A program made the translations under genes and the position numbers. From positions 1,148,451 to 1,212,450 of the forward strand of contig NZ_QRBF01000001.1 in assembly GCF_003363265.1 (NCBI RefSeq): a DNA stretch of 64,000 nt, in the 5' to 3' direction. The DNA comes from Dyella psychrodurans (GTDB lineage Bacteria > Pseudomonadota > Gammaproteobacteria > Xanthomonadales > Rhodanobacteraceae). The notes below the pieces were generated by a model that worked only from the letters and a program-made list of their open reading frames with translations, did no database searches and was not told the origin of the DNA. Of this stretch, positions 1 through 64,000 are shown piece by piece; the stretch's first letter is position 1, and every line of letters starts with the position of its first letter.

Positions 1-253
1 GACGCCCGTGCGCCGCGATAATCTCCTGGATGCCCGCTTCGCAGGATGCCTCCGAGGCGACATCCAGTTCGACCGTACGCAGGTCGACAGCATGCTCAGC
101 CGCATACTGTTGCACGGCGGCAACCTGAGGCGCATTGCGGCCCGTGGTTTCACGCATGCTCGCGTAGACGGTGTGCCCGGCGTGAGCAAGGGCTCGTGCG
201 GCAAGCGCACCAAAGCCACTGGATGCCCCGGTGATGACGATGACTTGTTTCAT
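1..253 (-). CDS. Short-chain dehydrogenase/reductase, N-terminal part (cut by window edge)
   Basis: Only the first 84 codons are present; the gene runs off the left edge. The protein begins MKQVIVITGASSGFG, a classical SDR Rossmann start with the TGxxxGxG cofactor loop at residues 8-15. It continues with a SMRETTGRN stretch and LDVASEASC, the usual second-strand and acidic D-V positions. The start is chosen because AAGGA lies about 9 nt upstream of the ATG. The gene follows another SDR gene on the same strand with a 65 bp gap, so the two are probably co-transcribed. Substrate cannot be judged; the catalytic Tyr/Lys region lies outside the window. Confidence 0.85.
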   Translation of the reverse strand, partial: MKQVIVITGASSGFGALAARALAHAGHTVYASMRETTGRNAPQVAAVQQYAAEHAVDLRTVELDVASEASCEAGIQEIIAAHGR

Positions 254-318
254 GATTAGGTTTCCTTGCGTTGAACGTTGGAAAATGCGCGACGGTGCGC
301 GCCGATATCCGCGCGCGA

Positions 319-1059
319 TCAGATGATTCCGCCATTGGCGCGCAACACCTGGCCGTTGACCCACCCACCATCCGGGCCTGCCAGGAAAGCGACGGTATTG
401 GCGATATCGCCGGGCTGTCCCAGCCGCTCCAGAGGCGCCAGCTTGGCCAGACGATCGACCACTTCCTGCGGCTTGCCCTTGAGGAACAGATCCGTCGCAG
501 TCGGACCCGGCGCAACGGCATTGACGGTGATGTCGCGCCCACGCAACTCTTTGGCGAACACGCTCGTCATCGCTTCGACACCGGCTTTGGTTGCGGCGTA
601 CACCGCATAGGTCGGCTGCAACAACGCGACTACGCTCGAGGAAAAATTGATGATGCGGCCGCCTGCGCGCAAACGCGTCGCCGCTTCGCGCAGCGTGTTG
701 AACGTACCTTTCAGATTGACGGCGATCTGGCGATCGAACGAGGCATCATCGGCATCGGCGATGCTGGCAAGGTTCATGATGCCGGCGTTGTTGACCAACA
801 CATCCACACCGCCAAAAGCGGTCTCCGCGGCATCGAAAAGCCGACGGACATCGGCGGCATCGCTGACATCGGCCTTTGCCGCCAACGCATGCCCACCCGC
901 CTGCTCGATCGTGCGCACCAGGGCTTCGGCCGGCGCGGCGTTTTCTGCGTAGTTGACGATGACCGTGAAACCGTCGTTCGCCAGGCGTTGTGCGATGGCG
1001 GCGCCGATGCCACGCGAAGCGCCGGTCACCAGGGCGACTTTCTGAGTTTGCTTATTCAT
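319..1059 (-). CDS. SDR family oxidoreductase (FabG-like)
   Basis: A complete 246-residue classical short-chain dehydrogenase, the usual length for the family. Visible motifs are TGASRGIG near residues 12-19 (NAD(P)H binding), VLVNNAG in the middle, a catalytic serine in INFSSSV, YAATK as the Tyr-x-x-x-Lys catalytic pair, and a C-terminal GQVLRANGG cap. GGAG lies 7 nt upstream of the ATG. It is transcribed away from a LysR gene starting at 1178, with 118 bp between them, and just upstream of a second SDR gene. That LysR protein is the probable regulator (inference). Substrate is unknown; many homologues are annotated 3-oxoacyl-ACP reductase or glucose dehydrogenase without proof. Confidence 0.92.
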   Translation of the reverse strand: MNKQTQKVALVTGASRGIGAAIAQRLANDGFTVIVNYAENAAPAEALVRTIEQAGGHALAAKADVSDAADVRRLFDAAETAFGGVDVLVNNAGIMNLASIADADDASFDRQIAVNLKGTFNTLREAATRLRAGGRIINFSSSVVALLQPTYAVYAATKAGVEAMTSVFAKELRGRDITVNAVAPGPTATDLFLKGKPQEVVDRLAKLAPLERLGQPGDIANTVAFLAGPDGGWVNGQVLRANGGII

Positions 1060-1074
1060 GAGTTTTCTCCGGGT

Positions 1075-1089
1075 CCGGCACCGTGCCGG
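1075..1089. repeat. 15-bp perfect palindrome in the SDR leader
   Basis: CCGGCAC, a central C, then GTGCCGG form a perfect inverted repeat just upstream of the SDR start codon. It could be a short mRNA hairpin or a protein site; GC-rich palindromes of this size also arise by chance. Confidence 0.35.
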
Positions 1090-1177
1090 CTTGGAAGAAC
1101 TCTAGGCTTTCAACTTGGATGAATAATCAGTGCTAATCTGGTAACAGAATTCTCCATCGGCGAACAATGAGGTCGAT

Positions 1178-2065
1178 ATGGACCGCCTGGACGTCATGCG
1201 GTTATTCACCCGGATCGTCGAGCGTCAGAGCTTCACCCTGGCCGCCCAGGACCTCGAATGGCCTCGTTCAACGGCCACGCAAGTCATCCAGGATCTGGAA
1301 AAGCGGCTGGGGGTGCGGCTGCTGCAGCGAACCACACGCCACGTAAAAGCCACGCTCGACGGCGAAGCGTATTACCGCCGTTGCATCGCGATTCTGGGCG
1401 ACGTCGAAGATGCCGAGGCGGCCTTCAGCGATGCCAAGCCACGAGGTTTATTGCGGATCGATGTCCATGGCACGCTGACGCGCCATTTCGTGTTGCCGGC
1501 GCTCCCCGCTTTTCTCGTCAGGTATCCGGATCTTCAACTGCATATCGGCGAAGGGGATCGCCTTGTCGATCTGGTCCGTGAAGGCATCGATTGCGTCCTG
1601 CGCGTGGGCGACTTGCACGACAGCGCGATGATAGGGCGGCGCGTTGCATTGCTCGAAGAAGTGACGTGCGCGAGTCCTGCCTATGTGGCGCGTTACGGCA
1701 ACCCGATCAGCATCGACGATCTCACGGGGCACGCCAGCATCGGCTTCGTATCATCGGCCAGCGGCATGGCACTGCCGCTTGAGTTCACCGTCAACGGCAA
1801 TCTGCGAAACGTCGCACTGCCCTCGACGGTGACCGTCACCAGTGCGGAGACCTACGTCGCGGCGGCCAAGCTTGGGCTCGGATTGATCCAGGTGCCTCGC
1901 TACCACGTACAAGCAGATCTGGCTGCGGGAACACTGGTTACTGTTCTTCCCGATTTTCCACCCTCGCCGACGCCGGTATCGCTGCTTTATCCGCACAGCC
2001 GGCAACTCTCGCCACGCGTCCGCGTCTTCATCGAATGGGTGACACAAGCATTCGCCCAGGCATAA
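1178..2065 (+). CDS. LysR family transcriptional regulator
   Basis: A 295-residue LysR-type regulator. The N-terminal winged helix-turn-helix is seen in residues 1-60 (MDRLDVMRLFTRIVERQSFT, then AAQDLEWPRSTATQVIQDLE and RLLQRTTRHVKAT). It is followed by a periplasmic-binding-protein-like effector domain (RGLLRIDVHGTL onward). GAGGTCGAT precedes the ATG. It is divergent from the SDR gene pair at its left and therefore likely controls them, as LysR genes often do with divergent neighbours. The effector ligand is not deducible. Confidence 0.93.
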   Translation: MDRLDVMRLFTRIVERQSFTLAAQDLEWPRSTATQVIQDLEKRLGVRLLQRTTRHVKATLDGEAYYRRCIAILGDVEDAEAAFSDAKPRGLLRIDVHGTLTRHFVLPALPAFLVRYPDLQLHIGEGDRLVDLVREGIDCVLRVGDLHDSAMIGRRVALLEEVTCASPAYVARYGNPISIDDLTGHASIGFVSSASGMALPLEFTVNGNLRNVALPSTVTVTSAETYVAAAKLGLGLIQVPRYHVQADLAAGTLVTVLPDFPPSPTPVSLLYPHSRQLSPRVRVFIEWVTQAFAQA

Positions 2066-2178
2066 AAGTCACGCAGCGCCGGTCTCCTTGATACGTGGCA
2101 CGTTCCGTTGAGTCGAAAGCAGGCATCGACCACCGTCAACACAACGGCGTCATCCATCGTCGATGCCATCTGCCTGCG

Positions 2179-3045
2179 CTAGCGTGCGCCTTCGACCAGT
2201 GCACGGACTGCCTGATCCAGATCGACCCGTCCCTTGCGAATGCTGGTGTCTTCGCCTTCGAAAGTGATCCAACCTTCGTTGAAGCCATCCAGCATCTGAA
2301 TCCGCGGCACGGGGTCGTTCATGCCCTGCGCGCGGAAGAGCCCGGCCCAGTCTTCCCGTGGCACGACCTCGGTACGGACGGTGCGGCCAAGGATTCTGGT
2401 GAACGCTGCGGCGATGTCGTTGGCAGATACGCGGCGCGGTCCTTCCAGCTCAACGATACGGGTGCCGGCCCATTGTTCCTGGATGAGCTCCGCCGCGACG
2501 CGTCCGACATCTTCTGTCGAGACCATCGGGAACGTCGCATCGACGGGCTGCAGGAAGCTATGGATGACACCATCCCGTTGTGCTGATTCGACATCCCATT
2601 GCAGATTGTCGAGAAACCAGCTGGGACGCAGTACCGTCAGCGGCATCGTCAGGCCGGTCAACGCCTCTTCGAGGATCGTGCGCTGGGTCAGCAGGTTGGG
2701 TTGTTTCGCCTGGGCGCCAATCGTCGACAGGCACACCACCCTTCCCGGAGCTGCGGCACTAAGCGCCTGCCGGATGGTCGCCGCACCTTGGCGAGCTTCC
2801 GGGAAACCCGGCGCCGGATCGAAATTGGACGGCGGCAGGATGAACACGCCCTCGGCACCTCGAAATGCGGCGGTCAGCGATGCCGCGTCGTCCATGTCGG
2901 CGATGGCCACCTCACAGCCTTTTTCGGCAAATGCCCTGCCCTTCTCAGCATCGCGGACGATGGCTCGTACAGGCTGGTTGGCGTTCAAGAGGGCGCGTGC
3001 CATGGCACTGCCGACTTTTCCGGTGATTCCGGTAATCGCGTACAT
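2179..3045 (-). CDS. NmrA-like NAD(P)-binding oxidoreductase
   Basis: A 288-residue atypical short-chain dehydrogenase of the NmrA/NAD(P)H-binding group. It starts MYAITGITGKVGSAMARALL with the GxxGxxG dinucleotide loop, then shows IVRDAEKGRAFAEKGCEV, a second-strand NADP-type Arg, and no YxxxK catalytic pair. An open frame extends six codons upstream, but AAGGAGAAATCC directly precedes the ATG at 3045, which fixes the start. It is divergent from the LysR gene at 3181, its probable regulator. Relatives include quinone-oxidoreductase-like and redox-sensing proteins; the actual role is unknown. Confidence 0.9.
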   Translation of the reverse strand: MYAITGITGKVGSAMARALLNANQPVRAIVRDAEKGRAFAEKGCEVAIADMDDAASLTAAFRGAEGVFILPPSNFDPAPGFPEARQGAATIRQALSAAAPGRVVCLSTIGAQAKQPNLLTQRTILEEALTGLTMPLTVLRPSWFLDNLQWDVESAQRDGVIHSFLQPVDATFPMVSTEDVGRVAAELIQEQWAGTRIVELEGPRRVSANDIAAAFTRILGRTVRTEVVPREDWAGLFRAQGMNDPVPRIQMLDGFNEGWITFEGEDTSIRKGRVDLDQAVRALVEGAR

Positions 3046-3140
3046 GGATTTCTCCTTGGTCAAAAGCGGTATGGGGGACGAAGCGAGTCCCGGTGCTGCG
3101 TAAGGTAGTGACTAACCACCATTGACTGAAGTGAAATCAG

Positions 3141-3154
3141 ATCAAATAATTGAT
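3141..3154. promoter_or_regulatory. Candidate LysR-type operator
   Basis: ATCAA-ATAA-TTGAT is a perfect inverted repeat in the short divergent region between the NmrA-like gene and its LysR neighbour, 27 bp from the LysR start. It contains T-N11-A, the loose consensus of LysR sites. Autoregulation plus control of the divergent gene is inferred. Confidence 0.5.
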
Positions 3155-3180
3155 GACATATAGTCAAAGGACATTTTCGA

Positions 3181-4098
3181 ATGGCGTTTGATGGGCGCGT
3201 GATCTCGAATGTCGGGGTGCTGGCGGCGATCATCGAAAGCGGCGGCTTTTCCCGCGCCGCCGAAACGCTTGGCCTGTCGCCCTCGGGCGTGAGCCGGGCG
3301 ATATCGCGGCTGGAGGCACGCATCGGCGTAAGGTTGCTGGACCGCAATACGCGGTCGGTATCGTTGACGGACGAGGGCCGGCGATTCTTCGAAAACGTTG
3401 CGCCGCTATTGAACGGCATCGAAAACGCGGTGGTGATGACCGCCGGCGCGGCCGAAACCGTAAGGGGGCGCCTGCGCGTCAATGTCGACGCGTTCTTCGC
3501 CCGCATGATGCTGGCCCCTCATGTCGCGCGCTTCATGGACATGCATCCGGACATTGCGCTGGAACTTGTCGTCAAGGATCAGCTTGGCGACCTAGTCGGT
3601 GAAGGTTTCGACATCGCCGTCCGCTTTGGTGAACCGCCCGAGTCCTCGCTCATCGCCCGCAAACTCGCCGAGACGCGCACGATCACTGTCGCCGCGCGGG
3701 CTTATCTGGAAAAACACGGTACGCCAGCGAACCCGAACGATCTGGCACAACACGAATGCATCCTGGTGCGTAACTCACTCACCGGACAACTGATGCGGGA
3801 TTGGCACTATCGGCGCAACCGGAAAACGCTCACGGCAAGTGTGCATGGACGACTGGTAGTCAACGAAGCCGGAACCCTGCTGGGCGCATGTCTGGCGGGT
3901 GCAGGAATCGCGCGCATGAAAGCCATCGGCATCCGCGACCAGCTCGCCGCCGGCGAACTGATCGAACTGTTACCCGATTGGCAATGCGAGGGTTTCCCTC
4001 TCTATGCCTTGTATCCGTCGCGCCATCTTCCCGCGGCCAAGGTTCGGGCCTTCATCGATTTCGTCGTTACGTCGGTGCTTGAGCCAACGAACAATTAG
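3181..4098 (+). CDS. LysR family transcriptional regulator
   Basis: A 305-residue LysR-type regulator. The helix-turn-helix lies in residues 1-65 (FSRAAETLGLSPSGVSRAIS, then RIGVRLLDRNTRSVSLTDEG), followed by an effector-binding domain (RGRLRVNVDAFFARMMLAPH, then DLVGEGFDIAVRFG). The C-terminal PLYALYPSRHLPAAKVRAFI tail is typical of the CrgA/AaeR-like subgroup. It is divergent from the NmrA-like oxidoreductase gene with 135 bp between the starts, and an inverted repeat lies in that gap. Control of the neighbour is inferred. Confidence 0.93.
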   Translation: MAFDGRVISNVGVLAAIIESGGFSRAAETLGLSPSGVSRAISRLEARIGVRLLDRNTRSVSLTDEGRRFFENVAPLLNGIENAVVMTAGAAETVRGRLRVNVDAFFARMMLAPHVARFMDMHPDIALELVVKDQLGDLVGEGFDIAVRFGEPPESSLIARKLAETRTITVAARAYLEKHGTPANPNDLAQHECILVRNSLTGQLMRDWHYRRNRKTLTASVHGRLVVNEAGTLLGACLAGAGIARMKAIGIRDQLAAGELIELLPDWQCEGFPLYALYPSRHLPAAKVRAFIDFVVTSVLEPTNN

Positions 4099-4133
4099 TG
4101 CCTGAAGTTCGCCTGGATCTGCATAGCGCAGCG

Positions 4134-4655
4134 TTACTTGCATGCTGCAAGCGGCACCTTATCGGCCATTCCCTCCGCATGGAGGGAAGCTGCCTCCTCG
4201 GCTGCGCGCGCATTCAAGGCGATGTGCTTCAGGCAATTTTGAAAAATTGCCAAATCCGCGTCACGAATCCCGTCCGTCAGCGACTCCATGGTCGTATCGA
4301 ACAAAGGTCCCAATTGATCTGCCAATGCCGCGCCGTCATCCGTAGCGCGAAGGTAAGCGACGCGCCTATCGTGATCGCTGGGAACGCGTACCACCAAGCC
4401 CCTCTGCACCAGGCGATCCACCAATCCCGTGATCGAGCTAGGCTGCACCTTGTACTGTCGCGCGAGGTCGATAGAGGTAACGTCGCTGCGGTCCCTTACC
4501 AGCAGAAGAACGCTTGCCTGCATCCCCGTTATGCCGCCGAGCGCGTAGGTATGCTGGGTGATGAACGACCATATGGCCATGTTGGCTCGCCCCGTAAGAT
4601 GGGCCAGACTTTGCGATAGGTCGGAAACGTGACAGGCGGCTCGTGAAGGGATCAT
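4134..4655 (-). CDS. MarR family transcriptional regulator
   Basis: A 173-residue winged-helix regulator of the MarR family. ITGMQASVLLLVRDR and the recognition region DLARQYKVQPSSITGLVDRL lie in the middle, followed by the wing VPSDHDRRVAYLRATDDG. The frame is open further upstream, with a TTG at 4730 overlapping the preceding stop and an ATG at 4694. The ATG at 4655 has GGAG eight nt upstream, the best ribosome site, and is preferred. It is the last gene of an overlapping leftward operon (TetR, receiver, ion channel, MarR). Ligand and targets are unknown. Confidence 0.85.
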   Translation of the reverse strand: MIPSRAACHVSDLSQSLAHLTGRANMAIWSFITQHTYALGGITGMQASVLLLVRDRSDVTSIDLARQYKVQPSSITGLVDRLVQRGLVVRVPSDHDRRVAYLRATDDGAALADQLGPLFDTTMESLTDGIRDADLAIFQNCLKHIALNARAAEEAASLHAEGMADKVPLAACK

Positions 4656-4726
4656 CACCGTTACTCCAATCAAATGCTTCAGGTTCTTTGCCATGGGTAG
4701 AGTTGCGCGATCCTTGAGGACAGGGA

Positions 4727-5425
4727 TCAATCTCCTCGCACGCGCATGATTTTGGTGACCGCGCGGGCAAGAAGCGTTGCGGGATACAAATGTCCGACGG
4801 AAGCCTCCAGCACGGACAAACTTCTGGCGATGGGGCTCACGGGAATGATGTCTCCAAATCCCACCGACGTCAGAATGGAAAACGAAAAGTATTCAAGGGC
4901 CGCGCGAAGCGCCGACTGGTCCGAATTGGGCGGCAAATTCGCGAACGCCCCGGGTGACACCGTGTTGATCAATCGAAAGACAAGGCCGAAGAGCAGCCCG
5001 ATATTCAGATAGAGGGCAATCGAACCCAATACGCGATGTCCCGTAAAACGCCCGGGAGCGAATACGGCTCTAAAGACCGCAATCGTCAACAACATGAACG
5101 TGGCGATCGCCAAGGCGTCTTCGGCCACGAGAAAGTCTTTCAGACTGTTGAAGCGCTCCAATACGGCAATGATGGCCGACAGCAACAGTGCCGCCAGGCC
5201 AATCATGAGCGGCGATCCCTTGTGGGTTGCAAAGATCACACACGAAGCGAAGATCAGCGGCAGAACGCCTACGACACTTGATGGAAGCCGCGACGATGTC
5301 GCTGCAGCAGGCACAACGCAGTAAATCGTGAAGCACTGCATCACCAACAGGAACGATAGTGCCGGATCACGCCACTTATCGCGCTGTTGCGACATGCGAT
5401 CCGCGAGCTGCCTGATCATCCACAT
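4727..5425 (-). CDS. Ion channel family protein (potassium-channel-like)
   Basis: A 232-residue inner-membrane protein with about six hydrophobic segments. They include VMQCFTIYCVVPAAAT, GVLPLIFASCVIFAT, LMIGLAALLLSAIIAVL and LNIGLLFGLVFRLINTV. A pore loop precedes the last helix and carries SVGFGD, a variant of the TVGYGD potassium selectivity filter. No cytoplasmic RCK or cyclic-nucleotide domain follows. Its start overlaps the end of the receiver gene by 10 bp. K+ conduction is suggested by the filter but not proven; Thr to Ser and Tyr to Phe changes are tolerated in known channels. Confidence 0.85.
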   Translation of the reverse strand: MWMIRQLADRMSQQRDKWRDPALSFLLVMQCFTIYCVVPAAATSSRLPSSVVGVLPLIFASCVIFATHKGSPLMIGLAALLLSAIIAVLERFNSLKDFLVAEDALAIATFMLLTIAVFRAVFAPGRFTGHRVLGSIALYLNIGLLFGLVFRLINTVSPGAFANLPPNSDQSALRAALEYFSFSILTSVGFGDIIPVSPIARSLSVLEASVGHLYPATLLARAVTKIMRVRGD

Positions 5426-5865
5426 GACCGGGCACCTCCCAAAGCTGCTTCATGGCCCCTTTTGACCGCGATATCGCGCATGATCCGTTGCAGGCCGCAA
5501 AAGTCGAGAGGCTTTGTGAAAAGCGGCAGCGAAGCATACGGGCCAGATAGCGAAATCGACGGGTCCGTGGAAACGCAAACAGTCGGTACGCCTTCGGCTC
5601 GAAGGAGATCCATCATCGCGTACGTCGTACTACGCGGATGACTGATGTCCACCACGGCGACGGCCAGCAAGTGATCCTGCCTGATCAGCGACACCGCACC
5701 CGAGGAGTCGTTGACGGAAACGAGCAGTGTGAGCAGGCCTTCCGACTCGATGGCGTCGCACAGGTCCGCAGCCACCGGCAAGTCGTCCTCCAGCACGAGA
5801 GCGCAACTGAGCGGAATGGAAGGTACGGCCATGATATTCAATGCGTGCACGTCGGCTCGGTTCAT
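5416..5865 (-). CDS. Stand-alone response-regulator receiver protein
   Basis: A 149-residue protein made of a single CheY-like receiver domain with no output domain. The acidic pocket is seen in ALVLEDD, the phospho-acceptor Asp in VAVVDISHP, the Thr/Ser switch in VCVSTD, and the conserved Lys in FTKPLDF. The ATG overlaps the TGA of the upstream TetR gene (ATGA), so translation is coupled, and its 3' end overlaps the ion-channel gene by 10 bp. No histidine kinase lies nearby, so the phosphodonor is unknown. A short 17-residue N-terminal extension precedes the first strand. Confidence 0.85.
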   Translation of the reverse strand: MNRADVHALNIMAVPSIPLSCALVLEDDLPVAADLCDAIESEGLLTLLVSVNDSSGAVSLIRQDHLLAVAVVDISHPRSTTYAMMDLLRAEGVPTVCVSTDPSISLSGPYASLPLFTKPLDFCGLQRIMRDIAVKRGHEAALGGARSCG

Positions 5866-6539
5866 TTCCTTTTGGCGGTCTTTGCCGCGACGCGATTCTG
5901 ATCAGCAACTGGTTGCGAAGCCGCACTGATGCCATACAGAAAGATGTCGACAGCCGACGTCACGTACTTCTTGATTTCTTTTTGGCCGGGTGGCGGACTA
6001 AGACCGAGGGCAACGCGCAGATGCAAGTTGTCGCGCAACATGCCAAGCAGATGGCCCGCGGCGATGTCGCAGTCCTCCAGGCGAATCTCCCCACGTTCTT
6101 TGGCGTGGTTTAGAACTTGCGCAACCCGATGCTGAGCCTTGCCAGGCCCGTTGACGTAATACGCCTTCGCTAGCTCCGGGAACCGCAGCGCTTCGGTGAG
6201 GATGGATCGATAGACACCAATGAAGCCCGGGGATAGCAGCGCGCTCGTCACATCGCACCCGAACTCAACAAGGGTTTCGCGCAAACCTTGATGCTCGATG
6301 CGCGCGTCATCCAGCGCAGCCATCGCCAGATTGGCGCTTTCAGAAACGAAGGCGACGAAGAGCCCTTCTTTGCTACCGAACTCTTGATAGATCGCGCGCT
6401 TGGATCCGCCCACGCGCTCGATGATCGAGTCGATGCTGGTTGCCGCGTAGCCCTGCAGGAAAAAGACTTCGCCGGCCGCCTGCAGCATGGCCCGGCGCCG
6501 ATCCGCTTTGGCTTGACGCTTTTTGGGGGGGTGATTCAT
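5862..6539 (-). CDS. TetR/AcrR family transcriptional regulator
   Basis: A 225-residue TetR-type regulator. The helix-turn-helix is at residues 12-60 (RRRAMLQAAGEVFFLQGYAA, then SIIERVGGSKRAIYQEFGSK), followed by an all-helical ligand domain containing LSPGFIGVYRSILTEALRFP, typical of AcrR C-terminal domains. The frame is open for 48 more codons upstream, but similarity begins at MNHPPKKRQ, chosen as start. A strong palindrome (6560-6586) lies 21 bp upstream, consistent with autoregulation. It heads the operon with the receiver, channel and MarR genes. The divergent efflux gene at 6870 is another possible target. Confidence 0.92.
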   Translation of the reverse strand: MNHPPKKRQAKADRRRAMLQAAGEVFFLQGYAATSIDSIIERVGGSKRAIYQEFGSKEGLFVAFVSESANLAMAALDDARIEHQGLRETLVEFGCDVTSALLSPGFIGVYRSILTEALRFPELAKAYYVNGPGKAQHRVAQVLNHAKERGEIRLEDCDIAAGHLLGMLRDNLHLRVALGLSPPPGQKEIKKYVTSAVDIFLYGISAASQPVADQNRVAAKTAKRK

Positions 6540-6559
6540 GGCTGGAATGGCCGTCGATT

Positions 6560-6586
6560 TGTGGTAATGTACGTTACCGTACCACA
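6560..6586. promoter_or_regulatory. Candidate TetR operator, 27-bp palindrome
   Basis: Outer arms TGTGGTA and TACCACA flank a 13-bp core that itself contains GTA and TAC at symmetric positions; 10 of 13 position pairs match. It sits 21 bp upstream of the tetR start codon. The length and odd-numbered centre fit TetR-family operators. Binding is inferred. Confidence 0.7.
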
Positions 6587-6684
6587 ATGACAAGACGGGT
6601 AAAAGTACGTTCTCGCGCCACACGGTCCCGGACCGGACGCCCGCCCTCACCTGTTCGCACATTCTCGGCTTGGGGTATTGCATT

Positions 6685-6702
6685 TATCTGCAAAGTCAGA
6701 TA
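6685..6702. promoter_or_regulatory. Inverted repeat upstream of the efflux operon
   Basis: TATCTG and CAGATA, separated by six bases, form a perfect inverted repeat about 170 bp upstream of the MFS gene. The TATCTG element recurs at 6804-6809 beside the second palindrome, suggesting two sites for one regulator, most simply the MarR protein of the operon. Confidence 0.45.
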
Positions 6703-6809
6703 CTGTATTATCAGAATATGGCAAACCGCTCTGATAGCCGGCAGATGTAACCCGCCATCCTCTGCCCACCTCCTGGCTGTTTTGCCCGTTTTTTTTAACT
6801 ATTTATCTG

Positions 6810-6824
6810 ACTTGTCAGACAAGT
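6810..6824. promoter_or_regulatory. Candidate MarR operator upstream of the efflux operon
   Basis: ACTTGTC, A, GACAAGT is a perfect 15-bp palindrome 46 bp before the MFS start, in an AT-rich stretch. Size and position suit a MarR-type dimer site that would block the efflux promoter. The operon encodes a MarR protein at 8472. Confidence 0.55.
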
Positions 6825-6869
6825 TATCCGAACTCAATCCTTCGTACTCGTTAAGGCATCAGGCACTTT

Positions 6870-8432
6870 ATGAACTCCCAAACGACCCCAGCGACGCCGG
6901 CCCCGCTCACGGGCATCCGCTTTGCGTTGGGTGCGTTCGCGGTGGCGCTTGCCACCTTCATGAACGTACTGGATTCCTCGATCGCCAATGTCGCCATCCC
7001 CACCCTCTCCGGCGACCTGGGCGTATCGGTGGATGACGGTACGTGGGTGATCACGATGTTTTCCGCCGCCAACGCCGTGTCGATTCCGCTGACCGGCTGG
7101 CTGACGCAACGTGTGGGCCAGGTAAAGCTGTTCGTGGCGGCGATCCTGCTGTTCGTGATCACCTCGGCGATGTGCGGTATCGCCCCCAACCTGCCCGTGC
7201 TGCTTATCGCGCGCGTGTTGCAAGGCGTTGCGGCAGGCCCGCTCGTGCCTCTTTCGCAAGCCTTGCTGCTCACTACTTTTCCCAAGAACAAAAGCGCAAG
7301 CGCCTTGTCGTTATGGGCCATGACGGCCACGGTCGGCCCCATCGCCGGCCCTTGGCTCGGTGGCTGGATTACCGACAGCTACAGCTGGTCATGGATCTTC
7401 TATATCAACGTGCCGGTCGGCCTGTTCACCGCAGCCGTGGTCTGGGCGCTCTATCGCGACCGCGAGACCCCATCGCGCAAGCTGCCTATCGACACCGTCG
7501 GCCTGATCTCGCTGGTCTGCTGGGTCGGCTCTCTGCAGATCATGCTGGACAAAGGCAAGGATCTGGACTGGTTCAACTCGCCGGTGATCTGCGCGCTGGC
7601 CGTGTTCGCCCTGCTCAGTTTCGTGTTCTTCCTCATCTGGGAATTCACCGAGGAAAAGCCGATCGTGGATCTGCGACTATTCAAAGGACGCAACTTCCTG
7701 GGCGGCACCGTGGCGATTTCCGTGGCTTATGCGGTCTTCTTTGCGAATCTGGTGCTCCTGCCGCAGTGGATTCAGGAATACCTGGGATACCGCGCCATGG
7801 ATGCAGGCAAGGTAACGGCGCCGCTTGGAATCTTTGCGGTGATACTCGCGCCGGTGATGGGCAAGATCATGCCCAAGTCCGATGCACGCATACTGGCCAC
7901 CCTGGCTTTCCTTGGGTTCGCTGGCGTCTTCTTCATGCGGGCCAATTACGTACCCAATCTGGATGCCTATACGCTAGTACTGCCGACGCTACTGCAGGGT
8001 ATCCCCATGGCGCTGTTCTTCGTGCCCCTGACTGCGATCATTCTTTCGGGGCTTCCTCACGACAAAATTCCTGCCGCTGCCGGACTGTCGAACTTCGTGC
8101 GCATCTTCGCCGGTGCCGTGGGGACGTCCTTGTTGACCACGGGCTGGAGCGACCGAACGATCCTGCATCATGCCAGGCTCATCGAGCAGGCCAATGCGTA
8201 CAACCCGATTTACACGCACGGAATCGCCCAGGTTCAGTCCACACTCAACGTCGGTGCGTCCAACGCGCTGGCCTTCTTCGAATCGGGCCTGAGCGCACAA
8301 GCGGCCATGCTTGGACTCAACGACATTTCCTGGCTATCCGCCGTGCTTTTCATAGTGATCATTCCATTGATCTGGATCACTCATCCAAGCAAAGACGCGG
8401 TTGCCGGGGCCGCGACGGCTGGCGGTCATTGA
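6870..8432 (+). CDS. DHA2-type MFS multidrug exporter (EmrB-like)
   Basis: A 520-residue inner-membrane drug/proton antiporter of the 14-helix DHA2 group. The N-terminal FMNVLDSSIANVAIPTLSG (TM1 motif) is followed by WVITMFSAANAVSIPLTGWL, the motif-A-like TQRVGQVKLF, and GPIAGPWLGGWI (antiporter motif C). About 14 hydrophobic segments follow. The operon carries a MarR repressor, an outer-membrane factor and an HlyD adaptor downstream, giving all parts of a tripartite EmrAB-TolC-type pump. Substrates are probably hydrophobic toxicants; none can be named. Confidence 0.93.
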   Translation: MNSQTTPATPAPLTGIRFALGAFAVALATFMNVLDSSIANVAIPTLSGDLGVSVDDGTWVITMFSAANAVSIPLTGWLTQRVGQVKLFVAAILLFVITSAMCGIAPNLPVLLIARVLQGVAAGPLVPLSQALLLTTFPKNKSASALSLWAMTATVGPIAGPWLGGWITDSYSWSWIFYINVPVGLFTAAVVWALYRDRETPSRKLPIDTVGLISLVCWVGSLQIMLDKGKDLDWFNSPVICALAVFALLSFVFFLIWEFTEEKPIVDLRLFKGRNFLGGTVAISVAYAVFFANLVLLPQWIQEYLGYRAMDAGKVTAPLGIFAVILAPVMGKIMPKSDARILATLAFLGFAGVFFMRANYVPNLDAYTLVLPTLLQGIPMALFFVPLTAIILSGLPHDKIPAAAGLSNFVRIFAGAVGTSLLTTGWSDRTILHHARLIEQANAYNPIYTHGIAQVQSTLNVGASNALAFFESGLSAQAAMLGLNDISWLSAVLFIVIIPLIWITHPSKDAVAGAATAGGH

Positions 8433-8471
8433 GCCATGCAAACAAGCATTCAAAAACATCCAGGACATCGT

Positions 8472-8915
8472 ATGAATCACTACACCAGCAAAAATTTCGT
8501 GCTCACCAAGAGCATCGGATTCCTGTTGAACAAGGCTCGCAACATTGTCGTGACCGAGACCGATGCTGCCTACAAGGATCTGGATATCACCGCTCAGCAG
8601 ATGGGCATTCTGTTCTCGATGAAAAGTGGCCTGGCAGCAACGCCCTTCGAATTGTCGAAGCTCTTGAGCATCGATACCGGCCTGATGACGCGCCTGCTTG
8701 ACAAGCTGGAGACGAAAGAACTCCTGAAACGCGTCCGCAGCGTCGACGATCGCCGCGTGGTCAACCTTAAGTTGACCGCCAAAGGCGAAGCTGCCGCAGA
8801 ACAGATTCCCGACATCTCGCCGCCGGTACTCAATGCACGACTGAAGAACTTCACCAAGGCCGAATTTGAGGAACTGCTCCGACTTCTCCGTAAATTCATC
8901 GGCGATAGCGCGTAA
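8472..8915 (+). CDS. MarR family transcriptional regulator
   Basis: A 147-residue MarR-type winged-helix protein. AQQMGILFSMKSGLAATPFE and KLLSIDTGLMTRLLDKLETK form the recognition region, and VRSVDDRRVVNLKLTAKGE the wing. An in-frame ATG lies 12 codons upstream, but AGGA spaced before 8472 and family alignment favour MNHYTSKNF. It sits between the MFS exporter and the outer-membrane factor genes, so it is probably the local repressor acting on the palindromes at 6685-6702 and 6810-6824. Confidence 0.9.
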   Translation: MNHYTSKNFVLTKSIGFLLNKARNIVVTETDAAYKDLDITAQQMGILFSMKSGLAATPFELSKLLSIDTGLMTRLLDKLETKELLKRVRSVDDRRVVNLKLTAKGEAAAEQIPDISPPVLNARLKNFTKAEFEELLRLLRKFIGDSA

Positions 8916-8963
8916 CGCCAGACCTCAAGACTCATCACACCCCATCGTTCACTTCACGCCTGG

Positions 8964-8982
8964 AGCGCATCGTCGATGCGCT
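8964..8982. repeat. 19-bp perfect palindrome inside the efflux operon
   Basis: AGCGCATCG, T, CGATGCGCT lies in the 110-bp gap between marR and the outer-membrane factor gene. In RNA it would form a nine-pair stem with almost no loop. It might be an mRNA-processing or attenuation element; no T tract follows, so a simple terminator is unlikely. Confidence 0.45.
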
Positions 8983-9025
8983 TCACGGCCTAACTCATCC
9001 CTTTGACTGCCAGAGATTGAAATTT

Positions 9026-10507
9026 ATGCGTGCACATATCCTAGCGGCTGCGGTCGGAATGACCCTCGCACTGGCGGCTTGCGCCAGTACGGGTGGCCTG
9101 CGTCCGGACGGCACGCCGATCGACCCAACCTCCCTCAAGACCGAGCAAAGCCTGGCGAATGTGACTCTTTCGCCGGCAGCCTGGCCAAAAACCGATTGGT
9201 GGACATCGCTGGGCGATCCACAACTGAATGCATTGATCGCCGAAGCGTTACACGACAATCCGAGCCTGGCCGAAGCCGATGCGCGCGCTCGCGCGGCGCA
9301 AGCCGAAACGGGTACTGCCGATGCCGCGCGCAAGCCCACGGTGGATGTCGGTGGCAGCGTGCAGGAAGCAAGAATTCCTACCACCATTCCTCACCTCGGC
9401 AATGGGCATAACGAAACCGCCAAATACGTCGATGTCGATTTTCACTGGGACCTCGACCTGTGGGGCGGCGAGCGCGCGACATGGCAAGCTGCGCTTGGCC
9501 AGGAACGCGCCACCGAAGTCGATGTCCAGGCTGCACGTATCGAGCTTTCCGCCAATGTCGCACGCGCCTATGTGCAGTTGGGCTACGCCTATGCAGACCA
9601 GGATGTCACCGTCGCGGAACTGCAACGCGCGACACAGGTGCTTGCGCTGACGAAGCAGCGCGTCGACGCCGGCATCGACAGTGATGTGCAACTCAAGCAG
9701 AGCGAATCCGAAGTCGCCGCGGCGCAAGGCCAGAAGGCATTTGCCGATCGCGAGATCGACGCCGCACGCTCGGCATTGGCGATCCTGCTCGGCAAGGGCC
9801 CGGATCGTGGCAAGGACATCGCCCGTCCGAAGTTGCTGCCCCCGGACTCGCTCGACATTCCCGCCGATCTTCCGGTGGAACTGCTAGGCCATCGTGCCGA
9901 CCTTGTCGCTGCGCGCTGGCGTGTCGAAGCCTCCGCGAAGGACATCACGGCCGCCAAGACCGAATTTCTACCGAACGTCAACATCAGTGCGGTGGCCGGA
10001 CTGGTCATGGTCGGCGGCGGCAATCTGTTCCAGGCCAAGTCGCGCTTCTACGACGCCGGCCCTGCCTTCAGCTTGCCGATCTTCGACGGTGGCCGCCGCC
10101 GCTCCAACCTCGATAGCAAAGACGCGGGATACGACCTTGCTGTCGCGAAATACAACGAAACGCTGGTACGCGCCGTCAACGAAGTATCCGACGACAACGA
10201 CGCTCTCGCCTCGCTGAAAGTTCAGATCGATGCGCAGCAGCGCGCGGTGGATGCCGCCAACGACGCGTGGACGCTCGCGGAACAGCGCTACCAGGCCGGT
10301 ATCGGCAGCTATCTGGAAGCACTCAGCGTGCGTCAGGAGCTGCTCGTTGCCGAACGGCGCATGGCCGAGCTCCACGCGCAGCAGGCGGACACCGACGTGC
10401 AATTGATCCAGGCGCTCGGCGGCGGTTATCGCCCCGGCCAATCCGCTCCGGATGCAGCCACTTCCGCTGCCGAAGCGTCTTCCCATTCCCTTATCAATCA
10501 TTCCTGA
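9026..10507 (+). CDS. Outer-membrane factor lipoprotein, NodT/OprM type
   Basis: A 493-residue TolC-like outer-membrane channel protein. The signal peptide ends with the lipobox LAACAS, so Cys21 is likely lipidated. Two outer-membrane-efflux repeats follow, rich in Ala-Glu-Gln helices (for example AEADARARAAQAETGTADAA and QRYQAGIGSYLEALSVRQEL), plus the beta-strand segment VDVDFHWDLDLWGG. A TTG three codons earlier is in frame, but the ATG is preferred because the hydrophobic leader begins there. It completes the efflux pump with the MFS and HlyD genes; the adaptor gene follows 10 bp after its stop. Confidence 0.92.
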   Translation: MRAHILAAAVGMTLALAACASTGGLRPDGTPIDPTSLKTEQSLANVTLSPAAWPKTDWWTSLGDPQLNALIAEALHDNPSLAEADARARAAQAETGTADAARKPTVDVGGSVQEARIPTTIPHLGNGHNETAKYVDVDFHWDLDLWGGERATWQAALGQERATEVDVQAARIELSANVARAYVQLGYAYADQDVTVAELQRATQVLALTKQRVDAGIDSDVQLKQSESEVAAAQGQKAFADREIDAARSALAILLGKGPDRGKDIARPKLLPPDSLDIPADLPVELLGHRADLVAARWRVEASAKDITAAKTEFLPNVNISAVAGLVMVGGGNLFQAKSRFYDAGPAFSLPIFDGGRRRSNLDSKDAGYDLAVAKYNETLVRAVNEVSDDNDALASLKVQIDAQQRAVDAANDAWTLAEQRYQAGIGSYLEALSVRQELLVAERRMAELHAQQADTDVQLIQALGGGYRPGQSAPDAATSAAEASSHSLINHS

Positions 10508-10517
10508 GGCATCTCTC

Positions 10518-11708
10518 ATGTCCACTGAAACCTCAACCACGGCCGAGCGCCCGGCGGAACAGAGTAAAGGCAGCAAGCGCGGTTTTCTGATGCGTATCCT
10601 TGGCGCAACCACGCTCGCCGGCGCGATAGCATTTGGCGCGTGGTACTACCTCGACGGTCGCTGGTACGAAGGTACGGACGATGCCTACGTCAACGGCAAC
10701 ATTGTGCAAGTCACACCGCAGATCACGGGCACCGTCGTTTCCATTGGCGCCGACGACGGCGATCTGGTGAAGCAAGGCGACGTGCTGATCAAGCTGGATC
10801 GTTCCGACGCCGACGTTGCTTTACAGCATGCTTCCGCCAACCTTGCCAACACCGTGCGCCGGGTACGCGGTCTCTACAGCACCGTATCCGGCGCGCAAGC
10901 TGCCGTCGCGGTTCGCCGCGTGGCCGTGGAAAAGGCGCAGCTCGATTACAACCGTCGCCGCGATCTGGCCAAAACGGGTGCCATCTCGGCGGAAGAACTG
11001 TCTCACGCACAAGATGCGCTGACCGCCGCGGAAAACGCACTGACCGATGCACAGCAACAGTTGCAGACCAACAAGGTGCTGGTCGACGACACCGTGGTCG
11101 CCTCCCATCCTGACGTGAAAGCCGCGGCGGCGGCTTACAGAGCCGCGTATCTTGACGATATTCGTACGACCATCGCGGCGCCTGTCACCGGCTATGTCGC
11201 CAAACGCACGGTGCAGGTCGGTCAGCGCGTGCAGCCGGGCGCGCCCTTGATGGCCGTGGTGCCTTTGCATGATGTGTGGGTGGACGCGAACTTCAAGGAG
11301 ACGCAACTCACCGACATGCGTATCGGCCAGCCCGTCGAGATCACGGCCGACGTCTACGGCCAGTCCGTGAAATACCAGGGCAAAGTGCTCGAACTGGGTG
11401 TCGGCACAGGCGCCGCGTTCTCCTTGCTGCCGGCCCAGAACGCGACCGGCAACTGGATCAAGATCGTTCAGCGCATGCCCGTACGCGTCGTGCTCACGGA
11501 CCCCGCGCAGCTCGATCGGCACCCGCTGCGCATCGGCATGTCCATGAATGCGGAAGTCAATCTTCGCAACCAGACGGGCCCCATGCTCGCCCAGCAGCCG
11601 CAAGTCGATCCTCGCTACAGCACCGATGTATTCCAGCAAGAGCTGGCTCATGCCGATATCAACATCGCGAAAATTGTCCACGCCAACATGGCTGGAAGCG
11701 TCGATTGA
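10518..11708 (+). CDS. HlyD/EmrA family periplasmic adaptor
   Basis: A 396-residue membrane-fusion protein. One N-terminal transmembrane helix (ILGATTLAGAIAFGAWYYLD) is followed by the barrel-sandwich half-motif YVNGNIVQVTPQITGTVVSI, a long coiled-coil hairpin (residues about 100-215) and the second half TTIAAPVTGYVAKRTVQVGQ. The beta-barrel segment is VPLHDVWVDANFKETQL. TGAGGC lies ahead of the ATG. It links the DHA2 exporter to the outer-membrane factor. It ends the core efflux operon; the next gene begins 58 bp later. Confidence 0.93.
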   Translation: MSTETSTTAERPAEQSKGSKRGFLMRILGATTLAGAIAFGAWYYLDGRWYEGTDDAYVNGNIVQVTPQITGTVVSIGADDGDLVKQGDVLIKLDRSDADVALQHASANLANTVRRVRGLYSTVSGAQAAVAVRRVAVEKAQLDYNRRRDLAKTGAISAEELSHAQDALTAAENALTDAQQQLQTNKVLVDDTVVASHPDVKAAAAAYRAAYLDDIRTTIAAPVTGYVAKRTVQVGQRVQPGAPLMAVVPLHDVWVDANFKETQLTDMRIGQPVEITADVYGQSVKYQGKVLELGVGTGAAFSLLPAQNATGNWIKIVQRMPVRVVLTDPAQLDRHPLRIGMSMNAEVNLRNQTGPMLAQQPQVDPRYSTDVFQQELAHADINIAKIVHANMAGSVD

Positions 11709-11766
11709 AAGAATAGCTTTCTCGCAACACGCATTTAGTTCTATCGCATAAGAGGTGGTAACTCCC

Positions 11767-12048
11767 ATGCACAAACAACCGAGCAGGTTCGTGGACATTG
11801 CGAAGGATGTCGCAGAGGTCGAATCACTGCATGAACGTTCAAGGATCAAAGCATTCGAATGGCTTGAAACCTACGCGCCGTCGCTGGCAGGTGCCGCCTT
11901 GCTGATGTGTGGTGGCCGTGATCGCGCGGCGAGATGGATGTGCGTAAAGCACCGCATGCTGGACGGGCATTCCGCTTACGAGGCGCTGGCTCAAGGCGAA
12001 CTGGACCAGGTATGGGATCTGCTCATCGGCGCAGGAAAAAGGACTTGA
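11767..12048 (+). CDS. Small DUF2384-like (MbcA/ParS/Xre toxin-binding-like) protein
   Basis: A 93-residue soluble protein with a strong ribosome site (AGAGGTGG, seven nt before the ATG). Its C-terminal half reads GGRDRAARWMCVKHRMLDGH followed by SAYEALAQGELDQVWDLL. This fits the A-x-W-L-x8-L-x-G-x-x-P-x-x-L pattern of the antitoxin C-terminal domain DUF2384. No RES-type toxin or other toxin gene lies nearby and it lacks an Xre helix-turn-helix, so an antitoxin role is uncertain. It lies between the efflux operon and the PHB genes. The assignment is by eye. Confidence 0.6.
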   Translation: MHKQPSRFVDIAKDVAEVESLHERSRIKAFEWLETYAPSLAGAALLMCGGRDRAARWMCVKHRMLDGHSAYEALAQGELDQVWDLLIGAGKRT

Positions 12049-12368
12049 TCCAGGCACGGCCACGAGCAGAGACATACCAAGATCAGATGTGTGCACCACC
12101 CGGATCGCCATCGCTGTGCACATATTTCACCGGCAAAATTTTTCATCGGCAACAACGATGATAATTTGAGCAATTATGCAACCAAAACTACCAGGCTCGT
12201 TTTGAAAAGCATGTGTTGGCGCAACAGGTATTGGTTGCATGCGCATTCGAGGTGTACAGTTGCCGTCGTCGTCCATAAAAAACGTCGCTTACTGTCGTTC
12301 GTTGTCGCACCAAATACAACTCAGTGCTTTGACACAAGGAATATCTCTTCGTCCCCAGAGGAGGCACC
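12049..12368. other. 320-bp intergenic region, probable phaP promoter
   Basis: No open frame here looks coding. The region is AT-richer than its surroundings and ends with AGAGGAGGCACC just before the phasin ATG. I saw no clear palindrome or terminator. Confidence 0.5.
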
Positions 12369-12821
12369 ATGCCTGTCACCGCTCACGCCCACATCCCTTT
12401 CGAACTTTATAAAGCCAACCTTCAATTTACGCTGCGCACAAGCAAGCTGTTGAAGGAATGCGGACAGCACTGGCTCAGCACCTTCGGTCACGCCTTCGGT
12501 GAAAATGTCGCCGCCACGCAGGAACAGATCGAAAAAATCTCTCTGAACGACAACTGGTATTCGCTGGCGACGATTCCGAACGAGGCGTTTTTGCGCCTGA
12601 CGCAAGCAAGTGCGGGTGATGAGTCGTCGATCGCAAAGGCTGCCGTCATCAATCGAACCCGATTCCTGACCGGGATGCAGGATGCGTTCTCGCTCTGGCA
12701 GCGCGATACCACCAAGGCCGTGGGCCATCTCGAAGCCGCCGACTCGCTCAACACGGCGATGGCCGATTTTTTCAACCTCTTCAACAACGCCGCCAATCCA
12801 AAGTACGCCGATGACCACTGA
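12369..12821 (+). CDS. Phasin family protein (PHB granule-associated)
   Basis: A 150-residue amphipathic helical protein resembling PhaP-type phasins: HIPFELYKANLQFTLRTSKL at the start, a Gln/Glu-rich helix (ENVAATQEQIEKISL) and NRTRFLTGMQDAFSLWQRDT. Phasins coat intracellular polyhydroxybutyrate granules. AGAGGAGG precedes the ATG. Its 3' end overlaps phaB by 11 bp, which supports the functional call. The family is divergent, so gene context carries part of the weight. The PHA synthase and beta-ketothiolase genes are not in this window. Confidence 0.78.
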   Translation: MPVTAHAHIPFELYKANLQFTLRTSKLLKECGQHWLSTFGHAFGENVAATQEQIEKISLNDNWYSLATIPNEAFLRLTQASAGDESSIAKAAVINRTRFLTGMQDAFSLWQRDTTKAVGHLEAADSLNTAMADFFNLFNNAANPKYADDH

Positions 12822-13557
12822 ACATGTGGCCTTGGTGACCGGTGGCATGGGCGGTATCGGCGAGGCGATTGCCAGGGCCTTGCACGATGACGGCTGCACG
12901 GTGCTTGTCACGCATTCTCCGCACAACGACCACGTCGATGCCTGGCTTGAGGATCAGTTCGCGAAGGGCTATCGCTTCAAGGCCTACGGCGTCGACGTGG
13001 CCGACTTTTCCTCATGCCGGGATATGGCCGAGAAGGTCGCCAAGGATGGTCACGAGGTCGACATTCTGATCAACAATGCCGGCGTGACGCGCGATCGACG
13101 CTTCCTCAAGATGAGCAAGGAAGACTGGGACATCGTGATGCGCACCGATCTCGATTCGATGTTCAACGTGACCAAGCAATTCTGCCAGAGCATGGTCGAC
13201 AGCGGCTGGGGGCGCATCGTCAACATCGGGTCGATCAACGGCACGAAAGGTCAGTTCGGGCAAAGTAATTACGCAGCGGCCAAGGCGGGCATCCATGGCT
13301 TTACCGAGTCGCTCGCGCTGGAATTCGCGCGGCACGGCGTAACGGTCAACACAGTGTCGCCCGGCTATATCAACACACATATGTTGGCGTCGGTGCCCAA
13401 AGACGTATTGGAAAATAACGTGATCCCTCAGATACCCGTGGGCCGACTGGGTCAACCTGAAGAGATCGCGGCACTCGTTGCCTTCATTTGCAGCGATGTC
13501 GCGGCCTTCATGACTGGCAGCGACGTCGCCATCAATGGCGGTCAGCACATGTATTGA
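12811..13557 (+). CDS. phaB: Acetoacetyl-CoA reductase
   Basis: A 248-residue SDR that reduces acetoacetyl-CoA to (R)-3-hydroxybutyryl-CoA with NADPH, the second step of PHB synthesis. VALVTGGMGGIGEAIARAL matches the PhaB-specific VTGGMGGIG cofactor loop. INNAGVTRD, GRIVNIGSINGTKGQFGQ, the catalytic YAAAK, HGVTVNTVSPGYI and the C-terminal GQHMY are all PhaB hallmarks. The ATG at 12811 is chosen because the family sequence begins there, although the frame is open upstream within the phasin gene. Overlap with phaP implies coupled expression. A hairpin follows the stop. Confidence 0.92.
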   Translation: MTTEHVALVTGGMGGIGEAIARALHDDGCTVLVTHSPHNDHVDAWLEDQFAKGYRFKAYGVDVADFSSCRDMAEKVAKDGHEVDILINNAGVTRDRRFLKMSKEDWDIVMRTDLDSMFNVTKQFCQSMVDSGWGRIVNIGSINGTKGQFGQSNYAAAKAGIHGFTESLALEFARHGVTVNTVSPGYINTHMLASVPKDVLENNVIPQIPVGRLGQPEEIAALVAFICSDVAAFMTGSDVAINGGQHMY

Positions 13558-13564
13558 ACGGGCG

Positions 13565-13588
13565 GGGTCGGCTTTCACGAGCCGACCC
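13565..13588 (+). terminator. Hairpin after phaB
   Basis: GGGTCGGCT and AGCCGACCC form a nine-pair stem with a six-base loop beginning 8 bp after the phaB stop. There is no T run, so it may be an mRNA 3'-end stabiliser or a weak terminator. Confidence 0.55.
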
Positions 13589-13662
13589 TCGATGGAAGAG
13601 CGGCAGTGTGGACATCGGTAACCGGCGCTCTTCAGTGGGACTTGTAAGCGGATCCGCCTTCT

Positions 13663-14046
13663 TCATTGCCCCGAGGGCGGCTGCCAGAGTTCTACCTTGT
13701 TGCCTTCGGGGTCGATAACCCAGCCGAACTTGCCGTACTCGGATTCGTCGACCTTGTCTTCGACTTTGCAGCCTTCGGCCCTGAGAGCAGCCAGGAGCGC
13801 ATGCAGGTCTTCAACGCGATAGTTGATCATGAAGCTCGCCGTGCTCGGGGCAAAGTACGACGTGTCGCCCTTGAAGAGATTCCACGCCGTGGTTCCGGCA
13901 CCATTCGTATTGTCTTCGGCCCATCGGAAAGCGACACCGCCCCAGCCTTCGAGTTTCAGGCCAAGATGCACGCGGTACCAGTCGGCCAATGCCTTGGGGT
14001 CTTTCGCCTTGAAGAACACTCCACCAATTCCAGTAACCCGTCTCAT
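13663..14046 (-). CDS. VOC family protein (glyoxalase/bleomycin-resistance fold)
   Basis: A 127-residue single-domain VOC protein. It opens VTGIGGVFFKAKDPKALADW, then YRVHLGLKLEGWGGVAFRW, and ends with the WVIDPEGNKVELWQP metal-ligand strand. The family includes glyoxalases, dioxygenases and thiol-transfer resistance proteins; the reaction here is unknown. It is divergent from a longer, apparently exported VOC paralogue at 14501, with which it shares the GIGG-FF-DP-AL-WY-HLG pattern. It is cytosolic, as no signal peptide is seen. Confidence 0.9.
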   Translation of the reverse strand: MRRVTGIGGVFFKAKDPKALADWYRVHLGLKLEGWGGVAFRWAEDNTNGAGTTAWNLFKGDTSYFAPSTASFMINYRVEDLHALLAALRAEGCKVEDKVDESEYGKFGWVIDPEGNKVELWQPPSGQ

Positions 14047-14253
14047 GGTGTCTCCTTGATCGAGCGATGGGGCTCAGGGTCGTTTCGCGTGGCCTAACGC
14101 TGATTTGGCCGCACCGAAAAACGCTGCCGGCGCGGTGTAACACGCTTGCCGATGCGGCAAGCCAAGCTTCCGCAATAGGAACATATCGCCAGATACTTTC
14201 AGCACATACGCTGCTTGTCAAAGCACCCGATTGGGAATCGAGAAAGCAATCCT

Positions 14254-14265
14254 AAACAATTGTTT
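14254..14265. repeat. 12-bp perfect palindrome
   Basis: AAACAATTGTTT in the divergent VOC promoter region. It is a possible regulator half of a larger operator array together with 14305-14322. Confidence 0.4.
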
Positions 14266-14304
14266 CATCTGGGCCGGCACATATTTTGCTGTAAGGCGCC
14301 AAGC

Positions 14305-14322
14305 AACGTTTGTACAGACGTT
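14305..14322. promoter_or_regulatory. Candidate operator, 18-bp near-perfect palindrome
   Basis: AACGTTTGTACAGACGTT reads nearly the same on both strands; only one symmetric pair differs. Located in the long gap between divergent VOC paralogues, it resembles a dimeric repressor site. The regulator is unknown. Confidence 0.45.
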
Positions 14323-14500
14323 TCCACATCGCACAGACCTTTTACACTTGGGCATGGAGCCCATGCATGCACAGGCTGTACGAACGTGGCTGTCAAAGGG
14401 ATGTACAAATAGGGTTGTCAGTCTGGTTCCACCCTGTTCTGATTTTTATCCACGCAGATATCGCAGATGAGCTCGCACAAAGTCTCGGGAGGAGGATCGC

Positions 14501-15031
14501 ATGAGCTTTCAAAGGCGCCAATTGCTTCAAATCCTGTCATACGCATTCGGGGCCGGCTTCATGCTGTCCCGGAACGAATCGGCCATGGCGGCACAGAACC
14601 CGACGCAGCCGGCAAATCCTGTTCCGCCTGCGAAGGCAGTTGCCAAACATGTATCGACCGGAACGGAGAGGGAAAAAGTAGCTGGAATCGGCGGGTTATT
14701 CTTCCGCGCGCATGATCCCGATGCGTTGGGACTCTGGTACCTGCAACACCTGGGCATCGAACTCACGCCAACCAAGGAAGACTCTCCCGTTTGGCAGCAA
14801 GAGGCTGGACCGACCGTCTTCAGTCCCTTCCCCGAAAAGACCGGCTATTTCGGAGATCCTCACAAGCTCTGGATGGTGAACTTCCGAGTGCATGACCTCG
14901 ACAAAATGGCCGCCCAGCTACGAACGGCAGGCATTGAGGTCAAGGTCGACCCGCAAACGTATCCCAATGGGCGCTTTGCTCATCTGCATGACCCTGAGGG
15001 AAATCCCATCGAATTGTGGCAACCCTCATAA
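14501..15031 (+). CDS. Exported VOC family protein (Tat-like signal)
   Basis: A 176-residue protein. Residues 1-31 look like a twin-arginine signal: FQRRQLLQILSYAFGAGFML followed by an AMAAQ cleavage-like site. A Pro/Ala-rich spacer comes next, then a VOC domain from about residue 60 (VAGIGGLFFRAHDPDALGLW to LHDPEGNPIELWQP). VOC enzymes are usually cytosolic, so an exported one is unusual; Tat export would suit a metal-loaded folded protein. It is paralogous to the divergent gene at 13663-14046. The twin-arginine context lacks the consensus Phe, so lipid-independent Sec export is also possible. Confidence 0.82.
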   Translation: MSFQRRQLLQILSYAFGAGFMLSRNESAMAAQNPTQPANPVPPAKAVAKHVSTGTEREKVAGIGGLFFRAHDPDALGLWYLQHLGIELTPTKEDSPVWQQEAGPTVFSPFPEKTGYFGDPHKLWMVNFRVHDLDKMAAQLRTAGIEVKVDPQTYPNGRFAHLHDPEGNPIELWQPS

Positions 15032-15041
15032 TCATTGAGTG

Positions 15042-15065
15042 GCGCCGCGAAGGACCTTGCGGCGC
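15042..15065 (+). terminator. Hairpin after the exported VOC gene
   Basis: GCGCCGC and GCGGCGC, with additional AAGG/CCTT pairing inside, form a GC-rich hairpin 11 bp after the stop. No T run follows, so it is a weak terminator candidate. Confidence 0.4.
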
Positions 15066-15251
15066 GCTGCCGTGCGCGCACAAGACGCTTCATCCACTTC
15101 ATCGAAACATGTGCCGCGACGCCTCCTGCAAGCCTCCCGCAAGGAGTGCCTTTTGGCAGTTGAGCTGTGATCGCGGACTGGGAGAAGCTGCATCGGCAAG
15201 CCATCGTCGTGCCAGGGGCACAACCGTGAGCAACGTAAAGAGGGGGCATCC

Positions 15252-16094
15252 ATGCATTCGTCTTTTCGCACACCGGCGTGGTTTTACTTCAGTCTCGCAT
15301 TCGGCATCGCGTGGGTGCTGTGGCTTTTCCCGATGCTGGCGAGTCGCGGTATCTTGCCGCTCGGGCAAGTCGCGCAGCTGGCATGTCTGTTTGCCGGGTC
15401 CTTTGGGCCTTTTATAGGTGCCTTTGTAGCGGTTTATCGCGATGGTGGCTGGTTGGCAATGCGCGAATTTGCCGGTCGAAGCCTGCGCTACCGCATGGGA
15501 CCCATCTATTTTCTCAGTGCCATGCTGCTGACGCCGCTGGCGGCAGGCTTGTCGATGCTATGGCTGGCCAGTCACGGCGGCCCGCCGTTCGCCACCGGCG
15601 TTTCCCTGAGCCACTTTCCCCTGCTGTATCTCGAATTGTTCCTTTTCGGCGGCTCCGTCAACGAGGAATTCGGTTGGTGCTACGCGATCGATCGCCTGCA
15701 GCAGCGGCACAACCTGCTCCGGGCTGCGGTAGTGCTGGGCGTGATCTGGGGCTGCTGGCACATCCCGCTGTTTTTCATTGTCGGCCTGACGCAGTCGTTC
15801 ATGCCCTTCTGGGCGTTCCTGATCTTTACGATCGCGCTGCGCGTCGTGATTGTCTGGGGTTATGCGAGCAATCGCAAAAGCATCCTGGTTGCCTTGCTCT
15901 TTCACACGGCGAGCAATTTCGCCTTCAACCTCTTTGCCGTGGTGGATCGCTCGCCGCAGCACGATGAGCGCGGCTTTATCGGCTTTGCGTTGATCATGCT
16001 CGCCGTTTCGCTGCTGGTGGCGCTCACCGCACGCTGCTATCGCCAGGCTCCAACGGATTCGATCGCAACCACGGATGTCGACACGAGTTCGTGA
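15252..16094 (+). CDS. CPBP family intramembrane protein (Abi/CAAX-protease-like)
   Basis: A 280-residue protein with about eight transmembrane helices. The CPBP motifs appear as NEEFGWCYAIDRLQ (motif 1), WGCWHIPLFF (motif 2) and LFHTASNFAFN (motif 3, HxxxN). Motif 1 normally reads EEFGWRGYALP..LQ; here the Arg-Gly pair is replaced by a single Cys, so the glutamates remain but the conserved Arg is missing. The family includes CAAX-type proteases and bacteriocin self-immunity proteins. It stands alone, 220 bp after the VOC gene. Function is not deducible and activity may be altered. Confidence 0.88.
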   Translation: MHSSFRTPAWFYFSLAFGIAWVLWLFPMLASRGILPLGQVAQLACLFAGSFGPFIGAFVAVYRDGGWLAMREFAGRSLRYRMGPIYFLSAMLLTPLAAGLSMLWLASHGGPPFATGVSLSHFPLLYLELFLFGGSVNEEFGWCYAIDRLQQRHNLLRAAVVLGVIWGCWHIPLFFIVGLTQSFMPFWAFLIFTIALRVVIVWGYASNRKSILVALLFHTASNFAFNLFAVVDRSPQHDERGFIGFALIMLAVSLLVALTARCYRQAPTDSIATTDVDTSS

Positions 16095-16166
16095 GGGCTA
16101 AGTCGACGGATCTGGGCGCATTTGTGTTTGCACAGACAAGCATGTCGAGTGAAAGGGAGGCCGATC

Positions 16167-16568
16167 ATGCACACGCAGAACATTCGGATCGCCATCGATC
16201 GACATTGGGCTGCATCCGCTGCGGGCGATCAAGTTGCGGAGCATGACATCTATCATGACGACGCCGTGTGCGAGTACCCGCAGTCGGGCGAGGTCATCCA
16301 CGGCCGACATAACCTGCAAGCACTTCGCAGTCATCACCCCGGCAGACCGTCGGGGTTCACCGTGCGACGCATCGTGGGAGAAGGCAACCTCTGGATCACC
16401 GAGTATGTGATTGCTTACGAGGGCAAGCGCGCATACACCGTGAGCATCATGGAGTTTCGCGGCGAAAAGGTGTCGCACGAAACGCAATACTTCGCCGATC
16501 CCTTTGATGCGCCCGCCTGGCGTGCCCAATGGGTCGAGCGACTGAACGCCACCGACCGCATCCCATAA
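16167..16568 (+). CDS. SnoaL/NTF2-like fold protein
   Basis: A 133-residue protein of the cone-shaped NTF2-like superfamily: DRHWAASAAGDQVAEHDIYH, DDAVCEYPQSGEVIHGRHNL, a central GEGNLWITEYVI strand and SIMEFRGEKVSHETQYFADP at the end. Members are ketosteroid-isomerase-like, polyketide cyclases or non-enzymatic. GGGAGG seven nt before the ATG at 16167 sets the start rather than an earlier in-frame start. The next gene is convergent. The true substrate is unknown. Confidence 0.87.
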   Translation: MHTQNIRIAIDRHWAASAAGDQVAEHDIYHDDAVCEYPQSGEVIHGRHNLQALRSHHPGRPSGFTVRRIVGEGNLWITEYVIAYEGKRAYTVSIMEFRGEKVSHETQYFADPFDAPAWRAQWVERLNATDRIP

Positions 16569-16613
16569 CGACATGCACTCGGTGCATCTCGACGGCGCGG
16601 TGGATATGAAGCG

Positions 16614-17258
16614 TCAGCGCTGCCGCGATGCAGCTCCTGATACGAGACGTCCTGATACGTAACGGCTGCCCGGCACACTCCATCGCCAAGGGAAATCCTT
16701 GCCCACGCTGAGGCCGATGCGCGGCCCTCCCACCAGGTTCTCAGGCGGAGCCATGCCATCGTCGACAATGGCGAAGCCTTCGCGGGCATTCACCAAATCA
16801 ATGCCATCCTGGGCTCCACTGATGCCCATCGCTTGCGTCAGGCGTGCGGGTCCGCGGCACAAGTCACGATCATTCGCTATCCGCGGGCGAGCGGCGCGCA
16901 TTTGCGCAAGTCCCTGCAGGGGCTCCAGTGCTCGAATAAGCACGCCGGAACCAACGCCCACGGAGCCGCACACGCAATTGCAGCACCAGTGCATGCCATA
17001 AGTGAAATAGACATACATGTGCCCCGGAGGGCCGAACATGGTTGCATTCCGTGGCGTCTTCCCGCGGAACGTATGTGCAGCCGGATCGACAGCGCCCACA
17101 TAGGCCTCCACTTCAACGATGCGCCCTGCCCGACCGTCCGCCGCCGCCAGAATTTTGTTGAGAAGCTGCGGCGCGACGTCGGGAGCAGACCGATCGAAGA
17201 ATGCGCGCGGCAAGGGCGTGCCTGGCCACGCGATCGACGCCTTCTGTTTTCCAATCAC
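16614..17258 (-). CDS. DNA-3-methyladenine glycosylase (AAG/MPG family)
   Basis: A 214-residue base-excision repair enzyme of the mammalian-type AAG family, which removes alkylated purines from DNA. GRIVEVEAYVGAVDPAAHTF carries the catalytic Glu. RNATMFGPPGHMYVYFTYGM contains the intercalating-Tyr and active-site segment. The C-terminal LVGGPRIGLSVGKDFPWRWS pattern is also characteristic. Length is normal (about 200). It is a monocistronic-looking gene convergent with the SnoaL-like gene. Confidence 0.95.
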   Translation of the reverse strand: MIGKQKASIAWPGTPLPRAFFDRSAPDVAPQLLNKILAAADGRAGRIVEVEAYVGAVDPAAHTFRGKTPRNATMFGPPGHMYVYFTYGMHWCCNCVCGSVGVGSGVLIRALEPLQGLAQMRAARPRIANDRDLCRGPARLTQAMGISGAQDGIDLVNAREGFAIVDDGMAPPENLVGGPRIGLSVGKDFPWRWSVPGSRYVSGRLVSGAASRQR

Positions 17259-17394
17259 CCTGGCCTCCTATGGCCTTGTCGATACATGTTGTGTCGACGC
17301 ACGCTCGAAGCTCTGACGATGGAATGGCCTGCCTACATCGTTGCCATTCGGAGAAGACATGATGAGCGTCAGCGTCGACACGAGGCAACAACCT

Positions 17395-17976
17395 TCAGCC
17401 ATTGCCATACTCGGCTGGCTCGACCTCTTCATTCATGTTCAAGCCAAAAAGAAGGCGGCGCTTCATCGACTTCATGATCGACACCATGCCCTGGTTCTGG
17501 ATGCTAACGCTCTGGACGTCTCGCGCAGTTAAATCAACAAGACGCGGACCATCGCATAGTGCCGCCACCATGTGGACGGCGGCATCCCCGGTCGTGGCAG
17601 GCTGCACAACGGGGAACGCATCACAGTACGTCTCGCGGGCCGGATTCTGATCTGTGCCGACGTAAAGAACGATGCGCGGACGGGTTGCGAGTTTTCCCTG
17701 GCCATCGGTGGTGGCAGCGTATTGGCGAGGCGTCGTTCCATAAGGGATCAGCTTCGCCATGTCATCGGAACCAAGCTGCTGAATACCGCCGTGAACTTCT
17801 ATCGGCAACGTCTCCATCTGTGGTTTCCAGTGATAATACGTGTCGTCCTGAGTCACCGACCGTGTTTGCATTGTTCCACTGCATCCTGCAAGGAAAAGAG
17901 CCAGCGGGATGAGAATCATGGCGACAAAACTCGCCCTTACGCCCCTTGCGGGACGTGCTTTCAAGCTTGCTTTCAT
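17395..17976 (-). CDS. Uncharacterised lipoprotein
   Basis: A 193-residue protein. A basic N-terminus and hydrophobic stretch (ASFVAMILIPLALFLAGCSG) end in the lipobox LAGC, so it is probably a lipoprotein. The mature part has two further Cys residues (ETYCDAFPVV and VAALCDGP), possibly a disulfide, and a C-terminal acidic tail (NMNEEVEPAEYGNG). I do not recognise a family. It lies between the glycosylase and aldo/keto reductase genes and is not overlapped by either. Confidence 0.72.
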   Translation of the reverse strand: MKASLKARPARGVRASFVAMILIPLALFLAGCSGTMQTRSVTQDDTYYHWKPQMETLPIEVHGGIQQLGSDDMAKLIPYGTTPRQYAATTDGQGKLATRPRIVLYVGTDQNPARETYCDAFPVVQPATTGDAAVHMVAALCDGPRLVDLTARDVQSVSIQNQGMVSIMKSMKRRLLFGLNMNEEVEPAEYGNG

Positions 17977-18179
17977 TGGGTTATCTCCAGTTGTACCAAG
18001 CCAGCGAGCGATCAGTAGTGCTACGCCGGCATCAGGCTTTCTTCATGCTCTTATCGAGACTCCGTTACCCGAATGCAGAGAAAATAAAAATGCATTTTCC
18101 ATTACGCACATATCGAACGAACTCATTCAAAAGCGCTGTCGATCAGCGACTGACTATTCACGATTCCAAGGCGGCTTAA

Positions 18180-19121
18180 TCACTTTGACCGAGGAACAAA
18201 TCCCGGCACGCCGGTATCCACCACCGGGTTCAATCGGATGCTTGTCGTGATGCGATGGCGCATCTCCTCCATGGCGTCTTGAGGCAGGGGAGAAATGTCG
18301 AAGTTCTCCCTGATGTGAGCCGGGTTGGTCGACGTGGTCAGGAATGCCGTACCGCGCTGCGCAGCCCACGCCAATGCGACTTGCGTCGGAGTCTTGCCGA
18401 CACGCTGGGCGATGGCCTTGATCACCGGGTCGTCCGTTACCCTTGGTTCCATGGTGTGACCCAACGGCGCGAACGCCACGAACACGATGCCGTGTTGCTG
18501 GCAGAACTCCAGCAGCTCCCATTCGGGAAGATAAGGATGGCACTCGACCTGCACCACGGCAGGCTTGATGCGCGCCACCTCGACAATCTCTTTCAGCGTC
18601 TCCAATGTGATATCGGATAGTCCGATGGACCTGACCCTGCCTTCATCCACGAGGCGCTCCATCTCCCGCCACGTTTCAATCAACGTGACACCTGAGTCGT
18701 AAATCAGCTCTCCACGTTCGTTTGCGGGGAACAGTTCGTCGCCAGGCTTGAACGCAAACGGCGTATGGATCAAATAGCTGTCGAGGTAGTCGAGCTGAAG
18801 TCGACGCAGACTGGCCTCGAAGGCGGCCTTGACCCGCTCGGGACGGTGGTTGTTGTTCCACAACTTCGTGGCGACGAACAATTCCTCTCGCGTCACCGTC
18901 CCTGCCTCCAAGGCCTCCCTGATCGCCTCGCCGACCGCGTCCTCGGTGCGATAGAGCTCGGCGCCATCGATGTGCCGGAATCCCACTTCCAAGGCGTTTT
19001 TGATGGCCTGCTTGGCCGCGGCGCGATCAGGAATCAGCGAACCGAATCCGACGGCCGGAATGGCTCCGGTTCCATGGACGAGAGGAATTTTTGAATTACG
19101 AAGATCGTTGGAAGTGCGCAT
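18180..19121 (-). CDS. Aldo/keto reductase
   Basis: A 313-residue NADPH-dependent reductase with a TIM-barrel fold. The catalytic tetrad is visible: Asp and Tyr in GFRHIDGAELYRTEDAVGEA, Lys in LFVATKLWNN, and His in SYLIHTPFAF. GKTPTQVALAWAAQRG forms the cofactor-loop region. An upstream extension of the frame runs into the preceding gene, so the ATG at 19121, with AAAGAG upstream, is preferred. It starts 37 bp after the outer-membrane factor gene on the same strand and may be the last gene of that efflux operon. The carbonyl substrate is unknown. Confidence 0.92.
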   Translation of the reverse strand: MRTSNDLRNSKIPLVHGTGAIPAVGFGSLIPDRAAAKQAIKNALEVGFRHIDGAELYRTEDAVGEAIREALEAGTVTREELFVATKLWNNNHRPERVKAAFEASLRRLQLDYLDSYLIHTPFAFKPGDELFPANERGELIYDSGVTLIETWREMERLVDEGRVRSIGLSDITLETLKEIVEVARIKPAVVQVECHPYLPEWELLEFCQQHGIVFVAFAPLGHTMEPRVTDDPVIKAIAQRVGKTPTQVALAWAAQRGTAFLTTSTNPAHIRENFDISPLPQDAMEEMRHRITTSIRLNPVVDTGVPGFVPRSK

Positions 19122-19158
19122 GTTCGCGTTCTCTTTAAGAAGGGTATTCAAAGCACGC

Positions 19159-20622
19159 TCATTGTTTTTCGCTGTACGCCACGCGCTGCCCGGAAGCACC
19201 GTTGGCATTGCCACCGAGTGCAATGGAAAGCTGCACCGTGTCGAGATAGCGCGCTGTCTTCGCCTGAATCTGACCGATCAATGCGCGCTGATAGCTCCGT
19301 TGGGCATCCAACACTTGAAGCACGCCGGTTTCGCCCACCTGATAGCCCTGCTGGTTCAACTGCAGGCTGGTCTGGGCGGCGTTCAACGCGCGATTCTGCG
19401 CGGCATATTCCTCGGTGTCGTGGTTGACGGCCTGCAATACATCGGCCACCTGACCCAGGGATTGGATGACGGTCTGTTGATAGTCGGCGAGCGATGCCTT
19501 GTAGCCATCGACGGAACCACGACGATTCGCCTGAAGCGTTCCACCCGCGTAGAGCGGTCCAGCCAAACCGGCGGCGACACCCCAAAGCGTTCCGATACCG
19601 GAGCCGGTAAGCGAGGCCGAGAGCGTCAGGTGCGGGTACATATCCGCGGTAGCGACGCCGACCGCGGCACTGGCTGCATGCAGTTGTGCTTCTGCTTCGA
19701 GAATGTCCGGCCGGTTGCGCGCAAGTTCGGAAGGCAGACTGACGGGCATGTCCTGCGGCAGCGTGAAATCGCTCAGATCAAAGTCCGGCGCTGTCCACTC
19801 GCCAGGGCTCTTTCCCACCAGGATCGACAACGCGTGCCGTGCCACGTCGCGTTGCTGAGTGAGTGGCGGCAGCAAGGTTTCGTCTTGCGCAAGCTGCGTG
19901 GTGGCCAGCGCGATATCCACTTGCGTCGCGCTGCCGTACTGATGAGCCGCGCGAACGAGGTCGAGGTTCTTCTTGTCGTCAGCGATCAGCACCTGCACCG
20001 CGTCAATCTGCGCCCGGGCGGATGCGAGCTGGATGGCCTCGCTGGCGACGTCGCCGGTGACGGTCAGATAGGCCGCGTCATAGCGATGCTTCTGCAGTTC
20101 GGCTTGCGCCGAGCGTTCCTCGACCAGCCGTTTGGTGCCGCCGAAAATGTCGAAATCGAAGCTCACTTGCGGCCCGACTCCGTAGTAGTTGGACGTGGAC
20201 ACGGCCCCGCCATTGGCCGCGCGCTGACGGCCGCCCTGCGCTCCAAACCCTACCTGCGGACGCAGACCGCCCGCGGCAGCGGCGACGGCTTCGTTGGCTT
20301 GAGCGATCGTCGCATCCGCGGCTTCCAGATCGAGATTGCCGACCACGGCCTTCTGCATCACCGTGTCGAGCTTCTCGGAGCCAAGCGTCGACCACCAGTC
20401 GCCATGAATGCTCTTGCCGAAGTCGGCATGCGGCGCATCCGCCGTCGTGTTGGCCGTGCTGAGTTTCTGCTCGGCCTGCGCGTCGTAATGTTGCGCGGCG
20501 GGCGTAGCCGGTCTTTCAAAGTTGGGTCCGACCATGCACGCGGATAGAAGCGCGGACATGGTGGAACCAAGAACGAGCGTCCTGGCGAAGTTTCCCAACG
20601 AAATCGATCGAATCAGTTTCAC
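19159..20622 (-). CDS. Outer-membrane factor lipoprotein of efflux pump (NodT-type)
   Basis: A 487-residue TolC-type outer-membrane channel. The signal and lipobox are LSACMVGPNFERP. It contains two OEP repeats (AVVGNLDLEAADATIAQANE and LNQQGYQVGETGVLQVLDAQ) and the strand VSFDFDIFGG. The start is GTG with GGAG eight nt upstream. It follows the MFS gene by 18 bp and belongs to the HlyD-MFS-OMF operon read leftward. It is paralogous to the protein at 9026-10507 but clearly distinct in sequence. Confidence 0.92.
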   Translation of the reverse strand: MKLIRSISLGNFARTLVLGSTMSALLSACMVGPNFERPATPAAQHYDAQAEQKLSTANTTADAPHADFGKSIHGDWWSTLGSEKLDTVMQKAVVGNLDLEAADATIAQANEAVAAAAGGLRPQVGFGAQGGRQRAANGGAVSTSNYYGVGPQVSFDFDIFGGTKRLVEERSAQAELQKHRYDAAYLTVTGDVASEAIQLASARAQIDAVQVLIADDKKNLDLVRAAHQYGSATQVDIALATTQLAQDETLLPPLTQQRDVARHALSILVGKSPGEWTAPDFDLSDFTLPQDMPVSLPSELARNRPDILEAEAQLHAASAAVGVATADMYPHLTLSASLTGSGIGTLWGVAAGLAGPLYAGGTLQANRRGSVDGYKASLADYQQTVIQSLGQVADVLQAVNHDTEEYAAQNRALNAAQTSLQLNQQGYQVGETGVLQVLDAQRSYQRALIGQIQAKTARYLDTVQLSIALGGNANGASGQRVAYSEKQ

Positions 20623-20640
20623 GTTGCGACTCCAGGAGTG

Positions 20641-22137
20641 TCAGTTGGCAGGACGCGGTTTGCGGAGGAACAGAACAAGCGGACTCGCGATCAGCGCGAC
20701 CACCAACAGGATCTTGAATTGGTCGAGGATGGCGACAATGGCGGCCTGCCCCGTCACCAGATCGTTCATCGTGGCCAGCCCCTGCACCGACAGAGAGCTG
20801 CCCGTGTCGCTCGCGATGACGTATGGCCGGAGGTTTTTTGCGAGCGCCAGGTGCATGGCCTGGGTGTTGTTGAAAAAGTAGATCTGCACAATCGCAATGC
20901 CGATCGTGCTGCCGTAGAGCCGCGACAGATTGAAGAGCACGTTGCCTTCCGGCCGAAATGCCGGGTCCAGCGTGCTGAAGGCAGCCCGCGTGAGCGCAGC
21001 CATCACGATGCCCAGGCCAGCGCCCTGGATGGCGCCCGCCCAGACCACCGTCCACAGATACATCAGCGGCGAGTAGCCCACCATCCGCCAGTTGCCATAG
21101 ATCACGAGTGCCAATCCACCGATCACAAACAGCCGGTTGTCGATGCGTGCCGGCGGACGCCACGTGAGGAGCAATGCGCTCACCAACGCAATGCCTCGCG
21201 GAATCGTGACGTAGCCCGCGGTGTGAGCCGGGTAGCCCAGCAATTCCTCGAGCATCGGCGAGGTCAACGCCAAGGTCGGCAGCAGGACGAAGCCGAGCGC
21301 GAAGTACATCGCTGTCGAGACAGCAAAGTTGCGATCCTTGAACAAAGCCTTGTTCAGAAAGTGCCGGTCTTTCGTCAGCATGTGCACGATGAAGAGATAG
21401 AAACCGAGCGCGGATGCGATGGCGTCCGCCCAAATCTCTGTCGAAGCAAACCATTCCATGCGCTCGCCGCGATCGAACAGCATCTGCAGCCCCGCCATAC
21501 CCATCGAGAACGTCGCCAGCCCGAAGAAGTCGAACGACGGGCTTTTCTCAGCCTTCTTTTCCTTCAGGTACAGACCCATCGCCGACGCGATGAACACGGC
21601 CACCGGAACGCTGAGGTAGAAGATCGAACGCCAGCCGACATATTCGCTGAGCCAACCGCCGATAGCCGGGCCACTCAGCATTCCAAGCAGCGACATCACG
21701 CTCCACACCAGACCGATGCGCGCATGTCGCTGCGGCGGCGTGACTTCAAGCAGGATCGCCATCGATATCGGCGCGAGCGTGCCGCTCGCGGCGCCCTGGA
21801 TGATGCGGGCGCTTACGAAGGACAACGGTGTCGTCGCCAGCGTGTCGAGTACGAGAGCCATGATGAAAACGACGATCGAGACCTGGAAGACCGCCTTCCT
21901 TCCGTACCTTCCCGCCAGCCAATTCGTCATCGGCATCACGATGGCACCGGCGGCGATGTAGGCGGTAAAGATCCAGCCGATCTCGTCGTCGGCCATCGAA
22001 AAGGTGCCCTGCATGTACCCAAGCGCCGCATTTGGAATCGAAATGTTCATCGACTGCATGAAGGTCGCAAGCAGCGCGGCTATCGCCAGGAATCGACGAG
22101 GCGTCGCTTCGGCCGTGCTATCGACGACGGCGTTCAC
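20641..22137 (-). CDS. DHA2-type MFS exporter
   Basis: A 498-residue inner-membrane exporter: FLAIAALLATFMQSMNISIP (TM1), WIFTAYIAAGAIVMPMTNWL, the motif-A-like AGRYGRKAVFQ, SGPAIGGWLSEYVGWRSIFY, and about 14 hydrophobic segments. The start is taken as the GTG at 22137, whose sequence GTGA overlaps the stop of the upstream HlyD gene and has GGAG upstream; the frame stays open into that gene. It pairs with the HlyD adaptor and outer-membrane factor in a second tripartite pump. Substrate unknown; fusaric-acid or aromatic-compound export is common for this arrangement. Confidence 0.92.
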   Translation of the reverse strand: MNAVVDSTAEATPRRFLAIAALLATFMQSMNISIPNAALGYMQGTFSMADDEIGWIFTAYIAAGAIVMPMTNWLAGRYGRKAVFQVSIVVFIMALVLDTLATTPLSFVSARIIQGAASGTLAPISMAILLEVTPPQRHARIGLVWSVMSLLGMLSGPAIGGWLSEYVGWRSIFYLSVPVAVFIASAMGLYLKEKKAEKSPSFDFFGLATFSMGMAGLQMLFDRGERMEWFASTEIWADAIASALGFYLFIVHMLTKDRHFLNKALFKDRNFAVSTAMYFALGFVLLPTLALTSPMLEELLGYPAHTAGYVTIPRGIALVSALLLTWRPPARIDNRLFVIGGLALVIYGNWRMVGYSPLMYLWTVVWAGAIQGAGLGIVMAALTRAAFSTLDPAFRPEGNVLFNLSRLYGSTIGIAIVQIYFFNNTQAMHLALAKNLRPYVIASDTGSSLSVQGLATMNDLVTGQAAIVAILDQFKILLVVALIASPLVLFLRKPRPAN

Positions 22138-23234
22138 GAACCCGCTCCGAAACCAGGATTCGCGTGCCGGGTATCGACCCGCGCGGTGACGCTCATGCCC
22201 GAGTAAAGCGGCCACGTCGGATCGATGCTGTCCAACTCAAGCCGCACCGGCAAACGCTGCACCACCTTCACCCAGTTGCCGGTAGCGTTCTCAGGCGGCA
22301 ACACCGCGAATTCCGAACCCGTCCCGGGGCTGATGCTGACCACATGCGCCTTGAAACCATGTCCGGGATAAGTGTCGACGTTGATGATCGCCGTCTGGCC
22401 CGGCCGTATGTACGTCATGCCGGTTTCGCGAAAATTCGCCTCGACCCACATATGCCGGCTCGACATCATTGAGAACTCCGTGGCGCCGCTGCTGACGAAG
22501 TCGCCGACCTGAAGATCGTCAACCTTGGTGACAACGCCATCGTCCGGCGCTGTCACCGTGGTGTAGGAAAGATCAAGCCGCGCGCGATCCAATTGCGCCT
22601 GCGCTTCACGCACCGTCGGATGCTGATCCACCACGATATTGGGATTGCCATCCAATTCGGCGACGGTGTTGGACACCTGCTGCTGGGCCGACGCAATGTG
22701 CTGCTGCGCGACCATCAGATCCGTTTCGGCCTGTTCGTAGGCGGAGCGCGAGGTGAAATCGGTGGCGAGCAGCGCCTTCTTGCGCTGATATTCGCGCTCG
22801 TCGAACTCAGCCGTCGCCTTGGCCGATTCCACATCGGCCAATTGCTGGCGGTAAGTAGCCTTCAGCGCTTCGATCTGCAGACGCGCGCTGCTGAGCCGCG
22901 CCTCGTCTTGTTCCACCGCAATCTTGTAAGGCTCGGGATCGACCTGGAACAGCAACTGGCCTGCGTGGACCTGCTGGTTGTCCCGCACCGCGATTTGCAC
23001 CACCTGACCAGGGACCCGGGCATTGATGGAAACCTTGGCGGCCTGGACGAAGGCGTCGTCGGTCACGACGACAGGCGCTCCGGCCAGGTACTTGGCGCCG
23101 CCGCCGATCGCCAGCAACAGCGGCACCCCGGCCATCAGGGGCAGGCGCAGCCTCGCCTTGATACTCCGGACGGCCTTCTCGGCACGAGCGCCCGAGGCCG
23201 GCCCTTCAGCTATTTCATCAGATTGTTGGCTCAT
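22134..23234 (-). CDS. HlyD/EmrA family periplasmic adaptor
   Basis: A 366-residue membrane-fusion protein. One N-terminal helix (LRLPLMAGVPLLLAIGGGAK) is followed by VSINARVPGQVVQIAVRDNQ (first lipoyl half), a Gln/Ala-rich coiled coil (residues about 105-210), VTAPDDGVVTKVDDLQVGD (second half) and MSSRHMWVEANFRETGMTYI. AGGA lies seven nt ahead of the ATG. It is the first gene of the leftward efflux operon and is divergent from the TetR gene at 23382, the likely repressor. Confidence 0.93.
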   Translation of the reverse strand: MSQQSDEIAEGPASGARAEKAVRSIKARLRLPLMAGVPLLLAIGGGAKYLAGAPVVVTDDAFVQAAKVSINARVPGQVVQIAVRDNQQVHAGQLLFQVDPEPYKIAVEQDEARLSSARLQIEALKATYRQQLADVESAKATAEFDEREYQRKKALLATDFTSRSAYEQAETDLMVAQQHIASAQQQVSNTVAELDGNPNIVVDQHPTVREAQAQLDRARLDLSYTTVTAPDDGVVTKVDDLQVGDFVSSGATEFSMMSSRHMWVEANFRETGMTYIRPGQTAIINVDTYPGHGFKAHVVSISPGTGSEFAVLPPENATGNWVKVVQRLPVRLELDSIDPTWPLYSGMSVTARVDTRHANPGFGAGS

Positions 23235-23381
23235 GACAGATTCCTAAAATGACTGCAGGAATGACGCGGTGACCGTCGGCTCAGCCCAACCCCCGACCAG
23301 CTCCACGCCTGGATTCCGTGCGTGTTGAATTTTGTACCGTTTCGAATAATAATCATCGGAACACGAAAGTCAAGGATTTTT

Positions 23382-24011
23382 ATGCGATCTAGTACAAAAA
23401 AAGATGAGCCTGGGAAAAAGCCGCGCGGGCGCCCCCGCGCCTATGACCCTGAGACGGCCCTGCGGCAGGCGGCGGAGGCGTTCTGGAAGACCGGCTATTC
23501 CGGCACCTCGCTCGACGACATCTCCGCGGCAACAGGCATGAACCGGCCGAGCCTCAGTGCGGCGTTCGGCGATAAACACGAGATCTACGTCAAGGCGCTG
23601 AGCGCCTACTGGGATTTCAAATTCGCGGCGATGCGCGAAGCGCTCGAGCGCGGTGGAACCTTGGCCGAGACGTTGATGAGGATCTACGACGCCACGCTAT
23701 CCATTTACTTCGCTGGCAACGATCAGGCGCTCGGATGTTTCGTGGTCGGCACGGCCATTACCGAGGCGCCCGGCGATCCCGAGATCAAGCGTATCGTTGC
23801 GGAGGGCTTTCAAAGGCTCGACGCCGATTTCGAAGCGCGCTTCAAACGGGCACGCGCTGCCGGTGAATTGAAACAGGATGCCGATCCCAAAGCGCTCGCT
23901 CTGCTCACCACGGCGACGATGCACACACTCGCCGTCCGCGCTCGCTCCGGCAGCTCGCAAAACGAACTGAGGAAGCTCGCGCAGAAAGCAGTAACCGTGA
24001 TTTGCGGGTGA
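23382..24011 (+). CDS. TetR/AcrR family transcriptional regulator
   Basis: A 209-residue TetR-family protein. The helix-turn-helix is seen at residues 20-65 (YDPETALRQAAEAFWKTGYS, then SLDDISAATGMNRPSLSAAF), with a helical ligand domain including DQALGCFVVGTAITEAPGDP. This YxxGCFVxxT pattern is common in the TetR_C_11/AefR-like subgroup. The ATG at 23382 is preceded by AAGGA at five nt; the 20 upstream codons are not family-like. It is divergent from the HlyD-MFS-OMF operon, with 147 bp between the starts, and is presumably its repressor. Confidence 0.92.
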   Translation: MRSSTKKDEPGKKPRGRPRAYDPETALRQAAEAFWKTGYSGTSLDDISAATGMNRPSLSAAFGDKHEIYVKALSAYWDFKFAAMREALERGGTLAETLMRIYDATLSIYFAGNDQALGCFVVGTAITEAPGDPEIKRIVAEGFQRLDADFEARFKRARAAGELKQDADPKALALLTTATMHTLAVRARSGSSQNELRKLAQKAVTVICG

Positions 24012-24087
24012 CCGGCGGATGCGACCGACATGTGCGAAGTCGGCAACGGTGCGTCTGAGCATCGGCCTCAGACGCATCCGAACGCCA

Positions 24088-24636
24088 TCACTTAACTCGC
24101 GTCAAATAAGCTTTGAACGCGGTTGCCCATGTTTGGCCACCGTCGCGGGAATAGGAAATCTCGTAGCGATGCGAGTTGGCCGTGATGTCTGACCAGACTC
24201 CGCGCACAAGAACCGTGTGGCCCTTATACGTCGTGGTGCCGAACAGCTCGCCACGGCCGTCCTTGAAGCCGCCGATGGTCGGGGCCTCGATCTCGCCCGA
24301 AGCGCTGTCGATATAAGTTTGACTCCATTGCCCTGCCTTGGCGTTATAGACGAAGAGCGTCGCGCCTTCCCAATGCCCATCGGGACCGTCGGCCTCGATT
24401 TCCTCAAGCCACGCGCGACCATTCCAAACCGGTCGCGCTGTTTTCCTGCCGTCCATCGTCACCGTGTGGGTTCCACCATCGAACGGATCGAGCACTTGCG
24501 TCACATGCGTATGCCAAGCCCCGCGACAGAAGTCGAAATCATGAGAGCCGTCTCGAGGCGACTGGGCCCATGCATTCAACGATCCGCACGCAACAACACC
24601 CGCAATCACGATTCCACGTAGCAACTGCCTCCACAT
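24088..24636 (-). CDS. Secreted protein of an uncharacterised HDFDF-G-W family
   Basis: A 182-residue protein with a Sec signal (GIVIAGVVACGSLNAWAQ). The mature part opens with DGSHDFDFCRGAWHTHVTQV, has VWNGRAWLEEIEADGPDGHW in the middle, GGFKDGRGELFG, and DITANSHRYEISYSRDGGQT near the end. It is clearly paralogous to the divergently transcribed gene at 24889. The fold looks like a beta-rich barrel of the DUF1579-like group, without recognised catalytic residues. Location is probably periplasmic. The two starts are 252 bp apart. Confidence 0.8.
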   Translation of the reverse strand: MWRQLLRGIVIAGVVACGSLNAWAQSPRDGSHDFDFCRGAWHTHVTQVLDPFDGGTHTVTMDGRKTARPVWNGRAWLEEIEADGPDGHWEGATLFVYNAKAGQWSQTYIDSASGEIEAPTIGGFKDGRGELFGTTTYKGHTVLVRGVWSDITANSHRYEISYSRDGGQTWATAFKAYLTRVK

Positions 24637-24724
24637 CGTCGTGCTCTCCGTATGGTCAATCCGGGATCAGACTTTAGGAAAAACCCGCAGCGGCAGTAGG
24701 GCCAATCGGAGAAATTTAGGGTGG

Positions 24725-24791
24725 GCCACTTCGCTGGAGTGTGCCGGCCTTCCCATCGAAGTGGCACGGATGTTTTTCCGGGAAGTGGCAC
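24725..24791. repeat. Short GAAGTGGCAC repeats between secreted paralogues
   Basis: GAAGTGGCAC occurs at 24758-24767 and 24782-24791 as direct copies 24 bp apart, and its inverted core GCCACTTC at 24725-24732. Multiple short terminal repeats with GGGCCACTT-like wording are typical of IS21-family ends, so this may be a remnant; no transposase is present. Confidence 0.35.
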
Positions 24792-24888
24792 CTGTGATGC
24801 CGGGCGTAATGGAAATAATGGGCCCCATCGTCGACCGGTTCATTCAAGGCGACACAGCCCGGTTTTATTCAACGCATAGGTAACCTCC

Positions 24889-25437
24889 ATGATGAAGCAT
24901 GCAAGATCACTGACAAGCTTGGTTCTATCGGCGGCGATCCTTCTCGCTGCCGCTGCGCCGGCAAGGGCAACGGAACGAGATGGCCAGCACGACTTCGACT
25001 TCAATTTCGGCACGTGGAAGACCCACGTGTCGCGGCTCGTGCACCCGCTCGCAGGCTCCACAACCTGGACCGAGTACGACGGCGTGTCGGTCGTTCGCAA
25101 GGTTTGGAACGGAAAAGCCAGTCTCTTCGAACTCGAAGTAGCGGGTCCGGCCGGCCATATCGAAGGTGTCGGACTTCGCCTGTACAACCCGCAGTCCCAT
25201 CAGTGGAATCTGAACTGGACGAACAGCAGCATCGGCATGCTGGACGGAGCGATGATCGGCGAATTCAAGGACGGACGCGGAGAATTCTATGCCCCGGATA
25301 CCTTCAACGGACGAAGTATCCTGGTGCGAAACGGCTTCTCCCATATCACGCCAAACTCGTCGCGCTTCGAGCAGGCGTTTTCCGCGGACGGAGGCAAAAC
25401 GTGGGAGACGAACTGGATCATGACGTTCACCCGCTAG
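24889..25437 (+). CDS. Secreted protein of an uncharacterised HDFDF-G-W family
   Basis: A 182-residue paralogue of the protein at 24088-24636. It has a signal peptide (SLVLSAAILLAAAAPARA), then DGQHDFDFNFGTWKTHVSRL, VWNGKASLFELEVAGPAGHI, IGEFKDGRGEFYAPDTFNGR and ITPNSSRFEQAFSADGGKTW. The two proteins have equal length and share every landmark. No enzymatic motif is known to me. Between it and its divergent twin lie short repeats that may reflect a past rearrangement. It is expected in the periplasm or outside the cell. Confidence 0.82.
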   Translation: MMKHARSLTSLVLSAAILLAAAAPARATERDGQHDFDFNFGTWKTHVSRLVHPLAGSTTWTEYDGVSVVRKVWNGKASLFELEVAGPAGHIEGVGLRLYNPQSHQWNLNWTNSSIGMLDGAMIGEFKDGRGEFYAPDTFNGRSILVRNGFSHITPNSSRFEQAFSADGGKTWETNWIMTFTR

Positions 25438-25453
25438 AGGTGCCCGGCTGACA

Positions 25454-26986
25454 CTAGAGCACGCGCCGCAACGCCTTCAGGCCCTGCTCGATATCCTTGA
25501 GGTCAACGGCGCCGTAACCGAAAACCAGACCTTCCGACGTGGGTGCTCCGAAAAAATAGCGCTCGAATGAATGCAAATGCACGTTCGATTCCAACAGTCT
25601 CGCGGTGACGCGTTCCAGGCGCTTGGGTAGCGTCGAGAACGCCGCCACATGCATGCCGTAATGCGACTGCATCGGCGACAGCTCGCCTGCGAAGTCCGAC
25701 CGAAGTATCTCCCACACGAGATCGCGCCGCTTCCGGTACACGTCACGGAGCTTTCGCACGTGTTGTGCCAGATGCCCATCCGCGATGTAACCGGCAACCG
25801 CCATTTGCGTCAACGTCGGGCAGTGCCAATCGAGACAGTTCTTTGCCGTAGTGAGCGCTGGCATCGCCCACTGGGGCGCCACCAGGAATCCCAGCCGCAG
25901 TGCGGGGAGCATGCACTTGGAGAACGTGCCGACATAGAACACGTCTTCCGCGGTCGCCGTGGATCGCAGCGCCTGCAGCGGCGTGCCGTCGTAGCGAAAT
26001 TCTCCGTCGTAATCGTCCTCAACGATGACCGCCCCATGCTTGCGAGCAAAATCGAGCAGCGCCGCCCGCCGCTGCGCCGACATCGATACGCCGAGCGGAA
26101 ACTGGTGTGAAGGGCACACGCAGACGATCTGCACAGGAACCGGCAGCGCGTCGACCACCAGCCCCTGCGCATCCACGGGCACCGGCACAAGCTTGGCACC
26201 GGCAGCGAGAAATGCGGCGCGCATCGGTGGGTAGCCGGGATCTTCGATGGCGACCGTCGTGACGCCAGGCGTCACCAATACGCGGGCGAGAATATCGAAA
26301 GCCTGCTGTGCGCCGGCCGTAACCAGCACATCATCGGGCTCGCACACGACCGCGCGCGAGACGCCGATGTGCGTCGCAATGGCCGTCCTCAGAGGGAAAT
26401 GACCCTGGTTACCTTGCGGGCTCTTGAAGGCAGGAGGCTTCAATTCCATTCGCCGAAGCTGCTTGGCACTGACCCTGCGAAATATGTCGAACGGAAATAG
26501 CCGCGGATCCACCAACGCGGGCCGAAAATCCAAAAATGCGGCCGCCGCCTTTGACGACGTTGTGCGCTGATTGTCGTGCCAGAAGTTGAGTGCCTGGGCG
26601 AGCTCCGGTCTCTCCCACAGCGAATTCAGGCGTGAATCGGGCGCGCGCTGTGCCGGGAAGTGTTCGCGCGATGGGCGCCTTTGCTTCGGCGCGACGTACG
26701 TTCCCGACCCTCGCCGGGACAGCACCAATCCCTCGATCGCCAGCTTCGCATAAGCGCGAGCAACCGTGTTCCTGGAGACACCGAAAAAGACCGCCGACTG
26801 GCGCTCCACCGGGAGCTTGGACCCGGGAACCAATCGACCATCAAGAATGGCGGCGCGCAACTGCGCGTAGACGGATTCCGCAGATCGGCGGCTCCCTCTA
26901 GGCGGGGGATCAAAGGCAATTTCGAACAGACTGCTCTTACCCTCCACATCACTTGCCACGGCTTTTTCCCTCCGAAGCGGCTTCAT
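25454..26986 (-). CDS. MocR/PdxR-type regulator: GntR DNA-binding domain fused to aminotransferase fold
   Basis: A 510-residue chimeric regulator. The N-terminal GntR winged helix is at residues about 38-105 (SVYAQLRAAILDGRLVPGSK, then FFGVSRNTVARAYAKLAIEG). It is fused to a fold-type-I aminotransferase domain with FSKCMLPALRLGFLV, where the Lys would bind PLP. VIVEDDYDGEFRYDG carries the cofactor-binding Asp/Tyr. Start at 26986: the domain begins just after, and upstream codons are not family-like. MocR proteins sense PLP or amino-compound ligands and usually control divergent genes; here that would be the 27340 gene. Target and ligand are inferred only. Confidence 0.93.
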   Translation of the reverse strand: MKPLRREKAVASDVEGKSSLFEIAFDPPPRGSRRSAESVYAQLRAAILDGRLVPGSKLPVERQSAVFFGVSRNTVARAYAKLAIEGLVLSRRGSGTYVAPKQRRPSREHFPAQRAPDSRLNSLWERPELAQALNFWHDNQRTTSSKAAAAFLDFRPALVDPRLFPFDIFRRVSAKQLRRMELKPPAFKSPQGNQGHFPLRTAIATHIGVSRAVVCEPDDVLVTAGAQQAFDILARVLVTPGVTTVAIEDPGYPPMRAAFLAAGAKLVPVPVDAQGLVVDALPVPVQIVCVCPSHQFPLGVSMSAQRRAALLDFARKHGAVIVEDDYDGEFRYDGTPLQALRSTATAEDVFYVGTFSKCMLPALRLGFLVAPQWAMPALTTAKNCLDWHCPTLTQMAVAGYIADGHLAQHVRKLRDVYRKRRDLVWEILRSDFAGELSPMQSHYGMHVAAFSTLPKRLERVTARLLESNVHLHSFERYFFGAPTSEGLVFGYGAVDLKDIEQGLKALRRVL

Positions 26987-27339
26987 GGCGCGAGATGTCC
27001 AAGATGTTACCGGCAGCTTCAATCCATGGCTGGCATGTAGGCATTCGTGGTGTCCCTGGCTGACCAAGAACATCTTAACGATCTGAATTCCAGCCTGCTA
27101 AGCCGCTTGAGCCGACCGGCCGGGGCTCGCCATTTGCCCAATACCTGGAAAGGCCAACCCCAGCCCGCTCTGTGGGAAAGAAGTCAAATGGACAAATCCC
27201 GTTTCTTCATCGGTGAGCCGTTATTACCTCGGACGTAATTGAGACGATGAGGCTATGAGCGCACATTTACGGTCACTCGGACACACGCCTCCGAGCAACA
27301 CCCCCCCAATTCGTTCCATGTCATTTGAGAGATGCAGCC
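26987..27339. other. 353-bp divergent intergenic region
   Basis: It lies between the MocR-type gene and the carboxymuconolactone-decarboxylase-like gene. CAAAT recurs as a short direct repeat near 27185-27197, the kind of repeat MocR proteins recognise, but this is weak. No gene or terminator is seen. Confidence 0.4.
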
Positions 27340-27891
27340 ATGTCCAACTTCCCCATTCACTCGCCCAGCTCCGCTCCCGAGGCATCCAAGCCGGCCCTGG
27401 AAGCGCTTCAATCGGCGTTCGGATTTGTTCCCAATTTACTGGGCGCCATGTCGACGTCTCCGGTATTGATCAACAGTCTTGTCGGACTTTTCAAAACCGT
27501 TCACGGCGGCAGTTTTTCCGAGCTACAAGTTCAGACGCTGCTTCTTACCAACGCGGTCACCAATGGATGCACGTGGGCTGTAGCGTTCCACACCTTCCTT
27601 GCACTGAAGGAAGGAGTCGAACAGACTGACGTGCAGGCCATTCGCGACGGGGATCTTCCCAAGGACGCCAAACTCGCGGCCCTGTCCCGACTCGCAAAGA
27701 CGTTGATCGAAAAGCGCGGACGCATCAACACTGGCGACAAGGAAAGGTTTTTGCAGGCCGGCTTCGGCACCGACGACCTTCTCGAAGTCGTGGCCGTGGT
27801 TGCCGCGTCGACCATCACCAACTACACGGGAAGTGTGACGCAACCGCCGCTGGAACAGGATTTCCGGCCGTATGAATGGAGTGCCTGCTAA
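27340..27891 (+). CDS. Carboxymuconolactone decarboxylase/AhpD-like protein
   Basis: A 183-residue helical protein of the CMD/AhpD superfamily: ALQSAFGFVPNLLGAMSTSP, GGSFSELQVQTLLLTNAVTN and GCTWAVAFHTFLALKEGVEQ. In AhpD-type peroxidases this last region reads C-x-x-C-x-x-x-H; here only the first Cys and the His are present (C-T-W-A...H), so thiol-disulfide chemistry of the AhpD kind is doubtful. GAGAG precedes the ATG. The XRE gene starts 38 bp downstream. Function is unknown, with a redox or aromatic-degradation flavour. Confidence 0.88.
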   Translation: MSNFPIHSPSSAPEASKPALEALQSAFGFVPNLLGAMSTSPVLINSLVGLFKTVHGGSFSELQVQTLLLTNAVTNGCTWAVAFHTFLALKEGVEQTDVQAIRDGDLPKDAKLAALSRLAKTLIEKRGRINTGDKERFLQAGFGTDDLLEVVAVVAASTITNYTGSVTQPPLEQDFRPYEWSAC

Positions 27892-27929
27892 GCGTTCATT
27901 GTCGAGACGTATCACCGACGGATAGCATC

Positions 27930-28769
27930 ATGAGCCCTGCGCCACATAAAAACACCCTCCCCTCCTCAACTCAAAATGAGTTGGGCCCGCTGATGCGGTA
28001 CTGGCGCGGAAAAAGGGGAAAGAGCCAGTTTGACGTATCGCTCGATACGGGCATTTCACAACGCCATATCAGTTTTATCGAAAATGGCAGAAGCGCTCCG
28101 AGTCGTCAAACGCTCATCGATATTGCGCAGGCACTCGATGTTCCTTTGCGTGAGCGAAACACCTTGCTTCAGGCGGCGGGCTACGCGGCGATCTATACCG
28201 AAAGCCCGCTTGAAGCATTGGAGATGCAGGGCCTGCGCAAGGCCCTGGATCGCATGCTGCGTCAACACGCCCCCTTCCCTGCCCTCGTGATGGACAGGTA
28301 CTGGAATGTGCTGATGACCAACGACTATTCGCCTCGCTTTTTTGGATGCTTCATCGACATGTCTTCGCGCAAGGAACCGCGCAACATGCTTCACCTCATT
28401 TTTGATCCGCAGGGCATGCGTCCGTTTGTCGTCAATTGGGAGCAGACCGCGCAAAGCCTGATACAGCGCGTGTATCGTGAATCCGTTGGGCGCGTCATTG
28501 ACGAAAAGACCGATGCATTGTTGCAAGCATTGCATGCCTACCCCGATGTCAAAACGGAATGGAAGACGCCCGCCATCTCCACCATGGCACCCAATACGCC
28601 AATCATTCCGCTGAGCTTCGCAAAGGATGGCGTCGTCATGAACTATTTTTCAATGGTTACGACCGTGGGCACGCCTCAAACCATCAGTGCGCAGGAACTC
28701 CGCATCGAATGCATGTTCCCTGCTGACGATTCGACCGAATCGAAGCACATTCAAATGTTCAGCCACTGA
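27930..28769 (+). CDS. XRE family regulator with MmyB-like ligand domain
   Basis: A 279-residue regulator. An N-terminal Cro/C1 helix-turn-helix (YWRGKRGKSQFDVSLDTGIS, RHISFIENGRSAPSRQTLID) is followed by a C-terminal MmyB-like PAS-type domain (FPALVMDRYWNVLMTNDYSP, then MLHLIFDPQGMRPFVVNWEQ). This is the standard architecture of a large actinobacterial and proteobacterial family, often next to an SDR or another redox enzyme that it represses. Here the neighbour is the CMD-like gene, 38 bp upstream on the same strand. The ATG at 27930 is preferred because similarity starts there. Confidence 0.92.
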   Translation: MSPAPHKNTLPSSTQNELGPLMRYWRGKRGKSQFDVSLDTGISQRHISFIENGRSAPSRQTLIDIAQALDVPLRERNTLLQAAGYAAIYTESPLEALEMQGLRKALDRMLRQHAPFPALVMDRYWNVLMTNDYSPRFFGCFIDMSSRKEPRNMLHLIFDPQGMRPFVVNWEQTAQSLIQRVYRESVGRVIDEKTDALLQALHAYPDVKTEWKTPAISTMAPNTPIIPLSFAKDGVVMNYFSMVTTVGTPQTISAQELRIECMFPADDSTESKHIQMFSH

Positions 28770-28884
28770 CCGCACATTCGCCCAGCGTGACGCAGGACAG
28801 GCTCCCTGCGCCAAATGATGTTGCGAATACACGGCTGCAACAAAGGGGCGCCGCGTGTAGCATGGCTACCAACGGGAGCCAGCG

Positions 28885-29319
28885 ATGCGATTGACCTACC
28901 AAACCGACTATGCCTTGCGTCTGCTCATGTACCTCGCCGTGCAGGGCGATCGCCGGTCATCCATTCGCGAGATCGCCACCCAATACAACATCTCCGAAAA
29001 TCACCTGATGAAGGTGACGCAGCGATTGGCCGCGCTTGGTTATGTCGATGCCTTGCGTGGCCGGAACGGCGGTTTGAAACTGGCTTATCGTCCCGAGCGA
29101 ATCAAAATTGGCGACATTGTTCGCGACATGGAACCCGATTTCGCATTGGTGGAGTGCTTTGGCCCTGATAACGGTTGCAACATCACGCCCGCGTGCTCGC
29201 TTCGCCATGTGCTGGACGAAGCTCGAAAGGGTTTCATGAGCGTTCTGGACGGTTACACGCTCAAGCAACTGGTGGCGCGACCCGCCAAGCTGCGGATCGC
29301 GCTCAACATCGTGGCGTAA
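28885..29319 (+). CDS. nsrR: Rrf2-family nitric-oxide-sensing repressor NsrR
   Basis: A 144-residue Rrf2 winged-helix protein, the NsrR length. MRLTYQTDYALRLLMYLAVQ and YNISENHLMKVTQRLAALGY form the DNA-binding part, and RGRNGGLKLAY the wing. The Fe-S ligands are three Cys in CFGPDNGCNITPACSLR (C-x6-C-x5-C). NsrR represses hmp and other NO-detoxification genes and is released when NO attacks its cluster. The convergent gene 14 bp away is hmp, and a consensus NsrR palindrome lies before hmp, so the assignment is well supported. Confidence 0.93.
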   Translation: MRLTYQTDYALRLLMYLAVQGDRRSSIREIATQYNISENHLMKVTQRLAALGYVDALRGRNGGLKLAYRPERIKIGDIVRDMEPDFALVECFGPDNGCNITPACSLRHVLDEARKGFMSVLDGYTLKQLVARPAKLRIALNIVA

Positions 29320-29332
29320 CGACGGCAGCTTG

Positions 29333-30541
29333 CTAGCTTAGCGAGGCGCCAAAGAACTCGGCGTGTATGTTCGAATCCGACACACCCGCCTCTTTCAGTG
29401 CGGCAATTTGTGCGGCCATGAATCCGCGCGGCCCGCACACGTAGTAATCCGCATCGACGAGATGCTCTTTGGCGGCAATCTTTCCCGCATCGATTCGGCC
29501 TTGCCTGTCGTAGTGTTCACCCATCACGTCGCATTCACCGATCTCCTCGTAGTAGACCTCCACCTCGAGCGCCTCATGCCTGGTTTGCATCGCCCTCAAC
29601 CAATCGTTCATCGCATGCACATGCCGATTGCGTGCCGCATGCGCAAAGTGGATCGAACGCTCGGGTTGCTCCTTGGCAATATGCGCAAGGAAACCCAGCA
29701 TGGGTGTGATGCCCACACCGCCACTGAGTAGAACGACAGGCGTGTCCTTATCCTGGTCGACGACGAAGTGCCCCTGCGGAAACGACAACTCCAGGATGTC
29801 GCCTTCAAGCACGTTCGCATGCAGCGTCGTCGATACCTGCCCGGCCGGCGCGTCCTTGCCTGCATCCTGACGTTTGACGGTCAGCCGCAAATGATCGTGG
29901 TGCGGCGCATCTGAGAGACTGTACTGGCGGATGTGCGTCATACCCATCGCATCGATGATGCGAACCGAGACGAATTGACCGGGCAGGAAAGGTGGCAACG
30001 ATCCGGCATCGGTTGGCTTGAGGTAGAACGAGACAATTTCGGTGCTTTCGCGCACCGTGCGAGTCACTTGGAACGGCCGCCAGCCCGTCCAGCCGCCTGG
30101 CGTCGTCGCCGCATGCGTATACAGGGCCTGCTCGGCTTCGATCAGCATATCGGCAAGCTGTCCGTAAGCCGCTGCCCAAGCCTCCAGCACGGACTCCGTG
30201 GCTGCGCTGCCCATCACGTCGGCGATGGCAGCGAGCAAGTGGCGCCCGACAATCGGATAATGCTCGGCGCGGATACCCATGCTGGCGTGCTTGGCCGTTA
30301 TCACCTGAATCACAGGCGCCAGCACCGACACATCGTCGATATTCTCCGCATAGCCCAACACCGCGAGCGCCAAGGCCTGCTGTTGTTCGCCCGTGGCCTG
30401 ATGGCTCATGTTAAACAGATGTTTCAGCTCGGGATTCGCCTCGAACATGCGCGCATAGAAGTTTTTTGTAAGGTCCAGGCCATGCGCCTTTAACGCAGGC
30501 ACACAACTCTTGACGATCTCGCGTTGAATCTGGCTCAGCAT
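29333..30541 (-). CDS. hmp: Flavohaemoglobin, nitric oxide dioxygenase
   Basis: A 402-residue flavohaemoprotein that oxidises NO to nitrate using O2 and NAD(P)H. The N-terminal globin domain (residues 1-140) includes KHLFNMSHQATGEQQQALAL and KHASMGIRAEHYPIVGRHLL with the proximal His. The FAD domain contains RQYSLSDAPHHDHLRLTVKR, and the NAD domain VVLLSGGVGITPMLGFLAHI and ADYYVCGPRGFMAAQ. Length matches E. coli Hmp (396). An NsrR-type operator lies 21-49 bp upstream of the start codon. It is convergent with nsrR. Confidence 0.96.
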   Translation of the reverse strand: MLSQIQREIVKSCVPALKAHGLDLTKNFYARMFEANPELKHLFNMSHQATGEQQQALALAVLGYAENIDDVSVLAPVIQVITAKHASMGIRAEHYPIVGRHLLAAIADVMGSAATESVLEAWAAAYGQLADMLIEAEQALYTHAATTPGGWTGWRPFQVTRTVRESTEIVSFYLKPTDAGSLPPFLPGQFVSVRIIDAMGMTHIRQYSLSDAPHHDHLRLTVKRQDAGKDAPAGQVSTTLHANVLEGDILELSFPQGHFVVDQDKDTPVVLLSGGVGITPMLGFLAHIAKEQPERSIHFAHAARNRHVHAMNDWLRAMQTRHEALEVEVYYEEIGECDVMGEHYDRQGRIDAGKIAAKEHLVDADYYVCGPRGFMAAQIAALKEAGVSDSNIHAEFFGASLS

Positions 30542-30561
30542 GGCTTACATAGTCCACAGTC

Positions 30562-30590
30562 ATAAAGATGTATTTAGTATGCATCTTTAT
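30562..30590. promoter_or_regulatory. NsrR operator upstream of hmp
   Basis: ATAAAGATG and CATCTTTAT are perfect nine-base arms spaced by 11 bases, with AT-rich flanks of the core also pairing. This reproduces the AAGATG-N-ATTT/AAAT-N-CATCTT palindrome known for NsrR in enteric bacteria and beta/gammaproteobacteria. It sits about 21 bp upstream of the hmp start and should cover the promoter. Confidence 0.85.
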
Positions 30591-30749
30591 AATTGCAGCG
30601 CAGCATGCTGCGACGCCTTGTCACAGAGGCCGCTCCGTGAAACATTTACAGCCTTCAAAACGTCATGGATTTTTGTACAAGCGGATAGGCCATCACGCGC
30701 CATCGGCGGCAGGTTGAAAACAACGATTCAAGCGTTCGGCGACAAAACC

Positions 30750-30780
30750 GCAAAGGGCGCGAATAATTCGCGCCCTTTGC
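30750..30780 (-). terminator. Rho-independent terminator after the TonB-dependent receptor gene
   Basis: GCAAAGGGCGCGAA and TTCGCGCCCTTTGC form a perfect 14-pair stem with a 3-base loop, 51 bp after the receptor stop. On the minus strand it is followed by CGGTTTTGTC, a short T-rich run. Confidence 0.75.
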
Positions 30781-30830
30781 CATGTGCAACGACCCGGCAA
30801 CATGCTGCCGGCATGAGGTAACGAGGGCGG

Positions 30831-33800
30831 TTAGAAAAACTTCTGCTCGTATTTGAGGTAAATGACACGCCCGATATCGTATTGCGGATTGTAAGGAAAA
30901 TCGCCGTAGCCATCCGTTCCCGTGGGTCCCAGCGGGCCCGCCACACTGTATACGCCAGTATAGGAGGGCGGCGCTTTGCGATTGAAGACATCGGTGGCAC
31001 CGAACGCGATACGCCCTTTCCAGGGCGCTTCCCAACTCAGCTGCAAATCATTGAAAGCGAGGCCGCCCTGCCGATTCAATCCGTTCGGCGAGTTGGCCAG
31101 GTCCTTGTTGGGTTCGTTGCAGGGGAGAACCTCGCTCAGCGCCGGGTTGGGCGGGATGCACGGTTCCGACAGCGACGAGTAATAACGGATCGTCCATGTC
31201 GCAGCGAATTTCTTGTAGCTCCAATTCAAATTGACCGTCGAGCGAAAACGCCACAGCGGACCGAGCACCGTGTCATACGCGCCAAGCGTGTTGGAAATGA
31301 TCGGACCGCCGGCCGTGGTTTGTTCCCTCACTGAATTGATATATGTGCTCGTCGAGTCGATCTTGAACTTGCCGACGGGCGTATCCGGAAAGAGATAGCT
31401 CAAGTCCAGATCTTCGCCCCGCTCTTCCACAAAGCCCTGGTTTACCAGCGCCTGCAACAGATTGATCACTTGTCCATTGAAGGGTCCACCCGCCGTCGAG
31501 CGCTGGAATTGATCGCACTGCTCCGTTTCGCCCAGCAAGTAGCAGTTGTCGAGAATGCTGCTGGCCGTCGGCAAGGTGATGACGTTGGCGATCCTGATGC
31601 GGTACCAGTCCAGCGTCACGTTCAGGCCAGGCACGTAATGCGGGCTGTACACGAAGCCCGCTGTGTAGCTCCTCGACGTTTCCGGCTTCAGATTGGCATT
31701 GGCACCCGTGAAAAACGGCGTCGTACTTGTCGTATTGGGCGCGGGGATCGGCTGGGCGTTGGGATTGAGCTGCGTGAAACCGGGACCCACCGCAGGCAGG
31801 CCGGCAAATCCATTCAAGCAACGCTGCTGAACAATGGGAATGCCGGTCAGGCCAAAGTTGACGTCGCAGGGATCGGTATAGTTCGTGAAGCTCTGCAGTG
31901 TGCCGCCATACAGATTGGCGATGGCCGGCGCACGGAAACCCGTGCCGTAGCTCGCGCGAATCAGCAGATCGTTAATCGGCTGCCATGACAACTTGAACTG
32001 ATTGTTGTTGGTATTGCCAAAGTTGGTGTAGCGCGAGAAGCGATGCGCCAGATCGATATCCAATAGCTGCGCACCGGCCATATCCTTCAGCAAAGGAATG
32101 TTCACCTCGGCGTAAGCCTCGTTGAGGCCGTAAGAGCCGCGGCCTATGTTCTGCTGCAAATTGGTGTTGAGGCCAAGCTGCGTATATTGATCCGGGATGG
32201 CACCACCGGAGATACCGCGGTGATCGGCGCCCACCGCAAACGTCACGTCGCCCTCTCCCATCGATTGCGGGAGCGTGAACACGTCGCCGGACAGATTGAC
32301 GTCCGCGGTTTTCATTTCGCTGTAGGACCGCGTGCCGGCAACGATGTTGAGATAGTTGATCTCCGCCGGCGTAAGGCCGCCCGAACCGGAAAACGGATTG
32401 AGCGGTACGCAACCGGCGATCACATTGCCTGGCGTGCCGCATTCCACGACGCCATTGGGACCCAGGAAGGATGGGCCAAGCGCCTGCTCCACGTGAACCA
32501 GGTTGAGATTGCCCGGGCCGAAGCTCGATTGGGTGTAGCGATAGTCGCTATAGCCCGCGTCCCAGTTGAACTCCCTCTCGCCGAGCGAGAAATCGCCTTC
32601 CAACCCCAAACGCCAACCGTATTGCTTGACTTTGTTGTACACGACACGATTGGGATATTGCAGCGGCAAGTTGAACTCGAGATTGTTGCCCGGCAACGGG
32701 TTGTAATAGCTCTGCGAAGATAGCGACGGAAAGTAAACCGCCGGGAACGTACCCACGGGCAGACCGAGCGCTTCCGCCAGATGCGCACCGTTGGCCGGCG
32801 TCAGCGAGCTGAGCGGATAACCGCTGATGCTCGTGCTCGAATCGTTCGAGTTGTACGTGCCGATGAAGTTCGCCGTGATGTGATCGGTCACCTTGTAATC
32901 GCCTTTCAACAAATACGACTTCAGCCGATTTTGCGGCATCAGCGTTTCGAGGAAAGCCGAGTTCTGGTAGTCGTTGTTGAAATAAGGCGACGGATACTGA
33001 GCGCCGAATGTGTTGACGTGATAGTTGGCGATATCGCGCCCGTCCTGCCCCATGTTGACGGTGATCGGGCCATTGGCCAATTGCGGCAGGCTCACCGGCA
33101 GGCCGGTCGCCGGGTCGAGCGCACCGGTGATGGTGCCGAAAGGCGAAGGGACGGCCTGGCTTTGGGGATAGTTGGGCCCAAAGCTGAAAAAGCCGTACTT
33201 GCTGAAATCGCGATCGTTAGCGGTCAGCCCATCGGTGTTTTGGATGGTCACGTTGACCAGGAACGCCCCCCTGGAGAACTTCTTGCCGCCAGTGAGACTG
33301 AACTGGCTGTTTTTCCCATCGTTCCCCGGCGAGTACATGCTGTTGTAGGTATCGAGTTGCACACCATCGAAATCCTTCTTGGTGATGATGTTGACCACGC
33401 CGGCAATCGCATCGGAACCGTAAATCGCCGACGCGCCGTCCTGCAGAATTTCAATGTGATCGATGACCGAACTTGGGATCGTGCTTAGATCGGTTTGACC
33501 GAAAATGTCCGTGGCCCAGCGTTGGCCGTCGACCAGTACCAAGGTGCGCGGTGCACCCAGGCCGCGCAGGCTGACGTACTGGCCCACGATATTGCCCAAG
33601 GCACTTTGGCTGCTGGTGCCCGAAGAACCGACGGAAGAAACGTTCTGCAGAATCTGGCCGACACTGACAAAGCCCTGTTGCTGCAGCGCTTCATGCGACA
33701 GCTCGGTCACGGGTTGCGCCGTTTCCACATCGATGCTTCGAATCATCGAACCGGTAACCGTTATGCCCTGCAAGGTCACGGTTTTCTGCGGGGGCGTTGG

Positions 33801-34010
33801 ATTCGTTCCGGTTTGCGCTTGCGCTGGCTGCGATGGCGTTCCAGCCGGTGAAGACGAGGTGGTTGGAGGAGTCGTCGTCTGAGGATTCGCTGTGGGGGAT
33901 TGTTGTCCGGCCGTTACGGTTTGTGCCACCGCTACCGTCGTCAACACACAGCTCCCTAGAGCCAATGCCATGCGTATGGCCTTCGCCATCTTTTGGTGTC
34001 GTGCGTTCAT
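30831..34010 (-). CDS. TonB-dependent outer-membrane receptor
   Basis: A 1059-residue receptor. A signal peptide (IRMALALGSCVLTTVAVAQ) is followed by a Pro/Thr/Gln-rich linker (residues about 32-75), a TonB-box-like GITVTGS, then the plug domain (VSLRGLGAPRTLVLVDGQRW, HIEILQDGASAIYGSDAIAG) and a 22-strand-type barrel ending in aromatic EQKFF. It imports an unknown ligand using TonB energy. No Fur-box-like sequence is seen upstream and no siderophore gene is nearby, so iron is not specifically indicated; a sugar, peptide or cofactor is possible. A terminator hairpin follows. It is not adjacent to the FecI/FecR pair at 41-43 kb. Confidence 0.95.
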   Translation of the reverse strand: MNARHQKMAKAIRMALALGSCVLTTVAVAQTVTAGQQSPTANPQTTTPPTTSSSPAGTPSQPAQAQTGTNPTPPQKTVTLQGITVTGSMIRSIDVETAQPVTELSHEALQQQGFVSVGQILQNVSSVGSSGTSSQSALGNIVGQYVSLRGLGAPRTLVLVDGQRWATDIFGQTDLSTIPSSVIDHIEILQDGASAIYGSDAIAGVVNIITKKDFDGVQLDTYNSMYSPGNDGKNSQFSLTGGKKFSRGAFLVNVTIQNTDGLTANDRDFSKYGFFSFGPNYPQSQAVPSPFGTITGALDPATGLPVSLPQLANGPITVNMGQDGRDIANYHVNTFGAQYPSPYFNNDYQNSAFLETLMPQNRLKSYLLKGDYKVTDHITANFIGTYNSNDSSTSISGYPLSSLTPANGAHLAEALGLPVGTFPAVYFPSLSSQSYYNPLPGNNLEFNLPLQYPNRVVYNKVKQYGWRLGLEGDFSLGEREFNWDAGYSDYRYTQSSFGPGNLNLVHVEQALGPSFLGPNGVVECGTPGNVIAGCVPLNPFSGSGGLTPAEINYLNIVAGTRSYSEMKTADVNLSGDVFTLPQSMGEGDVTFAVGADHRGISGGAIPDQYTQLGLNTNLQQNIGRGSYGLNEAYAEVNIPLLKDMAGAQLLDIDLAHRFSRYTNFGNTNNNQFKLSWQPINDLLIRASYGTGFRAPAIANLYGGTLQSFTNYTDPCDVNFGLTGIPIVQQRCLNGFAGLPAVGPGFTQLNPNAQPIPAPNTTSTTPFFTGANANLKPETSRSYTAGFVYSPHYVPGLNVTLDWYRIRIANVITLPTASSILDNCYLLGETEQCDQFQRSTAGGPFNGQVINLLQALVNQGFVEERGEDLDLSYLFPDTPVGKFKIDSTSTYINSVREQTTAGGPIISNTLGAYDTVLGPLWRFRSTVNLNWSYKKFAATWTIRYYSSLSEPCIPPNPALSEVLPCNEPNKDLANSPNGLNRQGGLAFNDLQLSWEAPWKGRIAFGATDVFNRKAPPSYTGVYSVAGPLGPTGTDGYGDFPYNPQYDIGRVIYLKYEQKFF

Positions 34011-34052
34011 GGTAGATACTCCCTCTTCACTTTGAGTGTGACTACGCGTCTG

Positions 34053-34403
34053 CTAACTCCCGTGGTTGTTGGCGCTCACGCGCTGGGCGTGGCGGTATCG
34101 CCGGATCCTTTGCCGGCGGGGATCATCAACACGTTCAACGGCTCCGATGCGCCGCGAAACTTCGCATTGCGCATTGGAGGGACCACCGTGAACGACGGTG
34201 GCATCGTCGGAAATCGCCGCAGCTACAGCACTTCTTGCGAGCGCCGCCTTCGTGGCGCGGCCGGACATTAAATATTCGAAAAGCGGCGCCATGCGTGGAT
34301 CATTGGGCAACGGCTGCGGCGCCCAGGCCGTTGCGCCGGCGACGTGTGCGCCGGGCGAGCACGACGTGGCTAGACAGCTGAAAAAATGAACTTTTCTTTG
34401 CAT
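34053..34403 (-). CDS. Doubtful small open frame, 116 codons
   Basis: The only sign of a gene between the receptor and BigR genes. An ATG at 34403 has GGGAG eight nt upstream, and the first part (CLATSCSPGAHVAGATAWAP, then PNDPRMAPLFEYLMSGRATK) is moderately protein-like. The C-terminal third is rich in Arg and looks non-coding. I recognise no family. It ends 43 bp before the receptor gene on the same strand. It may be a degenerate or spurious frame. Confidence 0.25.
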   Translation of the reverse strand: MQRKVHFFSCLATSCSPGAHVAGATAWAPQPLPNDPRMAPLFEYLMSGRATKAALARSAVAAAISDDATVVHGGPSNAQCEVSRRIGAVERVDDPRRQRIRRYRHAQRVSANNHGS

Positions 34404-34658
34404 CTTTCCGCTCCCTTGTTCCGTTCGCGCGGAAGGCATTCGGGTGCGCACTGCCCTACCAGGCGTGACTGCGCGTCAAGCCCGACAGAACCCTACTTTT
34501 GAACGACGAATGGGAAAACGAAAAATCGACATCCGTTTCATCTGCCACGCACACATCAGGTGGGGCTGGTGGCGATGGGCGTCGATCCAGGCCCCGCAGC
34601 GCAAGTAACAAGCACGTTGCCGCGGTGATAGGGACGCGATATGCGAAGGCTTACTCGC
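34404..34658. other. Intergenic region without recognised features
   Basis: Between the doubtful frame above and the end of bigR. I see no gene, terminator or operator that I can support. Confidence 0.4.
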
Positions 34659-35006
34659 CTAGTCGTCGGCGCAGAAGATGCCGAAGAGGGTTTCCATCAA
34701 GACATGCACGCGGCTATCGCTGATGGAGTAATAAATGGATTGCCCCTCGCGTCGTCCTTTTATCAGTTTGTCCCGTCGCAGAACCGACAGGTGCTGCGAG
34801 ACAACGCTTTGCGCCAGGCCGAGGGCATCGGCCAGATCGTTGACGGAGCGCTCTTCATGCACCATCTGGCAAAGAAGCAGCAGGCGGTTTTGGCTGCCAA
34901 CAGACTTGAGCAGGGCGACCGCATCTTCGGCACGATGCTGCATCGTCTGGATGTCCAGCTTGAGCTTCTTTACCTTGTCTGTGCGCTTCTTCACGAGGGG
35001 AGTCAT
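34659..35006 (-). CDS. bigR: Persulfide-responsive ArsR-family repressor (BigR/SqrR/YgaV type)
   Basis: A 115-residue ArsR-family winged-helix repressor. The recognition region is VNDLADALGLAQSVVSQHLS and the wing is RREGQSIYYSI. It has just two cysteines, Cys46 (LLLLCQMV) and Cys112 (FGIFCADD), separated by 66 residues. That is the spacing of the sensing pairs in Xylella BigR (Cys42/Cys108) and Rhodobacter SqrR (Cys41/Cys107). Its start overlaps the stop of the upstream metallohydrolase gene (ATGA). It is the last gene of the sulfur operon, which it presumably represses until persulfides form the disulfide or polysulfide bridge. Confidence 0.92.
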   Translation of the reverse strand: MTPLVKKRTDKVKKLKLDIQTMQHRAEDAVALLKSVGSQNRLLLLCQMVHEERSVNDLADALGLAQSVVSQHLSVLRRDKLIKGRREGQSIYYSISDSRVHVLMETLFGIFCADD

Positions 35007-35869
35007 AGGGTGTCGAGGGGGATCTTGATATACCGAATGCCGTTGCCCTCGGCGGGAGGGAAGTAGCCCGCGCGCATGTTGACCTGTATCGAAGGAAGCA
35101 GAAGACGAGGCGTGGCAAGCGTGGCGTCGCGAGCTTTTCGCATTTCCACAAAGGCCTCTTCGCTTATCCCTTCGTGGAGATGGATGTTGGAGCGCCGCTC
35201 TTCGCCAAGGGTGGTCTCAAAACGGTATTCAGTTCGGTCCGGCGTCTTGTAGTCATGACACATGAAGAGCCGGGTGTCGTCGGGAAGCTCGAATAATCGT
35301 CGGACGGAATGATAAAGCGCACGAGCGTCTCCGCCGGGAAAGTCGCATCGAGCGGAGCCATAGTCCGGCATGAATAGCGTGTCGCCCACGAACGCGCAGT
35401 CGCCTATCAGGTGGGTCATGCAGGCAGGCGTGTGGCCCGGGGTATGCATTGCCGTTGCTTCAATGCTTCCGATGCGATAGCGCTCTCCATCCTTGAAGAG
35501 ATGGTCGAACTGGCTGCCATCTCTCTGAAACTCGGTGCCTGCGTTGAATAATTTTCCAAAGACGTCTTGAACAGTCCGGATGTGTTCTCCAATGGCGATT
35601 TTCCCGCCCGTCTTGGATTGAATATACGGGGCCGCTGAGAGGTGGTCTGCATGCGCATGAGTCTCGATGAGCCACTGCACGTCGAGGCAGGCCTCCCTGA
35701 TGAAAGCCACCATGGCATCCGCCGAAGCGTGCCCCGTGCGCCCTGACGACGCGTCGTAATTCAAAACACTGTCGATGACGGCCACTTGCCGTTCTTGGGG
35801 ATCCCAGACGACATAGCTAAAGGTGTTCGTTGGTTCATCAAAGAATGCTTTGACTTCAGGCTGGCTCAT
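35003..35869 (-). CDS. blh: Metallo-beta-lactamase-fold persulfide dioxygenase (Blh/ETHE1-like)
   Basis: A 288-residue MBL-fold protein. The metal site is WLIETHAHADHLSA (THxHxDH), then the His in HTPGHTPACM and the Asp in GDTLFMPDYGSA, followed by CDFPGGDA and a distal His in FMCHDY. It oxidises glutathione persulfide to sulfite in relatives (ETHE1/PDO), the detoxifying step of sulfide metabolism. The long open frame continues upstream, but the ATG at 35869 has GAGG at a good distance. It is translationally coupled to bigR and follows two YeeE/YedE half-transporter genes, the same set as in the Xylella bigR operon. Confidence 0.92.
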   Translation of the reverse strand: MSQPEVKAFFDEPTNTFSYVVWDPQERQVAVIDSVLNYDASSGRTGHASADAMVAFIREACLDVQWLIETHAHADHLSAAPYIQSKTGGKIAIGEHIRTVQDVFGKLFNAGTEFQRDGSQFDHLFKDGERYRIGSIEATAMHTPGHTPACMTHLIGDCAFVGDTLFMPDYGSARCDFPGGDARALYHSVRRLFELPDDTRLFMCHDYKTPDRTEYRFETTLGEERRSNIHLHEGISEEAFVEMRKARDATLATPRLLLPSIQVNMRAGYFPPAEGNGIRYIKIPLDTL

Positions 35870-35871
35870 GT

Positions 35872-36306
35872 TCAAGAACCTCGCATTACAAAGCGCGACG
35901 GAGACAGGATATGGCTTGCCAGCCACCAGCCGAATGTCATGGATGCCACGAATAGCCAAACTGGCAAAGAACCACTCGAAAGGGACACAAGTGCGGGGCC
36001 CGGGCAGTAGCCGGCACCTCCCCAGCCGACGCCGAACAATACAGCGCCCGCTATCAATGTGAGGTCGGTACGTTTTGATTTTGGCAGATGGAACTGGTGA
36101 TCCAGCCACGGCTGAGCGCGACGCAAGACCAGGCGGTAGCCAACCATCGTGGTCAGTACGGCACCTGCCATGACAAAGAGCAGTCGCGGGTCCCAGGCAC
36201 CGCATACATCTAGAAAGGCCTGGACGATCGCAGGTTGCGTCATGCCACCCAACACAAGGCCAATACCAAACAACAAGCCCGCCAAACCCGCGATGACATG
36301 CTTCAT
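35872..36306 (-). CDS. YeeE/YedE-type sulfur transporter, second half (DUF6691-like)
   Basis: A 144-residue membrane protein with about four helices. GLLFGIGLVLGGMTQPAIVQ at the start and GVGWGGAGYCPGPALVSLSS carry the conserved Cys region of the YeeE/YedE family, proteins that move thiosulfate or related sulfur species across the membrane. It is the partner of the upstream half gene, with which it overlaps by 4 bp (ATGA). Together they make one transporter unit. The next gene, blh, starts 3 bp after its stop. Confidence 0.88.
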   Translation of the reverse strand: MKHVIAGLAGLLFGIGLVLGGMTQPAIVQAFLDVCGAWDPRLLFVMAGAVLTTMVGYRLVLRRAQPWLDHQFHLPKSKRTDLTLIAGAVLFGVGWGGAGYCPGPALVSLSSGSLPVWLFVASMTFGWWLASHILSPSRFVMRGS

Positions 36307-36734
36307 GGGTGCGCTGTTCCGAAGAGATGATGGGTGACGAAAACGGTAACCATGCCAGAGAGCATGAAAACCAAAGTCGCCACGATCGAGCGTGGCGACA
36401 ACCGTGCGATGCCGCACACACCATGACCACTGGTGCACCCGCTTCCAAGCCGAGTTCCAATTCCGACCAAAAGACCCGCTGCCGCCATCCAGGGCCAACT
36501 GACGGTCGGTTGGCCAATGCCGCTTCCTCCAGAAAGAACGCTCAATGCAAAAGACGGCAAAATCAATCCAATGAGAAAGGCTAAACGCCAACCCGGGTCC
36601 GACACGCTTGGTGTGGACGCGAGCCCTCCAACGATGCCACTGATGCCGGCGATACGGCCGAGCGATCCCATCAGGAGCACGGCAGCCAGCCCGATCAGTA
36701 CGCCGCCTAGGGTAGAAAGCAGCCAAGGAAACAT
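36303..36734 (-). CDS. YeeE/YedE-type sulfur transporter, first half
   Basis: A 143-residue membrane protein with about four helices. TLGGVLIGLAAVLLMGSLGR and GSGCTSGHGVCGIARLSPRS show the YeeE/YedE signature with its conserved Cys pair. Two starts are possible: ATG at 36779 and ATG at 36734. Neither has a Shine-Dalgarno sequence. The later start gives the usual short N-terminus and leaves the AT-rich sequence 36735-36780 as promoter/operator, so it is preferred; a leaderless mRNA is possible. It heads the persulfide operon. Confidence 0.85.
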   Translation of the reverse strand: MFPWLLSTLGGVLIGLAAVLLMGSLGRIAGISGIVGGLASTPSVSDPGWRLAFLIGLILPSFALSVLSGGSGIGQPTVSWPWMAAAGLLVGIGTRLGSGCTSGHGVCGIARLSPRSIVATLVFMLSGMVTVFVTHHLFGTAHP

Positions 36735-36737
36735 GAC

Positions 36738-36776
36738 TATATAAATTCGTATATTAGATTTATTGAATATATAACT
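36738..36776. promoter_or_regulatory. AT-rich promoter/operator of the persulfide operon
   Basis: A strikingly AT-rich segment in GC-rich surroundings contains ATATA-AATTCG-TATAT (36739-36754) and a second AATATATAA box (36767-36775). BigR proteins bind AT-rich imperfect inverted repeats overlapping the promoter, so this is the likely BigR site. Assignment is by context. Confidence 0.6.
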
Positions 36777-36782
36777 CATCAA

Positions 36783-37399
36783 TCAGATGGACAAGCGCCC
36801 TCGAAGGCCCTCAAGGCGTTCAACGCTGCCCACGGCGCACATTCCGCCTCGCTTCTCAGGAGGTGCGGTCATGGGTCGTCGACACCGCCGATCGACTACC
36901 CAACTGAATCGTTCACAACAGCAACGGCGGCTCGTCGCAATGAGATTCGCCATTCACGTAAGGCACAAGCAAGCTCTTCGCCGCCGCCATTCCCACACCG
37001 CAGACGGCGTTCGCGTGGAATACATGGGCACCGGCCTGTGCCGGAAAATCGACGTCAGTACGCGCCGAAGCCCGGAAGGCAACCGCCATTGCCGTAGATT
37101 TGGATCGAGACAAACAAGCTCTGCGCGCGCCTGCGCCTCAAACGCCATTACATCGCTATATAGCGAGCCCGCCGGCCATCCGCTCGGCTTGATCGCCTTG
37201 CCATCAAACGCGCAATGAATGTTCGTTGAAAGTCGAATGGATTACAGTGTCTTTATGCAACGCTAAGCCACAGCTAAGTTTGGACGGACACACTCGCTGC
37301 ACGTGAGAACAAGGACGTGCTGCCAACCGACCGCAAGGCAAGCTCAAGCGAACCGCCCGTCGGAAACACTCATGCACCATCTTCTTATCACGGTGACCC
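36783..37399. other. 617-bp region without a supported gene
   Basis: Several short open frames on both strands look non-coding, with Arg/His-rich conceptual products. TCGCTATATAGCGA at 37153-37166 is a perfect 14-bp palindrome. The segment may hold the promoter of the GT9 gene and decayed sequence. Confidence 0.45.
37153..37166. repeat. 14-bp perfect palindrome
   Basis: TCGCTATATAGCGA, in the gene-free stretch between the persulfide operon and the GT9 gene. Role unknown; it could be an operator for the GT9 promoter. Confidence 0.35.
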
Positions 37400-38518
37400 T
37401 TGAACGCGCTTTTAGCCGCCGCCCATACCGCGGAAATTCCACCGGGCGAGATTCGTCGCATATTGATATGCCGGCCCAATCATCGGCTCGGCAACATGTT
37501 GCTGATCACTCCCCTGGTGGCGGAGCTGGAGCGCACTTATAAAGGGGCGGAAATCGATATCGTCTCCGAAGGCGCACTGGCGGCGGATATTTTCGCAACG
37601 TTCTTCAGTGTGAAGAACATCTATTGCCTCCCACGACGCGGATTCAAGCATCCCCCGAGTTTCCTGTCGCTGATTTTCAAAATCAGGAAAACCCATTACG
37701 ACTTGATCATCGACCCGAGCTTCGGATCGGGCTTCAGTCGCACGCTGACCCGCATTTTCAAGGGACGATACAAGCTTGGATTCAGCGATTCGGCGACATC
37801 GCCCGAATTGACGCACGCCGTGCCTCAAAGCATGGCCCCCAAACACATGGCGAAAAGACCAGTCGGCCTCGTTCGCTGGCATTCCCCCGTTACGCATAAC
37901 GAGTCTCCCGGCTTTCCGGCCATGGATATTCGATTGACCGCTGACGAACGATCCAACGGCAAGATCGTGATCCAGCAATTGCTTGGTGCGAGCGCAGCCT
38001 CTCCTGTGCCCTGCGTTATCGGCATTTTCGCCGACGCCACCGGATCCAAGCGCTATCCCACGACGTGGTGGAACGAATTCATCGCATCGTTGCAGGAGCT
38101 GTCGCCGCACGTCGCCATCATCGAGATCGTGCCCATGCACGGAAAGTCGATGCTTGGTTCGGCGTGGCCGAGCTACTATTCCAGCAGCATACGGCGCATG
38201 GCCGCGGTCATGTCGGGGCTCGACATGGTGATAAGCGCCGACTGCGGTGTCATGCATCTTGCCGCTGCATCGCGTGTTCCAACCCTTGGCATGTTTTGCG
38301 TCACCGATGCGAATGTGTACGGCCCGTACGGCGACCTCAACAGCTCGCTCGTAACAAAGGAACTTACTCCTGACGAGGCCGCCAGGCGGGTTTTGGACAG
38401 CGCTCCCGCCTCGCTGAAAGAATCGATGAGAGGCACGAGGATCACGCATCGCGTCGCAACAAACGCACAGGCATCGAACGAATCCATCCTGTCGGACAGT
38501 TTCGACCAACACCCGTAA
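37400..38518 (+). CDS. Glycosyltransferase family 9 (heptosyltransferase-like)
   Basis: A 372-residue GT9 protein with a GT-B fold. ILICRPNHRLGNMLLITPLV is the N-terminal nucleotide-sugar transferase signature (R-x-x-x-x-G-D/N-x-L-x-x-x-P). IGIFADATGSKRYPTTWWNE resembles the heptosyltransferase G-A-x-x-x-x-K-R-W-P segment. MSGLDMVISADCGVMHLAAA and VPTLGMFCVTDANVYGPYGD match the C-terminal donor site. The start is a TTG; no better start codon is in frame before the conserved core. It probably adds a sugar to lipopolysaccharide or a related glycan. The PAP2 gene follows 138 bp downstream. Confidence 0.88.
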   Translation: MNALLAAAHTAEIPPGEIRRILICRPNHRLGNMLLITPLVAELERTYKGAEIDIVSEGALAADIFATFFSVKNIYCLPRRGFKHPPSFLSLIFKIRKTHYDLIIDPSFGSGFSRTLTRIFKGRYKLGFSDSATSPELTHAVPQSMAPKHMAKRPVGLVRWHSPVTHNESPGFPAMDIRLTADERSNGKIVIQQLLGASAASPVPCVIGIFADATGSKRYPTTWWNEFIASLQELSPHVAIIEIVPMHGKSMLGSAWPSYYSSSIRRMAAVMSGLDMVISADCGVMHLAAASRVPTLGMFCVTDANVYGPYGDLNSSLVTKELTPDEAARRVLDSAPASLKESMRGTRITHRVATNAQASNESILSDSFDQHP

Positions 38519-38656
38519 ACATTTCGCGCTCGAAGGGACGTCGAATGCATGCACACGCGCTGCACGGCATTTTTATGTTTCGCTAAGCGGATTCAAAGGC
38601 AAGTGCTTTAAAGTATTGGCCCCCTCCGGGGATGCTGGCTACGTGGGAGTATTCCC

Positions 38657-39283
38657 ATGATTAGACTACGCACTCTGACCTCTATCCTCGTCGCAGGCCT
38701 GGCTTCGGCCAACGCATGGGCCGGCGGAGGCTTCCTCGGCATCGATCATCGCGTTGCGTACGACAACTCCGGTATTTGGAACCGCAACATCCAAACCGGC
38801 ATTCTGTACGGCACCATCTTCACCGTCGGCGCAAGCGCCCTGGCCTTCGGCGATGAGGACAGCTTCGGCGACACTGCGTGGCGTTCGGTGGATTCCATGG
38901 TGCTTACCGGCGTGACGACGGAAGCCATGAAATACGCGTTCCAGAGGGAACGTCCTTCGGAGACGTCCAATCCGAACCGCTTCTTTCAAGGAACTCGCGC
39001 GCAGAGTTTTCCCAGCGGCGAAGTCGCCGCCATATCGGCAGCCGTGACACCCTTCATGGCCAGGTACGGGGAGGATCATCCCGTCGTGTATGCCTTGGCC
39101 TTACTGCCCGCCTACGATGCGGTGGCGCGCGTCAAGACGCGGGGACATTGGCAGAGCGACGTTCTGGTCGGCGCCGCCGTGGGTGCAGGCTTCGGGATCT
39201 GGTCGTCCCGGCGGAACTCCCCGCTGATCCTCAGCTGGTTGCCGGGGGGCTTCAAGATAGGGTTTATCCATTACTTCAAGTGA
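38657..39283 (+). CDS. PAP2-family phosphatase with PSGE variant motif
   Basis: A 208-residue protein with a signal-like start (SILVAGLASANAWAGG) and PAP2 phosphatase motifs: KYAFQRERPSE (K-x6-RP), SFPSGEVAAI, and ARVKTRGHWQSDVLVGAAVG (R-x5-H-x3-D). In most PAP2 enzymes the second motif is PSGH, where His acts in acid-base catalysis; here it is Glu. Candidates are lipid phosphatase or undecaprenyl-pyrophosphatase-like roles at the envelope. It lies downstream of a GT9 gene. Activity with the Glu variant is uncertain, though such variants recur in related bacteria. Confidence 0.85.
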   Translation: MIRLRTLTSILVAGLASANAWAGGGFLGIDHRVAYDNSGIWNRNIQTGILYGTIFTVGASALAFGDEDSFGDTAWRSVDSMVLTGVTTEAMKYAFQRERPSETSNPNRFFQGTRAQSFPSGEVAAISAAVTPFMARYGEDHPVVYALALLPAYDAVARVKTRGHWQSDVLVGAAVGAGFGIWSSRRNSPLILSWLPGGFKIGFIHYFK

Positions 39284-39356
39284 AGGGCTCGAAACACGCC
39301 GTCCAAGCCCTTCAAATCAGTGGCGCCGATATCGTGCGCACCGGGAAGCAACGACA

Positions 39357-40862
39357 TCATCCATTGATGTAGACAGGGTTTCCCACCATCAGCAACTCGC
39401 CGCCCGCGCCGCGCACGTCGGCCCGAATCCAGTGCCGCTTGCCGTCGCTCGGCCAATCGAACGAAACGGTTTGCCGCGCATCGTGTATGGCGAAATCGGC
39501 ATTGGTTTGCAGAGGTTTGCCGTCGACGATCATATCTATGTGATCGCCCGCCAACGCGGCCACGGAAACGGTGACATGCACGGTGCCTCCCGCCGGCGCG
39601 GACAACGTATCCCCCATTTCCGCCGAACGATTGTCGATCCGCGCCGCGAGATCGAGCATGCGGTCCCGCGTACCCTGCACGTCGATAAATACATGGCCTG
39701 CACGTATGCCTTCCAGAATCGCCGGCATGGAAAGTTCGCTGGCATGCACGACGGTCGTGGGCGTACCGATCAGGCTGCTGCCGCCCGGAGTCGGAAGAAC
39801 CAGCTTGGCGTCGTGGTTATCGCTTCCGCCCACGGCGGTGAGATGAAAGCCCTTGTTGAGCTGATCCTGCCAGAACGAAACGCCCGACAAGGCCGGCACC
39901 ATCGCATCCAGGCCATTCACCGCTTCGATCGCCTGCACCAGGTGCATATCGATAGGCTTCGCCGACGCCCAACCGCAACCCATGCAGCTTTCGTCGTCGG
40001 CGCGAATGGGATGATTGATGGATATCAGCCCATGCAACGGCGCCACGTTGCGCAACAACGTATTCCAGTCCGGCACGCTGGCGCTTCCGACGCGAAAGTC
40101 GACCGGCTGGATGACGCCGAACAGATTGGCGTGCCCCTGGAACGTCGTGATCTCGCGCGCCGGTATCAGGAGGAGACGATCGAAATACGGTTGCAACTCA
40201 CGGATGTCGTTGAACTGCGAGATGGTGTTGTGATCGCTCAGCGCAATGAAATCCAGGCCGCGCGCCACGGCTTGATTGACCGTGACGAACAGCGGGCAAG
40301 GAACGCGCTGGGTACCGCTTTGACTGGTGCAACTGCCGTCGCTGTGCGCACCATGCATGTGCAGATCGCCGCGATACCAGCCGGCCTGGCTACGCAATGG
40401 CAAGTTCAGGGCATCCGGCCCCCACGCGCCCGCCGCATCGTGCGCGAACCAGATGCGCGCGGTGTATTGGGCGTGCGCGTTCGGGCGAATATTCGGTATC
40501 CCGAGCAGAAGCGTCCACTGTCCCGGCCGTATGGCTCCAGGCAGGAATGACGGCGTGGCGTCGGTGGCCGATACAGTAAAGATGTGTTTGCTTCCGCCGC
40601 TCCATCCGCGAAAACCGTCCTGCCCGCGAAAGCCGTCGGGGCCGAGCAGTCCGAGATCGATCGTGGTGTGTTGATCTTTGCCGGTGTACTGGAAATCGAC
40701 GGTGATGCGGGTAGTGCCCGCTGGCACGTCGAACGGCACGTTGCGATAGGTGTGGTTATCCCGCCCGCTGATTTCTCCATGCAGGACGCGATCGGGTAAT
40801 GGCGACTGGGCCATCGCGCATACACTGAACGCGACCAGGACAAGGGCAAGCAACACACGCAT
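39357..40862 (-). CDS. CehA/McbA family PHP-type metallohydrolase, exported
   Basis: A 501-residue protein with a signal peptide (LLALVLVAFSVCAMAQ). The N-terminal 150 residues look like a beta-sandwich. A PHP domain follows: GWYRGDLHMHGAHSDGSC (metal-binding HxH), LDFIALSDHNTISQFND, PAREITTFQGHANLFG, INHPIRADDES and VGGSDNHDAKL. CehA/McbA-type enzymes hydrolyse carbaryl-like esters or phosphoesters; the substrate here is unknown. It lies downstream of a small secreted protein gene and the FecR/FecI genes on the same strand, so it may belong to that regulon. Confidence 0.9.
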   Translation of the reverse strand: MRVLLALVLVAFSVCAMAQSPLPDRVLHGEISGRDNHTYRNVPFDVPAGTTRITVDFQYTGKDQHTTIDLGLLGPDGFRGQDGFRGWSGGSKHIFTVSATDATPSFLPGAIRPGQWTLLLGIPNIRPNAHAQYTARIWFAHDAAGAWGPDALNLPLRSQAGWYRGDLHMHGAHSDGSCTSQSGTQRVPCPLFVTVNQAVARGLDFIALSDHNTISQFNDIRELQPYFDRLLLIPAREITTFQGHANLFGVIQPVDFRVGSASVPDWNTLLRNVAPLHGLISINHPIRADDESCMGCGWASAKPIDMHLVQAIEAVNGLDAMVPALSGVSFWQDQLNKGFHLTAVGGSDNHDAKLVLPTPGGSSLIGTPTTVVHASELSMPAILEGIRAGHVFIDVQGTRDRMLDLAARIDNRSAEMGDTLSAPAGGTVHVTVSVAALAGDHIDMIVDGKPLQTNADFAIHDARQTVSFDWPSDGKRHWIRADVRGAGGELLMVGNPVYING

Positions 40863-40918
40863 GAGTCTACGCCTCGCAAAGCAGCTGGATACAAGTACGA
40901 CATGATTGGAAAAATGCT

Positions 40919-41179
40919 TTAGAACCGATACATGACGTCGGCACGAAACAAGCGACCGATCACCGGCCGCGCCATGAACACATCGGCATCGGCCCGATTG
41001 ACGGGAGGCTCGTCCGAACGAGGCCAGCCTTCGGTCAAACCCGGCGATGGCTTGAAGTCATCCGTGCACACAGCCATGGTCGCCGCGCGCGACGACGTCG
41101 TGGACGTACCTGCATACGAAAGACATGAAACGCCGGTGGCACACACGAAGGCAATATGCAGGGCAAGGCGACTACGCAT
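40919..41179 (-). CDS. Small secreted protein, unknown
   Basis: An 86-residue open frame with a plausible Sec signal (LALHIAFVCATGVSCLSYAG). The short acidic mature part, DDFKPSPGLTEGWPRSDEPP, ends FMARPVIGRLFRADVMYRF. AAGG precedes the ATG at a longish distance. It lies 56 bp upstream of the PHP hydrolase gene and 136 bp downstream of fecR on the same strand. I recognise no family. Reality as a gene is moderately supported by signal, spacing and the aromatic C-terminus. Confidence 0.5.
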   Translation of the reverse strand: MRSRLALHIAFVCATGVSCLSYAGTSTTSSRAATMAVCTDDFKPSPGLTEGWPRSDEPPVNRADADVFMARPVIGRLFRADVMYRF

Positions 41180-41315
41180 GTCCGGTGGGACCTTTGATGG
41201 AATAGGCGATCAAGTCGACGCGCGCGCCTAAGGCACGCTGCGCCGACCGATACCCATCTAAGAGTCCGTGGCATGGCAACCGGGTACCGCCCATTCCGTG
41301 AATTTTTTCTTACAG

Positions 41316-42443
41316 TCAGCGATGGGCCGTGCGGCCGACTTCCGACGCGGCGACGATGCGCACGCGATCGCGGTCGCGCACGACGCTTACCCCGGGGAAT
41401 GTTGCCAGATACGCGACAAACGATTCGGGATTGTCGGCGTGGAAAACGCCGCTGATCCGCAGTCCGGCAAGTTGCGGATCTTCGATGACGAGCGGAGTCG
41501 TCGTATACGCGTTGAAGCGGCGTGCGACCTGGCCGATGGTTTCATGCTGGAAACGAATGTCCGTCGGCATCCACTCGGTTGCCTTGGCGATGGTCGCCGC
41601 GCGTATGGATCCGGTAGTCCCCGCCGCACTCAGCCGGAGCTCCTGTCCGGCTACGAGATCGGCCACGGCGTCGCTACTGGTCTGCGAGTCGCCCACGTAG
41701 GCCCTGATTTTGCCGATCCATACATCCGATGCCTTCCAGACACGAACACGGCCGCTGATGACGGTCAGCGTATCGCCATCTGCACCGCGCTGGACGTCGA
41801 AAACCGTGCCGATATCCTGCAGGACGTGGCCACCGACGCCAACGAACATCGGCCGCTTCGGATCCTTGCCCACGTCGAACAATGCGTTGCCACGCACCAC
41901 GTCGATCCTGCGGGCAAGCGCATCGAAATGCACGTCGATCACGCTGTTCTGCGCGAGGTGGACAAGACTCCCGTCCGGGAGATTCACTTCCCTGACGTCT
42001 CCCTGCCCGGTGGCATAACGCTGTTGAACCGCGCCTTCGGCCGGATTCCAAAGACGCCAGGCGCCAAACAACCCCAATACGATCAACGCAGCCGCCGCGG
42101 CAAACCGCCAGACGGTGTATCTGCGCGAACCTGCCGCCTGCTTGTTGTCGGGTGCTTGCGGCATGACACGCGGAAAGGCGACGACCGGCGTCTCGCGCCG
42201 GACCTGCTCCGCCAGCTCCATCATGCTCATCGTATCGATCGCCGCGGCCGCCTTCATGTCGCCGTGCATCTGCGCGATGGCAAGGTATTCGGCGACGTGC
42301 GCGGGCGAGGCGCGCAACCACGTCAGGAATGCGGCCTGCTGTCGCTGGCTAGGATTGTCTTGTTGCTCGAGATACCACGCGGCGGCCTGCTCGGTGATCC
42401 TGCGCGCGCGGCGCCTGGTTTCGAAGTTTCCGGGCTTATTCAT
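41316..42443 (-). CDS. fecR: FecR-type anti-sigma factor with C-terminal STN-like domain
   Basis: A 375-residue single-pass membrane protein. The N-terminal cytoplasmic DUF4880-like part is ITEQAAAWYLEQQDNPSQRQ and AFLTWLRASPAHVAEYLAIA. A transmembrane helix lies at about residues 113-130 (WRFAAAAALIVLGLFGAWRL), then the FecR domain (EVNLPDGSLVHLAQNSVIDV, GHVLQDIGTVFDV). The C-terminal region (IGQVARRFNAYTTTPLVIED) resembles secretin/TonB short N-terminal (STN) domains. FecR proteins relay receptor occupancy to the partner sigma factor. It overlaps fecI by 8 bp. No receptor gene is adjacent on this strand. Confidence 0.92.
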   Translation of the reverse strand: MNKPGNFETRRRARRITEQAAAWYLEQQDNPSQRQQAAFLTWLRASPAHVAEYLAIAQMHGDMKAAAAIDTMSMMELAEQVRRETPVVAFPRVMPQAPDNKQAAGSRRYTVWRFAAAAALIVLGLFGAWRLWNPAEGAVQQRYATGQGDVREVNLPDGSLVHLAQNSVIDVHFDALARRIDVVRGNALFDVGKDPKRPMFVGVGGHVLQDIGTVFDVQRGADGDTLTVISGRVRVWKASDVWIGKIRAYVGDSQTSSDAVADLVAGQELRLSAAGTTGSIRAATIAKATEWMPTDIRFQHETIGQVARRFNAYTTTPLVIEDPQLAGLRISGVFHADNPESFVAYLATFPGVSVVRDRDRVRIVAASEVGRTAHR

Positions 42444-42951
42444 AGTCGGCCATCCTTTGCCGGCATGCTGCCAGTCCTTTCACGATGTATTTCTTCACCA
42501 TGTTGGGCGAAATGGCCAGCTTCTCGGCGATTTCGCGATACGACAATTCGTCCCGGTAGTGCATCACCAGCACCGCCCTGCATTTGGGCGAGAGCTTCTT
42601 GATCAAGGTGCCCAGTCGCTGACGGCGCAATTCGCGATCCACGCCCGCGGCGGCCTCGCATGGCGTGCTCCATTGCTCCAGCACTTCTTCCAGGCCGTCG
42701 CTGCCGAGCGGCAATTGTTGCCGCATGACCGCATGTTCCTTGACCAGGTTGGCGGCAACAGTAAACAGATAGGCTTCCGGATTGCGGATGTTCGCCGCAT
42801 CGGATGGCTCGATTCGAAGCAGGCGGAGATAAACCTCCTGCACGAGATCCTGCGCGTCCCACCGGTGCGAGACGCGCCGGAGGAAGTAATTGCTCAGCGT
42901 CGCGCTTTTTTCCGCAAACAACGCAGACCAGCCTTTGTGCCTATCGTGCAT
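42436..42951 (-). CDS. fecI: ECF RNA polymerase sigma factor, FecI-like
   Basis: A 171-residue ECF sigma factor. Region 2 shows WDAQDLVQEVYLRLLRIEPS and EAYLFTVAANLVKEHAVMRQ; region 4 shows LSPKCRAVLVMHYRDELSYR and EIAEKLAISPNMVKKYIVKG. The frame is open upstream, but AGGAGG five nt before the ATG at 42951 decides the start. It overlaps the fecR start by 8 bp. It directs polymerase to promoters of the cognate regulon, usually a TonB-dependent receptor; here downstream candidates are the small secreted protein and PHP hydrolase. Confidence 0.93.
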   Translation of the reverse strand: MHDRHKGWSALFAEKSATLSNYFLRRVSHRWDAQDLVQEVYLRLLRIEPSDAANIRNPEAYLFTVAANLVKEHAVMRQQLPLGSDGLEEVLEQWSTPCEAAAGVDRELRRQRLGTLIKKLSPKCRAVLVMHYRDELSYREIAEKLAISPNMVKKYIVKGLAACRQRMADYE

Positions 42952-43084
42952 GGCGCCCTCCTCGACCGCCTTCGTCGCCGGAGGACACGGCAATACGATG
43001 ATCCGGCATCGTATGACCGGCTTGTTACGCATTTATGAAACGCCATTTGTGAAGCGTCAGGGATGTGAGAAGCGTCCATTTCCG

Positions 43085-44299
43085 TCATCGCGCTTCGGTC
43101 GCGCATCCTGCCGCGACGGCAACACCCTGAAATCTGTCTTGCGTCCAATGGAAGAGATCTGTTTCCAATCGCGATCCGGCGGCCACCAGCGACAAGTGAT
43201 CTTTGTTGGCATAGGTCACGTATGCAATCGATTGTCCGCGCTCGCAAGCGCTTCGCACGAAAGCGTTCTGGATCGATGGTGCCACCAGTTGGTCGGCAAG
43301 GCCTTGTGCGATGAGCAAGGGCGCCTGAATCTTTCCGTTCGGGATATTTTCGCGCAGGCGCGCTCCAAGCGGTCCCGATGCGGGGTCCGCCTTGAAGATC
43401 GAACCGCTGATAAGCCAGGCATCGGCAACAGCAGGCAGGGCGCTCTTGCCATCGAGACACCTGCGCGACATATCGCGGGCCGGAAACAACGCACCGACGC
43501 GCACCATCCCCGGCCACGAGACATCCGGGTATGTCGCGCTATATCCATCCACGATATAAGACGAGAAAATCCTGCCGACCAGCATGCCTTGCGTGTAATC
43601 CTCGAGCGCGGGGAGATCGGTGGCCGGCGCCAGCGCGGCGACACCTTCTATCCGAAGCTCCGGTGCATAGCCGCTCGCGATCATGCCGGTCCACAAGGCC
43701 GCATGCCCGCCTTGCGAATATCCCCACACGACGACGTTGTCGGACAACTTCAACGCATTCATCTGGCGCGCAGCCCGAACGGCATCCAACGTGGCATGCG
43801 CTTCGTCGGCACCGACTAGATAAGCATGCGCGCCGGACGTACCCAGCCCCGCATAATCGGTCGCGACAACCACCCAGTGCGCTTGCATCGCCAACGCGAG
43901 CGCCGGCGTACCGTCGAGCGGCTGTTGTGAAAGCGAAGGTGCGCACGCCGGGACGACACCGGTGGTTCCGTGCGCCCAGGCAATCACCGGGCTGGGTTCG
44001 GCAGCGTCGACGGAAGACGCCACGACAATGGCGCTGGCCAACGCGGGCGATCCATTCCCTTGTGTTGTCGTGTAGAGGATTCGCCAGCTCTTCGCGCCCG
44101 CGGGGATACCTCGCGCGAACGGCTCGGCGCGCAAAAGCGTTCCGGGCGTTGCCGGAACCTTCGCGGACCATGTGTAAAACGCATCCGGCGGTGTCGGCAA
44201 GGTCACGTACCAAACCACGATCAAAGCGACGACGAACAAGCAAGCGAGCCCAACAAGCGTGCGTAGCAACCACTTGAACAACCTGCCGGAAGAGATCAT
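43085..44299 (-). CDS. Membrane-anchored alpha/beta hydrolase (secretory-lipase family)
   Basis: A 404-residue protein. An N-terminal anchor helix (LLRTLVGLACLFVVALIVVW) is followed by an alpha/beta-hydrolase domain: PVIAWAHGTTGVVPACAPSL, the nucleophile elbow VVWGYSQGGHAALWTG, LLIAQGLADQLVAPSIQNAF with the acid, and YANKDHLSL with the His. The pattern fits the LIP/secretory lipase family (PF03583 type). The active domain is probably periplasmic. It is divergent from the ECF sigma gene at 44731, with palindromes in the gap. The ester substrate is unknown. Confidence 0.9.
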   Translation of the reverse strand: MISSGRLFKWLLRTLVGLACLFVVALIVVWYVTLPTPPDAFYTWSAKVPATPGTLLRAEPFARGIPAGAKSWRILYTTTQGNGSPALASAIVVASSVDAAEPSPVIAWAHGTTGVVPACAPSLSQQPLDGTPALALAMQAHWVVVATDYAGLGTSGAHAYLVGADEAHATLDAVRAARQMNALKLSDNVVVWGYSQGGHAALWTGMIASGYAPELRIEGVAALAPATDLPALEDYTQGMLVGRIFSSYIVDGYSATYPDVSWPGMVRVGALFPARDMSRRCLDGKSALPAVADAWLISGSIFKADPASGPLGARLRENIPNGKIQAPLLIAQGLADQLVAPSIQNAFVRSACERGQSIAYVTYANKDHLSLVAAGSRLETDLFHWTQDRFQGVAVAAGCATEAR

Positions 44300-44355
44300 C
44301 GGCCGCCCCTGCGCTGTCCAGTTTTGTAGCTTTCAGCATGGCACAACGAGAAGAC

Positions 44356-44374
44356 GGCACTTTTAAAAAGTGCC
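44356..44374. repeat. 19-bp perfect palindrome
   Basis: GGCACTTTT, A, AAAAGTGCC. On the minus strand it lies just upstream of the hydrolase gene and could be an operator. Confidence 0.5.
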
Positions 44375-44410
44375 GTGCCGGCGAACTGGGGGAGATCCTC
44401 GCCGGCACGG
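44373..44410. repeat. 38-bp inverted repeat
   Basis: CCGTGCCGGCGA and TCGCCGGCACGG are perfect 12-base arms around a 14-base loop. It abuts the palindrome at 44356-44374. It could be a regulator site or a strong RNA hairpin. Confidence 0.5.
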
Positions 44411-44730
44411 TGAACGCCCACAACCTGTTGCTGCGACCGTTCGGCGAGTCTGCTCAGCCGACCGGCTCATGACCTGCATATACATCAACCGATCGCACCC
44501 GTTCACACGGTCGTAACGCGATTGCTTCATCTGCCGCGCATGGAACGAGCGCCACACGCGGCCTGTTCGGCTGGGAAGCAGCCTTCATGCCCGGCTGCCG
44601 GGGAAGGGGTACGATTCACAGGGCCATCGTGAATACCCGCACCCTGTGGGACGGTTCAAAACCCGATTGAACCAAACGGGCCCCGGCGGGTATCCACGTG
44701 CATGCAGGGGTACCGTTCCTGGGAGCCGCC

Positions 44731-45321
44731 ATGCGCGACAGGCATGTTGACGACGAAAGACAAGGCAACGCCGTCTCGACCGACGACGAAGTGCTTCTGT
44801 TGAGTCGCGTCGCCGCGGAGGAAATCGACGCCTTCGAAACGCTCTACCGTCTCTATAGTCCGCGCCTGCAACGCTTTGTGCGCGGCATCACCAAGCAACC
44901 GATGCTGGTCGAGGAAATTCTCGACGACACCATGATGGTGGTATGGCGCAAGGCGTACACCTTCAACCACACCGCGAAAGTCTCCACGTGGATTCTGGCG
45001 ATCGCCTATCGCCAATCGCTGAAGGCACTCAGGCGGCACGGCGAGCCCGTGGACGAGGACGTGCGCGACCATGCGGATGTCTCTGCCGTCGGCCCCGACG
45101 ACGCATTGGAGCAGCAGGAGTTGCGCAAGCATCTGGATGCCGCGCTCGGCACGCTGTCGCCCGAACAGCGCGCGGTGATGGAGCTCACTTATTACTTCGG
45201 ATATGCCTGCCGCGAAATCGCGCAGATCATGGGCTGTCCGGTCGATACGGTCAAAACGCGCATGTTTTATGCGCGACGCAAGCTCAAGACCTGGCTTGCG
45301 TCGCGCAGGGAGGCCATATGA
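44731..45321 (+). CDS. ECF RNA polymerase sigma factor
   Basis: A 196-residue ECF sigma factor. Region 2 contains YRLYSPRLQRFVRGITKQPM, VEEILDDTMMVVWRKAYTFN and VSTWILAIAYRQSLKALRRH; region 4 contains LSPEQRAVMELTYYFGYACR and EIAQIMGCPVDTVKTRMFYA. The start at 44731 is preferred over an earlier GTG because GGGAGCCGCC precedes it. Its stop overlaps the anti-sigma start (ATGA). It is the first gene of a coupled operon with anti-sigma, subtilase and TorF genes, and resembles the RpoE/SigK-like ECF groups that pair with zinc-finger anti-sigma factors. Confidence 0.94.
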   Translation: MRDRHVDDERQGNAVSTDDEVLLLSRVAAEEIDAFETLYRLYSPRLQRFVRGITKQPMLVEEILDDTMMVVWRKAYTFNHTAKVSTWILAIAYRQSLKALRRHGEPVDEDVRDHADVSAVGPDDALEQQELRKHLDAALGTLSPEQRAVMELTYYFGYACREIAQIMGCPVDTVKTRMFYARRKLKTWLASRREAI

Positions 45322-45956
45322 ATGGTCGGGTGATCAAGTTCGAAGGGCCCGTGCACGCGGAGGCCGATCGCCTTCTGCCTTGGCTGATCAACGGCACGCT
45401 CGACGACGACGAACGTCGACAAGTCGAACAGCACGTGGCGGAATGCGCGCAATGCCAGCGCGAAGTCGCCTGGCTGCGCACACTACAGTCGCAGTATCGC
45501 GACGATGATGCCGATGCGGACCATGTACCGCACGCCATGAAGCGGCTGCGCCATCGCATGGGAAAGGTCGGCATCAAGAGGGCGACACCGGCCTCTCTCT
45601 CCTCGGCGTGGCGGCGACGCGGACGCCGGCTCGCCTGGCTCGCCGCCGCGCAAGCCGCGATCATCTTCGCCATGGGCGTGGTGCTGCTTCAGGATCGTCA
45701 CGCCGCGTATCACACGCTGAGTGCCCCGGCGAGCAAGGGCTCGCTGCTGGTGGTCGTGTTCGATCCGCGCATCAGCGAAGCGCAAATGCGTCGATTGGTG
45801 CGCGCCGGCGATGGCCGCATTGTTGGCGGCCCCACGGAGACGGGCGCGTATCTCCTCAGCGTGCCTGACGAACAAGCCGCCTCCAGCCGAAAGATGCTGC
45901 ACGATTCCCCGTCCGTGACCATGGTGGAAAATCTCCAGGCGGGTGGAAGCCCATGA
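45318..45956 (+). CDS. Zinc-finger anti-sigma factor with periplasmic subtilisin-propeptide-like domain
   Basis: A 212-residue membrane anti-sigma factor. The cytoplasmic ZAS motif is His39-x3-Cys43-x2-Cys46 (QHVAECAQCQREV). One transmembrane helix lies at about 105-124 (LAWLAAAQAAIIFAMGVVLL). The periplasmic domain, about 142-206, reads SLLVVVFDPRISEAQMRRLV, GRIVGGPTETGAYLLSV and MLHDSPSVTMVENL, a beta-alpha-beta-beta-alpha-beta pattern like the I9 propeptide of subtilases. It resembles the N-terminal region of the subtilase encoded next. Overlaps of ATGA type on both sides imply coupled translation. The ZAS assignment is firm; the propeptide likeness is by eye. Confidence 0.9.
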   Translation: MNGRVIKFEGPVHAEADRLLPWLINGTLDDDERRQVEQHVAECAQCQREVAWLRTLQSQYRDDDADADHVPHAMKRLRHRMGKVGIKRATPASLSSAWRRRGRRLAWLAAAQAAIIFAMGVVLLQDRHAAYHTLSAPASKGSLLVVVFDPRISEAQMRRLVRAGDGRIVGGPTETGAYLLSVPDEQAASSRKMLHDSPSVTMVENLQAGGSP

Positions 45957-47233
45957 TGCGATGGCGAACCATCGGCCTCATGCTTGCCGTCCTTGGCTTG
46001 GGAGGTTGCGCGTCGACAGGCGGGATGACATCGCGTCCCGCGCAGCTTCCCGATGCGACGCGTTCGCAAGTGCTCGTCATGCTGCGTGTTGCGCCACCCC
46101 ATCTGCACGCGACCAACGACTACGTCGGCGACTATGCGTCGACGCCCGACGAAACCGCACGCAAACACATTGCGCAGAAGCTCGCGCATCAATACGGGTT
46201 GCAGTTGATCGGCGGCTGGCCAATGCCTGCACTGGGCCTGGATTGCTTCGTGATGCAAGCGGGCCCTGGCCTGTCGACGCAACAGATTACCCGGACGCTA
46301 TCGCAAGATGCGCGCGTCGAATCGGCCGAGCCGATGCAACTTTTCCATGTGCTCGGCAAGGGCGATCCGCTCTATCCGTTGCAACCCACCGCCACACAAT
46401 GGCATCTGGCCGAGCTTCACACGATCACCACGGGCAAGAACGTGACCGTGGCCGAACTCGATAGCGGCGTGGATGTCTCGAACCCGGATCTGGCCGGACA
46501 GGTTGCGCAGACGCAGAATTTTGTCGACGACAGCGCCTATCGCGCCGAGATGCATGGCACGGAAGTCGCGGGCATCATCGTCGCGCGCGAAGGCAACGGC
46601 GTGGGCATTGCGGGCGTCGCGCCGCACGCGCAGCTCCTGGCATTGCGTGCCTGCTGGCAGGCATCGAGCGATGATGCGGCCGCGAGCTGCAGCAGTTTTA
46701 CGCTGGCCAAGGCGCTGCAATACGCGCTGCGAAGCGATGCCACGGTCTTCAATCTCAGCCTGGCGGGCCCTCGCGATCGACTGCTGGAACGTCTGTTGGA
46801 TGCCGCGTTGGCGCGGCATATCACCGTTGTCGGCGCCGTGGACGGCGCCGCGACGGATGGCGGGTTCCCGGCCTCCTATCCGGGCGTGATCGCCGTGGCC
46901 GACGAACATACCGAACCCGTGACCATCGAAGGCGCGTTACGGGCGCCGGGTGTCGATGTCCCGACCACCCAGCCGGGCGCGCACTGGAACTTCGTGACCG
47001 GCTCGTCGTTCTCGGCGGCCGAGGTCAGCGGACTGGTGGCATTGGTGCGGGAGCTGTCCCCCGACATCACGCCCACGCAGCTGCATGACGCCTTGAACGC
47101 AAAAACTGCGCTAGGCTTGGCTTCAATGCGGCCAGCGATGATCGATGCATGTGCGGCCGTGGCGCGGGTAAGCGAAAGTTGCACGTGCGACTGCGCTACG
47201 GCGAATGCCTCACTGACGGTGCCGCGCCGATGA
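45953..47233 (+). CDS. Subtilisin-like serine protease lipoprotein (S8 family)
   Basis: A 426-residue protein. The signal ends in the lipobox LGLGGC (Cys19). A propeptide-like region covers about residues 38-130 (SQVLVMLRV, YGLQLIGGWPMPALGLDCFV, LSQDARVESAEPMQ). The S8 catalytic domain has Asp170 in VAELDSGVDV, His201 in MHGTEVAGII and Ser352 in TGSSFSAAEVSG. In the stretch that normally supplies the oxyanion Asn (A-G-N) the sequence reads GAVDG, so that residue may be Asp. The C-terminus is Cys-rich (CAAV...CTCDC). A lipoprotein protease in the same coupled operon as an anti-sigma factor suggests signalling or envelope quality control. Confidence 0.9.
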   Translation: MMRWRTIGLMLAVLGLGGCASTGGMTSRPAQLPDATRSQVLVMLRVAPPHLHATNDYVGDYASTPDETARKHIAQKLAHQYGLQLIGGWPMPALGLDCFVMQAGPGLSTQQITRTLSQDARVESAEPMQLFHVLGKGDPLYPLQPTATQWHLAELHTITTGKNVTVAELDSGVDVSNPDLAGQVAQTQNFVDDSAYRAEMHGTEVAGIIVAREGNGVGIAGVAPHAQLLALRACWQASSDDAAASCSSFTLAKALQYALRSDATVFNLSLAGPRDRLLERLLDAALARHITVVGAVDGAATDGGFPASYPGVIAVADEHTEPVTIEGALRAPGVDVPTTQPGAHWNFVTGSSFSAAEVSGLVALVRELSPDITPTQLHDALNAKTALGLASMRPAMIDACAAVARVSESCTCDCATANASLTVPRR

Positions 47234-47242
47234 GAACGTCCC

Positions 47243-47938
47243 GTGTTACGAGCCATCGTGGCAGTCGCTCTCACCTTGTTCGTGATGCAGGCCCGCGCGC
47301 AGTTCGCGGGCAGCATCACGCTGAGTTCCGATTACCGTTTTCGCGGAGTGTCTCTCAGCGACGACCGGCCATCTGCGCAATTGGCGTTCGACTACGACCT
47401 GCCCTCCACCGGATGGTATGCGGGAGGCATGATGGCTAGCGTGCGACTCGACGACCCCAGGCAGGCTGCGCAGTGGCTGGTCTATGCCGGCTACGCCAGT
47501 CGCCTGACAGCGAACCTGAGCTGGGACGCGGGCGAACGATACACACGCTTCACCGGACCGGAATCGTATGCGTATGCCGAGACCTACGTCGGGCTGACCT
47601 ACCAGCAGCTGGTGGGCCGCGTTTACTACGCACCCGACTATTTCAACTTCGGTTATCCCGCGTGGTATGCCGAACTCAACGACAGCCACACCCTCGTCGG
47701 CAGATGGTACGTGTTCGGACATGTGGGTTATCTGCGGCGCGACGGCGACGTGGCGGACTATCACGCCAGCCGTTATCGCTCGGACTTGCGCGCAGGCATC
47801 GGTCTTGCGCTAACCCCGTGCGATGTACAGCTGAGCTGGTCCACCGTTCGTGGCGCGAGTTACGAAGTGTTCGGCTATCCGGCGAGCCAGGGCGTGACTC
47901 GCAATGCGTGGATTCTGAGTTTTTCCTATGCATGGTGA
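47243..47938 (+). CDS. TorF family outer-membrane protein
   Basis: A 231-residue protein. A signal peptide (AIVAVALTLFVMQARAQ) is followed by the TorF-family opening GSITLSSDYRFRGVSLSDDR and many amphipathic strands, ending in SFSYAW with an aromatic residue as in outer-membrane barrels. The start is a GTG 9 bp after the subtilase stop. TorF-like proteins (Gcw_chp family) are putative porins of unknown substrate. It is the last gene of the ECF sigma, anti-sigma, subtilase operon and may be a target or partner of it. Confidence 0.85.
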   Translation: MLRAIVAVALTLFVMQARAQFAGSITLSSDYRFRGVSLSDDRPSAQLAFDYDLPSTGWYAGGMMASVRLDDPRQAAQWLVYAGYASRLTANLSWDAGERYTRFTGPESYAYAETYVGLTYQQLVGRVYYAPDYFNFGYPAWYAELNDSHTLVGRWYVFGHVGYLRRDGDVADYHASRYRSDLRAGIGLALTPCDVQLSWSTVRGASYEVFGYPASQGVTRNAWILSFSYAW

Positions 47939-48180
47939 CGATATCGACACATGCGTTCGTTGCAGGCATCGATGGCGACGAAAGTTTTGAACGAGACGCC
48001 TCGCTGACCCGGTAAAGAGGACGTCTGCAAACAGGCAAGAACAGGAAGCTGCGTTCGCGGCAGGGAGTCGTTCGCCCTTGAAAAAGCTTCCTGCACATGC
48101 GCGTCGCGAAGCGATACGTTTCGCCTATCGCCGGCGGCGCGCACGGAATTGCTTCCTCACCCCCAATGGAGGAGTTACCC

Positions 48181-49263
48181 ATGGCACGCGCTCTGTTCCA
48201 AAAACCGATAGTTCGACAACTCATCACAGCCATGGTCGTGGCTGGCGTGGCTGCCGGCGTGTTCTACGCACGCGCGGCCGCCGCGCAGGACAACGGCCCC
48301 ATACTCATCGCCGATCAGTTCAACAATCGCGTCGTGGAAGTGGATCGCGCCACGCATCGGGTGATCTGGCACTTTGGCAATGGCTCGGACATACCCGGTC
48401 CGCATAGCGTGGTCGGCACCAACGACGCGGAACGCTTCGGGCCTCTTACCTTGATCTCGGGTACCGGCACGCCACCGGGATTGCCGGGTTGCTCCGATAC
48501 GGTCAACGGCTGTCCTGACAACCGCGTCTTCATCGTCGATCCCAACGGCAACATCATCTGGCAGTACGGCCAGGCGGGTGTCTCAGGCTCAGGTCCGAAC
48601 CAGCTGAACACACCGGTGCAAGCGCTGTTTCTGATCAGCTTCCCCGGCCATCTCGGCGCACACGTGCTGATTACCGATCAGGTCAACGAGCGCATCATTC
48701 TCGTCAACTTGAACCATCAGATCGAATGGCAATACGGCCAGACAGGCGTGGCCGGCAGCGGTCCGGATCAGCTCAATAATCCGAACAGTGCGGAGGTATT
48801 GGAAAACGGTCATATCCTCATCGCCGATGAAAACAACAATCGCGTGATCGAGATCAAACCGAATGGACAGCTCGTCAAGCAATTCACCGCGCAGGGCACC
48901 GTCAACGGCGCGGCCTTCGCCAGTCGCCTCCCTGACGGCGACACGCTGATCAGCGATTCGAACAACAACCGCATCGTGGAGGTCAACGGCAGCGACCAGG
49001 TAGTTTGGCAGTACTACACAAACACCCAGGCAGGCAGCAACCCCACGCCTTTGCCGACGCGCGCGGTGCGATTGGCGAACGGACATACGCTGATCAGCGA
49101 TCAATTCAACGATCGCGTGATCGAAATCAACAAGGCTGGAAAGATCGTATTCCAGCAAGGTGCGCTCAACTCGCCCGGCGACGGGTTCAACGAACTCAAC
49201 GGTCCGTACGACGCCAAGCAGATCGGCGACTTTACGGGCCTCACGCCGCCCTTTGATTTCTAG
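48181..49263 (+). CDS. Exported beta-propeller protein with LIADQxNNR repeats
   Basis: A 360-residue protein. After a signal-like helix (LITAMVVAGVAAGVFYARAA) come about six blades, each with the motif LIADQFNNRVVEVD and IxWQYG, for example VLITDQVNERIILVNLNHQI, HILIADENNNRVIEIKPNGQ, TLISDSNNNRIVEVNG and TLISDQFNDRVIEIN. This resembles NHL or arylsulfotransferase-like propellers, usually binding or scaffolding modules. GGAGGAG precedes the ATG at 48181. It is monocistronic with a terminator after it. No catalytic residues are recognised; location is periplasm or outside. Confidence 0.85.
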   Translation: MARALFQKPIVRQLITAMVVAGVAAGVFYARAAAAQDNGPILIADQFNNRVVEVDRATHRVIWHFGNGSDIPGPHSVVGTNDAERFGPLTLISGTGTPPGLPGCSDTVNGCPDNRVFIVDPNGNIIWQYGQAGVSGSGPNQLNTPVQALFLISFPGHLGAHVLITDQVNERIILVNLNHQIEWQYGQTGVAGSGPDQLNNPNSAEVLENGHILIADENNNRVIEIKPNGQLVKQFTAQGTVNGAAFASRLPDGDTLISDSNNNRIVEVNGSDQVVWQYYTNTQAGSNPTPLPTRAVRLANGHTLISDQFNDRVIEINKAGKIVFQQGALNSPGDGFNELNGPYDAKQIGDFTGLTPPFDF

Positions 49264-49292
49264 CGCGCGGAAGGTCGCGCACTGCCGCAAGC

Positions 49293-49319
49293 AAAGCCCC
49301 GCCAACCCGGCGGGGCTTT
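49293..49319 (+). terminator. Rho-independent terminator after the propeller gene
   Basis: AAAGCCCCGCC and GGCGGGGCTTT form an 11-pair stem with a five-base loop, followed by TTCTG. It is placed 30 bp after the stop codon. Confidence 0.85.
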
Positions 49320-49366
49320 TCTGCTACCTTGGCAAACCAGTTCATCCGATCCATCAGGGGAAGCCC

Positions 49367-50311
49367 ATGCACGTGCGTCATATCTCGGCCGCGCTGGCCG
49401 TCGCGATCAGCCTGTTGACCCTGCCGGCTGCTGCCGACACGCCGAAGGCGACACCCACCGCGAAAGAATTGATCGCCAAGTCCAAGCCGCAGGAATGGCG
49501 CACGCCGGATCCGGAAAACCTGCTCTACATGCAATTGCCGCAGGGCCGCGTGGTGATCGAGCTTGCCCCTGATTTCACACCGCTGCACGCCGCCAATATC
49601 CGCACGCTGGTGCGCGAGCACTATTTCGACGGGCTGGCGATCATCCGCGTGCAGGACAACTTCGTGACGCAGTGGGGCGATCCCAACGACGACGACAACG
49701 GTGACAAAAGCAAGATCAAGTCGCTGGGTACGGCAAAGAGCAAACTGCCGCCGGAATACACGCGCACGGTCGATTCCAAACTGCCCTGGACTCCCCTGCC
49801 CGACGGCGACGTTTATGCGCCGCAGGCAGGCTTCACGGAAGGCTTTCCCGCAGCGCGCGATCCCGCCACGGGACGCGAATGGCTGACCCATTGCTACGGC
49901 ATGGTCGGCGTGGCGCGCGATATCGCACCTGATAGCGGCAGCGGCAATTCGCTGTATGCGGTGATCGGCCAGGCGCCCCGTGGACTCGACCGCAACCTCG
50001 CCATCGCCGGTCGCGTGATCGAGGGCATGCAGTACCTCTCGGCCTTTCCGCGCGGCACCGGGCCGCTGGGCTTCTACACGCAGGCGGCGCAGCGCACGCC
50101 GATCGTTTCGGTTCGCGTCGCGGCCGATCTGCCGCCGTCGGAGCGGGAAAAACTGCAGGTGCTGCGCACCGACAGCGCGACGTTCGCCGCCATCGTCGAA
50201 GCCAAGCGCAATCGCCGCGATGCGTTCTACACGCTGCCGGCCGGCAAGATCGATGTATGCAACATCGACATTCCCGTGCGCACCGAACCCGCCGCAAGCG
50301 CCCAGCATTGA
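49367..50311 (+). CDS. Periplasmic cyclophilin-type peptidyl-prolyl isomerase
   Basis: A 314-residue protein with a signal peptide (ISAALAVAISLLTLPAAADT). The cyclophilin domain spans about residues 55-250: VVIELAPDFTPLHAANIRTL, REHYFDGLAIIRVQDNFVTQ and WGDPNDDDNGDKSK near the start, and CYGMVGVARDIAPDSGSGNS and YAVIGQAPRGLDRNLAIAGR later. It is longer than minimal cyclophilins (about 165), with an insertion and a C-terminal extension ending NIDIPVRTEP. It should catalyse proline isomerisation in envelope proteins. AGGGGAAGCCC precedes the ATG. Some usual active-site positions differ, so activity is not certain. Confidence 0.9.
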   Translation: MHVRHISAALAVAISLLTLPAAADTPKATPTAKELIAKSKPQEWRTPDPENLLYMQLPQGRVVIELAPDFTPLHAANIRTLVREHYFDGLAIIRVQDNFVTQWGDPNDDDNGDKSKIKSLGTAKSKLPPEYTRTVDSKLPWTPLPDGDVYAPQAGFTEGFPAARDPATGREWLTHCYGMVGVARDIAPDSGSGNSLYAVIGQAPRGLDRNLAIAGRVIEGMQYLSAFPRGTGPLGFYTQAAQRTPIVSVRVAADLPPSEREKLQVLRTDSATFAAIVEAKRNRRDAFYTLPAGKIDVCNIDIPVRTEPAASAQH

Positions 50312-50458
50312 GCGACATCCACAACCAGGGATGAACCGCGTTGCGCTCATGAATCCGGCCTGAGCGCAAACACGCATTACACGATATTTTTGCCTGCGCC
50401 GTAGTTACGTGTCGGTGTGCCGGCTGTATGGTCGGCGTCGTAACGGAGGCACAGAAGC

Positions 50459-52573
50459 ATGAAGCGCATTTACAAATTGCTGGCCTGGATCGCGGGTCTG
50501 CTGCTGGTGCTGCTGGTCGCACTGATTCTGGTCGTCGCGCTGTTCGACTGGAATCGGCTGAAGCCGGTTATCGACGACAACGTCAGCGCTGCGATCGGCC
50601 ATCCGTTCGTCATTCAGGGCGACCTGACCGTGGCCTGGCAGCGCGAACCCGCACAGCAAGGACTGAGCGCGTGGGTGCCGTGGCCCACGTTCACCGCGCG
50701 CAGTATCCAGATCGCCAATCCATCCTGGACGAAGCAGCCGCAGTTTGCGCAGCTCGACGCCTTGCAGTTTCGTTTCTCGCCGCTCGGCCTGCTGGTTCAT
50801 CACATCGATGTGCCGTCGGTGCAATTGGTGGGCCCGCAGATCGATCTCGAACGCGACACGCACGGTCAGGCCAACTGGCTGTTTACGCTACCGCAAACCA
50901 CGACACCTTCAGCCTGGCAATTGAATCTGGGTGCCATCGGCTTCGACCAGGGTCACGTTGCACTGGACGATGCCCAGAACCGGCTGAAGCTTCAGGTGAC
51001 GATTACACCGTTGCAGCAAGCCATTCCTTACGACCAGATCGTGGCGCAAGCGACGGATGAAGCGCGTGCCGATGTCGGCCATGGCGTCGGAAAGACGGCC
51101 GAATCCAACAAGACGCAGCCGGACATGTCGGCCGGCGCCGCCCGCACGAATTACCAATTCGCGTGGACGGCCGACGGCAGTTATCAGGGCACGCCAGTTA
51201 CCGGCACGGGCAAGTCCGGCGCCATGCTCGCTCTGCAACAGACGGATCAGCCCTTCCCCGTGCAAGCGCGCATGCACATCGGCGACAGCAAGATCGCCCT
51301 GGTCGGCACATTGACCGATCCCGTGCATCTAGGGGCGCTCGACCTGCGCGTGTGGTTCGCCGGCACCAGCATGGCCAAGCTGTATCCCATCACGGGCATC
51401 ACCCTGCCCGATACGCCGCCCTACGGCACGGAAGGCCACCTTGTGGCCGAGTTGCATCCGCACGGCAGTCGTTTCGACTATCGCGATTTCCGCGGTCGCG
51501 TCGGTCAGAGCGATCTGGGCGGCCATGTCCAGCTCGTCACCGGCGGGGACCGTCCGAAGCTAAGCGGCGATATCCACTCGCAGCAGCTGCGCTTCGTCGA
51601 TCTCGCCCCGCTGATCGGTGCGGACAGCAAGGCCGAAAAGCAGCAGCGTGGCGACACCACGCAGCAACCCGCCGACAAGGTTCTGCCGGTAGAAACATTC
51701 CGCACCGATCGCCTGCGCACGATGGATGCAGACGTGACCTTCAGCGCCGCACGGATCGAACACCCCACTTCGACGCCCATCGACTCGCTCAGCGCCCGCG
51801 TATGGCTCGACAACAGTGTGCTGCAGATCGATCCGCTGCATATGGGCGTCGCGGGCGGCACGATCGATGGCATGTTGCGCGTCGACGGTGGTGCACAACC
51901 CATGCGCGGCGCGCTGCAATTGAACGCGCGGCACCTTCAGCTGAAACAGCTATTCCCGACCTTCGGCCCGATGAGCAGCAGCTTCGGCGAGATCAACGGA
52001 GACGTTGCCTTGAACGCGCACGGCAATTCCGTGGCGGCGTTGATGGGCGATGCGAACGGCGACGTGAAGCTGCTGATGAACGACGGCGCGATCAGCAAGA
52101 CGCTGCTGGAGACGGCCGGCTTGAACGTTGCCAACGTGGTCGTCGAGAAAATGTTCGGCGACAAGACCGTGAAAATCAATTGCGCGGCGGCAGACCTTGG
52201 CGGCAGCGACGGTCTTTTCAACAGCAAGCTGTTCGTCTTCGACACGGACGACGCGACCGTCAATGTGGACGGCACGGTCAATTTCGCGAACGAACACATG
52301 GATCTGAACATCACCCCGCATACCAAGGGCTTCCGGGTCTTTTCGCTGCGCTCGCCGCTCTACGTCAAAGGCACCTTCAAGAATCCGGACGTGGGCGTGC
52401 ATGCGGGGCCGCTGCTGCTGCGCGGCGGCGGCGCGGTCGCGCTCGGTGTCCTGGCACCGCCGGCGGCACTGCTGGCCCTGGTCGCACCCAGCCACAGCGA
52501 CCACGCCAACACCTGCCAGCAGGTGCTTTCGTCGCTGCGCGATGTACCGCCGCCCCGTTCCATAAAGCGGTAA
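50459..52573 (+). CDS. AsmA family protein
   Basis: A 704-residue protein of the AsmA/TamB-like envelope family. One N-terminal transmembrane helix (AWIAGLLLVLLVALILVVAL) is followed by the AsmA opening FDWNRLKPVIDDNVSAAIGH. A long beta-helical region comes next, and the C-terminal AsmA signature reads FGEINGDVALNAHGNSVAAL, LLMNDGAISKTLLETAGLN and FRVFSLRSPLYVKGTFKNPD. Such proteins bridge the periplasm and take part in lipid transport and outer-membrane homeostasis. GGAGG lies ten nt upstream of the ATG. It is a single gene. Confidence 0.93.
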   Translation: MKRIYKLLAWIAGLLLVLLVALILVVALFDWNRLKPVIDDNVSAAIGHPFVIQGDLTVAWQREPAQQGLSAWVPWPTFTARSIQIANPSWTKQPQFAQLDALQFRFSPLGLLVHHIDVPSVQLVGPQIDLERDTHGQANWLFTLPQTTTPSAWQLNLGAIGFDQGHVALDDAQNRLKLQVTITPLQQAIPYDQIVAQATDEARADVGHGVGKTAESNKTQPDMSAGAARTNYQFAWTADGSYQGTPVTGTGKSGAMLALQQTDQPFPVQARMHIGDSKIALVGTLTDPVHLGALDLRVWFAGTSMAKLYPITGITLPDTPPYGTEGHLVAELHPHGSRFDYRDFRGRVGQSDLGGHVQLVTGGDRPKLSGDIHSQQLRFVDLAPLIGADSKAEKQQRGDTTQQPADKVLPVETFRTDRLRTMDADVTFSAARIEHPTSTPIDSLSARVWLDNSVLQIDPLHMGVAGGTIDGMLRVDGGAQPMRGALQLNARHLQLKQLFPTFGPMSSSFGEINGDVALNAHGNSVAALMGDANGDVKLLMNDGAISKTLLETAGLNVANVVVEKMFGDKTVKINCAAADLGGSDGLFNSKLFVFDTDDATVNVDGTVNFANEHMDLNITPHTKGFRVFSLRSPLYVKGTFKNPDVGVHAGPLLLRGGGAVALGVLAPPAALLALVAPSHSDHANTCQQVLSSLRDVPPPRSIKR

Positions 52574-52700
52574 GGCCTCCCTGCTGCAACGGTAGCCGCG
52601 AAGTGACGAATCGACGCGGTCGATTGGCCATCCGAATGTATCCAAAGGGGAGGCGCGAGCCGGATAGAATGGCGAACCCTTCCCATCCACCCCGGTCATC

Positions 52701-53630
52701 ATGCAGTCCGTCAACAAGGCCCGCCTGCAAATCCACTTTTGCGTGCTGCTGTGGGGCTTCACCGCCATCCTCGGCAAACTGATCACCCTGCCCGCCCTGG
52801 CACTGGTGTGGTGGCGCATGCTGCTGGTATCGGGTGCATTGCTGCTGATACCCGGCGTGTGGCGCGGCCTGCGCGCAATGACGATGAAGTTGCGTCTGGC
52901 CTATGCAGGCATCGGCGTACTGGTGTCGCTGCACTGGCTGACGTTCTACGCCTCGATCAAGCTCGCCAATGCTTCCGTCGGCGCGACCTGCATTGCGCTG
53001 GGGCCGGCTTTCCTTGCGTTTATCGAGCCATGGGTGGCACGCCGCCGCTTCGATCCGCGTGAGTTGCTGGTCGCCATGGCCGTGGTGCCGGGCGTGGCGA
53101 TGGTGGCCGGTGGCGTACCGCCCGGCATGCGTCTTGGCATTGCCGTGGGCGTTCTCTCCGCTTTGTTTGTCGCGCTGTTTGGCTCATTCAACAAACGATT
53201 GGTGGAGCATGGCGACCCTCTCACCGTGACGTGCATTGAACTCGGCACAGGTGCGGCGTTCCTTACGCTGCTTGCTCCGCTGCTGCCTCACACGGGACCT
53301 GCGTTCGTTTTGCCCAGTACGCACGATGCCGTGTTGCTGCTGACCCTGGCCTTCGGCTGCACGCTGCTGCCCTTTTCGCTGGCACTGGTCGCGCTGCGCC
53401 ATATCAGCGCGTTCGCGACGCAGATGATCACCAACCTGGAACCTGTCTACGCGATCGTCCTGGCGATCCTGTTGCTTGGCGAACAGCGCCAGCTCGATAT
53501 CTGGTTCTACGTCGGTGTCGTGGTGATTCTGGCCGCGGTGTTTGCGCATCCGCTGCTGCATCGGGTTGATCGCAAGGCGTCGCAGCCTGAGTTGCTTGGC
53601 ACCGCCGAAAGCCACAACGTGGTGGATTGA
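52701..53630 (+). CDS. EamA/DMT family transporter
   Basis: A 309-residue inner-membrane protein with about ten helices arranged as two EamA repeats: FCVLLWGFTAILGKLITLPA, WLTFYASIKLANASVGATCI and ALGPAFLAFIEPW in the first, and LLTLAFGCTLLPFSLALVAL, TQMITNLEPVYAIVLAILLL in the second. DMT transporters export metabolites or drugs; the subgroup looks RhaT/YdcZ-like and substrate is unknown. It is convergent with the LysR gene, the two stops being 5 bp apart. Confidence 0.92.
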   Translation: MQSVNKARLQIHFCVLLWGFTAILGKLITLPALALVWWRMLLVSGALLLIPGVWRGLRAMTMKLRLAYAGIGVLVSLHWLTFYASIKLANASVGATCIALGPAFLAFIEPWVARRRFDPRELLVAMAVVPGVAMVAGGVPPGMRLGIAVGVLSALFVALFGSFNKRLVEHGDPLTVTCIELGTGAAFLTLLAPLLPHTGPAFVLPSTHDAVLLLTLAFGCTLLPFSLALVALRHISAFATQMITNLEPVYAIVLAILLLGEQRQLDIWFYVGVVVILAAVFAHPLLHRVDRKASQPELLGTAESHNVVD

Positions 53631-53634
53631 TGCT

Positions 53635-54531
53635 TCAGCGGGACGCGAGGCGATCGCGCATGAAGTCGATGAAGCCGCGAACTTTCGCGGGCGGTTGCGG
53701 ATCCGGATACACCGCGTAGATGCCGCCTTCAGGCACGCGATACTGCGCCAGCAGTACTTGCAGACGGCCTGCCTGGATGTCTTCCTGCACAAGGTAATCG
53801 GGCAAGACCGATATGCCCGCGCCATGAAGTACCAACGCGCGGACCGCCGCGGCATTGTTGGCCTGCATGGCTTGACGCATCCGCACGACGCGACGGGTGC
53901 CGCTGCCGCGCGTGAATGTCCAGCGCAGCGGTGCGTTCAAGGCGGACATGGCGATCCACGGATGCGCGGCGAGATCCTCGGGCCGTCGCGGCACGCCATG
54001 TTCGGCCAGATAAGCAGGCGTCGCCATCACCAGTTGGCGAAAGCCGCCCAGGCGCGCGGCACGCAAACTCGAATCGCGCAGCCAGCCGATGCGGATCGCC
54101 AGATCGAAACGCTCCGCGATCAGGTCGCTGATCTGGTCGTTGATCACCAGATCCATGCTCAGCTGCGGATGCAGCTTGCGGAAATCCGCCAGGGCGGGCG
54201 CGACGACGGCCATGCCGTAATCGGTCGACGTCGTCAGACGCAAGGTGCCGGTGGGTGTGTTGCGCCGGTCGCCGATTCGTTCGATGGCGGCTTGCGCCTG
54301 TTCGAGCAGTTGCACGCAATCGGCATGGAAAGCCGCTCCTGCTTCGGTCAGCGCCATGCGTCGCGTGCTGCGCACGATCAGCGTGGCGCCCAGCTCCTGT
54401 TCCAATCGAAGCAGGTGCTGACTGACCATCGCCTTGGTCATGCCCAGTTGGACGGCCGCCGCCGTAAACGATCCGGCGCGCACCAGCGCCACGAAGACGG
54501 CCAGGCGATTGAAGTTGACATCGCGCTTCAT
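53635..54531 (-). CDS. LysR family transcriptional regulator
   Basis: A 298-residue LysR protein. The helix-turn-helix is AGSFTAAAVQLGMTKAMVSQ with HLLRLEQELGATLIVRSTRR. The effector domain starts at about residue 90 (GTLRLTTSTDYGMAVVAPAL) and carries DLIAERFDLAIRIGWLRDSS. It is divergent from the NAD(P)-binding oxidoreductase gene at 54644. Between the two starts lies the inverted repeat TGTCAA-N7-TTGACA, a good candidate site. Control of the neighbour is inferred; the arrangement is the third of this kind in the window. Confidence 0.93.
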   Translation of the reverse strand: MKRDVNFNRLAVFVALVRAGSFTAAAVQLGMTKAMVSQHLLRLEQELGATLIVRSTRRMALTEAGAAFHADCVQLLEQAQAAIERIGDRRNTPTGTLRLTTSTDYGMAVVAPALADFRKLHPQLSMDLVINDQISDLIAERFDLAIRIGWLRDSSLRAARLGGFRQLVMATPAYLAEHGVPRRPEDLAAHPWIAMSALNAPLRWTFTRGSGTRRVVRMRQAMQANNAAAVRALVLHGAGISVLPDYLVQEDIQAGRLQVLLAQYRVPEGGIYAVYPDPQPPAKVRGFIDFMRDRLASR

Positions 54532-54542
54532 GCCCGAATGAT

Positions 54543-54561
54543 TGTCAAATATAGCTTGACA
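54543..54561. promoter_or_regulatory. LysR-type operator / symmetric divergent promoter element
   Basis: TGTCAA and TTGACA form a perfect inverted repeat spaced by 7 bp, placed 12 bp from the lysR start and 83 bp from the oxidoreductase start. Each arm is also a perfect -35 hexamer (TTGACA) on one strand, so the element could both bind the regulator and carry overlapping promoters. Confidence 0.65.
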
Positions 54562-54643
54562 GTCAATTATGGATTGGGACGTTTATCGAGCCAATGCAAG
54601 CGCGCATGCTTTGCTCCATCGACTTCCTTGATGGAGATATGCC

Positions 54644-55285
54644 ATGAAACTGGTTCTGTTCGGTGCCACCGGCCACATCGGCCACGCGATCCTTGAAGAA
54701 GCACTCGCGCGCGGCCACGACGTGACGGCGGTGGTACGCGATGCCGGACGCCTCGCGACGCGCAACGCGAAGCTGCATGTCGTAGTGGGCGACGTTGCCC
54801 AACCCGGCAGCTGGCGTGCCGCGGCCCAAGGTGCCGGCGCCGTGATCGCCAGCCTGTCTGCACGCCGCGACGGCAACCCGGACAATGTCCCGAACGCCGC
54901 AAAAGCCTTGCTCGATACCCTGCCCGCCATCGGTGTGAAACGTCTGCTGTGGGTGGGCGGTGCCGGCAGCCTGGAAACGGCGCCGGGCGTCAAGGTGATC
55001 GACGATCCGAATTTCCCCGCGGCGTGGAAACCGGAAGCCGAAGCCCAGGCACGCACGCTGGACATCTTCCGTGCCAGCAAGGCCGACATCGATTGGACCT
55101 ATATCAGCCCCGCCGCCCTGATCGAGGATGGCGCACGCACCGGCAGCTATCGCCTGGGCGGCGACAAGCTGCTGACCGACGCCAACGGCGTCAGCCGCAT
55201 CACCGTGCCCGACTATGCCGTGGCCTTGCTCGACCGCCTGGACGAGCACGACGCACCGCGCCAACGCATTACCGTGGCGTATTGA
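54644..55285 (+). CDS. NAD(P)-binding oxidoreductase (NmrA/atypical SDR)
   Basis: A 213-residue protein with the N-terminal dinucleotide-binding motif LVLFGATGHIGHAILEEALA (GATGxxG), AVVRDAGRLATRN and VVVGDVAQPGSW, then DIDWTYISPAALIEDGARTG. It is the YwnB/BVR-B-like group of short atypical SDRs, flavin or biliverdin reductase-like, and lacks the YxxxK pair. GGAG precedes the ATG at nine nt. Its divergent LysR neighbour and the shared inverted repeat suggest induction by an unknown electrophile or metabolite. RlmJ follows 57 bp later. Confidence 0.9.
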   Translation: MKLVLFGATGHIGHAILEEALARGHDVTAVVRDAGRLATRNAKLHVVVGDVAQPGSWRAAAQGAGAVIASLSARRDGNPDNVPNAAKALLDTLPAIGVKRLLWVGGAGSLETAPGVKVIDDPNFPAAWKPEAEAQARTLDIFRASKADIDWTYISPAALIEDGARTGSYRLGGDKLLTDANGVSRITVPDYAVALLDRLDEHDAPRQRITVAY

Positions 55286-55342
55286 GTCGGCCTCGCAGCA
55301 GGCTGGGATCTATACTCATCACCCCAGCCTGCAGCGACCGCC

Positions 55343-56284
55343 ATGAACTACCGCCACGCCTACCATGCAGGCAATTTTGCCGACGTCCTCAAACACAGCG
55401 TGCTGTTCGCGCTGATCCAGGCGCTGCGGGTCAAAGACACGCCTTTTGCCCTGATCGACACCCACGCGGGCAGCGGCTGTTACGCACTCGACAGCGAGGA
55501 AGCCGGCAAGACCGGCGAATATCGCGAAGGGATCGCACGCCTGCTGTTTCCCGATCTGCATCACTCGGCGCATGCATCCGGCGCGGCACTGCCGCCGTTG
55601 CTACGCCATTGGCTCGACACGATCCTGTCGCTGCCGGGCAACGAACATGGCCTGAAGCTTTATCCGGGTTCGCCACTGCAAGCCGCTCGCGCCATGCGCG
55701 ATACCGACAGCGCGCAACTGTGCGAACTGCATCCGGAAGAAGCGGCGAGCCTGCGAGAGCTGTTCCATCATGATCGTCGCGTGCACGTGCATAACCGCAA
55801 CGGTTACGAAGCGCTGAAGGCGCTGCTTCCGCCCAAGGAGAAGCGCGGGCTGGTGTTGATCGATCCGCCCTATGAAGCACAGGAAGCGGAATATCGGCTG
55901 ATCGACACCGCCTTGAAGGCAGCGCTGGAACGCTGGCCCACCGGCATTTACGCCATCTGGTATCCGATCAAGCTTCGCAGCCAGGTGCAACCGTTCCTGC
56001 GCGGATTGCAGCACGGCTCCGCGCGGCGCGTGCTGCGCGCGGAGCTGCTGGTGCATCCGGACGATTCGCCGCTGCGCCTGAACGGCTCGGGCATGGTCAT
56101 TCTCAATGCACCCTGGAACCTCGACCAGGTGTTGCGCGAACCGCTGCGGGCGATGGCGCAGCTTTTGTCGCAAGAACGCGCGGCGGAATGGCGACTCGAT
56201 TGGTTGAAGCAGGACAACGACGCGCAAGCCGAACCGAAACCCACGCACATAAGCCGACTACCGCCACCGAAGCGGGCCCGCTAA
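55343..56284 (+). CDS. rlmJ: 23S rRNA (adenine(2030)-N6)-methyltransferase RlmJ
   Basis: A 313-residue SAM-dependent methyltransferase. The start MNYRHAYHAGNFADVLKHSV is the RlmJ signature, followed by ALIDTHAGSGCYALDSEEAG (SAM site) and LVLIDPPYEAQEAEYRLIDT with the DPPY catalytic motif of adenine-N6 methyltransferases. GSGMVILNAPWNLDQVLREP near the end is also conserved. The C-terminal 30 residues extend beyond E. coli RlmJ (280). It modifies A2030 of 23S rRNA. The gene is transcribed alone or with slp 38 bp downstream. Confidence 0.95.
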   Translation: MNYRHAYHAGNFADVLKHSVLFALIQALRVKDTPFALIDTHAGSGCYALDSEEAGKTGEYREGIARLLFPDLHHSAHASGAALPPLLRHWLDTILSLPGNEHGLKLYPGSPLQAARAMRDTDSAQLCELHPEEAASLRELFHHDRRVHVHNRNGYEALKALLPPKEKRGLVLIDPPYEAQEAEYRLIDTALKAALERWPTGIYAIWYPIKLRSQVQPFLRGLQHGSARRVLRAELLVHPDDSPLRLNGSGMVILNAPWNLDQVLREPLRAMAQLLSQERAAEWRLDWLKQDNDAQAEPKPTHISRLPPPKRAR

Positions 56285-56322
56285 GCTCGATCCCTGTCAG
56301 GCTTCATGCAAGGATCATCGTC

Positions 56323-56838
56323 ATGCCGATTCGCCTTTCACTCCGTTCACTGCGTTGGTTCGCTCCACTGTTTGCACTGGCGCTATCGGCGTGCGCACCG
56401 GCACCGATCTACAAGGTTGCTCCCGGCACGCTCGCCGTCCTGCCCGCCCAGGTTGCGCAATCGCCCGAGCAATACGGCAACGGCCAGGTGATCTGGGGCG
56501 GCAGCGTGATCAACGTGCGCAATTTTCCCGATCACAGCGAAGTGGAAATCCTGGCTTATCCGCTGGACTCCTCGCAGCGGCCTCAACCAAACGCGCATGC
56601 AGCGGGTCGCTTTATCGCGATCTTTCCGGGCTATGTCGAATCGTTCAATATTCCAGGCGGTTCGTTGATCACCATCAGCGGACAATTGAACGGCAGCCGC
56701 GCGGGGATGGTGGATCAGGCGGCCTATGTCTATCCGCTGGTCAGTGTCGCGCAATCGCATGTGTGGACGGCGGCGGAGATGAGCCAGGGTCATACGGATT
56801 TCCATTTCGGCGTGGGTGTAGCCGCAGGCTTCCGCTGA
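56323..56838 (+). CDS. slp: Slp family outer-membrane lipoprotein
   Basis: A 171-residue lipoprotein. The signal and lipobox are APLFALALSACAPAP. The mature part shows the Slp family pattern: VIWGGSVINVRNFPDHSEVE, ILAYPLDSSQRPQPNAHAAG, GRFIAIFPGYVESFNIPGGS and TISGQLNGSRAGMV, ending with YPLVSVAQSHVW. Slp is a starvation-inducible outer-membrane lipoprotein in E. coli; its exact role is unclear. AAGGATCATCGTC precedes the ATG. It is followed by a CDF transporter gene 25 bp later, probably co-transcribed. Confidence 0.92.
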   Translation: MPIRLSLRSLRWFAPLFALALSACAPAPIYKVAPGTLAVLPAQVAQSPEQYGNGQVIWGGSVINVRNFPDHSEVEILAYPLDSSQRPQPNAHAAGRFIAIFPGYVESFNIPGGSLITISGQLNGSRAGMVDQAAYVYPLVSVAQSHVWTAAEMSQGHTDFHFGVGVAAGFR

Positions 56839-56863
56839 TATCGGATCGGCAAGGAGTGGATGC

Positions 56864-57772
56864 GTGTCGGGCCATGCCAATTCACTGAAGGCCATCCTGC
56901 TCGCGCTGGGCGCGAATTTTGCGATTTTCATCGCCAAGCTTGTCGCCGCGATCATGACCGGCTCCGGCGCGATGATGGCCGAAGCCGTGCATTCGCTGGC
57001 CGACTGCGGGAATCAGGGACTGCTGTTGCTGGGCATGCAACAGGCGAAAAAGCCGTCCTCCGAGGAGTATCCGCTCGGCTGGGGACGCGCGATGTATTTC
57101 TGGTCGTTCGTGGTGGCGATGCTGCTGTTCGCGGTCGGCGGCCTGTTTTCTATCTACGAAGGCACGCACAAACTTACCGAGCCCCAGCCGCTGAAATGGC
57201 CGTGGCTGGCACTGGGCGTGCTGCTATTCGGCATCGCAGCGGAAAGCGTCTCGATGCGTGGCTGCATGCAGGAAGTGAATCGTGCGCGCGGCGAACAGGG
57301 CTTGTGGCAATGGTTTCGCGAAACGCGCTCCAGCGAGTTGCTGGTGATCTTCGGCGAAGACCTTGCCGCACTGATCGGCCTGTGCCTCGCCGCGGTGGCG
57401 ATTGGCGCCACCATGCTCACCGGCAATCTGCTGTTCGATGCACTGGGAACGATCGCCATCGGCGTTCTGCTGGTGGTGGTGGCGTTCGCACTGGCGATCG
57501 AGGTGAAGGCGCTGCTGATCGGCCAGGGCGTGGAGCCGCGCCGGCGTGCCGAGTTGCTCGCCTTTCTCGCGAGCCGCCCCGAGGTTGACGAGGTGCTCAA
57601 CCTGATCACCCTGCAGATGGGACCGGACGTGATGGTGGCGGTCAAGGCACGCATGGCGCCAACGCCGGATAATCTGAGCCTGATCGAGGCGATCAATACC
57701 GTGGAACGGGCCATGAAGGCCCACTTTGCCGAGATACGGTGGAGCTTCTTCGAACCGGACGTTGCCGACTGA
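56864..57772 (+). CDS. Cation diffusion facilitator family transporter
   Basis: A 302-residue inner-membrane metal/proton antiporter. About six helices are present (ANFAIFIAKLVAAIMTGSGA onward), with the metal-site HxxxD in MMAEAVHSLADCGNQ in helix 2 and an acidic ED pair in VIFGEDLAALIGLCLAAVAI in helix 5. The C-terminal cytoplasmic domain carries VDEVLNLITLQMGPDVMVAV. The start is GTG with AAGGAG upstream. CDF proteins expel Zn, Co, Fe or Mn; which metal is not shown. It follows slp by 25 bp. Confidence 0.93.
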   Translation: MSGHANSLKAILLALGANFAIFIAKLVAAIMTGSGAMMAEAVHSLADCGNQGLLLLGMQQAKKPSSEEYPLGWGRAMYFWSFVVAMLLFAVGGLFSIYEGTHKLTEPQPLKWPWLALGVLLFGIAAESVSMRGCMQEVNRARGEQGLWQWFRETRSSELLVIFGEDLAALIGLCLAAVAIGATMLTGNLLFDALGTIAIGVLLVVVAFALAIEVKALLIGQGVEPRRRAELLAFLASRPEVDEVLNLITLQMGPDVMVAVKARMAPTPDNLSLIEAINTVERAMKAHFAEIRWSFFEPDVAD

Positions 57773-57908
57773 AAGACATGCTGTAACGCAGCACAAAACC
57801 CAAAAGCGCCTCGTTTCAAACGTTCACCGGATAGCTGAAAGCCATGGATAGACGCGAGTAGAACGGTTGCTGCGCATTCATGTTGCAGTGCACACAGTAC
57901 GCTATAGT

Positions 57909-58529
57909 ATGGTCATGCCCATGACCTCTGCCTGCGAATCCGATTCCACCACGCGCCACGCCCAGCTGCCGCCGCGCAGCAGCGAGCGCTTTGCCTGCCC
58001 GCGCATCGTCACCACGCCTCACGGCGAGGTCGTGCACACGGCCGATGGCCGCGAACTGGTGATGCGCGACATCGAGCCCGGCGACATCGCCGCCATCCAG
58101 CGCTGCTTCAAGCGTTTGTCCCCGCAAGACGTGCGCCGTCGCTTCATGCATGCGATGTCGGAGCTGCCACCCTCGATGGCTCAGCGCCTGTGCCGCATCG
58201 ATCCGGCCATGGAAGCGGCCTATGTGCTGATGGACGAAACGGTGAAGCCCGCCGAATTGCGCGGCGTGGGCCGTATCTACGTCGACGAGGCCAGCAACAC
58301 CGCCGAGTTCTCCGTGCTGGTGGAACTGGAGTGGACGCGCATCGGCCTCGGCGCGCTGCTGATGCAGCGCCTGGTCGACGAATCCTGCCGCCGCGGCCTG
58401 AGCGAGCTGTGGGGCTATGTGCTGATGGAAAACCGCCCGATGCTGCAGCTCTGCAAGGAGATCGGCTTCGTCGCCAAGATGGTGCCCGGCGAAGCGGGCA
58501 CGGCGCAGATCAGCCTCGCGCTTCAATAA
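57909..58529 (+). CDS. GNAT family N-acetyltransferase
   Basis: A 206-residue protein. After about 40 residues of variable leader, the GNAT domain begins at LVMRDIEPGDIAAIQRCFKR and contains RRRFMHAMSELPPSMAQRLC, EFSVLVELEWTRIGLGALLM (the acetyl-CoA pyrophosphate loop region with RIGLGALL) and LWGYVLMENRPMLQLCKEIG. Such domains resemble the C-terminal acetyltransferase part of Pat-type protein acetylases, here alone. Two more ATG codons lie close to the chosen start and none has a clear ribosome site. Substrate unknown. Confidence 0.88.
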   Translation: MVMPMTSACESDSTTRHAQLPPRSSERFACPRIVTTPHGEVVHTADGRELVMRDIEPGDIAAIQRCFKRLSPQDVRRRFMHAMSELPPSMAQRLCRIDPAMEAAYVLMDETVKPAELRGVGRIYVDEASNTAEFSVLVELEWTRIGLGALLMQRLVDESCRRGLSELWGYVLMENRPMLQLCKEIGFVAKMVPGEAGTAQISLALQ

Positions 58530-58631
58530 GCGCTCCAAACGACTGTCACGGCAGGCCCCAGGTTCGACGCGCTACACTTGCGCGCTCGATTGGCGCGCCA
58601 CGAGGGCTGCGCCCGCCTACGTCGCCTCTCC

Positions 58632-61600
58632 ATGCCGAATCCGATCAGTCACCCGCCCCTTCCCACCACTCCCAAGCACCGCCGCTTCTGGACCCCGCCA
58701 CACGGTTCTGCGCGGGCCCTGCTGGTCGCCGAGGCCGCGCAGTCGCACGACGGCCTGCTGGTGGTGGTGACCCGCGATACGCAGCGCGCGCACGCGCTGG
58801 AAGACGAGCTGCGCATCTTCGCCGGTTCGCTGCCGGTGCTGCATTTCGCGGACTGGGAAACGCTGCCCTACGACGTCTTCAGCCCCCATCCCGATATTGT
58901 TTCCCAGCGTGTCGCCACGCTGTATCAGCTGCCGAGCGTGAAGCGCGGCGTGCTGGTGGTGTCGGCCGCCACGCTGATGCAGCGGATCGCACCACGCACG
59001 CATATCACCGGCTCCGGCCTGATGCTGCGCAAGGGGCAGAAGCTGGATCTGGCCGCCGAACAGCGCCGGCTCGAAGCATCCGGTTATCGCCATGTTCCGC
59101 AGGTCGCCGAACCCGGCGACTTCGCGGTGCGCGGCGCCTTGATCGACATCTATCCGATGGGCGCGGCCGAACCCTATCGCATCGAGCTGTTCGATGACGA
59201 AGTGGAATCGATCCGCAGCTTCGATCCGGAAACGCAGCGCTCGCAGCAACAGGTCGAGAAAATCGAATTGCTGCCTGCACGCGAATTTCCGGTCACTGAC
59301 GAGGCGGCCAAGGCCTTCCGCAGCCGCCTGCGCGAACGTTTCCCGATCGACGTGCGCCGCTGTCCGTTGTATCAGGACATGAAGGAAGGCGTGACGCCCG
59401 GCGGCATCGAATACTACCTGCCGCTGTTCTTCGAGCAGACCGCCACGCTGTTCGACTATCTCGCCGACGATGCGCTGTTCGTGCTCGGCGAGGGAACCGG
59501 CGAAGCGGCCGAACAATTCTGGACGCAGACGGCCGAACGCTACGATCAGCGCGCGCACGATATCGAGCGTCCGGTGCTGCCGCCGCTTGAGCTGTACCTC
59601 TCGCCCGAACAACTGCGCGAGCAGCTCAACAAGCGCCTGCGTGCGGAAGTGGTCGACAGCAGCCACGAACACGCCGTCTCCGTCGGCACGCAGCCGGCCC
59701 CGGAATTGCCGCTCAATCGCAAGGGCGAAGAACCGGGCACGTCGCTGCGGCACTTCATCGACAACTATCCGGGACGCGTGCTGATCGCCGCCGATTCGGC
59801 CGGACGGCGCGAAGCCCTGCTCGAACAACTGGCCACTGCCGGCCTGAAGCCGCAGATCGTCGAAGGCTGGCGAGCCTTCCTCGACGACGCCACCCGGCTT
59901 GCCATCAGCATTGCGCCGCTGGAACAAGGCTTCGCGTTGACGAAGCCCGCGATTACCGTGCTCACCGAACGCGAATTGTTCGGCGAGCGCGTGCGCACCG
60001 AACGCAAGCGCCGGCGTGGCGCGGCGCGCGATCCCGAGTCGATCATCCGCGATCTCACGGAACTCTCCGTCGGCTCGCCCATCGTGCACGTCGATCACGG
60101 CGTGGGTCGTTACCAGGGCCTGATTTCGATGGAACTCGGCGGCATGGAAGGCGAGTTCCTCACCATCGAATACGCCAAGGGCGACAAGCTCTATGTGCCG
60201 GTGGCGCAGCTGGGCCTGGTCAGCCGCTACTCCGGCACGGCGCCAGAACTGGCACCGCTGCATTCGCTGGGTGGCGATGCATGGGAGCGCGCTCGCAAGA
60301 GAGCTGCCGAGAAAGTACGCGACGTCGCCGCCGAGTTGCTGGCGATTTATGCGCAGCGAGAAGCACGCGGCGGCGAATCGCTGCCGATCGACCGTCAACT
60401 GGTCGAGGAATTCGGCAGCACCTTTCCGTTCGAGGAAACGCCGGATCAGCTCTACGCCATCGATGCCGTATTGAACGATCTGGCCGCGCCGCGCGCGATG
60501 GATCGCGTCATCTGCGGCGATGTGGGTTTCGGCAAGACCGAAGTCGCACTGCGTGCCGCGTTTGCCGCCGCGACAGCGGGCAAGCAAGTGGCGGTACTGG
60601 TGCCGACCACCCTGCTCGCGCAACAGCACTACCGCAATTTCGCCGACCGCTTCGCCGACTGGCCGGTGCGGGTGGATGTGCTGTCGCGCTTCCGCTCGAC
60701 CAAGGAAGTGAACGAAGCACTGAAGCGCCTGGCGGACGGACACATCGACGTGATCGTCGGCACGCACAAACTGCTGCAGCCGGATATCAAGTTCAAGCAG
60801 CTCGGCCTGGTCATCGTGGACGAGGAACAGCGTTTCGGCGTGCGCCAGAAGGAACAGTTGAAAAAACTGCGCGCCGAAGTGGACCTGCTTACCATGACCG
60901 CCACGCCGATTCCGCGCACGCTGAACATGGCGATGAGCGGTCTGCGCGATCTGTCGCTGATCGCCACACCGCCGGCGCATCGCATGGCCGTGCGCACGTT
61001 TATTTCGGCGTGGGAACCCGCGCTGATTCGCGAAGCTTTCCAGCGCGAACTGCAGCGCGGTGGTCAGGTATATTTCCTCCATAACGAAGTGGAAAGCATC
61101 GAACGTACCGCACGCGAATTGCAGGAACTGATTCCCGACGCGCGCATCGGCATCGCCCATGGCCAGATGCCAGAACGCGAGCTGGAACAGGTGATGGCGG
61201 ATTTCCATCGCCAGCGTTTCAACGTTCTGGCGTGCACCACCATCATCGAAACCGGCATCGATATTCCCACGGCCAACACCATCATCATCAACCGCGCGGA
61301 CCGTTTCGGCCTCGCGCAGCTGCACCAGTTGCGCGGACGCGTGGGACGCTCGCATCACCGCGCCTATGCGTACCTGATCGTGCCGGATCGCAAGGCGATC
61401 ACCGCCGATGCGGAAAAGCGACTGGAAGCGCTCGCATCGTTGGAAGAACTGGGCGCCGGTTTTACGCTGGCAACGCACGACCTGGAGATTCGCGGCGCGG
61501 GCGAATTGCTGGGCGACGAACAATCCGGCCAGATCCAGGAAATCGGTTTCGGACTCTACACGGAACTGCTGGAACGCGCCGTGCGTGCACTCAAATCCGG

Positions 61601-62087
61601 CAAGGTGCCGGACTTCGATCTGAGCAGCGAACACGAAACCGAAGTAGAACTGCACCTGCCTGCGCTGATCCCTGACGATTACCTGCCCGACGTGCACACG
61701 CGCCTGACGCTGTACAAGCGCATCGCCAGCGCACGCGACGAGGAAACGCTGCGCGAACTGCAAGTGGAAATGATCGATCGCTTCGGCCTGCTGCCCGATG
61801 CCGTCAAGCAATTGTTCGCCATCGCCGGGTTGAAGTTGATGGCTACGCCGCTGGGGATTCGCAAGCTCGACTTTGGTGCCAATGGTGGACGCGTGACGTT
61901 CCGCGAAAAGCCCGATGTCGATCCGATGGCGGTGATCCGCCTCATCCAGAGCCATCCGCGCGTCTACAAGCTGGACGGACAGGACAAGCTGAAGGTGAAC
62001 ATGGAATTGCCCGGCGGCATCGAACGCATCCGGGCGGCCGAGGATATTCTCGGCCGGCTGGGTGCACGCAAAGTGGCCGCGGCTTGA
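58632..62087 (+). CDS. mfd: Transcription-repair coupling factor
   Basis: A 1151-residue Mfd, the normal length. It removes stalled RNA polymerase at lesions and recruits UvrA. N-terminal UvrB-like modules (DTQRAHALEDELRIFAGSLP, LHFADWETLPYDVFSPHPDI) are followed by the RNA-polymerase-interacting domain (VHVDHGVGRYQGLISMELGG) and the translocase motor with Walker A GDVGFGKTEVAL, DEEQ box VIVDEEQRFGV, TATPIPRTLNMAMSGLRDLS and GRVGRSHHRAYAYL. The C-terminal TRCF domain holds LHLPALIPDDYLPDVHTRLT. The ATG at 58632 is preferred over an upstream TTG; no strong Shine-Dalgarno is visible. Confidence 0.97.
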   Translation: MPNPISHPPLPTTPKHRRFWTPPHGSARALLVAEAAQSHDGLLVVVTRDTQRAHALEDELRIFAGSLPVLHFADWETLPYDVFSPHPDIVSQRVATLYQLPSVKRGVLVVSAATLMQRIAPRTHITGSGLMLRKGQKLDLAAEQRRLEASGYRHVPQVAEPGDFAVRGALIDIYPMGAAEPYRIELFDDEVESIRSFDPETQRSQQQVEKIELLPAREFPVTDEAAKAFRSRLRERFPIDVRRCPLYQDMKEGVTPGGIEYYLPLFFEQTATLFDYLADDALFVLGEGTGEAAEQFWTQTAERYDQRAHDIERPVLPPLELYLSPEQLREQLNKRLRAEVVDSSHEHAVSVGTQPAPELPLNRKGEEPGTSLRHFIDNYPGRVLIAADSAGRREALLEQLATAGLKPQIVEGWRAFLDDATRLAISIAPLEQGFALTKPAITVLTERELFGERVRTERKRRRGAARDPESIIRDLTELSVGSPIVHVDHGVGRYQGLISMELGGMEGEFLTIEYAKGDKLYVPVAQLGLVSRYSGTAPELAPLHSLGGDAWERARKRAAEKVRDVAAELLAIYAQREARGGESLPIDRQLVEEFGSTFPFEETPDQLYAIDAVLNDLAAPRAMDRVICGDVGFGKTEVALRAAFAAATAGKQVAVLVPTTLLAQQHYRNFADRFADWPVRVDVLSRFRSTKEVNEALKRLADGHIDVIVGTHKLLQPDIKFKQLGLVIVDEEQRFGVRQKEQLKKLRAEVDLLTMTATPIPRTLNMAMSGLRDLSLIATPPAHRMAVRTFISAWEPALIREAFQRELQRGGQVYFLHNEVESIERTARELQELIPDARIGIAHGQMPERELEQVMADFHRQRFNVLACTTIIETGIDIPTANTIIINRADRFGLAQLHQLRGRVGRSHHRAYAYLIVPDRKAITADAEKRLEALASLEELGAGFTLATHDLEIRGAGELLGDEQSGQIQEIGFGLYTELLERAVRALKSGKVPDFDLSSEHETEVELHLPALIPDDYLPDVHTRLTLYKRIASARDEETLRELQVEMIDRFGLLPDAVKQLFAIAGLKLMATPLGIRKLDFGANGGRVTFREKPDVDPMAVIRLIQSHPRVYKLDGQDKLKVNMELPGGIERIRAAEDILGRLGARKVAAA

Positions 62088-62103
62088 AGGCGCGCGAACA
62101 GGC

Positions 62104-63081
62104 CTAGTTCGCGCCGCTTCGCGTCAGGTATTGCAGGCTGAACAAGCCTTCGGGATCCGTCCACACATGCTGGACGGCAAGTCCGGCGATCGCAGCCAAC
62201 GCAGCGAAATCCTCAAGCGAGTATTTGCAGCTGTATTCCACCAGCATCGCTTCGTCTTCGCGAAACAACACCTGCAATCTCCCCACGCGCACGCGTTGTT
62301 CGCGCTCGCTGACGATATGCGTTTCGATGCGTCCGGCCATCGCGTTGTAGCGCGCACGATGGCGGAACGCGCCGAGCTCGAAATTGCAGCCCAGTTCGCG
62401 ATTCAATCGCGCGAGCATGTTGAGCGTGAATGCCTCGGTGATGCCGGCGCGATCGTTGTAAGCGGCCTCGATGATGGCGCGATCCTTCTTCAGATCCGCG
62501 CCGACAAGAATGCCGCCGTTGTCGCCCATTTCACCGCGCATCTTGCGCAGCAGCTGTGCCGCTTCGCGTTCGTCGAAATTGCCGATGGTGGAGCCCGGAA
62601 AATAAATCACCGTGCGGCGCGGTGCGCGCGGCGGCACGGGCAGCCGCAACGGCCGCGTGAAATCCACGGAAAGCTGTTGAATGGGCAGCTCCGGGAAGTA
62701 TTGCGCCATGCGCTCGCCGCTGAGCCGCAACGCTTCCGAGGCAAGTTCCACGGGCACCCAGGCCACCGGCGCTTCGAGACGTTCCAGCAACAGTCGCGTC
62801 TTGATCGCATGCCCGCTTCCATATTCGACCAGACGCGCGTCCGGCCCCAGTACATCGGCGATATCGCCGGCGTGTTCTTTCAACAACGCGATCTCGGCAC
62901 GCGTGAGGTAATACTCGGGCTGTTCGCAGATCTGCTCGAACAACGCGGAGCCTTGATCGTCGTAGAACAGCCAGGATGGCAATCGCTTGGGCTGCGAACG
63001 CAAACCGCGCTGAACAACCTGAAGCAAGGCGTTATCGGGCGGACGTTGTTCGTCCCGCACGAGATAGGCTTGTACGCTCAT
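62104..63081 (-). CDS. egtD: L-histidine N-alpha-methyltransferase, ergothioneine biosynthesis
   Basis: A 325-residue SAM-dependent enzyme that trimethylates histidine to hercynine. PKRLPSWLFYDDQGSALFEQ and ICEQPEYYLTRAEIALLKEH are the EgtD N-terminal signature; LVEYGSGHAIKTRLLLERL binds SAM, and YFPGSTIGNFDEREAAQLLR and GGILVGADLKKDRAIIEAAY follow. Length matches mycobacterial EgtD (321). Its ATG overlaps the stop of the upstream egtB gene (ATGA), so the two are translated together. It is convergent with mfd, 16 bp apart. Confidence 0.96.
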   Translation of the reverse strand: MSVQAYLVRDEQRPPDNALLQVVQRGLRSQPKRLPSWLFYDDQGSALFEQICEQPEYYLTRAEIALLKEHAGDIADVLGPDARLVEYGSGHAIKTRLLLERLEAPVAWVPVELASEALRLSGERMAQYFPELPIQQLSVDFTRPLRLPVPPRAPRRTVIYFPGSTIGNFDEREAAQLLRKMRGEMGDNGGILVGADLKKDRAIIEAAYNDRAGITEAFTLNMLARLNRELGCNFELGAFRHRARYNAMAGRIETHIVSEREQRVRVGRLQVLFREDEAMLVEYSCKYSLEDFAALAAIAGLAVQHVWTDPEGLFSLQYLTRSGAN

Positions 63082-64000
63082 CGGTCCTTTCCCAATCGGA
63101 TGCCCGCAAACTGCCAGCGGGCATGGGGCGGAAAAAAGTTGCGGTAGCTGGTGCGAATGTGGTCATGCGGTGTTGCGCAGGAACCACCGCGCAATACCCA
63201 TTGGCCGTTCATGAATTTGCCGTTGTACTCGCCCAGCGCACCGGGCAAGGGTTTGAAGCCCGGATAGTTCACGTAGGGCGAAGCGGTCCATTCCCACACG
63301 TCGCCATACATTTGCTGCAGGCCTTCACCGTGCGCTGGGGCGATGGGATGAAAATGATGTGCTTCCTGGAAATTGCCCTTCACGGGCAGATCCGCCGCGG
63401 CGTCTTCCCATTCGGCTTCGGTAGGCAAACGCGCGCCTGCCCAGCGTGCGAACGCGTCGGCTTCGAAATAGCTGATGTGGCATACCGGCGCCTGCGGGTC
63501 CAGCTCGCGAATGCCGGCGAGCGTGAATTCGCTGGACAGATCCTCTTGCCAGTACAGCGGTCGTTGCCAACCTTCGCGCTGTACGGTCGCCCAACCATCG
63601 GAAAGCCATAGGCTGGCTTCGCGATAACCGCCTTCGCGCACGAATGCCAGGTATTCGCTGTTGGTAACCAGGCGGTTGGCCAGCAAATGGGCCGTCAACC
63701 AAGTGCGATGCCGCGGCGTTTCATTGTCATAGGCAAAGCCGCTGCCGTCGCGATGGCCTATCTCAACCGGACCTTCGCGGCCTGGTAGAAAATGCAAGGG
63801 CGAGGATTTGCTCCCGCTCGCGGGTGCGGTTGTATCTCTGTAGACAGGACGCAACGGATTGGACCAGAACGCATGCTTGAGATCGGTAAGCAACAATTCC
63901 TGATGCTGCTGCTCGTGCTGCAGGCCCAATTCGATGCGGTCGGCAAGCGCCGCATCGAGGCCGCGTGCGATGAGTTCGCCGACCGCTTCATCGATACGCG
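63078..64000 (-). CDS. egtB: EgtB-type ergothioneine sulfoxide synthase, partial (cut by window edge)
   Basis: The C-terminal 306 codons are present; the 5' end lies beyond the right edge. The enzyme is a non-haem iron oxygenase that joins hercynine with a thiol. Seen are the helical metal-site segment LGLQHEQQHQELLLTDLKHA with HxxxHxE, then the FGE-sulfatase-like catalytic domain: GLQQMYGDVWEWTASPYVNY, PGALGEYNGKFMNGQWVLRG and GGSCATPHDHIRTSYRNFFP. Translation is coupled to egtD. No egtC or egtE is seen in the window. Confidence 0.95.
   Translation of the reverse strand, partial: RIDEAVGELIARGLDAALADRIELGLQHEQQHQELLLTDLKHAFWSNPLRPVYRDTTAPASGSKSSPLHFLPGREGPVEIGHRDGSGFAYDNETPRHRTWLTAHLLANRLVTNSEYLAFVREGGYREASLWLSDGWATVQREGWQRPLYWQEDLSSEFTLAGIRELDPQAPVCHISYFEADAFARWAGARLPTEAEWEDAAADLPVKGNFQEAHHFHPIAPAHGEGLQQMYGDVWEWTASPYVNYPGFKPLPGALGEYNGKFMNGQWVLRGGSCATPHDHIRTSYRNFFPPHARWQFAGIRLGKDR

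Follow-up and report, generated by a model that had tools for sequence, protein, structure and literature searches.

Gene order and features of the locus

The window analysed here (a 64,000-nucleotide stretch of the Dyella psychrodurans genome) carries four consecutive genes on the forward strand. The first encodes an ECF sigma factor (44698..45321, +; start uncertain, with an alternative ATG at 44731), assigned by Pfam matches to Sigma70_r2 (E 1.7e-9) and r4_2 (E 2.4e-14). Its stop overlaps the start of a gene for a ZAS anti-sigma factor of 212 aa (ASF; 45318..45956, +), which is followed by a conserved neighbour, an S8 subtilase of 426 aa (45953..47233, +; PF00082, E 4e-25), and by a putative porin of the TorF/Gcw_chp family (47243..47938, +; TIGR02001, E 5e-21), the downstream neighbour in close relatives too. 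A simple scan of the window and 12 relatives for an ECF-type promoter, GGAAC-N-GT, 5′ of the sigma gene gave a single match in the window and a single one among the relatives (L012), so the element is not conserved in this set. Relatives were also sought in a plasmid collection, with 0 matches. The genome encodes one long M50 protease (G000:C1:1266618-1267886, E 1.2e-68), a site-2 candidate.

The cytoplasmic part of the ASF contains a zf-HC2 domain (residues 15-47, 45360..45458, +; PF13490, E 3e-8, over the cut-off) with HxxxCxxC at residues 39-46 (H39, C43 and C46). The zinc-finger motif and the overlapping ECF sigma gene confirm, at the level of sequence, its assignment to the ZAS (zf-HC2) family, and inhibition of the sigma factor is predicted. 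A transmembrane helix was placed at residues about 105-124 (45630..45689, +) from the hydrophobic stretch LAWLAAAQAAIIFAMGVVLL, read from the sequence without a TM predictor. When the whole ASF was searched against PDB sequences, the matches fell on the cytoplasmic part and were mostly anti-sigma factors, with none over the periplasmic domain.

The S8 protein begins with a signal peptide and lipobox LGGC (residues 1-19, 45953..46009, +), read from the sequence and missing in some relatives. The lipobox suggests sorting to the outer membrane, at a distance from the ASF, which counts against an action of the S8 on the ASF. Its propeptide spans residues about 38-134 (46064..46354, +), as delimited by hhalign against the ASF domain and by profile alignment to the subtilisin E precursor. 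The latter alignment, in which fevl lies over AHEY of subtilisin E, predicts the maturation site FHVL|G (residues 131-135, 46343..46357, +; bond 46354/46355). The catalytic domain (residues 161-383, 46433..47101, +) contains the triad D170 (46460-46462), H201 (46553-46555) and S352 (47006-47008).

A propeptide-like periplasmic domain linked to S8 genes

The periplasmic domain of the ASF (residues 142-206, 45741..45935, +) was assigned as propeptide-like (PF22148, I9-type) using Pfam and hhalign. Fervidolysin_NPro-like PF22148 was the sole Pfam match of the C-terminal domain (residues 144-204, E 0.023), and the domain scanned alone reached E 0.0026 with 18.6 bits, against a curated cut-off of 21. 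In a 57-member domain alignment, 17 members matched PF22148 at E<=0.1 (best 4e-6), and one of ten members scanned singly, L082, exceeded the curated cut-off (27.5 vs 21). The same family was found in the S8 N-terminal region, with 4 of 21 S8 proteins matching at E<=1 (best 0.0045). Direct comparison of the ASF domain with the S8 propeptide by hhalign gave a score of 25.9, probability 45 and E 2e-4 (maximum score 19.9 in 100 column shuffles); deeper alignments raised these to probability 81, E 1.2e-5 and score 33.7 (maximum 11.1 in 60 shuffles). This comparison reproduced the pairing made by eye in the initial annotation (RIVGG with LQLIGG, AYLLSV with DCFVMQ, and MLHDSPSVTMVENLQ with TLSQDARVESAEPMQ), and the propeptide-like nature proposed there for the domain is borne out by the shared Pfam family and the hhalign result. 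The Pfam match in the window stayed below the cut-off, and a PDB sequence search with the domain profile returned 4 hits up to E 10, the best (0.031) a coat protein, and no convincing relative. The ASF domain resembles the S8 propeptide and, as judged from sequence profiles, may adopt a ferredoxin-like beta-alpha-beta-beta-alpha-beta fold. Although it matches the sequence family of I9/Fervidolysin-type propeptides, the ASF copy differs from these in lying C-terminal to a transmembrane helix, with no protease domain in cis and no C-terminal plug.

Co-occurrence with S8 genes, which had been suggested as a check, was found in 159 of the 189 unique family members, the S8 gene being directly adjacent on the same strand in 156 of these; a C14 caspase-like gene was found in a further 21. 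A model that follows the initial annotation takes the ASF domain for an I9-type inhibitor or decoy of free S8, with titration of the protease by this domain or by its own propeptide reporting the envelope state and freeing the sigma factor. The likeness to the propeptide and the S8 linkage speak for such a role, as does a propeptide-like end of strand 4 (AEP), kept in 88 of 159 S8-linked ASFs and in 0 of 21 C14-linked ones. Against it, the aromatic-x-x-Leu/Tyr plug by which the propeptide's C-terminus fills the S4-S1 subsites of the active site, defined here as [YF]xx[YLF] at the ASF C-terminus or <=3 residues from it, was found on 0 of 159 S8-linked ASFs, the domain family persists next to C14 proteases, and the copy of the maturation site near the membrane described below is left unexplained. 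We regard this model as decidedly unlikely. What is supported is the general idea of a protease acting on the ASF; the missing plug and the 21 of 189 members beside C14 genes make the inhibitor or decoy module the less favoured part. The ASF tails reach 6 or 8 residues beyond the strand-4 Glu/Gln in 56 and 27 of 124 readable cases, respectively. The ASF C-terminus as a product-like inhibitor plug was also considered and was rejected as a main role, the tail letters not fitting the S8 site.

A juxtamembrane motif matching the predicted S8 maturation site

Just outside the membrane, and outside the propeptide-like domain, the ASF carries the motif YHTL|S (residues 131-135, 45708..45722, +; predicted site-1 cut 45719/45720), which was located with a profile of S8 maturation sites and resembles the predicted FHVL|G of the S8. 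The scoring matrix was trained on positions P4-P1′ of S8 maturation sites only, these being predicted sites, readable in 99 of 128 S8s, and was applied to about 95 windows per ASF. The juxtamembrane motif ranked top in 98 of 99 ASFs. When sequences were clustered at 50% identity, the juxtamembrane region came first in 21 of 22 clusters and the motif itself in 20, compared with 3-12 of 22 for permuted matrix positions and 18 of 22 for a scan of the whole ASF. As a pattern, [YF]xx[YLF][ASGT] at <=26 residues from the transmembrane helix was present in 130 of 159 S8-linked ASFs and in 0 of 19 C14-linked ones; the remainder of the domain gives an expectation of 0.036. The 29 S8-linked ASFs that lack the strict motif include 14 carrying [FY]xTAS (P1 Ala), and 23 of the 29 come from other classes of the phylum. 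Residues were shared between cognate ASF and S8 sites more often than between shuffled partners at P2 (p 0.006), at P1′ (p 0.017) and in total (p 0.0012; 31 clusters), whereas P4, P3 and P1 showed no excess in the same clusters. These matches suggest that the juxtamembrane motif, which the initial annotation had missed, is a better candidate than the domain for the contact between protease and ASF. Among the 9 ASFs for which no protease was found, 5 still have the motif, one of them in a sequence that stops at a contig end. In L178, the motif is kept with no S8 within 2.5 kb.

All 128 aligned S8s have the catalytic Asp and His, and the Ser is present in all 119 that reach its position. The oxyanion Asn is absent at its usual position from the S8 of the window (AVDGAATDGGF, without Asn) and from all 88 aligned same-family S8s, and is kept in 25 of 40 S8s of other families. 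Some active subtilases, such as PC2, have Asp at this position. The activity of the S8 may accordingly be low, as far as can be read from the missing Asn. A slow or non-turnover S8 that cuts itself once to mature, and from then on signals by binding the uncut ASF domain or letting it go, would suit this loss; the conserved triad stands against it and the copied maturation site argues for cutting, and we consider such a binding sensor highly unlikely.

Exchange between S8 and C14 proteases

At the juxtamembrane site, R[GSA] was found in 19 of 19 C14-linked ASFs. C14 enzymes other than caspases are described as cutting after Arg/Lys in PMC5756287, and an Arg followed by a small residue fits such Arg-cutting caspase relatives. 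A quick tree of the sigma factors (73 rows: 59 S8, 14 C14) required 2 changes for the C14 set, 1 of them forced, and gave 1 independent pair on starred branches. The S8/C14 swap is about one event on this tree, and Fisher p-values therefore overstate independence. In random pairings on the tree, the motif went with the protease in about half, showed no difference in the others and never went in the opposite direction. Independent repeats of the swap, sought on the 73-row tree, amounted to 1 pair, too few for any significance. One S8-linked member, L231, falls among the C14 rows of the tree and lacks the S8 motif.

These counts bear on the alternative of operon linkage only, in which the sigma factor would have the S8 as an output, the domain would act as a generic sensor of ferredoxin-like fold, and the motif would be a site for another site-1 protease or a structural element. 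That the domain occurs with S8, with C14 and with neither (L065 and L068, in about 8 kb downstream) agrees with this alternative, as do the near-single swap and the retained motif of L178. It leaves unaccounted for the match to the S8 maturation site among about 95 windows, the absence of the motif from C14-linked ASFs, and the P2 and P1′ residues common to cognate sites beyond shuffled ones; on balance we find it rather unlikely.

Proposed mechanism and comparison with known systems

We favour, with moderate confidence, the reading that the neighbouring S8 serves the ASF as a dedicated site-1 protease, with the propeptide-like domain as a docking module and YHTL|S as the candidate cut. We observed a conserved gene order, a likeness between the domains, and a motif that matches the S8 site and changes with protease type; from these we infer docking, cleavage, an order of events and a signal. 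The ASF domain would dock on the S8 where the S8's own propeptide sits and, having no counterpart of the plug at the propeptide's C-terminus, would leave the active site open for the juxtamembrane segment. The S8 would then cut the ASF at YHTL|S, which closely resembles the site of its own predicted maturation; an RseP-like protease would cut the remaining stub in the membrane and so set the sigma factor free. As for the signal, envelope stress might free the S8 from its own propeptide.

A close parallel to this dedicated site-1 protease is eukaryotic S1P, which cuts SREBP-2 at RSVL|S; P4 is Arg there, whereas it is aromatic here. S1P (SKI-1, MBTPS1) is outlined in PMC11231238 as a self-maturing, prodomain-controlled S8 subtilase that makes the first cut in a membrane-held regulator, and as being licensed by SPRING, which displaces the prodomain. 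Both cases place an S8-type site-1 protease on a membrane-held regulator. They differ in that the present locus is bacterial and its target an anti-sigma factor, that the S8 of the window is no transmembrane protein, and that SPRING is a separate protein, whereas the docking domain would here be part of the substrate. In the sigma-E system of E. coli, as described in PMC8103513, RseA is cut at site 1 in the periplasm by DegS and then at site 2 by RseP. Unlike the S8 or C14 protease from the same operon proposed here, DegS belongs to the HtrA family and has a PDZ domain.

More tentatively, and with less confidence than in the S8 assignment itself, the family could represent a bacterial version of S1P signalling that occurs widely, in which a propeptide-derived docking domain and a copied self-cleavage site lead the protease to treat the ASF like another propeptide of its own. 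In evolution, subtilase and caspase-like enzymes would be interchangeable as the site-1 protease, and the exchange would turn the cut site from aromatic-x-x-Leu|Ser into Arg|small. To our knowledge, few anti-sigma factors have a known site-1 protease. In a literature search with most subscription papers outside its scope, we recognised no report of anti-sigma factor cleavage by an S8 protease, or of an I9-type domain in an anti-sigma factor. If the proposal is true, the operon itself would reveal the partner protease and its cut site for many sigma factors whose signals are not known, subtilase maturation would be tied to bacterial gene control, and a function would be suggested for secreted caspase-like enzymes. 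Csx29/Csx30 differ in being RNA-guided and cytoplasmic, and are likened to this family by description. In this CRISPR-associated pair, a caspase-like protease is tied to an anti-sigma-like protein, according to PMC10028731. The ECF54 group is alike in its gene context, where, as given in PMC8999054, subtilase, carboxypeptidase and CHAT proteins are proposed proteolytic regulators.

Operon structure and catalytic residues of the S8 subtilase

The window covers G000:C1:1148451-1212450, and all three relatives that carry a name are Dyella species (Rhodanobacteraceae). The operon comprises four genes whose neighbours overlap or almost touch: an ECF sigma factor (44698-45321), the ZAS anti-sigma factor (ASF; 45318-45956), an S8 subtilase (45953-47233) and a TorF/Gcw_chp family porin (47243-47938), which also lies directly downstream of the S8 gene in close relatives. 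The same genome, G000, carries a second sigma-ASF-S8 module (locus L002, G000:C13:202768-206280), with an ASF 27% and an S8 37% identical to those of the window. About 2 kb from the operon, on the opposite strand, a sigma-70 family gene and a FecR gene (PF04773, E 2e-17) at 41316-43032 (-) constitute a sigma/anti-sigma pair of another type and adjoin a secretory-lipase-like gene (43085-44299).

The triad Asp and His were conserved in 128/128 aligned S8 proteins, and the triad Ser in all 119 that extend to that column. Asn at the oxyanion position was absent from the window S8 (residues 297-308, 46841-46876) and from all 88 aligned S8s of the same family, and was present in 25 of the 40 from other families; three of the 128 have no letters in this column. 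Some subtilases, such as PC2, are functional with Asp at this position. The lipobox of the window S8 is missing in some relatives.

Association of the ASF with proteases

Relatives were gathered by ASF similarity, irrespective of neighbouring genes, from 147 family, 274 class and 398 phylum genomes; loci of 71 matches in the family search that were first without a locus were retrieved later and included. After merging of duplicates, 189 unique ASFs, including the window's, had a match extending to model position 175. The initial annotation had set co-occurrence of the ASF domain with S8 genes as a test of its proposal, and an S8 gene was found beside 159/189 ASFs: adjacent on the same strand in 156 and upstream in 3 (2 same strand, 1 divergent). 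A C14 caspase-like gene was adjacent in 15, and in 6 it followed on the same strand at a distance of 2.8-4.2 kb; since three additional searches, and a repeat of the family search, used a C14-linked seed, the S8:C14 ratio is not a population estimate. C14 genes were assigned by Pfam for L064, L089, L067 and L070 (E 2e-11 to 2e-39) and otherwise by a model made from these four.

Nine ASFs had neither protease. Three of these loci (L051, L048, L020) reach a contig end within 120 nt, and three (L069, L239, L253) had 786-1500 nt of retrieved sequence remaining; no S8 or C14 gene was found within ~8 kb of L065 and L068, or within 2.5 kb downstream of L178. The last keeps an intact YRTLS motif, a possible sign of recent loss of its S8. 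Twelve matches stand outside the count. Two of them, L006 and L014, are copies of one complete ASF next to an S8 gene, which leaves the S8 total short by one. The other ten match only in part, with the domain absent or not reached (L056, L057, L059, L060, L063, L127, L171, L173, L209, L234); no S8 or C14 gene was seen in their loci, two of which end at a contig end. As a control, 56 class genomes yielded 22 zf-HC2 matches, 3 of them within 5 kb of an S8 gene (positions compared by eye); these (the window's own, G147 and G160) were the same 3 with an ASF match extending into the domain at the class-search threshold. The family also includes ASFs without the zinc Cys residues (L070-L073, L265, L266); a C14 gene follows them at 2.8-4.2 kb, and in some the next gene is OmpA-like (by eye).

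The juxtamembrane motif resembles the predicted S8 maturation site

The self-cleavage site of S8 was placed through profile alignment to the subtilisin E precursor, giving FHVL|G (residues 131-135) as the predicted site of the window S8; the ASF carries YHTL|S (residues 131-135) just outside the membrane. The site was readable in 99 of 128 S8 partners (L130 and L137 read PRHP, apparently misread), with Tyr (55) or Phe (41) at P4, Tyr (54), Leu (35) or Phe (5) at P1, and Ala (42), Ser (23) or Gly (18) at P1'. When a matrix built from S8 sites only was run over the periplasmic part of each cognate ASF (~95 windows), the post-TM motif, located by a loose rule set with the ASFs already seen, ranked first in 98/99 and second in one. 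Clustering at 50% identity left 22 groups, 21 of which have a juxtamembrane best-scoring window (in one of these, L088, it falls away from the motif); matrices with permuted positions gave 3, 6, 6, 11 and 12, and a scan of the whole ASF gave 18/22. Cognate pairs can be closely matched, with YRTL|G in both proteins at L022, and YRAL|A in S8 versus YHAL|A in the ASF at L023. Across 31 clusters, cognate identity exceeded that of shuffled partners at P2 (18 vs 13.0, p 0.006), at P1' (10 vs 6.0, p 0.017) and over all positions (p 0.0012), and was not above shuffled partners at P4, P3 or P1; residual kinship is still included in all of these comparisons.

S8 is a putative site-1 protease of the ASF. 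Its closest analogue is S1P of eukaryotes, the subtilase responsible for the initial cleavage of SREBP, which is licensed by SPRING displacing its prodomain (PMC11231238). The likeness would lie in a subtilase proposed for the first cut of a membrane-held regulator, with a prodomain involved. Among the papers listed by literature searches on the topic, we recognised none that describes this ASF type or an S8 enzyme serving as site-1 protease of an anti-sigma factor. The proposed mechanism would be a form of the known regulated proteolysis of anti-sigma factors. In bacteria, a review mentions subtilases, along with CHAT proteins, near ECF54, with a proposed mode of action that involves no anti-sigma factor (PMC8999054).

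The motif changes with the protease type

The rule [YF]xx[YLF][ASGT], derived from S8 sites and searched within 26 residues after the TM, was matched by 130/159 S8-linked, 0/19 C14-linked and 5/9 ASFs with neither gene; the chance expectation from the rest of the domain (17 hits in 12,366 windows) was 0.036 per juxtamembrane stretch. L213 (TM misplaced) and L218 (truncated) are outside the 19, and by eye both have Arg followed by Ala or Ser. R[GSA] was present in 19/19 C14-linked ASFs; among S8-linked ASFs it was seen in 31 of the 130 that fit the S8 rule, as within YRALS, and in 2 of the 29 that do not. The Arg rule came from the first nine C14 cases, and all 12 C14-linked members found later fit it (L213 and L218 by eye). 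According to a review, Arg or Lys is the preferred P1 residue of C14 enzymes that are not caspases (PMC5756287). The strict motif is missing from 29 S8-linked ASFs; 23 of them were found in phylum genomes of other classes, and 14 read [FY]xTAS, with Ala at P1.

Cluster-level Fisher values were 2e-8 and 9e-15 at 50% identity and 3e-5 and 4e-11 at 40%, but are not independent evidence, because a quick tree of the sigma factors (73 rows) places the C14 group in nearly one clade, with 2 changes, of which 1 is forced, and a single independent pair on starred branches. The swap of protease and motif therefore amounts to roughly one event, and each side of it is conserved.

The ASF domain as a possible docking module

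The sole Pfam match of the window ASF periplasmic part was PF22148 (Fervidolysin-type prodomain), below the cut-off. This family was matched by 13/25 ASF relatives at E<=1, 17/57 domain stretches at E<=0.1 and 4/21 S8 proteins at E<=1; among ten domain stretches scanned singly, L082 alone exceeded the cut-off, three were weak or not over it and the rest had no match. When the ASF domain profile was compared with that of the S8 propeptides, the score was 25.9 (probability 45, E 2e-4), higher than in any of 100 column shuffles, and a deeper comparison of 156 S8-linked domains with 114 propeptides scored 33.7 (probability 81, E 1.2e-5; highest of 60 shuffles, 11.1). These matches and comparisons argue for the propeptide-like domain proposed initially, and the profile comparison paired the same residues as the earlier alignment by eye. 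A PDB sequence search gave no convincing relative of the domain. C14-linked domains were clearly homologous to S8-linked ones (probability 98.8) and resembled S8 propeptides more weakly (E 0.016, score 18.1; only 20 sequences, 60 shuffles <=16.9).

The initial annotation further considered the domain a possible protease inhibitor module, a reading that is less favoured. The end of strand 4 is propeptide-like in S8-linked ASFs (AEP in 88/159) and this feature is lost in C14-linked ones (0/21), but the aromatic-x-x-Leu/Tyr plug, the C-terminal tail by which propeptides occupy the S8 active site, was found in 0/159 S8-linked ASF tails. Strand 4 ends next to where strand 1 begins in a ferredoxin-like sheet ordered 4-1-3-2, and a cleavage site preceding strand 1 could therefore reach the active site that a propeptide would fill. 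Such an arrangement suggests that the ASF domain may dock on S8 without inhibiting it, with the cut site shifted to the N-terminal side.
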